In this document: positions 1 to 64,000 of the stretch, piece after piece | Layout of the letters: each line of letters opens with the position of its first letter | Position numbering within the stretch: the first letter of the stretch is position 1 | NCBI RefSeq assembly: GCF_002104995.1 | Contig: NW_024468249.1 | Location: 3,100,001 to 3,164,000 of the forward strand | DNA length: 64,000 nt | Source: Linderina pennispora | Lineage: Eukaryota > Kickxellomycota > Kickxellomycetes > Kickxellales > Kickxellaceae | Direction of reading: 5' to 3' | The notes under the pieces: generated by a model | Seen by the model: only the letters and a program-made list of their open reading frames with translations | Database searches by the model: none | What the model was told of the DNA's origin: nothing | Position numbers and translations under genes: made by a program

Positions 1-460
1 TCTTCGATCCACTTTGAAAACGTGGCCCTTGGGATGTCGGAGATAAACTGGCTAAACAGACAACCAGTGGACGAAGAGGCAGACAAAGGCCGAAAAATAG
101 CGAGTTTGTTTTTGGGGAGGACGAGGATTTCTTTGAGAGCGGATCGTTGGTAAATTGTGACGATCAGTGCTGTTGTAGCAGAGGCGGAAACAAATCGGAT
201 AGTCATTGAAGTCCAAGCATGCTGCATCTGGATGCACAGCTATATTGCACTGATTTTCAGGAGTGTACCTTTTGGATAGCCGGTCCCTGAATAAACCCCA
301 CCCCAGAGGAAAAGTGAAAGACAGCAGGCCAGTCAAGTAGGTGCAAGAGGCAAAGAGCGATATATAAACACGGCTAGTTTCACGCTCATCAAGTGTTCTA
401 CCAGCGCTTTCCTCATCTTCTTCCTACTCCCACTCTGGCTTTTAAAGAAAATCCATAGCC
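1..460. promoter_or_regulatory. left edge and acyltransferase promoter
   Basis: No convincing gene is visible. A TATA box (TATATAAA) at 361-368 lies 100 bases before the ATG at 461 and probably served the acyltransferase that follows. The 94-codon open frame on the minus strand (52-336) has no recognisable domain and is not reported as a gene. Confidence 0.5.
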
Positions 461-1911
461 ATGGAGCCGCCCACGTATACTGGCAAGCCACAGAGCATCA
501 AGTTGACGGCGTTTGATGCCCTGGTGTCGATTCTCAATATCCAGCAAGTTTACTTTTACGAAAACAAAGACCGCTCGCCTGATTTTATGCCAGCGGACAC
601 CCTTCATACAGCATTCAACAAGACAATCTCGCAGTTCCCACCCCTGCTTGGTCACCTCCGCCAGCAGCCTGACAACAGCCTGTCGATTATCATTGACAAG
701 GACAGCCTCAACCTGCCCGAGTATCGCGAATCCACATCGACTGTACATTACAACGATATCAAAGCGTGCGGTTTCGACTATCGCGCCTGGCCATCCGACC
801 TAATGACTGTCGGTGAGGTAGCAGCACCCAACGGCGACGGACAGATAAAAATGGCACATGGTGCATGTTGCGCGGCTACATGAGAACAGCGGTGTTGCTG
901 TATTCCTCAGTCTGTCCCATGCCGCAGGCGATGGGGCCGGTTTCCACATGTTCGCAAACCGTTGGGTGGAGGAGGCCAAGGTACTTGCCAATGGTAGTGT
1001 AGCAAGTGACAAGCAGTTCACCTATGACCGTGAACTGATCCAAAAGTTTTTGCCCAAGGATCGCAAACAGCTTAATGAGGCCAGCGCTGAGTCATTTGAG
1101 TTCCGATCGGCCTATGGGAACAGGGTTGGCATGGCTGTCACCAGCCACACGTAACGGTCTATTCAGCAGGGCTATCGGCGCTGCACCTTGGCAGGGAACG
1201 CTGTATCGCGTTGATACTGAAAAATTGGGAGTGCTGCGTGAAGAACTCAACCGCTATGTCCCTGAGGGCGTGCAGTTGACCAAGAACGATGTGATTTCGG
1301 CACTGATTGCCAAGACAGTAGCCCAGTCTGTAAAAGCAACCAAAGTAGGCAGGCTGCAGGTCCTTTCTAATATCGGTAGCTGGATTGCAGGGAAGCGTGA
1401 ATTCCAGCGGCTCATGATCCCATGCGATACGCGCCCGCGCCTTGGAATGGGCGAGATCAACTATTCAGGTCAATGCGCAGTTCTCATCGGCCGTGCATAC
1501 CCCGCTGCATCTAGTGGAGTCACAAACCACGCTCAAATCGCTAGCTGAGCTTGCTGTCGAGGTGCGCAAGAGTGTAGGCGCGGTAGATGCCGAAACCGCC
1601 GCTACAGAGCACGACCTGATGACATCCAAGGCAAACTGCTACATGAACAACGTTATCATGACTCCAGTCGTTCAAAAGCTCGGTTGCGGTCACGAACCAC
1701 TCCCGGTTTCACTCCCTATGAAATGGACTTTGGGCATGGCGTACCTGACTTTGCTACAGTACGTCCTGTGAGCAATGCTGACTCAACAACCATCCTACCA
1801 GACCGCCCACCAAGTAAAGCATGGCTTGTAAGCATGACCAACACAATAGAGGTACTTGCGGAAATCAAAAAGAACGAATTCTGGTGCAAGTATGCGGACT
1901 TTGTTTACTAG
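461..1911 (+). pseudogene. HXXXD-type acyltransferase, multiply frameshifted
   Basis: This is related to the plant BAHD / fungal transferase family (PF02458-like), which moves acyl groups from CoA to alcohols or amines. The reading frame starts at ATG 461, preceded by a TATA box at 361. It then changes frame four times: near 855-865, near 1120-1155, near 1445-1475 and near 1680-1700. Read across these breaks, the family landmarks appear in order: the catalytic HAAGD (HXXXD motif) at 918-932, a conserved VPEGVQLTKNDVISAL stretch near 1258-1305, and DFGHG (family DFGWG motif) at 1726-1740. The C-terminus ends with the TAG at 1909-1911. I found no GT-AG introns of plausible size that repair the frame. 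Either the gene is decayed or the assembly contains several indels. The total length, about 480 codons, matches the family. Confidence 0.72.
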
Positions 1912-2646
1912 TGAGCTAAATATACATACTACAACCATTTGCGATGGACAGTGGCCTATACCCGTCGGCTGTGTATACAATATTATGCTACGAGTTACAA
2001 CTGATTTATTACACACTGGGAGTTATCCGAAACTGGGCCAGGTTGTTAGTAGGCCCTTTTGTTGGGAGGTCGATAGACAGGGATTCTGGGATTTACCCAA
2101 TTGCAGCTGAACACCTCGAATGTGAGCGTGGTTCTTTTTTATCCTTCTGCAGACCAGACCGCTCCTTGATTTAATGTGGCCAATACTGAGCACCCTATCA
2201 ACGTTCGTGTTGGCATCGCAATCTATGACAAAAGTGGACATTGCAAATGTCGCTATCCTGGGATGCTACAGCATTATATCATATATACCTTGCTATATGC
2301 TTGCTTGGGGCTGTGTTCGTAAATTGTAGTATAATAAACCTTCCTCATCGGTAACTAAATGGATAAATGAGGATATGAAAGAAGAATTCCAAGCTTAGGG
2401 CCAATACGTATATATACTGAATAGACCTATGACAACGTACAGTGGCTAACAGTATTAACTGCAAGCAGCATGCTCAGGGATTATATAGTCCATTTCTAGA
2501 TCGTAGTCGTTCGTCCGATTCCATTGGATTAGTCGACCATGTGTTTTCTGTTCGCCTCAAGTGCTAGCTGTGGGTCAATAGCTATATAAACACCGCTATT
2601 CAGCTGCTTCAGAAGCGAAATAATACCAGTAATGACTCATGTATGG
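1912..2646. other. intergenic, no gene seen
   Basis: This stretch is AT-rich with frequent stops in all frames. No RNA gene, repeat or coding frame could be supported. Confidence 0.5.
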
Positions 2647-3136
2647 TTAATGGCACGCCAGCTTTCTGAACTCAATAAGCTGACTCTTGGATATTGCCAG
2701 CTCCTCCTTAGCTGCTGCATGCCGTGTCTTAATAGCAGCAACAAGCGCGTTAGAACATGCAATTGATTTAGCAGCACGGTCTTTGATGCTAGGCAATTCC
2801 GCCAGTGGTACGACTAATAGAATTGAGTAGTCCTGGAAGTTAATGACTGTTTCCAGCTGTAGCCCCAATCTCCGTGTGCCATCAGAGGTGCTGGCTATCT
2901 TGATCGACTCGATACTAGCAAAGGCAGGCTGAGTTGGGCCAACTCTTGCACCAGCAGCATCCGCAGCAACTGCTAGCTGCGACAGACACAAATGCCAGAG
3001 TAGACTGTCTCTTGTGCTTATCTGGCTGCACAGATGGAGTAGCAGCGGTGTTTACTTTAATAATAGCTGCCTGAGCTAAACATTCAATGCATCCAGGGTC
3101 AGAGGCAGACAAGACTTGCAATTGTATAATCAGCAA
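2647..3136 (-). pseudogene. unrecognised coding-like region, two overlapping frames
   Basis: Two overlapping minus-strand frames (2915-3136 and 2647-2991) may be one gene split by a frameshift near 2920-2990. The upstream part is rich in Ala, Ser and Cys. The downstream part reads like a soluble domain (a STSDGTRRLGLQLETV stretch) and ends in a helical tail rich in Ala, Lys and Glu. I do not recognise the family. Chance open frames remain possible, so confidence is low. Confidence 0.22.
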
Positions 3137-3781
3137 AGGGTAGGAAAAACATGCGGAGTGGCCCAGTCAGCTTTGATAGAGAATAGTTTGACGTAAGCGG
3201 CAAATGAGATATCCTCAGTGCCCAGATCATTTATTGCTGGCATCTTGGTTTACAAAGAGCAGAGACCAGATGGTCGAAATGAGGATCATGTCAGTTTGTA
3301 TTGCAAAGAAAAATGGCTATCGATAAGTAGCAGGTTAGAAATGAAAACAATGAAGGAAAAGAGAGAGAGTTGGAGAATGATAAGGGGTGACCGGTTTTAT
3401 AGGACTGGTAAAATAAGCTTACATGACTGCATCGTTGGTGCACGAAGGCCAGACACGTCTTTGTGGCTTAGAAGACTGCATGGTATGGGCTGCTATAATT
3501 AGACCGCGGTCCAGCACCACCAGGCCCTCCGCAGCATTGTTATTTTTAGCAAGCCGTCTGCTCTCCAAATTTCGGATGCAAGAAGGGGGAGCTGTTGAAT
3601 TTCCTGAAACCACTCGATGCCTCCTTATCCAGCCATCCCAGTTGAGGAGGACGCTGGTTAAAGAGTTTACTTGCCCTTGCCGCAGCCCCAGACAGATTCC
3701 TGCGGCCTGCAGCTGGACCCAAGACGAGTCTGGCGCCACCAGGGACTAGGAGGGAGTAAAATTAGCATTCATATCACTCCG
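3137..3781. other. intergenic, no gene seen
   Basis: Short open frames on both strands overlap each other and have no domain signature. No convincing gene or RNA was found. Confidence 0.4.
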
Positions 3782-3803
3782 TGTCCAGCAACTGAGGGTA
3801 TTT

Positions 3804-3857
<54 letters not shown>

Positions 3858-3881
3858 CGTTGTCCAGCAACTGAGGGTATT
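3782..3881 (-). mobile_element. poly(A)-only retroposed insert with 21-bp direct repeats
   Basis: A 53-nt uninterrupted T tract (3805-3857) sits between two perfect 21-bp direct repeats, 3782-3802 and 3861-3881, sharing the core TCCAGCAACTGAGGGTATT. Read on the minus strand, this is a short leader, a long poly(A) tail and a duplicated target site. That is what target-primed reverse transcription by a non-LTR element leaves when only the poly(A) tail of an RNA is copied. Tandem duplication followed by slippage is an alternative. No LINE protein is visible in this window, so the machinery must be elsewhere. Confidence 0.6.
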
Positions 3882-4095
3882 CGATTGTAATCTAAACTGT
3901 TAGAGTTCACTTCAATTGAGCACAGCAAGAGCGATGACAAGAGGCTGCAAGCTCCACATCAACCGATTTTCTAATAGAATCTTCTATTAAGAATAGCAAA
4001 TTCACTCCAAAGAATATGTAGACTTTCCCGCTAAGCAAGCGCGCACATCTGCAAAATAGAACCTGCCGCCGGTTAGGGCGAAAGCAGCAAAAGCT

Positions 4096-4100
4096 AAAAA
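4096..4100 (-). terminator. Pol III T-run terminator of tRNA-Glu
   Basis: Five T residues on the minus strand directly follow the tRNA 3' end, as expected for RNA polymerase III termination. Confidence 0.7.
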
Positions 4101-4172
4101 TTCCGCAACGGGGAATCGAACCCCGGCCACGACGGTGAGAGCGTCGGATCCTAGCCACTGGACCATTGCGGA
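4101..4172 (-). tRNA. tRNA-Glu (anticodon CTC)
   Basis: The 72-nt minus-strand sequence folds into a complete cloverleaf. The acceptor stem is TCCGCAA/TTGCGGA with discriminator A. The D arm carries an A box (TGGTCCAGTGGCTAGGA). The anticodon stem CGACG/CGTCG carries the loop CTCTCAC, giving anticodon CTC. The T arm is CGGGG-TTCGATT-CCCCG (B box). No intron is present. The T5 run just downstream is a Pol III terminator. The sequence closely follows the usual eukaryotic tRNA-Glu pattern. It lies about 320 bp from the Fanzor stop codon. Confidence 0.96.
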
Positions 4173-4490
4173 TTTGAAGCGCTTTTTGTGAGGCAATCAT
4201 CCCTCAAGCTGTTGAATACTGGTGGAAATTAAAAACATACACAATATCACTATTTTGCCTTTTTATCCCCATTCTCGATACTGTGAAGGCTGCGCATATG
4301 GCTACAGAGGCTCTAGGTGATTCGAAATTGGAGTCTTTTGTACGTGATCATGTCTATCCAAATGGCTACTAGAAATACTCTGCTCGCGATGCGAGCTCGG
4401 CTGCTAGTCAGCATGGGTTGACACGTCGATAAGGGCATCACGGCGAACCGGTCATTTGAACGTGTCGGATGGTTGTTGGTGCAATGCCGA
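4173..4490 (-). other. 3' flank of Fanzor gene, candidate guide-RNA region
   Basis: No protein gene is present. TnpB and Fanzor loci often encode their guide RNA at or just after the 3' end of the nuclease gene, so this flank is where it should be sought. A perfect 6-bp hairpin with a 3-nt loop (GCTCGC-GAT-GCGAGC, 4382-4396) is visible about 95 nt beyond the stop. I cannot see clear terminal inverted repeats or a target duplication. The guide-RNA assignment is inference from position only. Confidence 0.25.
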
Positions 4491-5624
4491 TCATGGACAT
4501 CTCCTGTCTTGATGGCCTGCTCTGCGTAGGCGCTTCAGCGCTGGCTCGCTGCTGCTAGCAGCAGAATCGCCTGCTGCTGCACGCCTCTTGTGCAGGTTCT
4601 TTGTTGCCAGGGTGGTGCCAGAAGCATCGGCAACAATGGCCGTAAAGCGACGGAACCGTTCAGGAATACTGCCTGAATCACAGAGTGACTGGAAAATGAG
4701 CCTGAAGTTTAGAACTGCTGCGAGATCGCGGTTCAAGAGCCGAGACGAATAGGCCCGCCTGTATTGTGCCATGGCCCGCTTACATGACTCGCTTGTACAG
4801 CGGAGAAGGCCATGGCACTTCACAGTTGGGTTCTTCGATCTCTGGTAGGGCCGCGGGTTGGGAACATGCCGGAATGTCTGCAGTGACTTATCGCAGCAGA
4901 ACGGGCACATCGACGATGTCCGGAATTCGTCGATCAGATAGACTTCAAAGCCATGGTGCTTGAACTTGTCGCGCCATCCTTTGCCACGGATCGGCGCATG
5001 GTGTCGGGCCATCGGCGCACTCCAATTGCCCATGATCAGCACTGGATCTGGACCGAACTTGCTCCGGAGTTTCGCAGCAAGCCTGTGGTCTGCACGGGCC
5101 TGGTTCATGAATGAATCAAGGTGCAGCTTGCGGTGAAGCGGGTACACCTTGGGACTGGTACTGACACCTGGATGGGCCTTCCAGCGCCTTTGGTGCTGCT
5201 TGTTTGACTTAGTGAGTTGCTGCTCTGGTAACCTTCGCGCTGTCATCGTGCTGGCATAAAACGGTGCTAGGACACACCGCACAGATGCACGGGCAGCAAC
5301 GTAGGCACGGAATTTTGCTGGGATAAGGGTCCGGCAGCAGTGCTTGGAAAGCCCTGCCTCTGCTCTGCGGACAGCATCTTCTGGGACTTGATCCTTTGTA
5401 GCCCGACGAATCCTGTCATAGTGGCGCAGCTTGAGCTCCTTATTGCGCTGCTGCCGTGTGTAGCGGTAGAGCATTTTTTCACCCTCTTTCCCATTGCTGC
5501 TATTTTCGTGCATCATGTATAGCAAATCGCCCCGACCTGGATCGATGAATACACAGCGGCCTTTCAGATTCTGCAGCTCTGGCTGTGGGATCTGGTGGAT
5601 ATAGCGACAGTCAGCTATAGTACT

Positions 5625-5805
5625 GCCTCCCACAGCATCACCTCCTGCAACATCGCCTGTAGCATCGCCTCCCACAGCATCGCCTGTAGCATCGCCTCCC
5701 ACAGAATTGCCTCCCGCAGCATCGCCTCCCGCAGCATCGCCTCCCGCAGCATCGCCTCCCGCAGCATCGCCTCCCGCAGCATCGCCTCCTGCAGCATCAG
5801 CATCC
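5625..5805 (-). repeat. 15-bp tandem repeat encoding GGDAA units in Fanzor
   Basis: About twelve degenerate units of a 15-bp motif (plus strand GCATCGCCTCCCGCA) run in frame. The best-conserved six lie at roughly 5705-5795 and encode GGDAA. Flanking units have drifted to GGDAT, GDAVG and similar. The array sits in the variable loop just before RuvC-I, so it probably lengthens a surface linker and leaves the fold intact. Confidence 0.85.
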
Positions 5806-6319
5806 ACTGCACCATCAGCCTTGGATATCTTGTCTTGCAACAAAATGCATATTGCTACACCATCTGTTGTCGCCATTCCGTGGAATTTTCTATCACCATG
5901 CGCCTTAAATGGCTTTGATGTTAGATCTGCGACCCGGCCCCACACATCCCACACAGGTTGTGTGATCCCTTGGACCGGGTCATGTGCACAGACTGGGGGT
6001 GCTGGTGCATATGCATTGTTAAGTGCTGCAACAGTGTCTGCTGCTGCTGCCGATGCAGCAGCAAGTGAATCAGCCGCTACTGCTGCAGTTGCTGCAGTAG
6101 CCTCTGTTGCATCCGATGGCATCTTCGCTGCTTCGTGTGCAGCCTTCTTGGCCAATTTTTCGCCCCTTTCTGCTGCTTTCCTTGCCTCTGTTGCTGCCCT
6201 CTTTGCTGCGTTGATCTTGGTAACCTCCTCACGTGTTTTCGAAACAAACACCTGCTTGATTATTTGCTTGTCCAAACGCACATGGCCTGGGATCCATGAT
6301 GTCCGCAGAGGCAAGCATT

Positions 6320-6325
6320 GGGGGG
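6320..6325 (-). other. frameshift site in Fanzor (C6 homopolymer)
   Basis: The upstream frame reads ...LGKSPPN here and then runs to a stop at 6260. The family-like continuation (QCLPLRTSWIPG) is in another frame and is reached if the run is seven C residues long instead of six. A homopolymer is the commonest place for both sequencing indels and slippage. Confidence 0.75.
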
Positions 6326-7153
6326 AGACTTGCCAAGCTGCTCATTCTCGATAAGCTGGCATAGACGAATGTATGCACGCAGATGCTTAAGTGGATTTAC
6401 CTTGGCATCATAGTATCGGCTGTCTTTAGCGAATCTGTACTTGGCATCATAGGCATTAAGGACTGGTGCCAGCTTGTTGTAGATTGCAAGCATCGGTGGG
6501 GTGAGCACACTGAGATCAGGGCGCCTAGAGGCAACTGCCTGGCGGAGCTTCTGTGAAGGTGTATAAATACACGCTTGACATGCGTTATTGAACTCAGCCT
6601 TGGACACATTGCCCATTGTACTGTGCAGTGTGTTTTTGCGGCTGCGAATATCAATCAATTTGGCCAGAATCCGCTGTAGGCAAGTGCCATAGTGCAACAC
6701 AATGTTGTTCTTGTATGCTGTCATCAGCTCGGTATCCACGTATGTTGCTACTTGATTCATTTCACGTACACCATGTAGCTCGATATCGCCATTATGCAAT
6801 AGATAATCATAAATATGGTATCTAACTACATCACCGAAATCTGCGCCCGACAGTTCTGACTTGTCCTTCCGGTTGACGAAATCCTTGGCAGATATGACAG
6901 TCTTCGCCTTCAGGTTACGATAAATGAATAAATAAATAAAACGAAAAAAACCCTTTTTCACAAATGTTGCTGGGTCAAAAGCATCCCCGTCAGCTAGCTG
7001 ATGGAGTAATCTCCATCGTGCAAGCATGTATGTATGCTCTTTGATGATATTGACACTATGTACAAATTGCTCTAGGCGGGGCAACATAGAATCACGGAAG
7101 CCAATACCACCAAGTGATGTCTTTATGACAGTAGTGCTGCGGGTAATATTCAT

Positions 7154-8191
7154 TTGAGAAATTTGGTAGGCAAAGTAAGAAGAGAAATGATTCTGTTCAG
7201 TTTTGCTTTATTGCGTATGCATAGCATTAAGAACTTTTTATTAATAATGATCTGGCTTGCATGGTTCTTGGGGCCCTTAGCATTGATACAGTCTCTTGAA
7301 TCAGTCTATAAAGACTGGGTCCATTGTGGCTCAAATACTACCGCTTACGCATGTTCATAAGACAAATTAATTTGTAAAATAAACCCACAAATATTGCATA
7401 ACCACCAGAAGAGCTATACGGCCTTATTCAATAGGTGCTCATAGATAAACATCCTAAGAGTGTTGCGCAGCCGGTGATGACCACCATGATGACGCCATGG
7501 AAGTTATCAGGCCGACCGACAATGAGAGCAGCTCTTGTGCTGAACCAATGGAGATATCTAGTGGAGACCTGTGACCACTACAATACCAGCTTGTCACCCT
7601 GGTTTCACCGATGAGGTCAGATGCCGCACAAGATCAAAGGGAGTTTACAGAGCAAGTCACTCAAACCCGTGTTGAAGCTTAAGAGTTTTTTAACCAATTA
7701 AATAATTTCTAGCGGACGGTCGGACACTTTTTAGACTATAAAATCTTATATAAAGGTAAAGATGATTTAATTCTGAAACATAAAAGTTATCATTCACTAT
7801 TTTATCTGCTTTTAAGGCTGTTGTCATTATTATTGATCATTTGTCTATTTACCACTATAATATATACTTGTATATGCTAAAGTATATTATTTAAATATTT
7901 ACTCTTGCTATGATTCCACTAACAAAAAATGAATGCCATAGCAGAAGCTAGTAGTGGAACATGTCAAAAATTTTTGAGTGTAATTAAAGTAATTCCCCAA
8001 ATACTGCATTACTTGGACCACTTTATCAATTTCATTGACAAGGGCATTGGCATTTTCCTTCATGCAGCTATAAAAATAGGGACAAACGGAAGCGGTTAGT
8101 TAACTTAATGGTGCTTCATACTGATTCCGTAGCGAGGACTCGATGAGAACTGAAAAATGCATATGAGATTATTTTCGTTGCTATAAGGCAG
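7154..8191. other. AT-rich intergenic DNA upstream of Fanzor
   Basis: This region should contain the Fanzor promoter. 7690-7960 is strongly AT-rich. It includes a small inverted repeat, TTCCACTA (7914-7921) against TAGTGGAA (7952-7959). No partner transposase or other gene could be supported. Confidence 0.4.
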
Positions 8192-8490
8192 TGAGGGTAT
8201 ATAGAATTTAGGCTAAATAACTTATTCCAGTCAATTGTAGACAATATCAGGCGTCTGGATAGCCTAGCGACCAAGGGTCGTAAACTTCCGGATGAGAGTC
8301 CACAAATGAAGCAGATTAAGGACATGCAGAGCAAGTATTTCAGGGGCTGTATCTAGATCTCAAAAGCTCGTCACCCATACCAGCCGTATAGTCCATCATA
8401 TACAAGTTCAGGAAACTCATCAGACATGTCCTCTGTCCCAATAACCGACCAGAAATCCCTTGTACGGCAACGGAAGAAGCTATCCTCATA
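8192..8490 (+). pseudogene. coding-like remnant with internal TAG
   Basis: One plus-strand frame reads as soluble protein on both sides of a TAG stop. Before it comes a helical stretch (NLFQSIVDNIRRLDSLATK, followed by QMKQIKDMQSKYFRG). After it comes a Ser-rich stretch ending DQKSLVRQRKKLSS before another TAG. The style recalls a helical adaptor or SNARE-like protein, but I cannot assign a family. There is no start codon, so it is a fragment at best. Confidence 0.25.
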
Positions 8491-10034
8491 GCCATTGCCA
8501 GTGTAGTATGTAATGATCACTCAGAGTGGCATCGTCTGTCGGCACGAGCACTTCAAAGTGAGTAAAATTCATCATCGCCTATGTATGCACCAGATACTGG
8601 CATATTCTTTACTGCAAGGTTTTGATTTCGAGACGAAAATCATTACACGTCAAGGCTCTACCAGCCCTAGGATGTCCAAGTATAAAAATTTGTGCGCTTG
8701 CAGGCTGGCCAGCTTCCTTTGTCTTCACTATAGCTCCTTCGAATTATATTTTCTACCTCTTTTTCTACAGAATAGCAAAAGGCGAGGGCCAGAAACACAC
8801 GCACACGCATACGCACAAACTTTACCCACATACCCATCATCACCACTTCCCCAGTGCATACTGGCGTTGCTGAGAGCAGCTCCTCTGTTCGGCACACCGC
8901 CGCTGCTAGCATCTGTGCAGCTATCAACAACATGTTCAACGAAGTCAAAGGCCTTGCCGGTACTTTTGCTACCTACAGGTGTTAAGGGGGTATAAGCGCA
9001 GAAATGCAGTTTAGGCTGATGAAGATAGTAAAGAGATGCATTAGAGGAGGAGGTGAGAGAGGCGAAAATAGAAGGTAGAGGAAAGAGGAACTCCTAAGGA
9101 GTCGAGAGGTGTTGCTTGATAACTAATGCGAAGAAGAATGAGGGAAAAGATAATAGAGAATCCTATACCAAAGAGTTGATATTTCTAATACAAGCATCAA
9201 GCCCAGCAAGCCGTCACTCAGGCTCCCAACATGCAGCCTACCGGCACAGCTATTACCACTGTGTTGGAAGGTCACGAGTTTCAATGAGTGGTTTGGACTG
9301 GGTCAGCCAGAAAAAGGAAAGAACTATGAACAAGAGAAAGCAGATATAAGAGAAAAATAGAAAGTGGAGAAGAGCGAGATCTCAAACGAGGATCAGGGCG
9401 ATGGTTGTGCTAGCACATGGGTCCGATGAGAAAAGGAAAAATTGTAGAAACCCAGAGAATCACAGATTCTGACACTAGAAGCCCTAATATGGATTAATAG
9501 CCTCTGGCGAGAGATAGCGGCATATAGCCACCTCCCAAGTTATCTACTTCCTCTGTTCTCCTTGATGTCCAAGTAATATAGTTTCAAGCGTGTGTAAGAC
9601 TGTGGCTGATCTACTTTCCCTTGGTCATGTCATATGCTTTCTATTTTAGCTTTGCTCCTGGTTTTAATATATTTCTCCTAAGCCAGCGGAATGTTTGCAA
9701 ATGGCCTCAGCCCTAGTTGCAGGTTAACACCCAGGAGCAGAAGTATATGATCGACGCTTGTTTCAACAATGGCTGCTACTATATAACCTGCGAACCTTTA
9801 CCACATGTATCCGTTTATCATTCTGCATATTTTCAATCACTTACTACACATGCCTTCATTCAGCAAGACCCTCTCGGCAATTCACACCGAAGAGTAAGCT
9901 ATCGTATATGCCCGCTGATATCTGATTGACAACACCAGTAACTACAACAGCACAGCAGCTGCGGGATGCACAGGGGATCAAGAAAAATATCGTACAAAAA
10001 TATCCCCTACATCCTATTGCTGAAAGGGGATGCA
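8491..10034. other. intergenic, no gene seen
   Basis: A 160-codon plus-strand frame (8513-8995) lacks any domain and overlaps an equally weak minus frame, so it is left out. A short CA/CG-rich simple-sequence stretch lies near 8796-8820. Nothing else was recognised. Confidence 0.4.
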
Positions 10035-10877
10035 TCAGTGCATACCAGGATACTCCGAATGGTCCTTGGCATTAAGTTCACTAAACGGCACCCCCAGCTC
10101 ACACGTCAGGTTCTCTCCTTCGCCTTTGCAGAATTTGATATTCTCATCCCCTTCGTACCAGACTTCCTGGCCATGATGCTGGAACCCAAGGTCCATCGGG
10201 GGCATCCGCGGCACAATATCATGCCGATAGACCACACGAAACACCGGGTGGCCCAGGTTCTCCACATACTCAGCAAACGCCTGATTGCCGGTGCGCGGCT
10301 GGCCGTATGTAAACATTTGCATCTTGATGCCCCTATGGCGCTGCGCTGTGTCCACCATGGATATGCAGGCTAGGGCGCCGCCTAAGGAATGGCCAGTGAA
10401 TGAGATGGTGGCATCGGGGCATTTCGCCAGCAAGGAGTCCACAGCCTCCTGGACTTGCTGCATAGACACCAGATAGGCGTTCAGGAATCCCTCGTGGACG
10501 AGACTATTGGAGATGTTGGCTGGCCAGGCGGTTTTATCGAAATTCAGGTTGGTTAGCCAGTCAATCAATGAGTCGGTGCCACGGTAGGCCACGATGATCT
10601 CCTTGCATGGCTCATTAAATGCAATGTAGCCGGAGCTGCCCTTCAGCGTGTGGTCGAAAGAACTGATCAGCGTGGTGTCTTTGGGCACAGTGCGGCTTGC
10701 AGGCCAGGCATCGGTGGTCTGGTAGGCGAGGCCGGCGTAGGTAGCGTATTTGACCAGGTCGGCGTGGGAGGCGGTATATGCATCCTGCGGGTTGCCCATG
10801 CCGATGAGCTGGGAGATGGCGTCCATTAGTGCGCTGGCCAGGGGGCCGAGCGTATCGAGAATCGCTGATTGTACCAT
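10035..10877 (-). CDS. class 3 lipase (fungal lipase-like, PF01764)
   Basis: This is a 280-residue alpha/beta hydrolase of the class 3 lipase family, which hydrolyses ester bonds of acylglycerols. The nucleophile elbow GHSLGG is at 162-167 (Ser164). The acid is probably Asp220 in RHDIVPRMPP and the base His273 near the C-terminus. The oxyanion-side AYRGTD motif is at 97-102. The family-typical YGQPRTGN is at 191-198. The N-terminus (about 1-28) is hydrophobic but not a clear signal peptide, so location is uncertain. The ATG is supported by a TATA box (TATATAAA on the minus strand, 10944-10951), 67 bases upstream. No intron is seen, and the length is normal for the family. Confidence 0.93.
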   Translation of the reverse strand: MVQSAILDTLGPLASALMDAISQLIGMGNPQDAYTASHADLVKYATYAGLAYQTTDAWPASRTVPKDTTLISSFDHTLKGSSGYIAFNEPCKEIIVAYRGTDSLIDWLTNLNFDKTAWPANISNSLVHEGFLNAYLVSMQQVQEAVDSLLAKCPDATISFTGHSLGGALACISMVDTAQRHRGIKMQMFTYGQPRTGNQAFAEYVENLGHPVFRVVYRHDIVPRMPPMDLGFQHHGQEVWYEGDENIKFCKGEGENLTCELGVPFSELNAKDHSEYPGMH

Positions 10878-11402
10878 GTTTATAAAAAGTGAGATTTGTG
10901 AAAAAGGATGGTCTAAGACGGGTAGTAGCCAGTTTGCCCGGTCTTTATATACATTAGCCCAAAGGGCCTGATTTCTCTTTGCTTATTTTCTATTCTGGCA
11001 ACTATTGCCATGGGACTTGTTAGCATTAGTTAGCATTATTTCTAGACGCATGTTCGCTCTTAGTGTTCTCGACTGCTTTTTGATTTTTCTATCTCCACAT
11101 GCAAGCAGTCAATGATCTGCGGCTGGCTGTCTGGGCATTGATTTCTTGGTCATACACGCCATTTTTTGCCAAGAATAGACATACGCACTCACTCATAAAG
11201 GGGAGATCAGGAAGAGAAATCAACGTATGCTCTGATTGGAGCCCCAAACATTGCAAGAAATCACACACCATTTCCACCACCAAAAAGGTAGTACTATGTG
11301 TTTACAATAATCAACCAAGGCCGCCAGGTTGAGCTAGCAGCAGCAAGAAATAATGAGAAAAAGAAGAAGCAAGTCTATATTCCAACACAAGGCGGGCCAT
11401 GC
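10878..11402. other. intergenic between lipase promoter and SNF1 3' end
   Basis: Apart from the lipase TATA box, no gene or RNA is supported here. The SNF1-type gene ends at its far side and should have its 3' UTR in the distal part. Confidence 0.5.
10944..10951 (-). promoter_or_regulatory. TATA box of the lipase gene
   Basis: TATATAAA on the minus strand, 67 bases before the lipase ATG. Confidence 0.6.
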
Positions 11403-14174
11403 TTACGACGCCTGTGGGGCCGACGGCACAGCCAGCTCCGTAATTAGCCTGCAGCACACGTCAAAGAACGGGAACGCATTGACCACGCGCTCCTGCGCCA
11501 ATCTACTTGCGCCATTGCCGGCGCCGACGCCATCGGCAGTCAGCGACACGTCTGTGCGCGCCAATGAAACGCGGCCGACGACGCTGCCGGGCATGTAGCT
11601 GCCGGGCGCCTTCCCCTGGCTACGCGGTGTGCCGCCCAGGAACTGGCCAGAGCTCTGTGATTCGGCCAGATTGCGTCTTTGGTTGATGTCGATTGCGCGT
11701 ACCGGCGACTTTGCCAGCGAGCCGGGGATCGGAATACCGCCCGAAGCCTCTATAATCTCGCTGGATTCCTCAAAGCCCGCTGCAGACGACATCGGCGAGC
11801 CGCCGCCCAGCCGCCGCTGCATGGTGCGTGCTGGTAATGTGTCGGGCTCCGGCAGCATGTCTGAGCGGTCGTGGCCGGCTGGCAGTGATGGCGCGGGCAC
11901 CTCAGCTGGAATCTGGATAGGGTAGTTCGAGTCCAGGAACTGGTCATCGAGCGACCGTGGCTCGGCCTGCTCGGCACCCATCATCGTGGCGACGTCGTCT
12001 AATACCGTCGAAACGGGCCGTGCAGCCGATGACATCCGCCGGCGGGCAGCCTGGATGAACGGTGGCGGCGGAGCTATCAGCGTGTTCTCACCTGCACGGT
12101 ATGTCGGGATGGTGCCCGAGTCGCTGGCGCCCGAGTCAGCCGTGGACTTGGGGGTCGGGATAACAGCCTTGAAGTCGACCAGGTAGTTGTCACGCGAGTC
12201 GAGCTTGTACAGCTGCAGGTCGATCTTGACCTGGCGGCCCTGCGCGTCGACATACATGGCACGCAGGTGGTAGGGGTTGAAGTGCTTCCACTTCATGCCC
12301 AGCTGCAGCAGCGCCCGGTAGACCTCAGCCATGACGTCGGCAGGCGGCGACCGCGACCGGATGCCGAAATGCCAGCGTGTACGCGTCAGCTTCGCCCGCT
12401 TGCGCATCACCGTGGGCTTACGCGCCGGCGGCGTCTCATCGCTAGAGCGAGCTAGTGGGCTCGACACATTGACCGAGTGCGGCGGCACCACCGATCCTGC
12501 CGGGCTGCCGTCGGTGCTGCTGTTCTCGCTGCTGTTGCCTGACCGGTGCGCGTACGGGCTCAGGTGGCTCTGCGATGCCGTGCGCACCGATGCATGCGCC
12601 AGGCTCGCTACCGACGAGTTTGACTGCCCTGCCACGCCATTCGCGCCTGGCAGTGGCGGCAACTGCGCGCGGAAATAGTTCGATGGCGTCCGTGATGGCA
12701 CCGCTGAGCCCGTCGTCCCTAGCGCCTGCTGGGCAACTGCTGCTGCACCCGACGATGGCCGGCGCGACGCAGAGTCGTGAGCGGGCGCCAGTGGCGACGA
12801 CACGCGCGGGGCTGGGACGGCGTTGGGGCCGCGCAGACGCATCTTGTACATTTGCGATTCGAGCGTGTGGCCAGCGGAGCGCGGCAGACTGGAGCCCAGA
12901 ATAGCGATGCTCGACGGCGTCCCGTCGTCATCGTCGTTGGGGTTGTTTGCCAGCGGCGATGACGATGCAGTGCCGGTGCTATCGCGTAGGTCGATGGCGG
13001 CGTTGAAGGCGGCGGGTGGTGATGATGCCAGCGCAAAGTTGCGGATCCCCTGGGTGTTCGAGTGTCGGCTCTGCTCAAGCATGTGGCGATTATCCAGAGT
13101 CAGCTGATACGCGACTTTGGCAGGGTTGGTGCCGCGCTGCCGCAGCTGCTTGACCAGCGACGTGCGTGTCATCTCGAGCTGCTTCTCGAGCTCACCCAGA
13201 ATCGACTCGTCCAGGCGTGCCAGCGACTCAATGTCGGTGCTCTCGGGCAGCGGCTTCAGGTACTCGGGCAGGTCAGTGATGAACCATGGCTGCTGGCGCA
13301 CCTGCGACAGCGACATGCGCTTGAGCGGGTCGACCTGCAGGAGTCCCGACAGAACTTGCTTGGCGCCCGGTGACAGGAAGCCAGGCATGGTAAAGATGCC
13401 GGATGTGATCTTTTTGAACAGCGCCGGAATGTGGTCGTCGTCGAATGGCAGGCGGCCGCACAGCATCACATACAGAATCACTCCGCACGACCACGCGTCG
13501 ACCTCAGGGCCCGCGTACAGCTTGCCGTTGATGACCTCGGGAGCCGCGTAGTTGGGTGACCCGCACGACGTCTGCAGGAACTCGCCGTCCTTCATGATAT
13601 TGGACAAGCCAAAATCAGCCACTTTGACGTTATTGTATGGATCCAGAAGCACATTCTCGGGCTTCAAGTCGCGATGCACAATGTTGCGGCGATGGCAGTA
13701 CTCGACGGCCGAGACGATCTGCTGGAAGAAGCGCCGCGCGTCCTTCTCGGCCATGCGCCCGCGCTCGACAATGTAGTTGAAGAGCTCGCCGCCAGCATAC
13801 TCGATGACCATGATGATGTCGGTGGGCGTGGTGATGACCTCGTACAGCTTGATGATGTGCGGATGCCGCAACATCTTCAGGTACTGGATCTCGCGGTTGA
13901 CCCGCCCGATCATGTCCGAGTGCGCCAGCTTGCTGCGCCCAATGATCTTTAGCGCCACCTTGTGACCTGTCTGCGAGTGCACGGCCACTATACACCAGCA
14001 TATGGAAGCAGAGGAGGGAAAAAAGGTGAGGGTGGAGGATTGAGAAGATACCAAAAATGTGTTGGGGGAGGGCAGTTTGAGGTTTGTATTGTACTTACGC
14101 TTGACCTTGCCAAAGGACCCGACGCCGAGGGTCTGCAGCACGGTGTAGTTGCCAATCTTCTGCTTTCCGGACAT
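11403..14174 (-). CDS. SNF1: Snf1/AMPK catalytic alpha subunit (Ser/Thr kinase)
   Basis: This kinase senses low energy and relieves glucose repression. Exons are 14174-14099 and 13987-11403, separated by a 111-nt intron; the product is 886 residues. The chosen ATG at 14174 gives MSGKQKIGNYTVLQ, as in fungal Snf1. An in-frame TTG at 14309 extends the frame but is not a normal start. Kinase landmarks are GVGSFG (17-22), Lys39 in VALKII, HRDLKPEN (130-137), DFG (150-152) and activation-loop Thr165 in TSCGSPNYAAPE. After a long Ser/Pro-rich linker, the C-terminal adenylate-sensor/KA1 domain is clear (TRWHFGIRSRSPP, then LQLYKLDSRDNYLVDF). An E-box lies 330 bp upstream. The protein is longer than yeast Snf1 (633 residues) because of the linker and a C-terminal extension. 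Confidence 0.96.
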   Translation of the reverse strand: MSGKQKIGNYTVLQTLGVGSFGKVKRKYNTNLKLPSPNTFLVSSQSSTLTFFPSSASICWCIVAVHSQTGHKVALKIIGRSKLAHSDMIGRVNREIQYLKMLRHPHIIKLYEVITTPTDIIMVIEYAGGELFNYIVERGRMAEKDARRFFQQIVSAVEYCHRRNIVHRDLKPENVLLDPYNNVKVADFGLSNIMKDGEFLQTSCGSPNYAAPEVINGKLYAGPEVDAWSCGVILYVMLCGRLPFDDDHIPALFKKITSGIFTMPGFLSPGAKQVLSGLLQVDPLKRMSLSQVRQQPWFITDLPEYLKPLPESTDIESLARLDESILGELEKQLEMTRTSLVKQLRQRGTNPAKVAYQLTLDNRHMLEQSRHSNTQGIRNFALASSPPAAFNAAIDLRDSTGTASSSPLANNPNDDDDGTPSSIAILGSSLPRSAGHTLESQMYKMRLRGPNAVPAPRVSSPLAPAHDSASRRPSSGAAAVAQQALGTTGSAVPSRTPSNYFRAQLPPLPGANGVAGQSNSSVASLAHASVRTASQSHLSPYAHRSGNSSENSSTDGSPAGSVVPPHSVNVSSPLARSSDETPPARKPTVMRKRAKLTRTRWHFGIRSRSPPADVMAEVYRALLQLGMKWKHFNPYHLRAMYVDAQGRQVKIDLQLYKLDSRDNYLVDFKAVIPTPKSTADSGASDSGTIPTYRAGENTLIAPPPPFIQAARRRMSSAARPVSTVLDDVATMMGAEQAEPRSLDDQFLDSNYPIQIPAEVPAPSLPAGHDRSDMLPEPDTLPARTMQRRLGGGSPMSSAAGFEESSEIIEASGGIPIPGSLAKSPVRAIDINQRRNLAESQSSGQFLGGTPRSQGKAPGSYMPGSVVGRVSLARTDVSLTADGVGAGNGASRLAQERVVNAFPFFDVCCRLITELAVPSAPQAS
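13988..14098 (-). other. SNF1 intron, 111 nt, in frame and stop-free
   Basis: The donor is GTAAGT and the acceptor TATAG. Splicing rebuilds GSFGKVK-L-AVHSQTGHKVALKII, the expected Snf1 sequence. The length is a multiple of three without stops, so an unspliced read adds 37 residues right after the glycine loop. Confidence 0.93.
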
Positions 14175-14544
14175 CGTGTTGTGTTGGTGGCTCTTGTCTT
14201 TGGAGCTGCTTCCGTCTCGGCCCAAGGAGAACCGTCTCAGAACCTTCTTAGGGCTTAGTGCGTGAATTGTTGCAGGCTTGCTGTTTGTAGGGACTGAATA
14301 TGCAGGCAAGTTGTTCTGCTGGTATATTCCAAAAAAGTATCGCTTTTACCACAGAGTGGTTATGAAATAAAACTGAGGAATAAGAGTGAAATAATTACAC
14401 GAGCGAAAAAATTGAGAGGAGAGCAGGAGGAGCTCATGCCAGGGGCGGGTGGACTGAACGTCGTCAGCATGAAAAAAAAATCGGAGCATGTGTTTGCAAT
14501 CACGTGTGCCAATCAAATTGTGGCACCTATCCTTCCCACACCGG
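14175..14544. promoter_or_regulatory. SNF1 upstream region with CACGTG
   Basis: A CACGTG E-box at 14501-14506, within CAATCACGTG, lies about 330 bp upstream of the SNF1 ATG and just past the 3' end of the neighbouring hydrolase. It could bind a bHLH factor such as the Cbf1-like protein encoded at 28.4-29.4 kb. That link is inference. Confidence 0.3.
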
Positions 14545-16434
14545 TCAGCTGGTGGTGGTGTACCGTCGCATTCGCAGCGGGGCATCGAGCAGCGAGCCGT
14601 AGATGACGAATCCACAAGTATCGGCATCACCTGCGTCATGTGGGCCGACGATCTTGGAGTCATGGGCAAGATCACGATCATCGACGAGGATCAGCTCCTG
14701 GGCCAGCTCGCCCACCGGCTCGATGCGGTCCACGGTGGACTTGCGAGGCCCGGGGCTGGTCGGCGGCGACCTGCACGCCAGCCTTACCTGCTCCATGCCC
14801 TCCAGCGCAATCTCGCCCACGGGCCTGCCCATCCACTCACGCACTCTGACTTGCTCGTGCCAAGGCGCCGGTGCAATGCGTGTCCGGTCCGGCAGCTCAT
14901 CGAGCCACGGCTCGTGCCGTGTAAACGCACGCACCACCAGGTTGAACGAGCAGTGGGCGTCAATCAGCGGCATGTGGCCGGCGCCCTCGAGCCACACCAG
15001 CGGGCAGCCCAGCAGCTTCGCCAATGTGCGGCCGCAGACCGGCCGGATCACGCGATCCTTCCGCCCGTGGATCACCAGGAAGCGCGTCGCTGGGTTCTGC
15101 GTCTGAATGCGGCGCACGCGCGCGGGCGTCAGCCGGTGGCCCAGGCAGGCCATGAACTGGTGCAGGTCGCCCGAGGTCTCGCGCTTCTGGTCGGTGCCTG
15201 GGGTGCTCTGTGTGCCATGCCGGGTCATCTGCACTGTGCCGATTATCGGCGAGGACTGCGTATGCGGGAATCTGGGCGGCTCTGGCGACTCGGTGCTGAC
15301 TGATGTAGTGGCATGAGCGGTTTTGGGCGGCGAGGCTGTGCGGTACTCGGCCAAGTCGGACTCGATGCGTGCAAACAGCGTCCGCAGCATCTGGCGGTTT
15401 GTTAGATCGCAGCCCACAGCCTCTGAGCCGAGCGGATCGCGGAACGGCGCCTGCGCCCAGTCGCGCGAAAACACCAGGTCGATCAGATGGCCGGGGTCGC
15501 TGCCCAGTGCCGCCATGCCATTGAATGCAAATTTGACTTCCTTGGCCGTCGGCAGCGCCATCGATGCGCTATGCCACGTATCCACCAGCGCCACCGACGC
15601 ATACCGGTCTTCCCGGTCATTCATCAGACACAGCTCCTGTGCAATCATGCCACCCATCGACACGCCCACCAAATGCACATTATCATGCCACCCCAGATGT
15701 TCCATCACCTGCATTGCGTCCCGGGCCATCTGCGTGATCCGGTACGGCCCACTGGCCAGTGTGGTGCGCCCGCTGCCGCGGTTGTCGAACACACACACAG
15801 TGTAGTCGCCCAGGTGCGCAAAATACCGGGTCTGCAGCCGCCAGAACATGGTGCTGCCCAGCATGCCCATCAGCAACAGCAGCCGCCTAGGCCCACTCCC
15901 AAACACCTCATAGTACACCTGGCACTCCTCGCGCCGCTTCGGCCCGACGCCCAGCCGCCGCCGCATCTGCGACACATCCACCAGTCCGCAGTCCACGCGG
16001 TCCGGCAGGTCCATCAGCCCGTCTATCATTCCCTGCACTGCCAGAGTCTCCGTCGGCAGTGGCGGTGGCAAGCGGCGCTTCTCGGCCATTGCCACTGCCA
16101 GCGCACCTTGCTCCGACCACTGCTCCTCGCGAGTGGTGTCCGGCGACATCGACGACTCGGTGCTGCTTGCAGTCACTGGTATAGGTGTCACTGGCTGTGA
16201 CGCTGTGGCGAGCTTGGTGTGCGGCGAGCTTGGCATTGACTGCGCACCCAGGTGCTTCAAGGGCATTAGTGCCCGCCGCAGTCCGTGCGCCATCGAGTGC
16301 GATAGCCGCTGCACCGGCGACCCGTGGCTACTGCTGACCTCGCTGCTCGCGTGGTTGAGCCGTGGAACCGGAAATGCGCCAAGACTTTCTGCCGATCGCT
16401 CTTTTGAAGAATCCATGCTGGGCGTTTCTATCAT
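14545..16434 (-). CDS. alpha/beta hydrolase fold protein
   Basis: This is a 629-residue protein whose central part (about 170-490) is an alpha/beta hydrolase of the AB-hydrolase-1 type. It shows an oxyanion-region LLLMGMLGSTMFW, then VFDNRGSGRT, then the nucleophile elbow GVSMGG with Ser259. The likely acid is Asp in HGRKDRV and the base is His in GAGHMPLID near the end of the domain. About 120 Ser/Pro-rich residues precede the domain and about 120 residues of unknown role follow it. A long Ser/Thr insert lies between the core and the last strand. The ATG at 16434 was chosen; a TTG three codons upstream also opens the frame. The substrate is unknown. No signal peptide or membrane segment is obvious. 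Confidence 0.85.
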   Translation of the reverse strand: MIETPSMDSSKERSAESLGAFPVPRLNHASSEVSSSHGSPVQRLSHSMAHGLRRALMPLKHLGAQSMPSSPHTKLATASQPVTPIPVTASSTESSMSPDTTREEQWSEQGALAVAMAEKRRLPPPLPTETLAVQGMIDGLMDLPDRVDCGLVDVSQMRRRLGVGPKRREECQVYYEVFGSGPRRLLLLMGMLGSTMFWRLQTRYFAHLGDYTVCVFDNRGSGRTTLASGPYRITQMARDAMQVMEHLGWHDNVHLVGVSMGGMIAQELCLMNDREDRYASVALVDTWHSASMALPTAKEVKFAFNGMAALGSDPGHLIDLVFSRDWAQAPFRDPLGSEAVGCDLTNRQMLRTLFARIESDLAEYRTASPPKTAHATTSVSTESPEPPRFPHTQSSPIIGTVQMTRHGTQSTPGTDQKRETSGDLHQFMACLGHRLTPARVRRIQTQNPATRFLVIHGRKDRVIRPVCGRTLAKLLGCPLVWLEGAGHMPLIDAHCSFNLVVRAFTRHEPWLDELPDRTRIAPAPWHEQVRVREWMGRPVGEIALEGMEQVRLACRSPPTSPGPRKSTVDRIEPVGELAQELILVDDRDLAHDSKIVGPHDAGDADTCGFVIYGSLLDAPLRMRRYTTTS

Positions 16435-16799
16435 GTAATACAAGTTTTCCGAGCTGGAAGGTGTCCCCCTCAGTCGATGGTATGTGAATTAATTAAAACC
16501 TATATTAAAGAGGGTGGAGATGGAACAAGAAAGAAAAGAATTTACAACTTGAGGAGAAGAAGGGCGTGTTTTGGTGGTATTTTTCCGCCAGCCTGTCTTG
16601 CACAACTGACTTTCACACTCGCTGGCATCGCAAAGCCAGAAGCTGACTGCGAGAATCCTTGATTTTTCCCCTCTGCTCGGTATTGGGGGGGGGATCGAAC
16701 CTGGCCTCTGCCGGCCTGCATTCCAGGTTCTGCGAGTCGTTTTGCGAGGTTTCCGGACAAGGCAAAACACAAAAACATAAAGCCTCCTCTTCACATCCA
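16435..16799. other. hydrolase upstream region and protease 3' region
   Basis: An uninterrupted G run lies near 16684-16692 next to a B-box-like GGATCGAACC. I examined it as a possible tRNA and rejected it. No gene is supported. Confidence 0.4.
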
Positions 16800-17807
16800 T
16801 TATGCCAATGCCAGACACATTGCAATATGCACTGCTGCTGCCACCACTGCTGCTATACCACTTGCCGGCCCCGCCGCAGCCGCCGACGTCAGTGACTCGC
16901 TTGCCACCGCCAGCACTGTCGACCCCTCCGATGCCTCAGCCATCAGCGTCGCATTCGGGTGCACCGTGGTTGAATTCACAACCAAGATCTTGTCCCTCTC
17001 CAGCCCCGCATTCTGGGCAATCCAGTCAGCATAATACGCCGCATACGTATAGAACCCGGCGCCACCTTCGGTCCCGCACATGTTGCCGCCACTACTCGCC
17101 TTGCCCTCCTCGCCATACGATGTCACGCCCACCAGCCCCCAGTCGCCTGCATCATTATACTGACCCATCAGCGGGCCGCCGCTATCGGCATTGCACGTGT
17201 CGCGGCCCACGGTTCCGTCCGTGCACATCTGGGTGTCTTGCTTCCAGTGGGGATTCAAGCTCTTGCAGTGCGTCACATTGCCCAGCCGTAGCTCCACCGC
17301 CATCAGCTGCGTGGCCAAAGAGCCCTTCTGGTTCGTCGTCTGCCCGTACCCGGTCGCCACCAGCCGCGCTCCCCAGTCATAGCCCTTGATGATTTTCATC
17401 GGCGTGCTAACGTTGGCGGGCACCGACGAGTTCAGCAGTATCAGCCCAATGTCGTTCGATACTATGTCGGCGGAATACGATGGATGTGCAATGGTCTTGT
17501 CCACAAAATACGGGTGCGTCAGATTGAACCCCTCGCTGCTCAGCTGCCCCACACCCACTGTGAACTGCTCCGGCTCGTAGTTGTCGCCCAGAAGGCTCTG
17601 CACACAGTGCGCAGCCGTCAGAACTGCGCGCGACGATATCAGCGTGCCCCCGCATACTGTCGTCTGCTTGGCTGATGTCGCTACCAGCACAAGTGCTGTA
17701 GCGTTGTACTGGCCGGGAAGTGCCGCCTGCCCGCCCAGGATCCGCGGCTCGTTCAATGCTAGTGTGAGTGGGAGAGCGAGGGCTAATAGTATGGACAGTG
17801 TATGCAT
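16800..17807 (-). CDS. secreted trypsin-like serine protease (S1), probable GPI anchor
   Basis: The product is 335 residues from ATG 17807, chosen because it begins a clean signal peptide (MHTLSILLALALPLTLAL). The zymogen cleavage site R22-ILGG follows almost directly. The catalytic triad is complete: His67 in LTAAHC, Asp119 in NDIGLILL and Ser209 in DSGGP. Paired cysteines around these sites fit the S1 fold. Several N-glycosylation sequons are present. The C-terminus ends in a Ser/Ala-rich region and a hydrophobic tail (AAVVAAAVHIAMCLALA), which suggests GPI anchoring. The role is probably extracellular protein digestion or wall-surface processing. No intron is seen. Confidence 0.93.
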   Translation of the reverse strand: MHTLSILLALALPLTLALNEPRILGGQAALPGQYNATALVLVATSAKQTTVCGGTLISSRAVLTAAHCVQSLLGDNYEPEQFTVGVGQLSSEGFNLTHPYFVDKTIAHPSYSADIVSNDIGLILLNSSVPANVSTPMKIIKGYDWGARLVATGYGQTTNQKGSLATQLMAVELRLGNVTHCKSLNPHWKQDTQMCTDGTVGRDTCNADSGGPLMGQYNDAGDWGLVGVTSYGEEGKASSGGNMCGTEGGAGFYTYAAYYADWIAQNAGLERDKILVVNSTTVHPNATLMAEASEGSTVLAVASESLTSAAAAGPASGIAAVVAAAVHIAMCLALA

Positions 17808-18117
17808 AACAGAATAAGTAAATAAATACTCGCAGAGGTAAACAAAGAGAGGGAGATTGTCCCAGTATGTGCGCACCATGCCTTGCATCTATTTTTGCCC
17901 AGCTGAGGAACTTGGCAAAGAGATCTCATCAGCATGCGATCAAATCAACCAGATCAGCACATGTCGTGGGGCGTGTCACAACACGTGATACATCATTTGG
18001 AAGTCACTTTCTCCAAATTTCACGCATGAAAAAGCGTTGGGAGCCGGGCACTCCGTCCACTATTTCGGCCCGCTTCTTCTCTTTCCGCCATACATTTTTT
18101 CCCTATATTAATTCACA
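17808..18117. promoter_or_regulatory. divergent promoter of protease and phosphotransferase genes
   Basis: This 310-bp divergent spacer contains a CACGTG E-box at 17982-17987. Phospholipid genes in fungi are often bHLH-controlled, so the site may act on the CPT/EPT gene. This is inference. Confidence 0.35.
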
Positions 18118-19299
18118 ATGGCGTACATTCCCTCGCAATACCTGCCCAACCTGAAAAAATACAAGTACGCGGCCATCGACAAGTCGCTAATCAGCAAGTA
18201 TGTGCTGGCCGAGTACTGGAACCAGCTGGTGAAGATATTCCCGCTGACCATGGCGGCGAACATGGTGACTTTGCTGGGCTCGCTGCACGTGCTGCTGGCA
18301 ATGGGTTTAATGCAGGTGTATGCGCCGAACCTGACAGAGACATGTCCGTCGTGGGTGTACTTTGCATACTCGCTGTGCATCTGGATCTACGGGTCGTTTG
18401 ACGCGGTGGACGGGAAGCAGGCGCGGCGGACAGGCACGGCGAGTCCGCTGGGAGAGCTGTTTGACCACGGGTGCGACTCGCTGGTGGTATCGCAGATTAT
18501 GATTCTGTATGCGGCGACGTGCCAGCTGGGCGAGACGTGGTGGACGGCGGCGCTGGTGTTTTTTTCGCTGGCCAATTTCTACATGTCGACCATGGAGGAG
18601 TACCATACACATGTGCTCTACCTCGGGTACTTTTCGGGTCCCGTCGAGGGCATCCTGAGCTTTTCGCTGGCCACCCTGGCTACGGGGATCTGGGGCCCAG
18701 AGTTCTGGCACACCAAGATCTTTGCAGTGCTGCCCACGGCCGTGTCGCAGTACCTGCCGGAGCTGACGCTGGCGCACTCGGTGGTGGTGGGCATGGGCGC
18801 GATCCTGATCCCGACCATCTACGCCAGCCTCGATAACATTTCCATTGCCTGCCGCGAGCAGAACAGGAGCGTGGCCGTGGCTGTGGCCGATGTGGTGCCG
18901 TTTGTTGCCTCGATCAGCAGCGTGACGCTGTGGCTGTATGCGTCGCCGGAGATTCTCGGCCAGCACCTGGTGCTGTTCCTGCTGTTTGTTGGCTTCGCCT
19001 TCTCGTACATCGTCGGTCGCGTTATCGTCGCCCATGTCACAGGCGCGCCTTTCCCCAAGCTCAACAGGATGCACGTGCCTATTTTCCTCGGCACCCTCAA
19101 CGCCGTCATGCCCATGCTGGGGCTGCCCAAGCTGGCCGACGGCATCCATGAGCTGTATCTGGTGTACGCCTGCCTTGTCTACACGGCCGTGCAGTACGCC
19201 CACTTTGCCCTGGAGGTCATCAGCACCATCTGCCAGTACCTCGACATCAACTGCCTTACCATCAAGCACAAGGCCGACGCCAGCAAAAAGTCCAATTAA
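18118..19299 (+). CDS. choline/ethanolamine phosphotransferase (Cpt1/Ept1 type)
   Basis: This enzyme makes phosphatidylcholine or phosphatidylethanolamine from diacylglycerol and CDP-choline or CDP-ethanolamine, the last step of the Kennedy pathway, in ER/Golgi membranes. The CDP-alcohol phosphotransferase signature DG(x2)AR(x8)G(x3)D(x3)D is perfect at residues 98-120, with DGKQAR, Gly112, Asp116 and Asp120. About eight hydrophobic segments follow and precede it. At 393 residues it matches yeast Cpt1/Ept1. The N-terminus (YIPSQYLPNLKKYKYAAIDKS) is also typical. Choline or ethanolamine preference cannot be read from the sequence. The long minus-strand open frame across this gene is an antisense shadow. 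Confidence 0.95.
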   Translation: MAYIPSQYLPNLKKYKYAAIDKSLISKYVLAEYWNQLVKIFPLTMAANMVTLLGSLHVLLAMGLMQVYAPNLTETCPSWVYFAYSLCIWIYGSFDAVDGKQARRTGTASPLGELFDHGCDSLVVSQIMILYAATCQLGETWWTAALVFFSLANFYMSTMEEYHTHVLYLGYFSGPVEGILSFSLATLATGIWGPEFWHTKIFAVLPTAVSQYLPELTLAHSVVVGMGAILIPTIYASLDNISIACREQNRSVAVAVADVVPFVASISSVTLWLYASPEILGQHLVLFLLFVGFAFSYIVGRVIVAHVTGAPFPKLNRMHVPIFLGTLNAVMPMLGLPKLADGIHELYLVYACLVYTAVQYAHFALEVISTICQYLDINCLTIKHKADASKKSN

Positions 19300-19343
19300 T
19301 CGTCCTGGTTTTCCTTCTAAATACATTTCATTTAAAATTCCAG

Positions 19344-20540
19344 TTACTGCTTGACGGTAATGCCAGCCTTGCGCAGTGCATTGGCCAGGTCGCTAACAAG
19401 GTCGTCGACGTGCTCGATGCCCACGCACAGACGGATCAGGTCTTCGGGCAGGTGCCGCTGCTTGCGGATCTCCGCCGGAATAGACGCATGCGACATCTTG
19501 CACGGCATCGAGATCAGCGAGTTCACGCACCCGAAGCTGACCGAGATGCCCCACAGCCGCGCGCTCTCCACAATGCGCTCCGACACGCCGACGTCGCCGG
19601 TCTCGAAGCTCAGCACCGCCCCGGGCCCGCTGGCCAGCGACCGATGCAGCTCGTACTGCGGGTGCGACTTGAGCCCTGGATAATGAACCTTGAGCCCCTG
19701 CGCCTCCAGGAACTCGGCAATCTGCTCGGCATTCGCCTGCTGCTTGTCCATGCGGATCGCCAGCGTCTTGACGCCGCGCAGCAACAGCCACGAGTCGAAC
19801 GCTCCCAGGCCCGAGCCGTTCGAGTTGATCACAAAATACAGCTGATCCGCCACCTGCGCCGTCTTGCACCCGATCACGCCCGCCATCAGATCATGGTGGC
19901 CCGACAGATACTTGGTGCCCGAGTGGTACTCGATGTCGGCGCCCAGCTCCAGCGTGTTCTGCAGCAGCGGCGACATCATCGTGTTGTCCACCACCACCAG
20001 CGCCGCCGGGCACTGCTCGTGCACCTTGCTTGCTATTGTGCGGATATCCGCGATCTTAATCAGCGGGTTCGTCGGCGACTCCAGCAGCACCAGACGCGTC
20101 TTCACCGGGTCCAGCCGCTCCGCCACCTTCTCCGGCTGCGTTGTGTCCACATTGTGCACCTTGACGCCGTTATACTGCGACACGTATGTCAGCAGACGGT
20201 TCGTCCCACCGTACAGGTCGTCGCCGGCAATGATCTCCTGCCCACTCTTCACCAGCCGTAGAATCACATCCAGCGCCGTCATCCCCGTAGACACCACGAA
20301 CGCCCGCTCCGCCCGCATGATCTTTGCCATGTGTGCTTCCACCGCCGTGCGCGTCGGATTTCCTGACCGCGAGTAGTCGTACTCGCCGCCCGTTCCATCC
20401 GCCTGCGTCTGCTTGAACGTCGCCGTCTGGTAGATAGGCACCGATGCCGCATTGTAGTTGTCCTTGACGTTGTCGCTGTCCATGTGGACCAGCTCCGTGG
20501 CGATGTGGTACTGAGGTCTAGTGTCGTCGCTGCCAGCCAT
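19344..20540 (-). CDS. STR3: cystathionine beta-lyase (PLP-dependent)
   Basis: This Cys/Met-metabolism PLP enzyme (PF01053) cleaves cystathionine to homocysteine in methionine biosynthesis. The product is 398 residues from ATG 20540, where MAGSDDTRPQYHIATELVH begins the family match; the frame open upstream is leader sequence. Landmarks are YSRSGNPTR (56-64), STGMTALD (84-91), the PLP-binding Lys210 in YHSGTKYLSGHHD, and the segment NSNGSGLGAFDSWLLLRG. That last segment resembles beta-lyases more than gamma-lyases or gamma-synthases. It converges on the phosphotransferase gene with only 44 bp between stop codons. The TATA box is at 20652-20658. Gamma-lyase activity cannot be excluded without alignment. 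Confidence 0.9.
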   Translation of the reverse strand: MAGSDDTRPQYHIATELVHMDSDNVKDNYNAASVPIYQTATFKQTQADGTGGEYDYSRSGNPTRTAVEAHMAKIMRAERAFVVSTGMTALDVILRLVKSGQEIIAGDDLYGGTNRLLTYVSQYNGVKVHNVDTTQPEKVAERLDPVKTRLVLLESPTNPLIKIADIRTIASKVHEQCPAALVVVDNTMMSPLLQNTLELGADIEYHSGTKYLSGHHDLMAGVIGCKTAQVADQLYFVINSNGSGLGAFDSWLLLRGVKTLAIRMDKQQANAEQIAEFLEAQGLKVHYPGLKSHPQYELHRSLASGPGAVLSFETGDVGVSERIVESARLWGISVSFGCVNSLISMPCKMSHASIPAEIRKQRHLPEDLIRLCVGIEHVDDLVSDLANALRKAGITVKQ

Positions 20541-21275
20541 GATGAAGGAGTTTCTGTGCAAAAAAAAGAAAGAGAAAAGGTGAAGAAAAAGTGTTGTTGA
20601 GAAGAAAAAAGTGAAAGAATTGCTGGAGTTGGCCAGTGCTGCCCCCACCCATTTATAAAGCGGGCCACAGGCAATTAGATGACCTGTTACCAAGAGCAAA
20701 TCTTCACACCACGCCAGACAATGACACAATCATTGTCGACGCTGATTGGTGCGGGTCGCTCACAGCGGATTTTTCCTGTGCAAATCATCACAACACTCCG
20801 AACCCCCGCTGTCGGTCCAACTGCTTTGCCGGGGAAACGCCCTCTGCTGAAGCTCTAGCACACGGGGGTGTAACGTATACACCGCCCTGCTGAGTCATGT
20901 AGACAGGGCAACCCGGGTACCGCATGTTGTTTTCTGAGAGATTACTCTAGAGTCGCCGGTATGAGTCGAAAAGGTCTCCAACGATGTCACTTCACTGTCG
21001 CGGGTTGGAAAGCTGAAGCCTGCCACCCTGCTTCTGCTAACTGTTGAGCTGAGAAGGAGGGAACATCAATGACTGTGGCGTGCACTCTCTAAAGACAGTG
21101 CGAGAGGCGCCGGTACACACTCAATCCGGAAATATGCGAAGGGGAGACCTTGAGTGTACTAAAAAATATCCTTGACAAATTGACGTTATTACAGTAAGAA
21201 CCATTCTGTTGCTAAGCCAGCCACCAACTGTAGAGCCGCCATGCTACCAGAAACATCACAGGAAATGCTACTGCT
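20541..21275. other. intergenic with cystathionine beta-lyase promoter
   Basis: A TTATAAA TATA box on the minus strand (20652-20658) lies about 112 bp before the cystathionine beta-lyase ATG. No CACGTG was seen here. The remainder shows no gene. Confidence 0.5.
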
Positions 21276-21877
21276 TTATGGTTTTCCTGTCAGGTAATAC
21301 CAGCCGCCCATCGTCTCGTGGCCAACATTGATGTAGTTTGGACCTTGGCTGGCGAGAGTGACGATATTAAACATGAGCAAGGTTAAAACAAGGGCACGGA
21401 GCTGCTTGTCCATGCTCGGTCTAATCTCCAGCTTTTTAGGATGGAGCTTCCTGATATCGAGTGTCGCAGCAACATACCCATTGCCATCTCGCAGCTCCTA
21501 CCGACTACCTTTGATTGGAGTGTTCCACTTGTAGTCAGTACCGCTCGCGTCTTTGAACTTCCAACCGAGCTGTGTAACTCTTTGCTCCAGTTTAAATGTC
21601 ATATCTCGTACTATTGCATATCTACAACTGGTGTTGCCTCCGGGCGATCGCTGCTCTTGACTTTGGACATGATGCCAGCAACTAGCGTGGTATTGCCATC
21701 AAAATCAATTTCAACCGAGCTGAGGATCAAGTTCGGGCACTTTACATATGCTCTGTAGACAGGCTTGCCAGAACCCTGGGCCGCATCGATGCTGTCAAAA
21801 CAGCCGCTGTAGAAAACGACACACCTCACAGCGATGGGAACAGTTTTGGAGAAAATTGTAAATGGATCTGTGGACAT
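21276..21877 (-). pseudogene. DUF6593/tubby-like-type protein, copy A, broken
   Basis: This is homologous over its whole length to the intact gene at 23311-23934. The start MSTDPFTIF aligns with MSLETYTCS, and CVVFYSGCFDSIDAAQGSG with NIVFYNGRFDTRQAAASSG. LEQRVTQLGWKFKDASG aligns with MEQRDMQLGWKFTDAQG. The C-terminal helix MDKQLRALVLTLLMFNIVTLA aligns with its equivalent. Two lesions are visible: a frameshift near 21600-21640, and a Trp codon (TGG in the intact copy) changed to TAG in ...GSR*ELRDG. The reading frame otherwise continues to TAA at 21276-21278. The family call rests on a general resemblance to fungal DUF6593 proteins and is tentative. The homology between the copies is seen directly. 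Confidence 0.75.
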
Positions 21878-22284
21878 GATAGCTAACTGGAGAATGACTG
21901 AGGGCGATGCGCACGCCGGCTTTCGGCGTTTAAATAGGCTGCACAAGACACGTGGAATGTTCTTTAGCAAAAAGAGGGTGTCCCTCGCCGTCTTGGCACA
22001 CTGGTACTTCAAGGCCGGACTACAGAATGCGTATCTTGCAAACTGAGAGTGTATGCTAGCGAATACCCTCTGCTGATTTCTCTCCCAAAAGAAAGCACAA
22101 ACAGCCCTCAATAAAGAATCGACCGCCGGAATCGCCTGACACTACACTGCTCAAGTATGATGAGAGAGTACTCTCATCGGTACATGCTAAAAACAATCGT
22201 ATGAGGATATCATACTGTGTTAACGAAAAGTGTATTTCGTTGAGTCAGTAACTCGCCTCACTACCAACCATGAGCAAGCTTGGG
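21878..22284. other. spacer between DUF6593-like copies A and C
   Basis: No gene is supported. It should contain the former promoter of copy A. Confidence 0.4.
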
Positions 22285-22450
22285 CTAAGTTACATTGCTG
22301 TGGCTGTTGGCATGAGTCCTTGCGACAGTGAGTGCAGTTATGCCAAGTACCAAAAGAAGATGCACTCGAAGCTCATTATTGACTCCAGTCTTGAACTCCA
22401 GGATGCTAGCGCCGTCCTTTCAAAACTTCAACATCTTGATTGCTAGTAGT
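22285..22450 (-). pseudogene. DUF6593-like copy C, 3' fragment only
   Basis: The minus-strand DNA closely matches the end of the intact gene at 23311-23934. SILEFKTGVNNELRV and LGITALTVARTHANSHSNV parallel GILEFKTGISDELRV and LGITALTIARTQDNTHTNV. The frame breaks upstream at about 22411, and the rest of the gene is missing. It sits between copies A and B in the same orientation, as expected from tandem duplication and decay. Confidence 0.75.
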
Positions 22451-23310
22451 TAGCTGCATATTTTGTGTCTTGGCACAATCAGCTGGAGTTCCAGTAGACA
22501 AACCAGCGACTGCGGACCTATAGGCTTCACGGTGGAGAAATATGCTGCTGAAGGTTCTCGGCGCGTTCGAGGAAAAAAACACTAAAACCCCCCCCCCATT
22601 GGTATTGTAAACAAGCTATAAAATATGAGGAAAACGAGAAACCAGCACTCTCTCGGACTAGAGGTGCTCGGTGTTAATAACTGGGTATGTTGAAGCCAAG
22701 ATTTGGGGACGCATTCTTGGCTTTCGTAGTACCCTCGAGACAAAGCTTGACAGCAGATCTCTTGTGGATGAAAAGTTGTCATCAAGGTATTCAAGCAAAA
22801 ATTCAGTTTCGCTGAGAACCTGTGCAGAAGTGAACCGGCATATTAAGATAGCAAATAGCCGCTGTGTTGCTCTCCATGTACCAAGGAAAGGCCTAAAAAT
22901 GATGACTTCAAGTAAAGCATTAAAGCTATTATTTTGGTTGCGATATATAGTGCTAGCGGACAAATATTTCTTAAATACTGCGCGTGTAACGCGAAGTGCG
23001 AGGTTCATTGACATAGTATTAAATAATAGTGTTTGAGAAGAGTAGATGCTCTAACAGTGGGGAGCTAAGCGGAAAACCTGATTGTGAAAAAGTAAAAACA
23101 GCTGAGGAGAATATCTATTTCTTTCCATGAGGAAACGGTATAGGATGTTGATATTTAGACAACCCCATGCCCTTCGTCACCATATGCAGCTCCAAATTCC
23201 CACCTGTATAAACATTGTGGGCCGGAACGGCCCCATCCTCCCTTTTTCTCCTCAGCAATGTCTAGTCATACTCATTCCATAAAGCTCATAACTACTGGAT
23301 TCTCTGAAGG
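22451..23310. other. intergenic with overlapping weak frames
   Basis: Open frames of about 118-121 codons occur on both strands over the same bases (22658-23036). The minus frame looks slightly more protein-like, but neither has a recognisable domain. A C8 run lies near 22589. No gene is claimed. Confidence 0.35.
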
Positions 23311-23934
23311 TCAACATTGAAGTCCATAAATACCTTCGTATTTCAACCACCTACACTCCTCAACATTTGTGTGGGTGTTGTCTTGAGTCCTTGCGATAGT
23401 GAGTGCAGTTATGCCAAGAGCCAAAAGAGAAAGCACTCGAAGCTCATCACTAATACCAGTCTTGAATTCTAGGATGCCAGGACCGTCCTTCCAGAACTTT
23501 GTGCAGTCAAAGGTGGCAATGGCTGCTTTTTTGCTGTCAAGTAGCTCCCACCGAGTCTTCAGCGCTTTAGTGTTCCACTTGTACTTGACCCCTTGCGCAT
23601 CTGTAAACTTCCATCCCAGCTGCATATCTCGCTGCTCCATTTTGTAGGGAACACCCCGAGCTATGGCGCTGGCACTTCTCGTCGAGACCTTGTCGATTAG
23701 TGCATTAGCTACAGTACTACCGCTTGTCGGCATCACTCCAGCAACAATCGTTGCATCGTCATCCACATCCGTCGTCAGGAGGGCTACGCAAGGAAACCGA
23801 GTTACGATGCGGTAGGCTTGCATTCCAGAGCTTGCAGCGGCTTGTCTGGTGTCGAACCTGCCATTGTAGAACACAATGTTTTTGTGGTATTCCAAGTTAC
23901 GCAGGGAGGAGCAGGTATATGTTTCAAGAGACAT
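23311..23934 (-). CDS. DUF6593/tubby-like-type protein, copy B, intact
   Basis: The product is 207 residues. The fold pattern is beta-rich: VFYNGRFDTRQAA, then YRIVTRFPCVALLTTDVDDDATIVAGVMP, then MEQRDMQLGWKFTD and YKWNTKALKTRWELLD. It ends with a hydrophobic helix near the C-terminus (LRVLSLLALGITALTIA). This resembles the fungal DUF6593 family, which is related in shape to tubby/LURP-one domains. The match is by pattern only and the function is unknown. It is the intact member of a three-copy cluster. The two other copies support the reading frame, because their conserved segments align in this frame. Confidence 0.7.
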   Translation of the reverse strand: MSLETYTCSSLRNLEYHKNIVFYNGRFDTRQAAASSGMQAYRIVTRFPCVALLTTDVDDDATIVAGVMPTSGSTVANALIDKVSTRSASAIARGVPYKMEQRDMQLGWKFTDAQGVKYKWNTKALKTRWELLDSKKAAIATFDCTKFWKDGPGILEFKTGISDELRVLSLLALGITALTIARTQDNTHTNVEECRWLKYEGIYGLQC

Positions 23935-24573
23935 AGGTTATGGCTATTTAGTAAAGGAGAGTTAGTGGAAGAGCGAGGCGCCCTCAAGCCCCTTTGTAAT
24001 CATTCAAAGCGCCAGACTGCCATTCTAATAACTGTGGATTGCTTTCACAGGCTTGGCACGCTGATGTCTCTGGATGTAGCCAATAGCCACGAGCCTCTCG
24101 GCTCCCGAAATTCTGAAAGAAGCCCAGGGAAATAGCTGCGGGTGCAAATCCAGGATTGAAAATCACCTGACCGCTCCTCTCAGAAAACTTGGAATGGCTG
24201 ACGAATACAAACACATACAAACCACTTGGCAATTGGCAACACGAACACCCTAAAGTGTGCTGAGGAGTCATCTTTTTCTCTACTAAATATTTACGTGGAG
24301 ACAGTTCTGCAAAATCGCACGTCAAAATCGTACATGGCCGCCCTGTCCATGAAGCCTGCGGAAGTATCCTTGGCCGCTTTGCTTGGGAATCAGTCGCTAG
24401 GCACTTTCTCAGCAGCTATCCCTTGGGGTATATATCGATACCCTAAAGACTATAAAAGCGAAAGCAGAGTACTGTCCACGAGCACTTGGAAGGCAACGGA
24501 CAATGCACCTGCCATCCACTGGGCCATGGATATAGCTGAGAAAGGCGATCTCGCGTGGGATGTGACTCACTGG
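23935..24573. other. intergenic, no gene seen
   Basis: A plus-strand frame of 165 codons (24226-24723) is open but has no domain and overlaps a zinc-finger-like minus frame. No other feature was found. Confidence 0.35.
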
Positions 24574-24756
24574 TTACTTAGTGTAGCTCGTCTCGGAATA
24601 CATGCCAATGTGATTTCTTGCATGACCCAAATAGTCGCCAGGTGTCTTGATATTCTTGAAGCAACTCTGACAGTTGTAGCTTTCTTTTGCCTTAGGCTTA
24701 AGAAGAGTGGTCACTGTTCTTGAGAATGTTCTGGTTTGTAGAAATACGATGTTCAA
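24574..24756 (-). pseudogene. C2H2 zinc-finger fragment
   Basis: The minus-strand frame contains one perfectly spaced C2H2 finger, C-x2-C-x12-H-x3-H, in YNCQSCFKNIKTPGDYLGH and ARNH. It is preceded by a basic stretch (LLKPKAKES). There is no ATG in the frame and I could not find an upstream exon, so it is probably a gene fragment. Chance agreement with the spacing cannot be ruled out. Confidence 0.3.
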
Positions 24757-26781
24757 GGCAAGTATTCAATTAGCCTAGTGCTGCTACCTAAGTGCATCCT
24801 CTGGTTTTATATTGCTCTGAAACACCTTTATCAGCCATGCCTGCGCTTGAACGTCACAAGAGATAAATGACAGCATATTACATGCCATACAAACCGTTAA
24901 CATCTACGGATCACAATGTGGTGTGTTCTAGTCAGTACTTTTCGCATCTTCGTTTACCAGGGAGCTGTCAGCAGTCATATGAGACTAGGATAACTCACAA
25001 CTCAGGCGTAAACCCACTGGTTGTGATATAAAGCAATGCCCCACACTTCAGCTATTGATTTACACATCAGCAAGCAAGTGACAGTGCACACTGAAGGCTG
25101 CATCGTCATCACCCGCAAATGAGGGTAAGCGAATTCAGGCTTGCTAATTGCGCTGCTGCTACCAAGCTGCGGAACCCAGACTAGGGCTTTTGTGTTTTGC
25201 CATTTTCTCTGCCCCAACGGTGGAGTTCCGGAGCGTCGAAACGAAAAGGGCAACAACAGCAATTGCAAGGATACTCACACTTCCCCAAACCCCACCACGT
25301 GTTACTTTCAGCGCTTGGTGATGATGCAACAGGTCAATCTCACCAATGCCTCCATTTGGGAAGCAACTCACGGAATAATGTCACGCTGAGGGATTTTGGT
25401 CACAATAATCACAAACCTGTTGACTCGGCCTTTGCTCGCCACCTGGACCGCCACCTCCGCTCATCCGGAAAACAAACCTTTAAAAGGTCACTCAATGGCC
25501 CAAGAGCTGCAGCAAAATGAATTTTCTCCACATGATAAAACCTGCTTCAGCCGACAATCATACAACCCGCCAGTGCCACTTTCTACTGTGCACCTTGCAT
25601 GCACATCGCCTGTAGCTCGCGCGACCACTATAGTATTTCATATATTGCATACTATCATGCAAAGCGTATGTATGTAGTGTTGGTAGATGGCCACCTAACA
25701 TACAGCGTATCTGCACTTCCACCACACGTGGCAGTACAGCTGCCAATTGGAATCCCTAGATCCAAATCCAAACTTCAAACTCCAAATCAGTTCCCATGGC
25801 ACCTATTTCGGCATAGCGGAGCTGCAAAGCCTAGACGGATCTACCATTCCTTCTCATGAACTATCTGCTTCCCTCATCTGCCTTCTGCGGAACGGTATCC
25901 TCTGGGCATGAATAAGTATTCATGTGCAAACATACCAAACATCCAGCTTTCCCACCCAATGAGCTCAGAATGATACCGCCTGGCGTGATCGTTGTACGAT
26001 ATTAGTTGTTCTTCATCTTTCCCCCCAAAAACAACGTCGCAACATTTCACCGATGGCATGCTGATCGGCGAATTCTTCGTTAAACTAGCAAGGAGTGCCC
26101 AGTATAGCTTGAAGAAGGCAGCTGTTGGGTTGCGCTCGCCATGCACGTCGCCTATAGAATGCCCAGACTGCAAGCCGATCTGGATGCAGCTGCTTGACAC
26201 CTAGTGTCGGCGCAACATGGGCAGAGTCATTTGGGCCACACTCCATTCCCCAGCCTGGTCAATCCCTGTTCTGCCTGCACCTGCCTAATACGTGGGAAGG
26301 CACAGAAAGGCCGCAGAGGATGTATGGTGCAATCGCCCCATTTTGCCCCCTGCTGTACCACATATGGAAACCGCTACATCTGTGCGGCCCAGTAATATTT
26401 CTATTCCAACTGCCTTCGCCCAATGAGTACGCTACAGAGCCCCGCTTTTGGGGGACAACGACCACGGGCGCTGCCAACCAACTCAGCTGTGTGATTTTGG
26501 ACACAAGGTGCGGCTAGACTGTCGACTATCTCTCTTTCTAGCCCCCTAGTTCTAGCATAAGGATTGAGCTGACCAATGCCTTTGCGACCCGATGGTACCA
26601 TTGCTAAGCAGAGAGGCAAAATGGCCGAGAGAGCATTCGTATCCACCAGGTTTTTGGGTATAAAACCTCTTGAACTTGCCCTCCAGGAACACAAAATTTT
26701 TCTAACAATCTAAAAAACCCCTCACCACCTTTTTGTTCCGCTCTCTTTGTAATATTCCTACTCAACTCATTACTAGCGAAA
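24757..26781. other. long gene-poor stretch and amino-acid transporter promoter
   Basis: Only short, overlapping, domain-free frames are present. CACGTG motifs occur near 25307 and 25727 but with no adjacent gene. A TATA box (TATAAAA, 26659-26665) lies 117 bp or so before the transporter ATG at 26782, with a pyrimidine-rich leader between them. Confidence 0.5.
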
Positions 26782-28155
26782 ATGAGCAATTCCGAGTCAA
26801 CGACCGCTCCCCCGAGCCGTCCAACCTCCGTCAACAAGAACTTTTCCAACGGGAAGGCTGACTACGCCATCTCCCAGACCGGATCCGAAGCCAACGGCGA
26901 GTACGACCACATCCACCGCACCAGCTCCTCCCTTGGCGCCTTCTTCAACATGGTCGGCATGGTCTTGGGCTCCGGTTCCCTGCAGCTTCCCTACGTCCTG
27001 GCACGCGGCGGCTGGGTTGGCCTAATCATCATGGGGGTCTGCGGTATCATCGCTGTGTTCAGCTCCATCATCACCATCCGCTGTCTGCACGCCGTGCCCG
27101 GCAAGCGCCTGCTCGGATTCGTCGACATTGGCCAGGCCAGCTTTGGCAAGCCAGGTCGCTACGTCGCCTATTTCTTCCATGCCCTGTACTGCTTCGGCAG
27201 CACCTGTCTGTACATCATCCTGGCCGGCACTACTATCCACACGCTGCTCTTGCCGACGGGTGTGAACCTGAGCGAGAAGTTCTGGATGTTTGTCTGCACC
27301 TTCATCATGTGGGTGCCGTACATTATCCTGAAGCAGATGGCTGAGACCGCAATCATCAGCATGTTTGGATTCCTCTCGAGCGTCGTCGTTGTCCTGATCG
27401 CCGTTGTCATCGCCTTCAGCAAGCCGTACCTGCAGAGTGATCACGCCCCCGCTGACAATATCCACGCTGTCATCCAGGGCACCGATATCAACCACGTGTT
27501 CTGGGACTGGGCTGGTGTGCCCACCGCCATGGCCACCTTCTCGTTCGCTTTCGCCGGCAATGCCATCTACCCGTACATCGAGGGCAGCATGCGCAACCCG
27601 CAGCACTGGCCGTATGTCTCCATGTGCGCCATGACTATCATCACTGCCTTCTACATGCTCTGCGGTGCCGCTGGATACCATGCGTACGGACATCTTACAG
27701 TCTCGCCGATGCTCGATAACCTGCCGCGCGGTGCCCCTAGCGTGGCGGCTCAGATCATGATCGTCATTCACGTGATTATTGCCGTGCCCGTGCTTATGAC
27801 CTCGTTCGCTATGGAGGTCGAAAAGTCCTTCAACATCACGCCCCAGTTCATGGGCAAGTGGAAGGAGCGCATCACCCGCACCACCATGCGCACTGTGCTT
27901 CTGGCCGCACTCATGGGCGTCTCTATGGCCATTCCGTACTTCTCCCAGGTTATGACGCTTGTTGGTGCCCTGTCCACGGGATGCGTGTTCTTGATCGAGC
28001 CCATTCTATTCTACTGGAAGCTCTACGGCATCCGCAACATCCCTTGGTATGAGCACATTGTCGGCGTCATCATGCTGTTCCTGGGTATCCTGGCCATGGT
28101 GCTGGGCACCAAGGACGGCGCTATTGCCTTGAGGGATGCCATCCACGGCAACTAA
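26782..28155 (+). CDS. AAAP-family amino acid transporter (Avt-like)
   Basis: This is a 457-residue membrane protein of the amino acid/auxin permease family (PF01490), which moves amino acids with protons, commonly across the vacuolar or plasma membrane in fungi. A hydrophilic N-terminus of about 50 residues is followed by the first helix with the family motif GSGSLQLPYVLARGGW (71-86). About eleven hydrophobic segments run to the C-terminus. A conserved FAGNAIYPYIEGSMRNP segment lies near the middle and resembles the F-x-G-H/N region of Avt proteins. Codon use is strongly biased to C-ending codons, which suggests good expression. It is a single exon with a TATA box at 26659. The substrate and target membrane cannot be told from sequence. 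Confidence 0.92.
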   Translation: MSNSESTTAPPSRPTSVNKNFSNGKADYAISQTGSEANGEYDHIHRTSSSLGAFFNMVGMVLGSGSLQLPYVLARGGWVGLIIMGVCGIIAVFSSIITIRCLHAVPGKRLLGFVDIGQASFGKPGRYVAYFFHALYCFGSTCLYIILAGTTIHTLLLPTGVNLSEKFWMFVCTFIMWVPYIILKQMAETAIISMFGFLSSVVVVLIAVVIAFSKPYLQSDHAPADNIHAVIQGTDINHVFWDWAGVPTAMATFSFAFAGNAIYPYIEGSMRNPQHWPYVSMCAMTIITAFYMLCGAAGYHAYGHLTVSPMLDNLPRGAPSVAAQIMIVIHVIIAVPVLMTSFAMEVEKSFNITPQFMGKWKERITRTTMRTVLLAALMGVSMAIPYFSQVMTLVGALSTGCVFLIEPILFYWKLYGIRNIPWYEHIVGVIMLFLGILAMVLGTKDGAIALRDAIHGN

Positions 28156-28414
28156 CCTCACAGGAATCCCCTGCTAGACATGCACTTTCTCACATTAATC
28201 ATCCATCTTCATGTAATTCTTTTCATTATCTTCCTTTTGAAAAATGCAGCCACCCAGTACCAGCTTATGCTAGTTACCGATGACGTGCCAGATGTGTCGG
28301 AGAATTGCATAGATCGTGCTTGAGCAGGGATACTGCATTTATTAAATAATAGGTTGAAAAATACGAGAATAGTTGGGTACTTTGGCAAGCAGACAGGTAA
28401 AGCAACAGAGGGTC

Positions 28415-29365
28415 TCAGTGCTTGCTATCACGATTCTTCTTCTTTGATGACTTGGAATGCTTCTTAGAGCGCTTCTTGGATGGCTTGCCTGAAGCTGCTG
28501 CCTTTGCCGCCACCTGCATAGCTTCGACATCAGCACTCGTGCCTTCACCATCGTCCTCATCGTCCTCGTCCACTTCCATGCCATCTTCCTCCTCGGCGTC
28601 ATCAGTGTCGTCTTCGGCCTTTGCGTGACCCTGCGCGCTAGCAACAGCAGCTGCTGCCGCGGCTGCCATAGCACTGACATCAACATCAGAGTGGAACGCC
28701 GCGCTATGATCCTGCAGATCCTCCTCTTCCTCGACTGGCGACTCGCCAAGCTTCTCTCTGAGTCTCCTATTCTCTGCCTTGAGCTGCTCGTTCTGGCTCG
28801 TCAGCTCCGAAATCGCCTGGTCTGCCAGCAGCTTCTCGATCGTCCACTTCTCAATGTTCTTTGCCTCAGTCGCCTTCAGACGGTGGATGTAGTCAACGGC
28901 CTGGGCCAGGATGCGGCCCTTGTTCTTCTCTGCGCTCGGCACCAGCTCCGCCAACCGATCAATTCCCTGGTTGATCACCTCTCGCCGACGCCGCTCCACC
29001 TCCTTGTGGCTCTCCTTGCGCTGCTTGTGCCACTCATCCGATCCAGGAGGAGGTGCTTCACCGCCGCTGCCGCCGCCACCCGTCCGCTTGCGCTTGCCCG
29101 ACGTGTTGCGGTCTGATAGGAACGGGTTGATGGGCGTGCCATCCGTGCGGCTCTCGGTGGCCGGCGCTATTGGCACAGGCGCCGGGTGTGCGCTTGTCGA
29201 CGCCGTCTGGCTCGTGTTGGTGATGCTGTTGTTGCGTGGTGCTATCGCTGGGTAGCCTGCTGGCGCGCTGCTGTTGTTCGAGGCGCGTCCTGGCAACACG
29301 TGTGCCTTGTCTTCGATTTCCAAAAGTACGCTGGCCTGGTCAGCGGCTGTTGTTGGCGACGCCAT
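28415..29365 (-). CDS. CBF1: Cbf1-like bHLH transcription factor
   Basis: The product is 316 residues from ATG 29365; a TTG three codons upstream only extends the frame. The basic helix-loop-helix (about 113-165) reads WHKQRKESHKEVERRRREVI and continues through ELVPSAEKNKGRILAQAVDYI. That matches yeast Cbf1, which binds CACGTG at centromeres and methionine genes. His120, Glu124 and Arg128 have the spacing that specifies CACGTG. A leucine-rich coiled coil follows (about 165-210). The C-terminus has an acidic block and then a Lys/Ser-rich tail. A nuclear regulator is expected. Its own upstream region carries two CACGTG sites in inverted orientation, which suggests autoregulation. Confidence 0.9.
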   Translation of the reverse strand: MASPTTAADQASVLLEIEDKAHVLPGRASNNSSAPAGYPAIAPRNNSITNTSQTASTSAHPAPVPIAPATESRTDGTPINPFLSDRNTSGKRKRTGGGGSGGEAPPPGSDEWHKQRKESHKEVERRRREVINQGIDRLAELVPSAEKNKGRILAQAVDYIHRLKATEAKNIEKWTIEKLLADQAISELTSQNEQLKAENRRLREKLGESPVEEEEDLQDHSAAFHSDVDVSAMAAAAAAAVASAQGHAKAEDDTDDAEEEDGMEVDEDDEDDGEGTSADVEAMQVAAKAAASGKPSKKRSKKHSKSSKKKNRDSKH

Positions 29366-30374
29366 TGGCTGCAATGGTCAAAGGGTGGTGTGAATGGAGT
29401 TCAAAGCGAGCAGAAACAAGAAATTGTTCTCGTGAAATGTACCTTCCAGCACTTAAAGAGGTGAAAATGGCAAAAATGTGGGCTCTGTCACGGGAGTGGA
29501 AGAGGAAGAAGCAAGCTCGCAGCAGCAGGCTTGCACCGCCCTGCCCCTACGCGCCGCCCACCAATCACGTGGTCAGGATACAATCTCACTTGAAAATGGG
29601 CCTCAATAATCGACCTCTGCACCCCCAAACACGTGATTGGCTGGAATGCAGCATCGGCAGAACGAGGCCGTAAAGCACAGGTGACAACAGCCGGCTGGCG
29701 AGTGAAGCGGGGGCAAACAACAGTATGCACATGCATAACAGGGGTCTGCCTAGGGATAGCACCTCTGCCGTCAGACCATGCTACCGCGAAACAGCGAAGG
29801 GGGTGCTTCAAAACTACAAGCAGCAGCTTAATTTGATAGCCAGCACCTGCGTCGCTTTTTTTTTTTTGGACTACTGTATCAATGCAGCTGGTGAACATAC
29901 AGAACTAGTCAGTACTACGTTTGTCTAGGACCACTCTGTTCGCCGTCTGTGTTGGCATCCGATGCATGTTTGAGCTGTCCAGGTGGCTGCCCATACTCAG
30001 ACACCTATGGCCAAGATCCTAACCCTGAGTTGCTTGATACAGGGTAGCTAGCTACGAATGCCTGTGTCAGAATAAAAGGGCTGCATGTATGGATATCGAG
30101 CTTGGTGATGAGTAGTGCATATATACGACTCATCATTGCAACTAGTAGAAATATGGCGCTCGATACCTGTCCCAGATTAAACTTGTCGCCACTGACAAGC
30201 AGAAGTTTTATGAATATCGACTCAGCGCCGCATACAGCTAGTATTGGTTGCATCTGTACGGCTCTACCAAGTGAGAAGTTCCAGAACTGTGATGCTTTAT
30301 TGGTGCCAAAGAAGAATTGAGTGAGACTCGTCCTGAGGCTTGGTGATTAGTGTAATGTCATTGGCTATCTAAAA
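29366..30374. promoter_or_regulatory. CBF1-like upstream region with paired CCAAT/E-box motifs
   Basis: Two 11-bp elements form a perfect inverted pair: CCAATCACGTG at 29561-29571 and CACGTGATTGG at 29630-29640. Each fuses a CCAAT box to a CACGTG E-box. They lie about 200-275 bp upstream of the bHLH gene start. Beyond about 29700 no gene is supported. A short poly-T run lies near 29857. Confidence 0.6.
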
Positions 30375-31856
30375 ATGGGCATTTCAAGACTCCGCTTCAC
30401 ATATATGACTCAGGCCGGTTGTGGCAGTTGTGCATTGTGTACACAAGCTTCTCTCATTCACATCTCTCTGATTTTTAAGCCTTATTTACATTCTTTCACG
30501 GATAGACTTGCTTTAAATCTAAACACGTTAGCTGCCGACAAGCTTGTTGCTGGCGTTCTGTCCTGTGTAATCGAGACAGCCAAGAAATTTGAGGATTCCC
30601 TTGATACATTTTTAGTGGTGTATCGACTATCAACTTTGTGTCATCAGTGGAGAGACCACCTAAAACAACCACTATACAGCAGGGCCATCTTGCACAACAA
30701 ATGAACAAGCCGCTCCAATATGCTAAACTCCCAACGCACACACGACAAGTGGTATACAAATATTGGATTCATCGTTTCCATGGGGCTGACGACAGAAACA
30801 AAATAACTCGATATACACGATATCCCACCTGAGAGCACATGCACATTCGCAGCGGTACTAGATGAATTCAAGTTAACTTCACGCTCTTGGGAGAATATCA
30901 CCTCGCTTCATCTTCGTGGTCATACACCTGGTAGTACTGGGTGTTTACCAACAGATATCTCCAACCAAATTCTGTCGCGTCTTGTGCCCTGTCTTCCATT
31001 GATTGTCGTGATACAATATTATCCGTTATCCCAGTTAGCTGCTGGTAGTCCGCTGGTCTTAACACAGCTCATTACTTATTACTTTTCACGACTACGCAGC
31101 CTTCATGCATACATACCACTGCCTGTTGAGACGATAGAACCAATTAGTAGCCATCTCACCATTCTTAAGCTGGACTTTATCACTGGGCCCATGCTGCCAA
31201 GAACGGTAAAGTTTCCTATCACCGCACTACAGAAGCTAACCGTTGTTGGGCTTACCAAAGAGTTTAGAAGACACATGGGTTATGTGAGCCCCAGCCTTAT
31301 CAGGAAAGCTGGCATGTTTATATCATACCCGTATATGGAGCCATCTGATGTCAGGATGATAGCAATGAACCCGTACACTGACATGCTGGCCATATCGTCC
31401 AACATCAGAACCGCAGCACTGCATTTTATACCATTGACACCCACATCTACTGTAAACTGGTTTGTCCTTCAAACTCTTTTTCTCAGGGACTGTGGGATTT
31501 CATATTCAAGCATTGAGAATATCCTAATGCAGCTTCCGAAGTTGCTGAGATTTACTATACTTCTCCTTCCTTTATCTCAGTCTTCTCGATATGGAATCAC
31601 CACCATGGATATGGACACAAGTGATTATTCTGTATCATTGAGCACGTCACTTCAAACATTCTCACTCAAGTCGAGTCGAGGATATCTTATTCCAACATTT
31701 GTCTAATGTATTTGCCAGCTGATCGTACGGACGCCATCGCTGCTGGACCTCCGTATTCCCACACCGGTTACCGAAGGAATCAGCCAGTTCATTGCATTCA
31801 AGAGAAGGGGCATTAAAACCACAAGCACGCATGTAGTACGAACCCATGGGTCATGA
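30375..31856 (+). pseudogene. F-box/LRR-like protein, three in-frame stops
   Basis: One frame runs 494 codons from ATG 30375 to TGA 31854-31856 with no frameshift, but is broken by TGA at 30702-30704, TAA at 30804-30806 and TAA at 31704-31706. Coding character continues across each stop. The first part resembles an F-box-like segment (a helical stretch then LSTLCHQWRDHLKQPLYSRA). The rest reads as irregular leucine-rich repeats (LTILKLDFI, LQKLTVVGL, LQTLFLRDCGI, LLDLRIPTP). Lineage-expanded proteins of this style are common in Kickxellomycete-type fungi; that statement is from general knowledge. The start codon is uncertain. The stops could derive from C-to-T changes in CGA or CAA. Confidence 0.6.
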
Positions 31857-31998
31857 TAAACTGATAACCAATGGACATGCTATGGGCACAACTGTTTTAT
31901 GCTGGTTATAATTTATTCAGTAAAAATGGACTAGTAGGAAATAGTAATAGGCGACTTCAGGGTCGATGAAGGTGATAGGTAGCGGTGGCTTTGTACGA

Positions 31999-32904
31999 CT
32001 AGCCAGCAGTATCTTCATAAATAATGAACTCCATGCGATGTCTCGCGATGTCCTTGACAACAGTTCCACACTGGAGCACTTTTGGCTTGGCATTCAAAGC
32101 GCTTGAGCCAATCTTGTAATCCGGGGTATATTCAACGGGCTGATCAGCTGGGATCCAGGAAACCCTTAGAACTGCAGCATGACTGTTGAACTTTCCATAG
32201 ATTATATGGTCATGGCGGCCCGCCAAAGTGTAATTGCCGCGGCCAACGATACTCACTATAAACGTGTCCTTGCCACATTTGTCAACGGCAGACATTTTGT
32301 ACTCGTTTCCATGTGGCTCAAATCGATACCCCTTCGGCTTGTGTGAGTACTCGCAGACATGGCCAAACTCGTTGGCTGGAAGTGAGAATACACGGCATAG
32401 GTTTACCATCAGTTCTTTGCAATCGCCAAAAAAGTCCACTACCTCAGAGCCTTGGGGATCCACGTATTTTCCAACAAGTGAATGGAGGTTACCGTCACGA
32501 TTGAACTTGACTATCCGTATCTTTACACCATGCAGGAGTAGAATGGGAACAGTTAGGCGGGTTGGCTGATGCTTCCAAATCTCGAGAGCAAGAATCCCCA
32601 TTTCTTCTAGAGCATCATCAGGTATGGTGTCGGTGGGTGTCGTCTGTCTGCACACGACAGCTGAATGGGCAGAGTAAAAATCGTACATGGGTGCAGTACT
32701 GTAGCAAATAAGAAAATCAGCATTCCTGTTAGTCCCTGGAATGCAGCGCGCTTGATAGCTGACAAGTTTGTATGGAAGGGCGCTTTGTCTGCCATACAAA
32801 GAAATTCTGCATGTCCAGGTATAAACATCCCACAAGCCGGTAAAAAGGCTCAACAATTGCCCCCGAGACATGAGCTCATCGTCGGAGTCTTCATGTTCCG
32901 CCAT
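31999..32904 (-). CDS. FunK1-like protein, N-terminal part only
   Basis: The product is 301 residues from ATG 32904 (MAEHEDSDDELMSRG); the frame is open further upstream only through a TTG. The middle contains a beta-rich region and ends with a segment resembling the start of fungal FunK1-type or Crinkler-associated kinase domains: IVGRGNYTLAGRHDHIIYGKF, then AVLRVSWIP, then HRMEFIIYED. The protein stops just there, so the glycine loop, HRD and DFG motifs of a kinase are absent. It may be truncated, or may never have had a kinase domain. The assignment rests on pattern only. A TATA-like box (TATAAAT, minus strand) is at 33116-33122. Confidence 0.45.
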   Translation of the reverse strand: MAEHEDSDDELMSRGQLLSLFTGLWDVYTWTCRISLYGRQSALPYKLVSYQARCIPGTNRNADFLICYSTAPMYDFYSAHSAVVCRQTTPTDTIPDDALEEMGILALEIWKHQPTRLTVPILLLHGVKIRIVKFNRDGNLHSLVGKYVDPQGSEVVDFFGDCKELMVNLCRVFSLPANEFGHVCEYSHKPKGYRFEPHGNEYKMSAVDKCGKDTFIVSIVGRGNYTLAGRHDHIIYGKFNSHAAVLRVSWIPADQPVEYTPDYKIGSSALNAKPKVLQCGTVVKDIARHRMEFIIYEDTAG

Positions 32905-33743
32905 GACTAAACAAGCGGCCAAAACCAGGTCTGGGCTGTAGAACTTCGAAAAATTTAGCAAAGAGGACGGTCGGAAAGAGACGAGGCGGGCACAAGTGTC
33001 TTTGCAAATGCTCTAAACTAAACAGGATTTCGGTAGAATAGAAACCGAGAGCTAGAGAAAAAGGGAAAGAACAAAAATCTAGTGTGTAGACCCAGCGGGA
33101 CAGAGCCGTCTCAGTATTTATAGGATTGGATTTGGCCATATCCCAGACTTTGGAACTGCGGCCTACCTCAGCAGTGTCCATTGGCTCAGTGGCGCTGGGG
33201 CAACTGCCGTACATGGCTATGCTAAGCTCGGCGATGTGTCGATGGGACAGTGGCTCGGAGGTATCTGCGTGCACCGGTAGGGAATGGTGGCATGTGCACG
33301 CCACTGCCTCTTGGGTGGTGATATGCTAAGAGGTGTGGAGGGCTTGGAGCTGGTGCCACTGTTTCAGTACCGCCCAATCGATTGCGTCACTCTGGCAAAA
33401 CAGGTCTACTCAGGGTTTAACCAGAAAGCACGTTACCCTCGAGTTCGATTGGCCTATTGCACAAGGAATGCTGCTGCGCCAGCACTGCATCCTTGAGAAA
33501 CAGCATACAGTACCAAGTACGTACGTATGTGGGCCCTGGCCGTTGAACAGCACAGGCTAACCATGGATCTCTGCGGCGATTCACTGTAGCAAAGGTCTCG
33601 GAAAATATACTTTTTGTTATTGTTTTTGTCTGGTATCTGCGTTCCTTACCAAAGCAGTGCAGAAGCTTCGGCTTTGCCTTGTGCCATATCACGTTCGCAC
33701 AACTTGCATTCCCTTCGCGGCAGGTCCGGGGCTGTCAAGAGAC
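32905..33743. other. intergenic, FunK1-like promoter side
   Basis: Apart from the TATA-like box at 33116-33122, no gene is supported; the open frames here are short and domain-free. The far end holds the 3' side of the HP1-like gene. Confidence 0.45.
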
Positions 33744-34635
33744 TTACTGAGAAGACCGGAATCTTAAGCGCTGCTCGTAAAACTTCAGCATCTGCATGGG
33801 CAGCTTCGCGTAAATAAGCTCTATTGGGTACTCGCACTTTTGGCCGTTCTTCCACTGGATCTGGGCAATAAGGCCGTCGTCGGTAGCATCAAGCGTAATG
33901 ATCTCGTCCAGGAGCGGCACCCAGTCATCGGCTTCAGGGCCTTCCTCGCCATACACGATCTCCTGGCCAGACGCTTCGTTGCTCTCGGCTTCCGCTGCTT
34001 CTGGCTCAGCCTCCTGCTGGGGTTTCTGCCGGGGGTTCTGCTTGGCTGTTGCCTCCTGTCTTGCCGATGTGCGCCGGCGCTTGGTAGCCGCTTCTTTGGC
34101 CTTGAGCGACGACGCACCGTTAGACGCCGGGCGGCCACGCTTTTTTGCAGGCGCCACCTTCTTTGCAGCCTTCGCATTATAGTCATCCCAGTACTTCTTT
34201 AGTATATCCTTGTCGATGATGTTGTCCTCCGTCTCCCATGTGTTGTCCGCAGGATCATCGTACCCTTCCCATTTGATCATGAAGAGTGTCTCGCCATCCT
34301 ATCGTGCCGATAAACAAAGCTAGTAAGCAGAGGCTGGCTCAGCACTAATAGCCATCGTGGGGATATTTGTAACTTACCTCACCCTTTGTATGCTCAACGA
34401 TTTTCTCGACGACATAGACGTCATCCTCTTCCTCAGTGTTCGATTCATCGCTCTTGTCGGCAGCATCCTTCTTAACAACCCCTTCCTCGACAACCTTGTC
34501 TTCCTCGACAACCTTGTCTTCCTCAGCGACCTTGTCTTCCTCAACGACCTTGTCTCCCTCAACGGCCTTGTCTTCCTCAACAACCTTGTCGTCCTCGACT
34601 GGATCCCAGTTTTCCTCTGCTGTCCGTTTGACCAT
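33744..34635 (-). CDS. HP1/Swi6-type heterochromatin protein
   Basis: Chromodomain proteins of this type bind methylated H3K9 and build heterochromatin. Exons 34635-34378 and 34298-33744 are joined by splicing a 79-nt GTAAGT...ATAG intron in phase 0, giving 270 residues. Splicing reconstructs the chromodomain [30 protein letters not shown] (about 71-125), with aromatic-cage residues Tyr74, Trp96 and Tyr99. A basic hinge contains an AT-hook-like KKRGRP. The chromoshadow domain (about 211-265) includes WVPLLDEII and [20 protein letters not shown]. The N-terminus has an acidic EEDKVV repeat. The two-domain layout and length fit HP1/Swi6. The ATG at 34635 is the first good start. Confidence 0.93.
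34299..34377 (-). other. intron of HP1-like gene, 79 nt
   Basis: The donor is GTAAGT and the acceptor ATAG. Removal joins ...TKGE to [13 protein letters not shown] and completes the chromodomain. Confidence 0.93.
34485..34600 (-). repeat. imperfect repeat encoding EEDKVV units
   Basis: About seven imperfect units of an 18-nt motif encode EEDKVV in the acidic N-terminus of the HP1-like protein (residues about 14-50). Confidence 0.8.
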
Positions 34636-35503
34636 TCTGATTACTGACGCAAAAAATGAAAGATTCTGGGCGCGGAAATTAAAAGTCAGGAATTTGACGC
34701 GTAAAAAAAAGCGATCCAGCGAAAGGTAGGGTGTGGCAGAGTCACGCGTCATCAGGTAAACCCCTGATGCCTGCCATGATCGATTAACCGATCAGCCGAT
34801 GGGTGGCTTGGGGACGAGGGGATGTGCTGGGCAGCGGGCCATGCATGTCTCTCGTCTCCTGCGGCCCGCAGCAGCACCAATGCAAGCGCAGCTCATCGAG
34901 GGACAATGAGACACCTTATCTTGCGTCTCCTATTTCTGTACATGTACCCCCGAGTCAGAAAAAATCCAGCAGTTGCTTCATATGCAAGCTGTTCTCGGTT
35001 CAGGCATTGGGCGGCGGGGGGCGAGTGGTGGAGCGCAAATTTCCGCCCCTGGCAAGTCTTGACATTCGAGCAGCTAGCTCGGGCATGCAGTCGCTTTTAA
35101 TTTAAGCTGGCCAAGTGATGTGCCTCCATGCACGTGTCCAACATGACGTCTGCATATCCTGCAGACCCCCTTCTCCCCTCCCACTCTGTCCGCGTTTCTA
35201 CTGGACGACGACACCTATTGCTACCCACAGTGACCCTATGCCGGAAACAGCCGGTCGGCCCACATCCCCGTCAACCGCTGGTGCACATCCCTCAGTTGAT
35301 TTCCAGACTCGCCTACCATGCAACTGAGAGGAAATTGCCTCCAACACGTTGACGCCCTCATCCCAGACGAAACTTGGGTATAAAAGAGCATTTTGACAGG
35401 GGCTTCCACCCAGACATTTCATCCTCTCCTTCCACTATCTCTTGGAATCTAGCCCTCACACCTTACTCTCTGTAGCGCGAACGCACCGTCTCACCCAACA
35501 ACA
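34636..35503. promoter_or_regulatory. divergent region, HP1-like and metallothionein-like genes
   Basis: A strong TATA box (TATAAAA, 35379-35385) lies 119 bp upstream of the small Cys-rich ORF and is followed by a CT-rich leader ending in CAACAACAATGG, a good start context. No other gene is supported. Confidence 0.55.
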
Positions 35504-35566
35504 ATGGCCTTCAACAACTGCGACTGCTCCTGCGACGGATGCAATGCTGGTGAACACTGCCACTAA
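35504..35566 (+). CDS. 20-residue Cys-rich peptide, metallothionein-like
   Basis: This short ORF encodes MAFNNCDCSCDGCNAGEHCH. Five Cys are arranged as C-x-C-x-C-x2-C-x5-C, with two His close to the last Cys. Clustered CxC motifs in a peptide with almost no hydrophobic residues are typical of fungal metallothioneins, such as the short copper type of Neurospora. It would buffer Cu or Zn in the cytosol. Support comes from context: a textbook TATA box 119 bp upstream, a CT-rich leader and a strong CAACAATGG start. The stop is TAA at 35564-35566. A GT...CTAG pair (about 35549-35592) could be an intron, which would replace the last five residues and lose a Cys, so the C-terminus is not certain. 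Confidence 0.55.
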   Translation: MAFNNCDCSCDGCNAGEHCH

Positions 35567-37375
35567 GTGTGCCCCCTCTATGGTTATCTAGGCTGGCAAG
35601 CAAGCTCCCGCTTCGTCTGACAACAGTCCCGACTCCTTTTGAATAGGTGCCTCCCCACCCCCTGTCCATTTGCCCTTCGCTCCTCGTTTCGCAGGATAAT
35701 GGCGCACTAAAGCCCAGTCCAGGTTATTGAGAGGAACTGGAATTCGAAGACCTATCGACATGCCTGTGCCTCCCTCATCCATCCTATATTTCCTTCTCTC
35801 TTTTCGGTTCACATAACAATATAACAGCTCAACGCCCGTTTTCGTACTCGGGATGACCTCTTACAGCCCCTCTCCTCTGGTATATGCACAAGCGAGAGCG
35901 AATTACATAGCATAGGCCGCAGCAGCGGCTATTTTCTTGACTGGCGACTGCAAACCGCCTGAAGCGTTTGGCAACAAGGGGGTGCTATTAGGGCCGAATG
36001 GGTCATTGCTTTCCTTGGGTTTTGTGGTTGCGTGCTTTCACCTGTTCGAGACAATGGAAACCTAATTAATTTGTGTGTCTCGCTGCTATTTTTCTTCAGC
36101 ACTATGTGGTGGCGTGGGCATATGTCCGCCAAGCAATCCCTCAAAGCCTGCTACTTTGTCCTATCGATTGAAGCCCAATATCTCTAATTATGACACTCCT
36201 GGACGTCCAGCAATAATGCGTTCGCCCATTAGAAGTGCTGTGCCTCATCCCCATGGATCCACTGCTGGATTGAGATAGCAACAAGCAAGAGCCCGGGGAA
36301 TAGGCTAAAGCAAGGAAAATGAAAGGGGCTGCCAGTGGATAAGAGACTGTGTGCTGGCTAGAGCCGCATTTCGCTGTGAGAGAACCGAGGTGGATGTCAG
36401 GGCGAACTCTATACTGTAAGTGACACAGACACCACGAAAGTCTGAGCGACGATCCTAGAATGAGTACCCTCAAGTACCTGCCAAAAGCAGAAAGTGCTTT
36501 ACACCAGTGCTAGAACCTGTTGCAAACCAGCTCGGGGTCTGTTGCATTCCTGAGAACCCCTCCTCGCCAGAGCCTGGAAGGGCCGAGCAAGTTGGCTAGT
36601 GGACCCGGGTCCAGTGCCCTTGGATGAAGATGGGGCTGCATATAGGCGATGCAGAACTAGCACCGATTTGCTACTTGCCGTCACAAATAGCAATTCCACG
36701 CAGCTCACAGCACAAGGGCGATAGCCTTGCGAGGATTCTATAAGGTTAGTAAGCTCAAAATACATCTATCTATTTGCTGTTAGATGGCTGGTTTGTTTCA
36801 CTATCCATCTGCCAGATTTGGCCTAGGAGACAACAAGGACTCGTGTGCCCTTCCAGGAAACATTGGCTGCAAATGGCTTGTGATTTCCGGGGTAAGCAGC
36901 ATTTATCTAACCGCACACTCTGTTGCTTCGGGAGGCCAGCCTTCAAGATTAGATATATATACAACCGCACAAAACAGTTAATACTCTCAAACCCGTACTT
37001 GCAAATAAGGCAGAATTCGCGAACATTGGGTGCATTGTCGAGAAGGAGAAAAACGGCTGGGGACAAGGCTTTCTTGCTCTTCGGCGCCTAATTCATGTCC
37101 TCTTCTTCAGGCTGTTTTGCTTGTTTCACAGGTCCGTAATCGCAATTTTAGGTAGTCCAGCCCTCCAGATACAGTGCCTCTTGTCATGGTGCGGTCTGAT
37201 TGTTACACTTCAGGTAGCGGTCTGGCTATGGCTGGACTGTGGGATCATCTCCGAGGACTATAAAACGCCAAAGCTGGTCTGTAAACACTGCTTTTCTCTC
37301 TCCATCTCGGAACAAGCGCACACCGAATCCCCAAGACATTCTCATACTTTCCCCTATCGCACACACAAATAACCA
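35567..37375. other. gene-poor spacer and zinc-finger gene promoter
   Basis: Short domain-free frames occur on both strands. A TATA box (TATAAAA, 37259-37265) lies about 111-117 bp upstream of the zinc-finger ATG at 37376. Nothing else was recognised. Confidence 0.5.
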
Positions 37376-38005
37376 ATGGCTCCCACGAACTCGTACAGCC
37401 TGGGTATCCCCGAATCGGCTCGGCAAAGGAACATTCGCTCACTGTCGATCCGGACTGCCGACGGGAGCTGCGTCAGCCTGCTCAATGACGATATCTACTG
37501 CGATGTGCGCCGACGCTCATCCATGCCAGATCTGGCTCCTGCCTATTCACCGATGAGCCGCACGCCCTCGCCTGCGATCCGCCTCCCATCGCTTTCCGCA
37601 CTCGTCGGGGAAATCACACCAAAGCGCCATCTCAATCCGCTGCCGGCTGTGCTCCCGCCATGCACACGCATTATCCCCAGGACTCCCATGGTGCGCAAGT
37701 ACCGGTGCGAGTATCCAGGCTGCGAAAAGGCATTCACAACCAGCGGCCATATGACTAGGCATTATCGCATCCATACTGGCGAGAAGAACTATGAGTGCCT
37801 ACATCCAGGATGCACTAGTCGGTTCTCGCGCCAGGACAATATGATGCAGCACTACCGCACGCACTTGTCGCCGAGGAGCCGTCGTGGTCGCACGCCACAC
37901 AGGGTCGCATCTGCTGAGGTCACGACTGAACATTACTGCAAGCAGAAACCACTGGGCATCCGCAGTGGGTGTGAGAGATACTCATGCACCCCTCACTGGC
38001 CGTAG
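37376..38005 (+). CDS. C2H2 zinc-finger transcription factor, Nrg1-like
   Basis: This is a 209-residue nuclear protein with two adjacent C2H2 fingers. The first is CEYPGCEKAFTTSGHMTRH with Cys111, Cys116, His129 and His133. The second is CLHPGCTSRFSRQDNMMQH with Cys141, Cys146, His159 and His163. The TGEKNYEC linker, FTTSGH and SRQDNMMQHYRTH wording match Nrg1/Nrg2-type repressors of glucose-repressed genes, which in yeast are opposed by Snf1. The N-terminal half is Ser/Pro-rich with RRRSS motifs that could be phosphorylated. The C-terminus is short and basic. A TATA box lies 117 bp upstream. Regulation by the Snf1-type kinase at 11-14 kb is only an analogy. Confidence 0.85.
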   Translation: MAPTNSYSLGIPESARQRNIRSLSIRTADGSCVSLLNDDIYCDVRRRSSMPDLAPAYSPMSRTPSPAIRLPSLSALVGEITPKRHLNPLPAVLPPCTRIIPRTPMVRKYRCEYPGCEKAFTTSGHMTRHYRIHTGEKNYECLHPGCTSRFSRQDNMMQHYRTHLSPRSRRGRTPHRVASAEVTTEHYCKQKPLGIRSGCERYSCTPHWP

Positions 38006-38369
38006 TAACAGCTGCTTGCCAGCACCGTTTTTCAGCTGAACATGCTTTTATCCTTGTACAGACTTGCCAATAACAAAAAGTTAAACTAAAAACAATTGAC
38101 CGCGTTCCAAACTTTGGCTCTATTCTAAACCTGTGGCAAATCTCTGAGCGCTAGCTGAGGGACTACAACCGCAAACAGTGCCTGGTGAATAGTCTGTTTA
38201 GTTCTAACCAGAAGAAATCAATGCATGTTTGACAATAGCTCCCTGTTTAGCTGGCAAATGAGCGCATTGTGGATTGAAAACAAAACAAAAAAGATAGCGA
38301 GCGAACAATGCGGTCAGCAAGTGACCAGGATGCAGAATGATGTCGCTGACGCTGTCCTATTTTTAGTGT
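38006..38369. other. convergent intergenic region
   Basis: This lies between two 3' ends. A 60-codon frame (38225-38407) has no support. No gene is seen. Confidence 0.5.
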
Positions 38370-39026
38370 TTAGAACGCCAGGGCAACGATGGCAGCAGCA
38401 CACATAGCCACAGCCTTGGCTGGTGACACACCGATAGCGCTGGCCGAGCCCTGCGACCCAGGCGTCGTCACCTTTGCAGAGGTAGACTCGGCGCTCGTCT
38501 TAGCGCTCGGCTTGGCGCTTGACTCAACCTCTGTCAGACTCTCGTCCTCAGATGGCAGCAGAATATCAGACAGCTCGACATTCGACGCGTCGTCGGCCGA
38601 GCTCTCATCCTCGATGCCACTGAGCTGTGTGTGCTTGCTAGAGGTGTGGGCCTTGGTGGCAGAAGTCTTGGTGGCAGAAGCCTTGGTGGCCGAACCAGAG
38701 GGCTTGTCAGAGGAACTGTTACTGTCGCCAACGTCAGTGCTACCGCCATCACAACGAGGCGCAATGTAGCCGGCAGCGCCAGTCAGTACATAGTAGTCAG
38801 CCACATAGCAGCCGTCCTGGGTGAGATCCCAAAGCTTATTGCCATAGACGTCCTGGCCGGGGATCTGGCATTCGATCTGGATATCGTCGCTCAGCTGGTA
38901 GATTGTGACCTTATCCGAGGCGGCTGTAGGCTCCTTGCGACAGTTAAGCGAGCTGGAATGGACGATGCTGTAGGCAGTTGCCTGGCTGGCAAACAGAGCG
39001 GAAGCGGCGAGAATAGAGAGCTTCAT
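38370..39026 (-). CDS. GPI-type cell-surface protein with SH3-like domain
   Basis: The product is 218 residues from ATG 39026, where a signal peptide begins (MKLSILAASALFASQATA). Residues about 20-80 look like a bacterial-type SH3 (SH3b) domain: LNCRKEPTAASDKVTIYQL, then IQIECQIPGQ, then LWDLTQDGCYVADYYVLTG. Such domains bind wall peptides or carbohydrates. The next 110 residues are Ser/Thr-rich with KASATKTSATKA repeats, likely O-mannosylated. The tail ends in a hydrophobic segment (AKAVAMCAAAIVALAF), which suggests a GPI anchor. A TATATA motif at 39133-39138 lies about 107 bp upstream. The role is probably wall or surface, but the ligand is unknown. Confidence 0.85.
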   Translation of the reverse strand: MKLSILAASALFASQATAYSIVHSSSLNCRKEPTAASDKVTIYQLSDDIQIECQIPGQDVYGNKLWDLTQDGCYVADYYVLTGAAGYIAPRCDGGSTDVGDSNSSSDKPSGSATKASATKTSATKAHTSSKHTQLSGIEDESSADDASNVELSDILLPSEDESLTEVESSAKPSAKTSAESTSAKVTTPGSQGSASAIGVSPAKAVAMCAAAIVALAF

Positions 39027-40709
39027 TATGTGTAGAAAAGGGCAGATATAATTAGACAAAGTAGCAAAGAAAAAAGTGAGGAACTGTTCAACTATGAAGA
39101 AAAAAGGCGAGAAGGAATGGACCAGGCGTCGCTATATAAAGCAGACAGACAAAAACGGTACGCGCACCACCACTGAGCATGCGAAAGTCCTTAGCTCAGC
39201 ATAGTCCGCGCCGAGCCAATGATGTTCGTCATGGAAGGACGGGCTCGCCGCCCAACATGCATGTTTACCTGATGCAAGTTGATATAAAAATGGAAGGCGC
39301 TCTGCATGTCTGTTGATTTCCCCATTCTTATACTATAAACCTGCTATTCTCCCCCACTTCATTCAGCCCGTATGCGCTAATGCAAGGAAAATCGCGCGCA
39401 TCCCCTTCTTTTGACTGTTAGCGCAATCCAGGCTTTGTGCAGCTACGAGTCCGCCTAGAAAGGATGGAACTTAACACGAAATGCACTTATCCGCTCCCGC
39501 AGCAGTGCTGGTATGCGCCAAGTGCGGAGGATGATATTGTGCGAAAACCTGCTGCGCAAGTGTCCCTGTTGTTGAACTCACCAATGTAATTATGCCGCAC
39601 ATATACAAGGCACACTACCGGTTTTCTAAACTCCTTGTGCTGTGCGTGCGCCGGCTGCCCATTTTCGGTGCTTGCTGATTTGCAGGCCAATTCTGATTAT
39701 TGTGCTGTGATCAAGGCGTTTCCCACGTGGTAGATGTAATCCTCGGTCCCTGCTTTATTTCCACCAGAAAGGCTCTGGATGGCTTAGCGTCGGACCCAGC
39801 AGTACGTACAAGTGAGTGGCTTTCGAGCAGCATTATCTAGAAGAATTGCTGCACTATACGCAAGGTCTGGACTGGCACATGGAGTAGCCGTGCTGCCCTG
39901 CAGTCTTGGCGCCAGGTGTGTGAGAGTGGGCTGCATCATACTCGGGGCAAACGAGGCGGTGTGTTTTCGCACCACGTTCCGGAGGCTCCTCCTCTTCAAC
40001 CTTGAAGGGGATGGGCTTTCCAGTAGGCATACACGCATGCTGAGGTAGGTGGTTTTATTCGGGGCGTCTGCCAAAGACACGGCCAGACAATCGGCATTCA
40101 AGCCGATGGCTTAAGCCAGGATTACCGATTGTTGGTGGTGACAGACAACAGCAGCGTTGGCAGAACGGGAGCATTGACTTGCCGCCGGTTTTGCTCACCC
40201 CCAGCGCAGATAATACAGCGCGCCAACAATATACATCGCTGCCGAGTAGGGAACACTATTGTTTTGCGCTGATGGAGAGGTAGAGATGGGGGAGCTTACA
40301 GAAACGCTCAAACGAGAGCCATGGGATTCTCCTGTGTGGCATTCCCACTCACCACGCCAAGTGGGCTTGGGGAGGGAGAAAAGGGAAAGAAACATATAGC
40401 CAAGAGACGCAGTTGCCAGGGCAAACTCTTCCTATCGAATTGAGCTTCACTTTTTTCTCTCTATCTTGCTATTCTGCTGTTCTGTCTGCAAGCTGGCGTT
40501 ATCGTAAAAACATTGACTTTATATATATTACTCCCAGAGGTGGCACATTGACACAACGCACATTGCCATTCCCAACAGCAAGATATTTCCGTAGCTCAAA
40601 GCACATTTTCTTCTGCCCCTTCCATTTACTTCCATTCATCCAAAGCCTGCCCTTTGCTTCCAATCCTATTTTTTTTACTAACCACATATACTAGCTGCAA
40701 AAAGTAGTA
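39027..40709. other. intergenic, no gene seen
   Basis: This contains the surface-protein promoter at the left and the first transporter's promoter at the right. A CACGTG lies at 39726-39731 with no nearby gene. Short open frames have no domains. Confidence 0.45.
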
Positions 40710-42446
40710 ATGCCGGATGCAGCGATTACTACTGGTGAGTGCCAGCCAACGGTTCGGTCGCTGGTCACAACAAACGCTAGTACCTGCAGCAACCACAGCA
40801 TGCCGAGCAAGGAGAGCGAGATCATCCTGATTCCGCCTGGCAGCGCATCTGCCGAAGACACCACATCCGTCGAAGACACCACCTCGACGAATGGCTCTAG
40901 CAACTTTGAGCGAAGCCCGGTGACAGCGCGACAGTTGTACATGGCAATTACTGGCGGCGTCTTGCTTTATTTTATAGCTGCGCTGGAGACGACAATCCTG
41001 GCTACCGTGTACATTGATATTGCAAATCAATACGACGACATGTCGAATGGCATCTGGATCATTACTAGCTACATGCTATCATCAACTGCAGTCCAGCCAT
41101 TGTATGGGAAGCTCTGTGATATCCTTGGACGAGTCGAGACAATTCTGATATCGGTCGGGATATTCACAATCGGGTCTATTTTGTGCGCAGTATCAAAGTC
41201 GCTCGGAATGCTGATTGTGAGCCGGGTTGTGCAGGGTGTCGGCGGTGGTGGCCTCATGGCTCTGACATCGGTTGTCCTGTCTGATGTAACCACAGAAAGA
41301 GACCGGGGGAAATACAGCAGTTTTTTAGCTGCGAGTTTCGGCGTAGCGTCGGCGGTCGGGCCGGTACTTGGCGGTCTGCTGGTCCAGCACTCGTCGTGGC
41401 GAGTAATCTTTTGGCTTAACTTGCCTGTCTGCCTGCCTGCCATGGCTATTATCCTTTACGGGCTAAAGGTGCCGCGGCCGCAGGGCACAATACGGGAGAA
41501 ATTCAAGCGGATCGATTTCCTCGGGTCGTTCTTGTTCATGTGCGGCATCATCCCGCTGGTTCTGGCGTTCTCGTGGGCTGGTGTCGGGGAGAGCTGGACA
41601 TCGGCAAAAAACATGACGTGTATTGTTGCTGGTGCCGTCATGTGTGTTGTGTTTTTGATCGTTGAGTGGAAGGTGTCGGCGGAGCCCATCATCGAGCTGA
41701 AGCTGTACAAGATCCGCAATATCGCAGTGTCATCAATAAGCCATTTCTTCTTCGGTGCGTCGACATATGGCCCAATCATGTTTATTCCTGTTTGGGAACT
41801 GTCGGTGAAACACTCGTCTGAAGTCTCGTCTGGTCTCCATCTGCTACCAATGATGCTACCCATGGTGATCAGCGCTGCCATATCAGGTGCACTAATGGCC
41901 AGAACAGGGAGATACAGACTGGTAATAGCCCTCGGTGGTATGCTGACCGTTATCGGCACCTCGCTGCTAATTCTGATGGACGAGGACTCGGGTAATGGAA
42001 AGCGTATCGGATTTGTCGCAATACTTGGGACCGGAATCGGTCTGAGCCTGCAGCCTTTGCTTGTCGCAGCCCAGGTCACAGTGTCAGGGAAAGACATGGC
42101 AACAGTCACAACAATGTTGACGTTCTTACGGTCACTGGGCGGAATCTTTGTCCTGTCAATTCTATCGTCAGTAATGAACCGGACGCTGCGCACAGAGGCG
42201 GTGAAACTCATCACGCTGTTTCCATTCAGCATGTATACCATTCTGAAGGCACTTGATGACCAGTCAGTGATCACCAAAGATCCAAGCATCCCAGAGGAGC
42301 TCAGAACGGCACTTACTCACATGTTCCAGACCACCATGCACAAGGTGTATATTGGACTGGTTCCGTTCGCCGCCATGTTCTTTATAGCGGTGCTATTCTT
42401 CAAACATGTTGAACTCAACACGCGACGCAAGAAAACTATCAAATAG
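40710..42446 (+). CDS. DHA2-type MFS drug/metabolite transporter, copy 1
   Basis: This is a 578-residue major-facilitator protein of the 14-helix DHA2 group, which exports drugs or organic molecules with protons. After about 70 hydrophilic Ser/Thr-rich residues come the first helix with ALETTILATVYIDIA (motif D1-like) and SSTAVQPLYGKLCDILGR (motif A). Next come RVVQGVGGGGLMAL (motif B) and GVASAVGPVLGGLLVQHSSWRVIFWLNLP (motif C region). The C-terminus ends in a long hydrophilic loop and a KKTIK tail. It is followed 450 bp later by a paralogue with the same layout, so this is a tandem duplication. The substrate is unknown. Confidence 0.93.
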   Translation: MPDAAITTGECQPTVRSLVTTNASTCSNHSMPSKESEIILIPPGSASAEDTTSVEDTTSTNGSSNFERSPVTARQLYMAITGGVLLYFIAALETTILATVYIDIANQYDDMSNGIWIITSYMLSSTAVQPLYGKLCDILGRVETILISVGIFTIGSILCAVSKSLGMLIVSRVVQGVGGGGLMALTSVVLSDVTTERDRGKYSSFLAASFGVASAVGPVLGGLLVQHSSWRVIFWLNLPVCLPAMAIILYGLKVPRPQGTIREKFKRIDFLGSFLFMCGIIPLVLAFSWAGVGESWTSAKNMTCIVAGAVMCVVFLIVEWKVSAEPIIELKLYKIRNIAVSSISHFFFGASTYGPIMFIPVWELSVKHSSEVSSGLHLLPMMLPMVISAAISGALMARTGRYRLVIALGGMLTVIGTSLLILMDEDSGNGKRIGFVAILGTGIGLSLQPLLVAAQVTVSGKDMATVTTMLTFLRSLGGIFVLSILSSVMNRTLRTEAVKLITLFPFSMYTILKALDDQSVITKDPSIPEELRTALTHMFQTTMHKVYIGLVPFAAMFFIAVLFFKHVELNTRRKKTIK

Positions 42447-42899
42447 CAGATTGGCCATATCGATAAATGAAGCTTTGTAGTTATTTTCTTTTGAATGGCA
42501 TATTTTGAATTCAGCCATTGTGGACCCAATGAACAACAGCCAGTCGGCTGTGGCGAGAACATAGGGTGTTGATATGAAGTGCAAGGCCTCTTCTTTACCC
42601 GTCACCTGTGGCGTATGTGCAATGGCAAATACCTGCACAATCTACTGCCCAGACAGATGTCGAGGCGAAAGTGGTCAGGACGGTAGTACGTACAAAAGTG
42701 ATATTAAATATATCCCTACAAGGTAGTAGCAGAAGCTCGTCGATAGAGCTATTCAGTTTCCCGAAATGGCATCTGACCTGGTCGGGAGAAAGGAGTCCCA
42801 GAGAGAGAAAACTGGTATGCTGCTCAAGCACATTAACCCACCGACTCCATTTCTAAACTACTCTCATATCATTAAACAGCCGTGAGGAATGCAAAAACA
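42447..42899. promoter_or_regulatory. spacer between the two DHA2 transporter genes
   Basis: This serves as the 3' end of copy 1 and the promoter of copy 2. No TATA box is obvious and no gene is present. Confidence 0.5.
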
Positions 42900-44693
42900 A
42901 TGAGTGCAAGACAAAAGAGCTGCTCATTTGAAAGGAGGTCGGGGATACAATCACCCTTGGCCACAAACATTACCGGCGAAGGACTTGGATTAGTGATGGA
43001 CGGAATGCCCTATGGAATATGCGAGAGCGAGAAGCCAACGACACCCAACCCATTTATCAACATTGTCCGGCGAGACACCTTTGAGACCACCGACCCCATT
43101 GGCGAAAGCGTGCTGGACGACGCGTCGTCATCGGCAGTATCCTCTGATGACGATGTCGAGACAAGTCTTCTGACCGGAAAGCGCCTGTACCTGGCGCTGG
43201 CCGGTCTTGACACGCTGCTATTTATTGCCTCGCTGGACATGACGATCATCGCGACAGTATACGTGGAGATAGCCGACAGCTTTTCGTCTCTCTCACGGGC
43301 CGAGTGGACAGTGACATCGTATATGCTAGCATCAACAGCATTGCAGCCGCTGTATGGGAAATTCAGCGACATCCTGGGCCGCGTTGAAGCTATTGTGGTT
43401 GCAGTGCTGCTGTTCGTTGTTGGCTCGATAATGTGTGCGCTGAGCAACTCTATGAGCATGCTGATTGCCAGCAGGGCCGTGCAAGGGCTGGGCGGTGGCG
43501 GCCTGGTCAGTCTGATATTTGTGGTAGCCGCAGATATTCTGAGTGAGCGCGAGCGCGGGAAATACATTGGGCTGTTTTCGGGCACCTGGGGCCTAGCGTC
43601 GGCGGTGGCCCCGATTCTGGGCGGCGCCATTGTGCAGCGGAGCTCCTGGCGGCTGATCTTCTGGATCAACCTGCCGATCTGTGCCATTGCACTGGCGCTG
43701 GTCATTGTGACCATGCGGCTGCCAAAGCCCCAGGGGTCGATGCGCGACAAGATCAAAAAGATTGATTTTCTGGGCACATTAATGTTCCTCATAGGCACTG
43801 TGCCGCTGCTGCTGGGGCTGTCATGGGGCGGCCGCGAGTACACATGGACGTCGCCGCTGGTACTCGGGTGTCTGGTCGGCGGGTCTCTGGCGCTGTGTGT
43901 GTTCATGGCCATAGAGTGGAAGGTGCCGAACGAGCCAATTGTGCCCTCGCACCTGCTGGCTATCCGCAATGTCTCGCTATCTTCAGTTGGTCACTTCTTC
44001 TATGGCGCTGCAGGGCTGGCTCCGATCATCTTCATTCCGCAGTGGGCGCTGCTAGTAAAAGGTGCGACGGCAATATCAGCCGGCATGCATCTGCTGCCGT
44101 TCACAATCGGCACCGTGGTGACATCGGTGGTGGGCGGGTTCATCATGGCACGCACTGGGCGGTATCGCCGGCTAATTGTGGCCGGATCCGCCATGTTGGC
44201 CGTGGGCAATGGCCTGCTTGTTTTACTTGACGAGAAATCCCGTCTTACCTTACAGATCGGTCTACTGTTCCTATGCGGGCTGGGCGCGGGCGCCTGTATC
44301 CAGCCGATTATGATGGCTGCACAGGTGGCAGTGTGTGGTCGCGATATGGCGGCAGTCACCACGCTGTGTGCGTTCCTCAGGTCTCTGGGCGGAATCCTGA
44401 GCGTGGCCATCCTGAGCTCGGTCATGCATAGCAATGTCAGACAGGGGCTGATACATTTAGCCACAAGGTACCCGTTCAGCATCCGGTTCCTGCTGGATGT
44501 CGGCGAGAACCAGTCAATCATCTACAAACCTGATGTGCCGGCTGAGCTGCGTGTGGCAATTGTGCATATCTTCCAGAGGGCGCTGCGTGCCTCGTTCTAT
44601 GCACTGCTGCCATTCTCGATACTCTTGGTTGTATGTACACTGGGATTCCAGCATCTGGAGCTGAAGCGGCAAAGAAAAAAGACCATCGGGTAA
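42900..44693 (+). CDS. DHA2-type MFS transporter, copy 2
   Basis: This is a 597-residue paralogue of the gene just upstream. The ATG at 42900 (MSARQKSC) was chosen; a GTG six codons earlier also opens the frame. Shared landmarks are IASLDMTIIATVYVEIA, STALQPLYGKFSDILGR, RAVQGLGGGGLVSL and ASAVAPILGGAIVQRSSWRLIFW, plus a KKTIG end matching KKTIK. The N-terminal cytoplasmic tail is longer and differs. Fourteen helices are expected. Synonymous codon choice is more GC-rich than in copy 1, so the two have diverged for some time. The gene lies 183 bp upstream of the C6orf136-like gene. Confidence 0.93.
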   Translation: MSARQKSCSFERRSGIQSPLATNITGEGLGLVMDGMPYGICESEKPTTPNPFINIVRRDTFETTDPIGESVLDDASSSAVSSDDDVETSLLTGKRLYLALAGLDTLLFIASLDMTIIATVYVEIADSFSSLSRAEWTVTSYMLASTALQPLYGKFSDILGRVEAIVVAVLLFVVGSIMCALSNSMSMLIASRAVQGLGGGGLVSLIFVVAADILSERERGKYIGLFSGTWGLASAVAPILGGAIVQRSSWRLIFWINLPICAIALALVIVTMRLPKPQGSMRDKIKKIDFLGTLMFLIGTVPLLLGLSWGGREYTWTSPLVLGCLVGGSLALCVFMAIEWKVPNEPIVPSHLLAIRNVSLSSVGHFFYGAAGLAPIIFIPQWALLVKGATAISAGMHLLPFTIGTVVTSVVGGFIMARTGRYRRLIVAGSAMLAVGNGLLVLLDEKSRLTLQIGLLFLCGLGAGACIQPIMMAAQVAVCGRDMAAVTTLCAFLRSLGGILSVAILSSVMHSNVRQGLIHLATRYPFSIRFLLDVGENQSIIYKPDVPAELRVAIVHIFQRALRASFYALLPFSILLVVCTLGFQHLELKRQRKKTIG

Positions 44694-44875
44694 ACCGGAA
44701 GTCTGTGATGTCACAGGCGCATGTGCCCCTTAACCTGCCACGACTGATGATTAGGTCATGCGTGGAGGCCGAAAAAAAAAAAAGCATTTTTAACTCCACT
44801 ACAGACTATTTTCCCTCTCACTTCTCGTTATTCACACAAAAAACCTGCTCTGTTCACCATTTACATAGAAGGAAT

Positions 44876-45787
44876 ATGCTGCGCCGACAGATCTTGCGCC
44901 GACTTACATTATCGCCGCCTATGCGCCTACGTGTGCCACAGCCATTAATGGCGTTGTCCATGCGATCGATGGGCTCGCAGCATCAGCAGCACGGCGGCGA
45001 GAAGCCGATCAAAGCGGACCAGCCCGAAACCGCCTGGGACCGCACACTTCAAGAGGCGCTAGATCAGGCTAAGCGCGAGCTTGATTTAGAGCGCCGGCTG
45101 GCCGAAACAGACAGCCCGGCAAAGCCCGAGCCAAAACCGGAACCCGAGCCAGAGGAAGACAACGACGGCGACCAGCCGATGGACTATCTAACAACGGTAG
45201 GTCGGGTGATGGTCGAGCTGCCACACCAGCTGGAGGGGTTCTTTGAGCATGGGTTGGAGCCGGGCATCTACAGCGAGCAGCTGAGGTTTATTGAACGCAC
45301 ACACATGGGCCTGCACCTGTCGAGCCGTACCCAATATATGGGCATGGCGCGTGTCTTGCGAATTGCCATGAGCGCGTATTTCAGTAATCCGACGCTGACG
45401 GTCGTGCAGATTCGGCAGGTCCCAGTTTCTGATTCGCCGCCGGCCGAGGAACAGGAGGAAGCGACAGATGGATGGAAGGGCCCGCATGGAGCAGACGCAG
45501 CAGCAGCCACACAGAATAAGAGGTTCGAGGTGTATGTGCGGTGGGTGTTTGAGGGAATGCCAAGACATGCAGACCTGATTGGCGGTGGCGGGTCGATGTA
45601 TGAGGGCGAGTTCAGATACAGGCTGGATCAGCGCTCGGGGCTCATTGCCGTGCATGAAGTCACGGCCATCCACCCAACTCCACCCACCGCCGTGCTATCC
45701 AGCTCCGGCCTGGCCCGGCTGGCTGGGTGGTTCTCGCCGCGCGGCTCTCTGTCGCTGACCAAAAAGACACCCAGGAGCTGCTTGTAA
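44876..45787 (+). CDS. mitochondrial DUF2358/C6orf136-like protein
   Basis: The product is 303 residues from ATG 44876; the frame open upstream overlaps the transporter and is not used. The Arg-rich N-terminus (MLRRQILRRLTLSPPMRLRV) looks like a mitochondrial targeting sequence. A charged region rich in Glu/Pro follows. The C-terminal half (about 115-280) matches the DUF2358 pattern seen in human C6orf136: FIERTHMGLHLSSRTQYMG, VYVRWVFEGMPRHADLIGG, then MYEGEFRYRLDQRSGLIAVHEV. The molecular function of the family is not established. It lies only 34 bp from the stop of the carrier gene, which converges on it. Confidence 0.7.
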   Translation: MLRRQILRRLTLSPPMRLRVPQPLMALSMRSMGSQHQQHGGEKPIKADQPETAWDRTLQEALDQAKRELDLERRLAETDSPAKPEPKPEPEPEEDNDGDQPMDYLTTVGRVMVELPHQLEGFFEHGLEPGIYSEQLRFIERTHMGLHLSSRTQYMGMARVLRIAMSAYFSNPTLTVVQIRQVPVSDSPPAEEQEEATDGWKGPHGADAAAATQNKRFEVYVRWVFEGMPRHADLIGGGGSMYEGEFRYRLDQRSGLIAVHEVTAIHPTPPTAVLSSSGLARLAGWFSPRGSLSLTKKTPRSCL

Positions 45788-45820
45788 GAAATATATTTTT
45801 ATGTTTTGAATCTGCATTAA

Positions 45821-46768
45821 TCAGTGCTCGGCCTTCTTCCCCTTGATGATGCCGTCGAACATGGGGATGAACCACTGGGCCAGCGTGAAGCCAAAGACAA
45901 GCTTGGGACCGACCACCAGGATCTTGGGCGTCAGGCCCTTGAAGAACGAGCCGAAGCCCTCCTGCTGCACCATGCGGCGCAGGATGGTCATGCCGCTCTC
46001 GGGGTTGTCGAACGAGCGCGCCTGGATACGTGTCTTGATGACATCCATGGGCGCGGACACTGTCAGCGAGGCCACAGCTCCACCGATCGAGGCGAAGAAG
46101 TTCTGGATGAACGTGGCCTTGTTGTAGTCCTCCAGCTTGAACACAAACTCCTTGACGAACGCCGATCCACCAAACAGCGCAAACGAGCCTGGCGCATTGC
46201 GCATGACGGTCCATCCAGCACCGCGGTACAGGGCCATGCCCTCATCAGCCACAATGCGGAACAGTCCGCGGCCGCGGAATGCCTCCGGGTTCGTCTGGCG
46301 CTTGATCTTCAGCACGTCCAGGGGAAGCAGAGCCACCTCACCGATGCCGATCAGCGAGCCGGCCGTTGCGTGCAGCATGGCCTTGCCGTTGCGGTCGCCG
46401 AACGCGCGCGTGAACGACTGCCCATGGTTCCGCTCCAGGTAGTCACGCACCACCGGCTGCCCACCAAACTTGTAGATACGCTGCGCTACCTTGTAGCCAG
46501 CAGCGTAGCCCAGGCCAGGGAACAAAGAGATGTACTTGCTGAGCGTCGGCTTGGTTGCCGCGTCGCGGAAGATGACATTGTTCAGCTTGCCCATCGACTG
46601 GCCCGTCGTCTGTCCGTTGCCGAAGATCTTGTCCGTGTTGCTCATCAGGCGCTTGGCCACTGTGTCCACCGGGTGGAACGTGAACAGCTCCAGAATACCG
46701 CTGGTTCCAGCTCCCAGGAGACGGGCTGTTCCCGACTCGCTACCCTTCTTTCCACTAGTAGGCGACAT
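45821..46768 (-). CDS. GGC1: mitochondrial GTP/GDP carrier (Ggc1 type)
   Basis: This is a 315-residue inner-membrane carrier of the SLC25 family. Yeast Ggc1 exchanges GTP and GDP and affects iron homeostasis. ATG 46768 (MSPTSGKKGSESGTARLLG) was chosen; a longer start exists but breaks the family match. The three carrier signatures are FHPVDTVAKRLM, LLPLDVLKIKRQTNP and SAPMDVIKTRIQAR. Specific Ggc1 wording includes LFPGLGYAAGYKVAQRIYKFGGQP, AGSLIGIGEVALLPLDVLKI and RNAPGSFALFGGSAFVKE. These fit Ggc1 better than Yhm2 or other carriers. Codon bias is strong, suggesting high expression. It converges on the DUF2358-like gene. Confidence 0.93.
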   Translation of the reverse strand: MSPTSGKKGSESGTARLLGAGTSGILELFTFHPVDTVAKRLMSNTDKIFGNGQTTGQSMGKLNNVIFRDAATKPTLSKYISLFPGLGYAAGYKVAQRIYKFGGQPVVRDYLERNHGQSFTRAFGDRNGKAMLHATAGSLIGIGEVALLPLDVLKIKRQTNPEAFRGRGLFRIVADEGMALYRGAGWTVMRNAPGSFALFGGSAFVKEFVFKLEDYNKATFIQNFFASIGGAVASLTVSAPMDVIKTRIQARSFDNPESGMTILRRMVQQEGFGSFFKGLTPKILVVGPKLVFGFTLAQWFIPMFDGIIKGKKAEH

Positions 46769-48235
46769 GCTGTGTATGTGAGAGATCAAGTAATGCTGAC
46801 TAAACGCTCAAGGGAAAGGCAAAAGGGCCGAGATAACAGAAAGAAAGCAGATAAACGAGTAGCAGGAGGAGATAAGAGACGAGATAGGCACATTCAGCCT
46901 TGGACACATGAAAAGTTTTTGGCTCATGCGCTGACTCCCGGTCCTGCTATCATGATTTCAGGCTCGCTTCAAGCCCCCGTCCCCAAAAACGGTGCATAAA
47001 CACTCATTTGCGACGCGATTGCCCTCCGCTTAGTGTAATTTTTTTTTGTGCGAGTACAGAGGGACAGGCTGATCTTAATTATCGATGGATCATATGGACA
47101 GCGATAATTTAGAAATCACCAGCCAATATGAAGTGGAGCACGTCCTATCAGTTGGCCGAACATGCTGACACGCCATAGCCACCCATCATACTTTTCCGAC
47201 ATGGTATACCTCTACTTTCTCCGCCTGTGGTGCCAAATGTCACCGCTGCGCCTTGGTCCAGTATTCCTAGTTGCTATGTGCTCCTTCGGCTCATCGGGCT
47301 TAAGGCTTGTCACCCTAGGTGACAGAGCGGTAATAGAATGCATTAGTGATCTAAGAAACACGTCATTGTCTCGCAGTTTCGCTTTGTGGTGTAAACCAAA
47401 CACTTTGCCCCTTTTCGCTGCGACATTTTTCTCATTGCTTCCACTTTTCAAGGTATACACCCTGTATTTTACAACCTCGATATCGTCGGCAAGATTTTGT
47501 CATGCAACATCCCCTCTAAAGACCGGGAATGAGGTTGCCAGCAAAGCCTAGATCGGAATGGACCAGGTCGAGGTGGTCCAAGATGAGCCCACCAAACTAA
47601 TCAGAAGAGCTGTAACTCGATGAGTAAAAGTCCCCGTATCCATCTGGCTTGAGCTCATGTTCAAAGACGATGTCTTCAATATCTAAATGAAATGGCTTGC
47701 TATATTCCATGTATCCCGAATTAACTCTATGTCTCTGTGCAAAGTGGACTACATTTTGCAACGCTTCATATCTGTCCAAATGCAGCTGCTTAACGATATC
47801 TGATATCACAGTATCATTCAAGGCCATATGGCCTGCCAAACCGCAGTATCCGCCGATTACTGCCCTTACTGGTACACTTTTCATCATTTATGTGGTTCGC
47901 CAGTCAGTCTTTGAGTTCTGCGTATTATTTGCTTGGTCAAATGGCAGTTGGCAGATAAACAAACTCCATTCACACCCTTATGCAAAGAAGCAAGGTCCTA
48001 AGCAGTTGGGTCCAAAGCAAGTCTGGTCTTCAGATGGAGCAGGTTTTGGTAATCTGAATCGCCACTTTTCACTGCACATGATGATAGCGGAATCAGTAAA
48101 TCAAACGATCAAACGATCAATCGCTGCCACACAGGTTTTGAGACAGAATTGGGGTAATATTTCGCATTTTTCTTTCTCCGTCCTGCTTGCTCTTGACATT
48201 TTCTAGTTTTTGCAGAAATCGACTCAAAGATAAGG
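46769..48235. other. spacer between carrier and EF-Tu genes
   Basis: Apart from the doubtful short minus-strand ORF at 47597-47887, nothing is supported. The EF-Tu promoter should lie at the right end, where a CT-rich leader precedes ATG 48236. Confidence 0.45.
47597..47887 (-). CDS. small unrecognised protein
   Basis: The product is 96 residues from ATG 47887. The sequence is soluble and well mixed (KQLHLDRYEALQNVVHFAQ, then DIEDIVFEHELKPDGYGDF) and ends in a Ser-rich tail. I do not recognise it. A plus-strand frame overlaps it. It may be a real small gene, a fragment or chance. Confidence 0.3.
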   Translation of the reverse strand: MMKSVPVRAVIGGYCGLAGHMALNDTVISDIVKQLHLDRYEALQNVVHFAQRHRVNSGYMEYSKPFHLDIEDIVFEHELKPDGYGDFYSSSYSSSD

Positions 48236-49642
48236 ATGCTTCGCTCTGCCGTTCGTATCACTGCTGCTCCTGCCAAGCAGATCATGCAGTCTTCTTCGCG
48301 CACCGCCGTTATCTCAAGTGTGCGCTCGATCTCGTCGCTGTCGCGGCCGGCTGTTGCGCGCAACATGCGTGTTGCCAGCATGCGTCCTGTGGTGATCCCC
48401 AGCGCTGTCCGCGGTATGGGTGTGCGTAGCTATGCTGACAACGTCTACACTCGCTCCAAGCCTCACCTCAATGTTGGTACCATCGGCCACGTTGATCACG
48501 GTAAGACTACCCTCACTGCTGCAATCACCAAGGTGCTTGCTGAGGCTGGAGGTGCCAAGTTCCGTGATTACTCTGATATTGACAAGGCCCCTGAGGAGAA
48601 GGCTCGTGGTATCACCATCTCGACTGCCCATGTCGAGTATGAGACCGCTAACCGCCACTACGCTCACGTGGATTGTCCTGGACACGCGGATTATATCAAG
48701 AACATGATCTCCGGTGCCGCTCAGATGGACGGTGCAATCATCGTCGTTTCTGCCACCGATGGTCAGATGCCGCAGACGCGCGAACATCTGCTCCTGGCAA
48801 AGCAGGTGGGCATCAAGAAACTTGTTGTCTTCATCAACAAGGCTGATGCCATTGATGATGCCGAGATGCTGGAGCTCGTCGACATGGAGATGCGTGAGCT
48901 GCTGACGACCTACGGCTTCGATGGCGACAACACTCCGATCGTGTCTGGATCGGCCCTGTGCGCCCTTGAGGGTAAGCAGCCGGAGCTCGGCCTTGAGGCG
49001 ATCAAGAAACTGATGGCCGCCGTCGACGAATGGATCCCGACCCCTGAGCGCGACTTGGACAAGCCGTTCCTGATGCCTGTCGAGGATATCTTCTCGATTG
49101 CCGGCCGTGGTACCGTTGTCACTGGTCGTGTCGAGCGTGGCCAGATCACCAAGGGCCAGGAGCTCGAGGTCATTGGCTTCGGCGCTCCCTTCAAGACTAC
49201 CCTGACTGGAATCGAGATGTTCCACAAGCAGCTGGAGCAGGGCCAGGCCGGTGACAACATGGGCGCTCTGCTGCGTGGTGTCAAGCGCGAGACCCTACAC
49301 CGTGGTCAGGTCCTGGCTGCCCCTGGCACGATCAAGGCGCACAAGAAGTTCATGGCATCGCTGTACATTCTGACCAAGGACGAAGGCGGCCGCCACACGC
49401 CGTTCTCGGACAACTACCGCCCCCAGATGTTCGTGCGCACCTGCGACGTCACTGCCATTCTGACCCATCCGCGTGGCCCTAACGGTGAGGACCCAGAGAA
49501 CATGATGGTCATGCCTGGTGATAACATCACCATGCAGTGCGAGCTGCTGGCTGAGATCGCCATCGAGAAGGGCATGCGCTTCACCATCCGTGAGGGTGGC
49601 CGTACCGTGGGCACTGGCCTCGTTACCGAGCTCATCGAGTAA
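48236..49642 (+). CDS. TUF1: mitochondrial elongation factor Tu
   Basis: This 468-residue protein delivers aminoacyl-tRNA to the mitochondrial ribosome. The first about 65 residues are Arg/Ser-rich without acidic residues, a mitochondrial targeting sequence. The GTPase motifs are complete: GHVDHGKT (84-91), RGITI in the switch region, DCPGH (146-150) and NKAD (201-204). EF-Tu domains II and III follow, with [30 protein letters not shown] and the C-terminal [12 protein letters not shown] and [13 protein letters not shown]. Length and order match yeast Tuf1. Codon use is strongly biased. Single exon. Confidence 0.98.
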
Positions 49643-49733
49643 ACACCTATCCTATTTCACTTCAACCGCAGTACAAAAAATCTCAATATCAGTTTCAACA
49701 TTTATGACGTCTGTTTGCCACAAATATTGCCAA

Positions 49734-50657
49734 CTACATCGAGCCGATATGCTTGTTGAACCGCTTCTCGCGGTCTCGCGAAGACCGCAGCTTCAGAAAT
49801 CTCGGATCTTTGCGGTTTTGCTGGCAAAACTTGGCAAACGATAGCTTCTTGGACGTGACCTTTTCTTGCAGTAGCTGGTCGAACGGGTCGCCTGCCAGCT
49901 TCGCTGGTCGTGCGGCTGCCTGCTGTTGGCGCCGCTGCGCAATCAGGTCAGTACAGACAGCGTCAAACAGACAGTGTCGCTCCGCGTCAGTGTCGATTAG
50001 CCGGAACCGTGGGTCAGCTGCAATCTTTAGCTGCTCGCTTTCCCAGGTGCCAAATGGATTGAGGCTCGCAGATTTGAGCAGCTCATTGAACTGCGCAAGT
50101 TTGTCATCCTTTGAAACCTTCTCTGCCGCTGGCTCAGCTGGCTCCTCTACTTCAGCATCACTTGCTTCTAATGGCATGTCGTCCATCAGTTCATCGGCCA
50201 TCTGTTCCAGCATCCAGTCGGCATCTTCGGCGTTGAGTTCTGTGTTCTCTGCTTCTACCTCATTTTCTGTGCTAGCCTGGTCCGCGAGCGTTTTTGCCAG
50301 ATCTTCGGGTATATCCCACCTTGATTGCCCAGTTTCTGAGTTGCAGTAGTAAGTACGCCCCTGCTCAGTTAGGACACGGGACCAATCGGTACCTGGAATG
50401 GCCGTCTGAGATTTAGGCTTATCCTGCTTGGCCTTAGCCCTGGCCTGCTCTCGCTGCTGCTCCAGGTGCTCTACTTTCCATTGCTCACCGGTTGTGAGTC
50501 CATCTGTGTCGTCAGCATAGTCGAATGGCCGGTGCCAGGTGCTGATACCGTTAGAGCGCTCGAAAAAGTATATCTCATTCGGCATGTATGGACCACCAGG
50601 CCTGTTGGGTGCACGGAAAACTGCCCATGCGTGCTGTGTTCTTGGTGGCTCGAACAT
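49734..50657 (-). CDS. WW and FF domain protein, Urn1/TCERG1-like splicing factor
   Basis: The product is 307 residues from ATG 50657 (MFEPPRTQHAWAVFRAP); the frame open upstream is leader. A WW-like module is at 8-44 (Trp11, aromatic pair at 30-31, Trp41, Pro44). A clear WW domain is at 92-117 (DWSRVLTEQGRTYYCNSETG, then RWDIP). An acidic stretch follows, then an FF-type helical domain (about 190-245: FNELLKSASLNPFGTWESEQ, then DPRFRLI). The C-terminus is basic and ends SRDREKRFNKHIGSM. This layout matches yeast Urn1 and the FF/WW proteins that link spliceosome and transcription. Some position numbers are approximate. Confidence 0.82.
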   Translation of the reverse strand: MFEPPRTQHAWAVFRAPNRPGGPYMPNEIYFFERSNGISTWHRPFDYADDTDGLTTGEQWKVEHLEQQREQARAKAKQDKPKSQTAIPGTDWSRVLTEQGRTYYCNSETGQSRWDIPEDLAKTLADQASTENEVEAENTELNAEDADWMLEQMADELMDDMPLEASDAEVEEPAEPAAEKVSKDDKLAQFNELLKSASLNPFGTWESEQLKIAADPRFRLIDTDAERHCLFDAVCTDLIAQRRQQQAAARPAKLAGDPFDQLLQEKVTSKKLSFAKFCQQNRKDPRFLKLRSSRDREKRFNKHIGSM

Positions 50658-51361
50658 GAAGAGGATTTTTGAATAGCAAAGAATAAACAAGCGTGTCAGG
50701 TATGCTAGAGAGAACCGAACCAGGATGTCAGATATGCTGATAGGGCCACCATGATTCGTCGCTGTCAGTAACATCTGACCATTGGTAGTTATTAATATGG
50801 GACTGATACATGTTTATATAGCCACTATTATTGACAACAGCTAAATAGCGTTATCAATGAGGTAATTGTGGCAACGCTGTGGTCTGCTGAAACTGCCAGA
50901 TGTCTTCTCTGGCGACGCACGTCATCCTATGCCATTGAGATTTGACTGTGATAGCCAGGCTCCCATGTAAGCAGAATGTCACTCAATGTTGCACAGCTTG
51001 TCTAGCCAAACTGTTGTCCCATCGCAGGAGTTGGCCATGCAGTATGCTGGACAGCTAATATCTTGCACACCGAGCCCCACCACGAACGCGTCTCTTGGTG
51101 TCGTCCAGATGCTGACTCCATGCGGCAAGAACAGCCTCCAGCAAGCAACCAATATCATTGATCATTGATTATGATCTGTAAATCATGCTACATGGCACTC
51201 GTCATCGCGCGGCGAGGGCTGGCTGGCAAATTCGAGCTGGTTGACGCAACACGTAATTGTGCAAGCTCTGCAGCAACTTTTGTCTTGCTGACTTTTCTCC
51301 CTTAACTTCAATTTTATATACACACCACTTCACTTTAAAGCTATTAAAATTCGCAGGAATA
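50658..51361. promoter_or_regulatory. divergent region, Urn1-like and RPT4 genes
   Basis: A TATATAAA-type box on the minus strand near 50813-50818 lies about 155 bp upstream of the Urn1-like ATG. No gene is present. Confidence 0.4.
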
Positions 51362-52625
51362 ATGGACGAGGAACGCGCCAGAGTTTTGAATGTCTACCGC
51401 CGTACGATTGTCGAGCATGGCGACTGGGAAGACAAGGTCAAAGAGGGTAAGTAGCAAACTGCGCCAACTGCTGAAGGCACTGATGCAATTATGCTAGCAC
51501 TGGCTGAATTCGCTTAATGTGTCGTTTCTGCGCTATATAGCTCGCCTGGGCGTCAGGAGGCTCGAGAAGGAGTACGAAAAGTCAGAGGACGACCTGAAGG
51601 CGCTGCAGAGCGCTGGACAGATTGTGGGCGAGGTGTTTAAGCAGCTGGACGAGGACCGTTTCATTGTGAAGTCATCGACAGGGCCGCGCTATGTGGTCGG
51701 GTGCCGGAAGCGGGTGAACAAGGCCGAGCTGAAGCAGGGCTCTCGTGTGTCGCTGGACATGACGACACTGACAATCATGCGCAAGCTGCCTCGTGAGGTC
51801 GACCCCCTCGTATACAACATGAGCGCTGAAAAGCCCGAGGACGTGTCGTTTGCTGGTGTCGGTGGTCTTTCGGAGCAGATCCGCGAGCTGCGCGAGGTCA
51901 TCGAGCTCCCGCTGATGAACCCCGAGCTGTTCCTGCGCGTAGGTGTGAGCCCACCCAAGGGTGTGCTCCTGTACGGTCCACCCGGAACTGGAAAGACGCT
52001 GCTAGCCAAGGCTGTGGCGAACTCGCTGGAGACAAACTTCCTGAAGGTGGTAAGCAGTGCCATTGTGGACAAGTATATTGGCGAGAGCTCGCGCATTGTG
52101 CGTGAGATGTTTGGGTATGCGCGCGACCACGAGCCGTGCATCATCTTCATGGACGAGATCGACGCTATTGGTGGCCGGCGTTTCTCCGAGAGCACATCGG
52201 CGGATCGTGAGATCCAGCGCACGCTGATGGAGCTGCTGAACCAGATGGACGGTTTCGACGTGCTGGGCAAGGTCAAAATGATCATGGCTACGAACCGGCC
52301 CGACACGCTTGATCCGGCTCTGCTGCGCCCAGGCCGCCTGGACCGCAAGATCGAGATCCCGCTGCCCAACGAGCAGGGCCGCACAGAGATCCTCAAGATC
52401 CACGCTGCCGGCATCGCCAAGCATGGCGAGATCGACTATGAGGCCATTGTCAAGCTCAGCGACGAGTTCAATGGTGCCGATCTGCGTAACGTGTGCACTG
52501 AGGCTGGCATGTTTGCCATCCGCGAGGAGCGCGACTATGTCATTCAGGACGACTTCATGAAGGCGGTGCGCAAGGTCGCCGATGCCAAGAAGCTCGAGTC
52601 CAAGCTCGAGTACGAAAAGCTCTAA
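51362..52625 (+). CDS. RPT4: 26S proteasome regulatory ATPase Rpt4
   Basis: Rpt4 is one of six AAA ATPases in the proteasome base, which unfold substrates. Exons 51362-51446 and 51541-52625 are separated by a 94-nt GTAAGT...TATAG intron, giving 389 residues. The short first exon encodes [20 protein letters not shown]. After the join come the coiled coil ([20 protein letters not shown]) and OB-type region ([18 protein letters not shown]). The Walker A GPPGTGKT is at 174-181. [15 protein letters not shown] is Walker B, and [20 protein letters not shown] is the second region of homology. The wording and end ([12 protein letters not shown]) fit Rpt4. The protein is slightly shorter at the N-terminus than in yeast. 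Confidence 0.96.
51447..51540 (+). other. RPT4 intron, 94 nt
   Basis: The donor is GTAAGT and the acceptor TATAG. The split codon G|CT gives Ala29 and joins KVKE to [12 protein letters not shown]. Confidence 0.93.
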
Positions 52626-54443
52626 GTGCCATTCTCACTCTTTGTCAACAAGTTGTTTTTACATTTCCTGCTCTGCGAACAAGGCTGTTGTGCCTCAGTA
52701 GATGGTGACTCTTCCCTAGTCAGCAGTATTATTCGCCCATCATGGTAGCGTACGAGAATGGTCTTATCCAACAAACCGATAGCCTTTCCTTGTATGAAGT
52801 GCGGGTGGGAGTGGCCAAATCAAAAATGAGTCTCTCTCCCTGCCATTCACCTCCACTGGTGCCCTGTTTACTAATGGCTGAAGCGAAAACATACCATTGA
52901 GGCGAAATGTGTAGAGGGTACTATGACGCGGGTGTATGCACAAAAATGAAACACATAACCATGTGCGTGGGATCATCGAACCTGGTCTAGCTTGGCAGCC
53001 TGCAGGGCACGACACATACTTTTTGTTAGCCCCATGTCATTTTTGCCTTGCTCACAACCGATGCACATTCGATTTGACAGGGGCGTGTAGTAGGACAGGG
53101 GCCCAATGTGCACCATCTGTTTGCCTACACTTTGTTACCAGCGACACATCATACGGAAGGCACCCGGCAATTGGCAGCAGCCCTAGTACAAGGGCGGCAG
53201 GCGGGGGGAGGCGAAAGTAGTCTGTACAAAATCGATCGCTAATCTTGTACAGATGGCGAAATATCCGGTGCAGTGGGTGTGGAATGCGAGCGACATGCAC
53301 GCCACAGGGCGGTTGCCGCGTAAACGCAAATCATCCGAACCTTGCGGATTTCAGAGAAGGGCAAAACTGGCGGCTGCCAACACGGAAGGCATCAGCCCAA
53401 GGCCCCTTAATCCACCTCCCCGTTTCTAGCCTCCGAACGCGATTTGTGAAAGCAGGATTGCCATCATGTATCTGTTGATGGGGGAGGCTGAGAGCACAAG
53501 CCAGTGCGGCTCTGAGTATGACCGAGGGGCTGAGAGGGCGGGGATGGGAAGAGACGATGACTGTTGCACAGTGTCAGCCAATTTAAACAGAATGCGGCTG
53601 AAGGAGGACCACTCTTGGGCTTGGCGTGTGGAGTGACGGCGAGCAGGCATAGTTTTTTGTGGTGTTATTCTTCGGCACACCTTGCTGCGATCGGGTGAGC
53701 CCGACGCCTGGCCAGTCATAATCAATGGAAGCAGGGTTTATTCGCTCAGTGCTACTCGATTTCTGGGGCCGAGAGAGGGTTGCATACGAAAATAGAAAAG
53801 CCTTGCCCTCCTCATGCGCTATTTGGGATGCTCCCACCCCTCGCTACACTTGCACTCTTGGGCCATTTGTCGACGACTGGCTGTAGTGAATAATCAGCGA
53901 AGAGAAAGAAGCATCATCGTCACAACTGCCCCTTAGCTGGCCCAAACTACCTGCCTCTTTCGGCTTGGGGTTTTCTTTTGCCAGCCTTTATTCCCTTGTA
54001 TTTCGAGAGGCATAGAATACCCGCTCCTCCCAAAGATAGGGGAGGTAGGTGCGACAAGTTAGACAGAGAGTGTGAAAATTTGCGGGTGGTGTGTGTTTTT
54101 ATCTTTGCTCCTTTTCGTGCATTGGCGAACATTGGACCTGAAGATTCCAGTGGACATAAACACTCACTGGTGGGGAGACCCAGCAGCACAGCTCATGCTG
54201 GATCCGCTCCCCTGTAGACGTACCGTTATAAATCAGTCGGCCATAAAGGCCCTATCTTTCCTCGCCTTCCCGACTTGAGCGTTTTCTTTATTCATCGATA
54301 TCTGCTTTATTTTTCTTTTGTAATTGTTTCGGTCTTGCTGCATATTTACAGCAACATCTACGATATCAAGTCACTGTAGCCTCGTTTGTTCGCCTGCCAC
54401 CCAACACCTTTCACTGTCCATTCCCGTTTTACCAACAGAACCC
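52626..54443. other. gene-poor spacer and Myb-like gene promoter
   Basis: Short domain-free frames occur on both strands. A TATAAAT-like box near 54228 and a pyrimidine-rich leader precede the ATG at 54444. No other feature is supported. Confidence 0.45.
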
Positions 54444-56421
54444 ATGACAAGGTCGCAGAAAGGTACCTCTCGGCAGAATAAAAAAACAGCATTGCCATAG
54501 CCGGTGAATCTCCGATCGATCACTTACATTAATTGCAAGACATTTGCTAGATAAATCCAAGGGCGCCAAGGAAGGCCATGTGCCAACCAAATACGACAAG
54601 TGGACGCACGAGGAGAGCGAAAAGATGCTCGACTACCTCTGCCGGCCCGAGAACCTGCGGGTGTTCCTCTACAACAAAAACTACTGCTACAACCAGATCA
54701 GCGAGCATATCCTGCGCGACCGGTCGGCGGGCCAGATCAAGAACAAGCTCGCCAGCCTCGAGAACCGCTACAAGAAGGCACAGCGGCAATTTCAAAAGTG
54801 GCTCGAGGTCCGCTCACTTGAGGCCGACGCCATGACATCCGCGCAGAAAAAGGAGGCTTACGACTGCTTTGATCCGCCTGTTCCCGAGTTCCCGCATCTG
54901 GACACGGTGTTTAAGGCGAAGCCAACCCGGCTCAGAGTCAGCCTGCTCAGCCTCGAGACCACAGGCCAGCAGCCAACGATTGACGCAGCCAGCGTTGCCA
55001 TGCAGAGCAAGAAGCGCCGCATTGACGACATGGATGGCACAGGGTTCCTGCAAAGCCCCACGTTCAGCGTGCGTCGCCACACAGAGGGCGAGCTTAGAGG
55101 CCTGCCACGCCCGCCCACCTGCTCTGGTCCAGCCGACAGTACAACAGTAGATGCCGTCGGTTCCACCAATCACAGCGGACTTCGGTCGGGAAACAGCCAG
55201 TTGCCGCTGATGCCGCCCTCTGTCTCTACCGAGACAACCATTACCGCCGATAGCGGCAGGCCCATGAGCCGTGCCTACAGTCGCCAGGACAGTAACATCT
55301 CAGGGCTATCGCCGTCGCCGTCCAACTTCCTGTCGCCACTCAGTGGCTGGGCCATGGGCCAGAGCTCGCGCAAGACCTCTTACCATGAAAGCAACAGATT
55401 CTTGAGCCTGTCGCCTCGGCTGCCAATCGACCAGCGGCGTAATTCCATCGCTGCCATCGTCCATGCACCGAACAGCCTCATGGCTGGCCAGCAGCCGGCA
55501 GGCAGTGCTAGCGGAGACACACACCGCAACTCCGATGCCTCCTCGGCGACGACAAGGATCGAGCATGTGTCGACTCTGGCGAACCGGTCACTTGGCCCAG
55601 AAGAGATCACACTGCATAGCCGCGAGCTGATGATCCGCGAGCGCGAGCAAGAGCACCAGCACCGGCTGGATCTGATGCGGCAGCAGCACGAGTACCAAAT
55701 CAACATGGCGCAGATTGCGCTGCGGCAGCGCGAGCTTGCGGTACGTGAAAAGGAAGCTGACCTGGCGTTCCAGTCGTTTGCGACGAGCCAGGCGCCGCTG
55801 GGAATGCCCAGGCGTGCTAGCTTTGCTCCCTCGCTTGAGTGCTACCGCATTGGCAGCCCGATGAGACCCAAACAGACGGCGTTCCGTGGCACGCGCCACA
55901 TGTCGTTCCAGGCAGATACCAGCACGCCACTGATCAACGTCACTGCGCCCCAGGCTGCCACTCTGCCGTCGCCGGCAGAGACCAGTGACCGTGCCAAGGC
56001 AGATACCAGCAGCAGCGATGCAAGCGATCGGTCGGCCACAGACCTACTGAATCTGCCTTCGGACGATCTGCTGAAATACAGGACCACAGCAACCCCCGAG
56101 GACCAACAGCCGCACCACTCAGCTGCTTCGCAGCAAGACTCCCCGTCACATTATACCATGCCTGTCCAGCACAACTACGTCCTGTCGTCATTGGCTCCTG
56201 CACCTGGTGGCAGCAGTGCCGCCCCTGGTGAGATGCTGTTGATAGCCCCGCCCACGGCTCATGTATACGGTAGCAGTGATACCCTTCACAGTGCGCTGTC
56301 GTCGTCAACCGTCCATACGCCGGGTACTGTGACGACAGTGGCGCCAGCCGACCAGCTTCCCTATGCGTCGAAGCCCATTGAGTCACAGTACACTCAATCA
56401 CTGCGTTCCTCACACAATTAA
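54444..56421 (+). CDS. Myb/SANT-like DNA-binding protein
   Basis: Exons 54444-54462 and 54551-56421 are joined across an 88-nt GTACCT...GCTAG intron, giving 629 residues that start MTRSQKDKSKGAKEGH. This provides a normal ATG, which the second exon alone lacks. Residues about 20-90 form a Myb/SANT-like DNA-binding domain (KYDKWTHEESEKMLDYLCRP, then CYNQISEHILRDRSAGQIKNK). The middle is Ser/Pro-rich and disordered. A coiled coil follows at about 390-430 (SRELMIREREQEHQHRLDLM, then ALRQRELAVREKEADLAF), which suggests dimerisation. The C-terminus is Ser/Thr/Pro-rich and may be a transactivation or repression region. Targets are unknown. Confidence 0.82.
54463..54550 (+). other. intron of Myb/SANT-like gene, 88 nt
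   Basis: The donor is GTACCT and the acceptor GCTAG. The split codon G|AT gives Asp. The intron removes the need for the TTG start. Confidence 0.8.
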
Positions 56422-56682
56422 ACTGCTACATCTTTTTCCTGCTCTCTATCAGTCTGCTTCTAATGGCCGGATACCGGCCCGAAAGAGAAGAAACCTCAAC
56501 CTGTGGAATTTCACTTGGCTGCTCTAGCTAATGTAGTTTAGAGTTTATTGCCGGCAATTATTAAGAGCTGAGAGAAAATATGAGATCGGAAGGGGACTAG
56601 ATAGAGGTAGGTGAAGAGGGGAGGCTACCAGTATGTGAGGGACGGGGGGCCGATTAGACCCAGGGGGGGCTTGAGGAGAAAC

Positions 56683-57345
56683 TTAGGCCTGGTTCTGGAC
56701 AATGCTGGCGTTCTGCTCCTGGTTGTGGTGGTGGCCACCGGCGTAGCCAACAGGGTAGGCAGCCGGGTAACCGACCGGGTGGGCAACCGGGTAAGCGACA
56801 GGGTAGGCGACGGGGTGGGGGACGGCAATGGGGCGAGGAACAGCAACAGGGTAGGCAACAGGGCGAGGGACGGCGACCGGGTAACCAACAGGGCGAGCAA
56901 CCGGGAAGTCGACGGGCTGGGGGACGCCGTAGCCAACAGGCTCACCACCGTAGCCGCCACGCTTGGCAAAGCCGTGGGGACCGAACGAGCCAGGGAAGCC
57001 ACCGGGGAAACCGCCAGCGAACAGGTCACCGATCTGGTTGCCCTGGCCGTTGTTGGTAAGACCAGTGTTGCCCGAAACAGCCGACTGGAGCGGGTTGGTG
57101 GTGATCTGGTTGGTGTTGGCAGTGTTCGAGACGCCCTTGCTGACGGTCGTGCCAGAGTTGCCCGAGATCACGGCGCCATCGTTCGAGCTCGAGTCGAACA
57201 CCGAGCCAAGAGCCTGCCAGCCGTTGTTGACATTGGGGGCGGAGATAGCGTTCGAGCCAGAGTCAACAGCCGGTCCAAAGGAGGCACCGGATTCCTGAGC
57301 GGCAACGACGGAGGCGGCAACAAGGAGGGCAGTGAAGAACTTCAT
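56683..57345 (-). CDS. secreted pro-protein with PV/YP repeats
   Basis: The product is 220 residues from ATG 57345, where a signal peptide begins (MKFFTALLVAASVVAAQ). Residues 17-127 are Asn/Gly/Ser-rich with SGNTG-type repeats. A Lys128-Arg129 pair would be a Kex2 site. After it, the mature part is built of PVAYPVAVPRP-type repeats (about 20 PV/YP pairs), which gives an extended Pro/Val/Tyr-rich chain, then a GGHHHNQEQNA end. The repeat is also striking at DNA level, 56710-56950. It is probably a wall or matrix protein. A TATA-like motif (TTATATA) is at 57518-57524, about 173 bp upstream. Confidence 0.75.
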   Translation of the reverse strand: MKFFTALLVAASVVAAQESGASFGPAVDSGSNAISAPNVNNGWQALGSVFDSSSNDGAVISGNSGTTVSKGVSNTANTNQITTNPLQSAVSGNTGLTNNGQGNQIGDLFAGGFPGGFPGSFGPHGFAKRGGYGGEPVGYGVPQPVDFPVARPVGYPVAVPRPVAYPVAVPRPIAVPHPVAYPVAYPVAHPVGYPAAYPVGYAGGHHHNQEQNASIVQNQA

Positions 57346-58232
57346 TTTAAAATGGATGTTGTGGTTGTCGGGGGGGTTGAAAAATGAGCGTAGGAGCTGG
57401 CTTGCTGCTGGGGTGCTGCTGAGGAAATTGACTAGGCAATGGGGGATGACGCTAAAAGACAAGAGACCTTGAGAGGAGCTTAGAGATTCAGTCTGGACCT
57501 GCCTGGACATATGGACCTTATATACAAGATCGACTCCTGGGTTCCTTACCAGCATCTCTTTCAATCCAACGGTCTTGACAGTCATCCACAATGCCCCTTG
57601 GACGGAAGCGGCCCAATGGCGACATCATGCCAGCTCTCCATGTCGCTGCCAGTGCTCAGCAGAGGTCGCTGGTATCACAAGGCTGGGACCGCCAAGATGG
57701 CAAGCCTCATATTGTGTCAAGGAAAATATGCCGTGAGTTGCCACAGATCAGTCGAAAGAAAAAAAAAAAAAACCGGAAGCATGATGGTTCGTTAATATAT
57801 TCAATGTATCCATTTATGCACACTATTCCTAAATCGTTATATTCAATAATACAGTATTCTGGCCAGCCATCGTGCTATTCTCCATATTTCTCAGCGTCCA
57901 AGCGAAATACAAGGAAGCGAAGCTCTTTGAGCATGGTGCGGCTTTGACGAAGAAAAAAGCATCCTTGAATGGAAGCCTTTGTGCTGTCAGTGAGCCCGCA
58001 TCTGACCTCCGCATTTATCATATTCGCTAATTTCTGGCCCGCCCCGCTGACTTCTCCGGGTACTTTCCGTGTGCGCGCCACCAAAGTTGCAGCAGTGCAC
58101 AAGTTGGGATATAGTGCATTGACACTGCACTGGGTGGGTCGTGCTGGTCACATAAAGCCTCTTGGCGAGGAAAAAACAATATCCACAAGCACCACCAGCG
58201 AAAATGGGAAGCATCCCGTTTATTTCTTTATC
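57346..58232. other. intergenic with secreted-repeat promoter
   Basis: The promoter of the repeat protein lies at the left. A poly-A run is at about 57757-57771. No gene is supported. Confidence 0.45.
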
Positions 58233-61200
58233 CTAGGGGCATTCTTTGCTAGTGTCTGAGTCCCTGGTATAGTGCAGCTGTGACGCTTTCTTTCTTGTCA
58301 AGAGGTGAACTGAAGCGTCAGTAAGGCTCTGTGCGCCTTCGCTGGTGACAGCACCGGCCAGTTGCGCTGCGGTATCGCTGTCAAGGCTGAACAAGACCAG
58401 CGCCACCAACGGTTTGCGACAGGCCATTGCAACGGACTGGTCGAAATAGTACGCACTCCAATTGTCAGCAACCATGCTCGCCAGAGCCTCCAAGGCAGAG
58501 CCTGTGGGAAGCTGCAGCGCCTGGACACGGTCAGCAAAGAACCACAGCAGCAGCGAGACCACAGGCCGCACCGCATAGTAATTTGCCAGATCCAGCACCT
58601 GGACCAGCCCGTCAGTCGGATATTGTTTGCTGAGCACCGACGACATTTGGCCAAGCAGAATACGCAACTGCGTCGTTTTCGCTGAGAGAACCATCAGGTG
58701 GAATATCCTAAACAGGGACACCAACGGATGGGCGCCGCACTGCAGCTGCACGCACCGTATGCCGTCGCTTGTTTTCTGTGACTCGGCAAAGCTTCCCATG
58801 AGCATTGCGTCGAAAACCGGCGACGCCGTCGTCAGAAGCTGCAGAGACGTCACGACCGAATTGTCCGTGCTGTCTGAATCGTCCCCACACAACCGGATTG
58901 TGTTTGAATCGGCACCCGTGCTGGCGACAACAGCAGCCAGCTGCGGTATATGCGGCCGCATCGCGCTGAGCTCGGCACCCATGTTGCGCTCCAGAACTTC
59001 GAGGTTCGTGCTCAGATTCGCCAGGATTGTACGGCGCTGGCGCCAGACAAAGAAGCTTAGCGCGCCCGCACACCGCTCGCGCTGCTGCCTGCTGCCGTCA
59101 AACGTGCCAGCAAGAAGCGTGCGCGCCACGGCCTCTACAGTGTCTGCCAGATTGTCGAGATTGTCGTCCTGCCTGCTGTCAGCGATGTCGGGGAGAACAA
59201 GTGCTGCGAATTCGCAGGTATCCAGCAGGCTTGCCGATTGGCTGCCGCCGTTCCTGGGGGCAGTGGCTGAGGCAGTGGCTGAGGCAGTGGCTGAACAGGG
59301 CATATGGATCGGAACATACGCCGCAATATCATCACACACCAAAGAGCACCCAGCTTCGATATAGTGCCGGTAGGGCATGAACTGCGAGTATAGCGATCTG
59401 AGTGATACCAGCTTGCCAGCAAGATTCGTCAGCACCGCTTGGTCATCGTGCGTGGGATCGGTTCCAGAGGCCAGAGCAGTGTAGCCTGCCGTGCTGGCCC
59501 GCGGACCGAATACCATTGGGACAGCAAGGCCCCTCAGGCTCCCTGCATATTGAGTCCACAGCCACCCGAGTATCTGGTCGGTATAGTACTCATGAATCGG
59601 GCGCTTCCTTGTGGCGCCCGTGTTCGGTTGTGTCGAGTCTCGCAGCAGCTGGCCAACCAGATCGTCCTCACCACCCACATTCTCGCTGTCCATGTCGGGA
59701 ATTGCAACCAAGTCTGCCTCGTCCTCGGCAAACACCACTGTGCTATCAGCCATGCTGACCAATGCCTTCATGGCATCAGAAAACCTCTGTGGTAGGTTGC
59801 TACTGGTTAGCCAGCACCGCAGACTCGTGGCATACTCGGCGATCAATCTCGGGTGCGTGAAATCGCTGCTGAATACATGGTGGTTGAGCATGCGACGGAG
59901 AAACAGCACCGAGTCATTGGCAATTCCATAGATATCTCTGCTAACGCGCGCAGTACCTATATCGCTGTCTTCTGTGTCGCGCCTGAGCAGCTCGACTGAG
60001 AGTGGCAGCTTGCACGCAAGCAAGTAGACGATATTGACCATGGGACTCGGTCGATCTGGGTGCCTGAAGGAGCGCAGCCAGCCAGTCAGTTTGTTGAAGC
60101 CCGGGGAACTGCCAAGGACTTCTGGGAACGGCTGTTTGATGAGGTGCCGCATAGTGTCCGTGTCGGCTCGGAGTGTTGAATACCAGGATGTCAGGTGTGC
60201 GAGCAGAATGCTGGCCATCCGCAGCTGGCCGGCAGGAACTGCAGGGTCGCTTGCAAGATCGACTAGACAGCGCACGCTGGCAGCCAGCGCGAGCAGCCAC
60301 CAGAACTCAAACTCCAGTCTCGTAGGATCCGACGCAGCTGTGGCCACCAAGCAGCCTAAGCGCGAACGCAGAAGGCTGTGACTGAACGCAGTACCGATCA
60401 TGTCGAGCCAGATCTGCGACATGCGCACAGCCTCTGGCTTGTCCAGTATCTGGCCGCTGCGAGTACACTCGACGAAGCGCTCCAGAACATGCGGGTCAAG
60501 CAAAAGCTTTCCAACCCCAGTGTCCAGTGCCTCGATCATCAGGGTCTCTGATGACCGGGGGCTACGTTCACGAATGTGCAGCTGTGGCAATCGAATGTGA
60601 CCCAGGTCGCTGGCAGAGAGGTATGCGGGCACCCCTAGAATGCTCCCTAGTGCTTGCATTGCAGACAGCGACAGTCGCCAAAAATGATCGGCTCCCAGAT
60701 GCGCATGTAGTGTGCGGGCTGCCTCGATAGCTGCTGGGCTGGTCACCACCAGGCATCTCTTCAGTATCAGCTCATAGTCGTCGACAATCAGCCAGCCTGA
60801 TATCGCCGCCATCAGGCAAACAACCACAGCTACTGCATCCTTGCATGTGCTTTCGCCGATATGTACTACTGGCACCCGCTGCAAGCGAGTCCAGTCGGTC
60901 GCTGATCGATGGGGCCGTGCATGCTCGCCGACCACCCTGATCTTGACCGGCGCTTGGTTCTTCAGAATGTGCTCTTGTCGATGTGCATTCAGCCGCGCAG
61001 CAACTGCAAACGAGTGGATCCAGTCCAGTGCTATCTGCAATGCCGATACCACCAGTGGCCGAGTAGAATCGTCGGCATCTGCAACTGAGGTTGCGAGCAA
61101 GCTAATTGCAGCAAACACTTTGGCAAGCGTACCCTCGGTCTCAGACTCCTCCAGTGCCTCCCGCTGCTGCTCCTCCATGTCTGTCGGCATCAGCTTCGGT

Positions 61201-62711
61201 TTGCCTGCCTCAGCAGCATTTGCCACCGGTCCCGGTGGCCGAAATATAAACCCACCTAGAGAATCAAACTTGGGATCGAACTGCTGGCCATAAAAAATAC
61301 CTGTTCCGTATGGTGCAAACAGTCCCATCGATGACCCGGATTTCGGAATAATACGGATAGTATGACTACAGGACTTGAGGAGCCGCGAAACAAACAGCAC
61401 CGTGCCCCGCTGCTGCACCAGCCGAAGAAGCATAGGCCCGATCTTTCCAAGCACCATTGCAACTGCAGAGAATACTCGCGACTGTGTGACCAGCGAGGAG
61501 CTGTAGAGCGGCGTGACTAGCGCTCCCGACGTATCGGGGTACTGCAGGTTGATGTTGCAGAATGATTCACACACTAAAAGCATCCACATGGCTGATTGGG
61601 AGTCGTCTTCAGGTTCGGCCGGGTCCAGTAGCTGGAGCCAACTAAGGCGGCTGCCCTGGGCAATAGCGATGGATACAGCTGCTAGCGGGCTGTCCGAGTC
61701 GATTGAGCGCACAAGCCAAGTGCTGGCACGACACATGGTAGCCCACTGGTAGCACCGGTGCTTTTTTTGTATGCAGTATTGGATCAGACTACCAGGTACA
61801 TGGGGTTCAAATACCTGCGCAAGTGCTGAGCAAAGTTGGGCAATAGAGTCAGTCAGATCAGTTGCCGGGCTGGAGGCACTGGCAGTAGGTGTCAGCGGGA
61901 TTGTGTCACGAATCAAGGCAAACATGCCTTCAGTATTGGAGTCGTCCGATTTCAGTATCGCTACTCCAAGGCCAATGACTGCCTTGGCAAAGCACTGTGG
62001 CTCGGAATCGGTCGCTGGCAAGCTAATGACCTGTTTAAGTACCACACTGCTGCGAGCTCTCAGTATCTGGATAATATACCGGTGCGCATGCGCCGACTTG
62101 GGGTCATCAAATGTCCTGGTGAACAAATCCAAGCAACTGAAATTCCTGGCATCCGTCATGCAGTCCGTCGTCGCTTCGATTCTCCGTCGCTTTTCTCGAC
62201 CATTACCGGGTGCATCCATTACTGCAGCAACCACTGCCATAGGTGAAAATCCAGATTCATCTTCATCCGCGCACACCACCATCGCCAATGCCTTAAACAC
62301 TTGCCGAGAAACCGCGGGAAACGCTGCTTGTGACTGACTCTGTACCGCAGCAACCGCGCGCAACAGCAGATTGAACAATTTGTGCGCAAATTTGGAATGC
62401 ACTGGCACCACCAGATGGTCCTGCTGTGCAGTATGCTGTGATATCCCAGGGTATATCTGCTGCATGTGTATGATAGTGATGGCTATAGATAATATACAAC
62501 GGCGAATGGATGGCAGCAATTTCCTCTCATGTAGGTGTTTTTCCAGTGGCTGTGATAGTCGTGCGAGAAGCGAACCAAGATCACGCCAACTCAGCAATTG
62601 CAGCGCTTTTAAAAATACTACGGAATTAAGCATCCCACTGGAGTCAGAGAGGTTTGCATTGCCTTTCCAGACCCCCGACGATATGGTCGACAGACCAGAG
62701 GGATCCGCCAT
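58233..62711 (-). CDS. large helical-repeat protein with C-terminal BTB/POZ domain
   Basis: This is a single open frame of 1492 residues from ATG 62711. Most of it is made of amphipathic helices rich in Leu/Ala, which looks like an ARM/HEAT-type array (about 30-1250). It has no catalytic motif and no clear membrane segments. The C-terminus (about 1286-1400) resembles a BTB/POZ domain (VTSLQLLTTASPVFDAMLMG, then GAHPLVSLFRIFHLMVLS) followed by a BACK-like helical stretch. An ARM array plus BTB recalls ARMC5, a Cullin-3 adaptor in animals. A role as a Cullin-3 adaptor here is inference by analogy. A basic KRRRIE patch at about 175 could be a nuclear signal. A short ATASATA repeat lies at DNA 59261-59296. 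Confidence 0.72.
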   Translation of the reverse strand: MADPSGLSTISSGVWKGNANLSDSSGMLNSVVFLKALQLLSWRDLGSLLARLSQPLEKHLHERKLLPSIRRCILSIAITIIHMQQIYPGISQHTAQQDHLVVPVHSKFAHKLFNLLLRAVAAVQSQSQAAFPAVSRQVFKALAMVVCADEDESGFSPMAVVAAVMDAPGNGREKRRRIEATTDCMTDARNFSCLDLFTRTFDDPKSAHAHRYIIQILRARSSVVLKQVISLPATDSEPQCFAKAVIGLGVAILKSDDSNTEGMFALIRDTIPLTPTASASSPATDLTDSIAQLCSALAQVFEPHVPGSLIQYCIQKKHRCYQWATMCRASTWLVRSIDSDSPLAAVSIAIAQGSRLSWLQLLDPAEPEDDSQSAMWMLLVCESFCNINLQYPDTSGALVTPLYSSSLVTQSRVFSAVAMVLGKIGPMLLRLVQQRGTVLFVSRLLKSCSHTIRIIPKSGSSMGLFAPYGTGIFYGQQFDPKFDSLGGFIFRPPGPVANAAEAGKPKLMPTDMEEQQREALEESETEGTLAKVFAAISLLATSVADADDSTRPLVVSALQIALDWIHSFAVAARLNAHRQEHILKNQAPVKIRVVGEHARPHRSATDWTRLQRVPVVHIGESTCKDAVAVVVCLMAAISGWLIVDDYELILKRCLVVTSPAAIEAARTLHAHLGADHFWRLSLSAMQALGSILGVPAYLSASDLGHIRLPQLHIRERSPRSSETLMIEALDTGVGKLLLDPHVLERFVECTRSGQILDKPEAVRMSQIWLDMIGTAFSHSLLRSRLGCLVATAASDPTRLEFEFWWLLALAASVRCLVDLASDPAVPAGQLRMASILLAHLTSWYSTLRADTDTMRHLIKQPFPEVLGSSPGFNKLTGWLRSFRHPDRPSPMVNIVYLLACKLPLSVELLRRDTEDSDIGTARVSRDIYGIANDSVLFLRRMLNHHVFSSDFTHPRLIAEYATSLRCWLTSSNLPQRFSDAMKALVSMADSTVVFAEDEADLVAIPDMDSENVGGEDDLVGQLLRDSTQPNTGATRKRPIHEYYTDQILGWLWTQYAGSLRGLAVPMVFGPRASTAGYTALASGTDPTHDDQAVLTNLAGKLVSLRSLYSQFMPYRHYIEAGCSLVCDDIAAYVPIHMPCSATASATASATAPRNGGSQSASLLDTCEFAALVLPDIADSRQDDNLDNLADTVEAVARTLLAGTFDGSRQQRERCAGALSFFVWRQRRTILANLSTNLEVLERNMGAELSAMRPHIPQLAAVVASTGADSNTIRLCGDDSDSTDNSVVTSLQLLTTASPVFDAMLMGSFAESQKTSDGIRCVQLQCGAHPLVSLFRIFHLMVLSAKTTQLRILLGQMSSVLSKQYPTDGLVQVLDLANYYAVRPVVSLLLWFFADRVQALQLPTGSALEALASMVADNWSAYYFDQSVAMACRKPLVALVLFSLDSDTAAQLAGAVTSEGAQSLTDASVHLLTRKKASQLHYTRDSDTSKECP

Positions 62712-62914
62712 TTCGCAGAGGAATAAACCAATTTCTAAGATGAATACAATAGAGGTATGTGTATTTTGGATAGCGGGTGGAAGCCAATTTCTGAAGCAAG
62801 TGGTACTAGTAATTTTTGGGGGAGGATTCAGCTGGCCTAGTACGTGCTAGTAAGGCGCTAAGAGATATGGTTGCTCATGCGTGTGACACTTGTATGCAAG
62901 GCTCGCCTCCAAGA

Positions 62915-63587
62915 TCAAATATCCATGGGCATAGGCGCAATCCACCTTACGGTTGGCGCTGGGGCTCTATCCTTGTCGTAAAATACGACAATAGCCGGTA
63001 CGCCCTCGACAACCGTCGTTTGGTCGCTTGGGTTTTTGCCTGTCTGGAACGTAAGCACTTTTGTGGTTTTCTCATCGTACGTGCGCTTGTCGCCAAACAC
63101 CAGATCGGCTACATCGATGGAGCTTAGCTCCTGCTCCTTCTTCACCACCCACGTCCCAATTTTGTTTTGCTCATCGCACTGCTTCTTGTCGATGCTGTCA
63201 AAGTCACCACTACCGTCAGATGTGCATTGGAAGTAATTGAATGTAGCGCCTTCGACAGACAGCGTGCGGTTGAGCGGAGTCATGTAGACGTATGCAGCTA
63301 CGTAGTATGCATTCGGATTAAGGTCGCCGGAACTCTTAACGACTGCGTACTGCATTGTTTCGGTGGTCCGGCCCGATGTGCTTTTGTCGGAGAATGGCTG
63401 GAACCTTGACGCCCAGATGTCGTACCGGTTTTTCAGGTATGAGGGTGGGCTGCGGTCCATGACTATTGCCTTGAGGTCGCTGTCGGAAATGTCCCTTCCA
63501 CCATTTGCCCGAGTCCGCGACATCGGCGATGACCGAGTGGAGAAGAGAAAGGGTAATGAAAATGAAGGAGGGTGATGTGGCATGCAT
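62915..63587 (-). CDS. secreted-type protein of unknown function, N-terminal frameshift
   Basis: The main frame reads well from about residue DISDSDLKAIVMDRSPPSYL down to ...VRWIAPMPMDI, ending at 62915. It looks like an extracellular beta-rich domain: many Thr/Ser/Tyr, NYFQCTSDGSG, then KKQCDEQNKIGTWVV, with two Cys. The N-terminus is the problem. In the main frame the usable ATGs (63583 or 63523) give no signal peptide. In a neighbouring frame the ATG at 63587 gives a good one (MHATSPSFIFITLSLLHSVIA). A single indel near 63490-63530 would join them; I found no intron that does so. I do not recognise the family. Confidence 0.55.
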
Positions 63588-63910
63588 CTTGGAACAACAG
63601 AAACTGGCGATGAATATGAAAGGAAAGAAAGGCTGAATATGCGTCGCGGGTGGGAAGGGGGAGGAGCGGGTGCCACAATTTGTTGTTTATATGCAGCATA
63701 TGAGACAACGATAGCTCAAGTCACAATCCACTCGACACATAGGGATGTATGGCCGAGACTTTGCCTGTTTTCCACAAAGAGGGCAAGCATGTTCAATAAA
63801 GTGAATCGGAGGGGGAGGGGGTGGTCCATTTGCTTTTCGGTGAATAGAAAGAGATGTCCAAGCTCACAAAGGAAATTTTGTTTTACTGAACGGTTTTCAA
63901 GACCCAAACT
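63588..63910. other. short intergenic, no gene seen
   Basis: This would hold the promoter of the secreted-type gene and the 3' UTR of the right-edge gene. Confidence 0.4.
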
Positions 63911-64000
63911 TTAGAAGGCCTGCTCGGCGGGGAACTCAAAGACGACATCCTTGCCGGTGAGACGCTTGTAGACAGCCGAGAAGGTGTCCAGCTTGTACTC
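63911..64000 (-). CDS. C-terminal end of a gene cut by the window edge
   Basis: Twenty-nine codons and a TAA at 63911-63913 are visible, reading EYKLDTFSAVYKRLTGKDVV and then FEFPAEQAF. Codons are strongly biased toward C-ending and AAG/CTC types, as in the EF-Tu and carrier genes, so a well-expressed protein is likely. I could not name the family from this short piece. Confidence 0.6.
   Translation of the reverse strand, partial: EYKLDTFSAVYKRLTGKDVVFEFPAEQAF

Follow-up and report, generated by a model that had tools for sequence, protein, structure and literature searches.

A frame-broken Fanzor1 gene in a large family of probable non-autonomous Helitrons of the fungus Linderina pennispora

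The gene at positions 4491-7153 (reverse strand) of the window, as the whole stretch of 64,000 nucleotides of Linderina pennispora DNA analysed here is called, is, judged by its sequence, a real member of the Fanzor1 family of RNA-guided nucleases with a broken reading frame. Very probably it is one of many copies of a 3.4-kb non-autonomous Helitron that carries Fanzor1 as its sole gene, a reading to which mobilisation in trans, an omegaRNA with a guide taken from the flank, and homing are added by inference. The window copy is a decayed member and the interest lies in the family. With more than 100 match places in a small genome, open as well as broken copies, an adjoining partner Helitron and flanks that differ at almost every copy, homing becomes directly testable, and the predicted guide, target and TAM can be written for each copy.

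The list of open reading frames and a direct reading of the bases showed that the gene is split once, at a run of six C on the gene strand (6320-6325, reverse strand). The N-terminal half, corresponding to the REC/WED side, is an open reading frame of 297 aa starting from ATG (6260-7153, reverse strand), which ends just past the frame break; in an open copy of the family the same region was aligned with PpFz1. The C-terminal half (4491-6314, reverse strand) carries the RuvC and zinc-ribbon parts and forms an open reading frame of 607 aa, the true codons of which start upstream of the listed TTG. A 15-bp tandem repeat encoding Gly/Asp/Ala units is located between the WED side and RuvC (5625-5798, reverse strand), and the indels found among copies cluster there (codon 477).

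The first-pass annotation had proposed a Fanzor gene with three acidic RuvC residues and a cysteine zinc finger in a fungus, and all of this was borne out, the host being a fungus of the Kickxellales. The C-terminal half alone matched PpFz1 of Parasitella with an E value of 4.4e-59 and SpuFz1 of Spizellomyces with 1.7e-31. For an open family copy the corresponding values were 1.1e-83 for PpFz1, 5.9e-36 for SpuFz1 and 2.8e-06 for GtFz1, and homology to characterised Fanzor1 proteins is present over the catalytic core. Alignment to known Fanzors, a check named beforehand, identified the acidic residues as those of RuvC: the RuvC-I aspartate (5541-5543, in FIDPGRGD) aligned with D383 of SpuFz1, the RuvC-II glutamate (4926-4928, in LIDEFRTSS) with E541 and the RuvC-III aspartate (4725-4727, in LLNRDLAAVLNF) with D606, all on the reverse strand. 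The SpuFz1 residue numbers were taken from PMC10432273 and the offset was computed by hand. The zinc-ribbon cysteines were likewise aligned with those of PpFz1 and SpuFz1 in the alignments of the C-terminal half. The Fanzor1 motif order D - X - [TS][TS]XX-C4 zinc finger - RD, as given in PMC3627910, was found here.

The Pfam TNB model scored 14.1 bits, below its cut-off of 26.3, and the Fanzor assignment therefore rests on the solved relatives. Since a search of the own genome with PF07282 at E 0.001 returned no match, the family was found using the two protein halves. Structure prediction gave a pLDDT of 50.4 for the full-length open copy and of 61.6 for the RuvC piece; such poor to moderate models carry no weight in the assignment. 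A protein search with the open copy, among the best 7999 candidates, recovered 20 proteins (16 from Coemansia, two from Helicostylum, one from Thamnidium and one from Mucor) with 33-42% identity across 30-52% of the query. A profile search built from the homolog alignment returned one protein.

The two Fanzor halves gave at least 103 and at least 135 match rows in the genome, some of the rows being pieces of one copy. For further study 47 copies were assembled, the window copy included: 34 longer than 2700 bp (the 3' end being present in 29 of them), 11 deletion derivatives and two others. The frame was uninterrupted in nine of the 47, with 857, 860, 861, 863, 867, 870, 870, 876 and 889 codons, compared with the length of about 905 residues first put forward for the joined gene. 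The presence of intact copies elsewhere makes the window copy one of many and not a lone candidate nuclease. At two loci, L007 (C2_449136) and L021 (C23_1714), the 5' end of a further Fanzor element forms the 3' flank, an arrangement of nested or tandem insertions.

Comparison with other copies placed the edges of the window element at 4369 and 7762 (reverse strand), giving a probable non-autonomous Helitron of 3394 bp with TC...CTAG ends. Helitrons begin with TC after an A, carry a 3' hairpin shortly before CTRR followed by T, and insert between A and T with no target duplication. Of 31 non-composite copies, 24 start with A|TC at the 5' edge; three have a different base there and in four the end was not parsed, duplicated insertions being among these. 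At the 3' end the layout is a 15-nt hairpin, 9 nt, CTAG and then T. In the window copy the terminal hairpin GCTCGC-ATC-GCGAGC was read directly at 4382-4396 (reverse strand), and the 3' end of the Rep-Helicase Helitron described below is laid out in the same way, its hairpin differing by two paired substitutions. The CTAG terminus lies at 4369-4372 (reverse strand). Across 38 distinct flanks the last six bases were CTAGTA in 33, CTGGTA in three, CCAGTA in one and ATAGTA in one; CTAG or CTGG was thus present at 36 ends, T followed at all 38, and GTA was seen at 38 of 38. No inverted repeat of at least 14 nt joining the element ends was found. Fanzor is the only gene-like open reading frame of the element, the others being antisense or short, and the list of open reading frames contained no transposase, recombinase or Rep-Helicase gene; lacking the last of these, the element is non-autonomous. 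The only unoccupied paralogue found, of the flank of C112_1104883, is ambiguous: its alignment is gapless if TA is counted as target, but it differs at the site. Several copies, e.g. C112_1222852 and C161, have extra ATCTTT units at the gene-5' end, which is unusual for a Helitron end.

Three other features were recorded near the element. A tRNA-Glu gene (CTC) at 4101-4172, about 195 bp from the element 3' end, was the sole Rfam match. At 3782-3886 about 57 T lie between 26-nt direct repeats, whereas the homologous contig C162 reads differently where the T run would be; the segment resembles the insertion of a poly(A) tail that duplicated its target. A BAHD-type transferase is found in split frames at 461-1771, with PF02458 in the first piece, and these are either exons or a broken gene. 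Elsewhere in the window, a lipase gene matches Linderina pennispora proteins with 43-44% identity.

The Rep domain (PF14214) was detected in 13 rows from seven places; six of these resemble one another, and the seventh is divergent and has a long open frame. An inner stop interrupts three of the seven main Rep matches and the loci are partial; no intact Rep-Helicase copy was found among them. Five Fanzor copies begin directly after GCTTGCATCGCAAGC-9 nt-CTAG, which is the 3' end of the Rep-Helicase element. Similarity to the Rep-Helitron upstream of these composites extended over 423-894 bp in four of the five, the fifth being read over 45 bp only. The stretch before one composite copy encodes a Pif1 2B domain (E 1e-19), and a 509-aa piece of another Rep copy gave no Pfam hit. 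Two composites, C157 (read as two loci with 668 bases between them) and C212, are 99.3% identical upstream, pair as sisters in the tree and are followed by different 3' flanks, which suggests that the Rep-Helicase and Fanzor units moved together. Two further Rep loci were noted: in L066 (C171) a Rep-Helicase copy is interrupted by a Copia-type polymerase-like open frame of 444 aa, and in L067 (C68) the divergent Helitron Rep has an open frame of 1989 aa and may represent a second, intact Helitron family.

Changes at the N-terminal and RuvC codons of the 34 long copies were sorted by the number of copies sharing them. Those seen once comprised 197 nonsynonymous and 85 synonymous changes (dN/dS 0.68), those in two to three copies 54 and 52 (dN/dS 0.30), and those in at least four copies 39 and 57 (dN/dS 0.20). 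Widely shared changes are strongly purified at the protein level; the Fisher test of singletons against changes in at least four copies gave P 7e-7, an optimistic value because the copies are related. This signal argues that the nuclease mattered for the spread of the element. Pairwise pN/pS did not separate the classes (open 0.34, six-base run 0.37, deletion derivatives 0.38, other broken copies 0.40); such near-equal values are expected if most breaks are young and do not support selection either. Methylation- or RIP-like mutation was also considered: 74% of the singletons were transitions, with an excess of C>T/G>A changes, and nothing was extreme.

A hairpin in the coding region (4740-4850, reverse strand; fold z -5.26) and the element 3' UTR (4369-4490, reverse strand) are together a candidate omegaRNA, as its putative 5' and 3' parts, respectively. 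Among 800 sliding 30-codon windows, third-position diversity was lowest at codons 752-781, the hairpin stretch, and of 110 windows placed along the element this stretch had the second-lowest fold z. The 3' UTR was singled out by conservation, its own fold z of -1.34 not being exceptional: in 29 copies its pi was 0.010-0.046 in five 20-nt bins from -120 to -21 and rose to 0.082 in the last bin, the value for the 5' UTR being 0.062. The coding hairpin showed no compensatory change, and the 3' UTR showed a single such cell. The lowest fold z of the 110 windows (-5.07) was found at 5884-5993, in the coding region upstream of RuvC. The idea that deletion derivatives keep the 3' end as an omegaRNA was weakened by two observations: their right breakpoint lies in a CTGCAG/GCA micro-repeat in 10 of the 11 junctions listed, and conservation of the hairpin is weaker in them (pi 0.018-0.075). 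The flank at 4343-4366 (reverse strand) would be the guide of the window copy, a role suggested by its position and by analogy with the Fanzor loci in PMC10432273.

The conservation of the coding hairpin and of the 3' UTR may instead reflect constraints of the protein and of transposition, an explanation given somewhat less than an even chance. The region codes for the conserved zinc ribbon, Helitrons need a terminal hairpin, and the deletion derivatives, with their less conserved hairpin, would retain the end through the micro-repeat breakpoint. This alternative sits poorly, however, with third positions that are the least variable of the 800 windows and with a hairpin 3' arm coding for residues that are not conserved in relatives. 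The assignment of the element to Helitrons can be questioned as well, as several copies bear (ATCTTT)n runs at their gene-5' end, which resemble some retroelement tails, and the TA that always follows CTAG would, taken alone, also suit a TA target. Another class, such as a retroelement tailed by simple repeats or an element of the IS607/Crypton kind, is nevertheless hardly likely: no duplicated target bases were seen by eye beside the inspected copies, A|TC and the hairpin-9 nt-CTAG layout are common to the Rep-Helicase Helitron, and the element holds no transposase or recombinase gene.

Two further alternatives concern the frame break. When the window copy is aligned with an open one, its frame is broken by one indel (codon 277) and contains no stop, in agreement with the single lesion seen in the first-pass annotation, which had suggested a full-length, possibly active Fanzor in case the run is really seven C or is recoded. 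The lone indel, its homopolymer site and the scattered 1-nt differences between C162 and the window contig (of a kind shown by small contigs of the assembly) speak for a slip in sequencing or assembly. Against it, the same six-base run occurs in 14 of the 47 copies, on many contigs, the window copy sits on a 3.3-Mb contig, and run length at the site varies widely across the family, other copies having 7, 9 or 10 C or interrupted runs. The nearest copy, on C162, is the sister of the window copy in the tree and has a 3' flank in common with it (91.8% in a gapped alignment of the first 300 bp); it is intact at the window's break site but broken at codon 65. A slip concealing an open gene is thus improbable, and the suggestion was not upheld. 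Programmed frameshifting at the run could in principle give a full-length protein from both halves, the run being a slippery sequence and the window copy and C179 both having an open downstream half. This is very improbable, considering that the nine open copies require no shift, that the other five long copies with the six-base run have further lesions or deletions, and that copies of the same run state do not group together in the tree. The scatter, in a FastTree tree drawn without support values, was also the reason for dropping the run as the mark of one dead subfamily. With 14 scattered copies among the 47 having the run, it looks like a recurrent slippage site and not a one-off base-call slip.

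For the favoured reading, a frame-broken copy in a family of non-autonomous Helitrons, a mechanism can be outlined. The Rep-Helicase Helitrons would move the Fanzor element in trans, and the window copy would move only in this way, yielding at most an N-terminal fragment. The element 3' end would give the omegaRNA, and the flank of each copy would be its guide, by analogy with published Fanzor loci, in which the omegaRNA is flanked by the guide on its 3' side (PMC10432273). The nuclease made from open copies would then cut unoccupied sister or allelic sites, and the element would spread by copying. The 38 3' flanks are distinct, a few of them pairing up as duplicates or alleles that are nearly identical. 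A gene-drive role on plasmids has been reported for TnpB (PMC11870625), and the role of Fanzors for their hosts or carriers is stated as unknown in PMC10432273.

A more specific version, unlikely though conceivable by analogy, is a self-targeting pair in which the Helitron inserts at A|TA, the TAM of the nuclease. The TAM of PpFz1 is ATN (PMC11423790), and if the TA that follows CTAG is target sequence, an unoccupied site would read ATA and be split by the insertion. Splitting of the TAM would protect the filled site, the nuclease would home into unoccupied alleles, and the guide would be rewritten with each insertion. The TA found after CTAG in all 38 flanks fits this split-TAM reading, and equally a TA that is part of the element.

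Fanzors in Coemansia were not reported in the literature searched, subscription papers and outside preprints aside, and none from Zoopagomycota, Kickxellomycotina, Kickxellales or Linderina was among the six of 58 literature matches listed. The best solved relative is PpFz1 of Parasitella parasitica (PDB 9cf0-9cf3), with which the REC, WED, RuvC and zinc-ribbon parts align in order. Its long stretch at about chain positions 994-1096, from the second RuvC block to the last block, has a short counterpart here, and the Linderina protein has Ala-rich and Gly/Asp/Ala repeats instead. SPu-1 of Spizellomyces punctatus, the source of SpuFz1, is likewise a Fanzor-only element, for which an omegaRNA and ghost loci without protein are described in PMC10432273. 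The 33-bp terminal inverted repeats and TA duplications of SPu-1 (PMC3627910) were, in contrast, not seen for the Linderina element. IS200/IS605 TnpB similarly combines HUH-type single-stranded DNA transposition with an RNA-guided nuclease, a parallel drawn in PMC10432273, but the Linderina system is eukaryotic and its presumed transposase lies in separate elements. A further likeness is to CRe-1, 2 and 3 of Chlamydomonas reinhardtii, in which Fanzor1 is carried on non-autonomous Helitrons with many copies and internal deletions. According to PMC3627910, these are of the Helitron2 type, insert after TTTT, often with target duplications, and have Fanzor in 5-10 exons, whereas the Linderina element has A|TC...CTAG|T ends, a single-exon gene and copies placed behind Rep-Helicase Helitrons. 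Fanzor1 on non-autonomous Helitrons was known already from Chlamydomonas, and what is new here is a Fanzor1 family on what are probably canonical-ended Helitrons, in a fungus of the Kickxellales and in tandem with Rep-Helicase elements.
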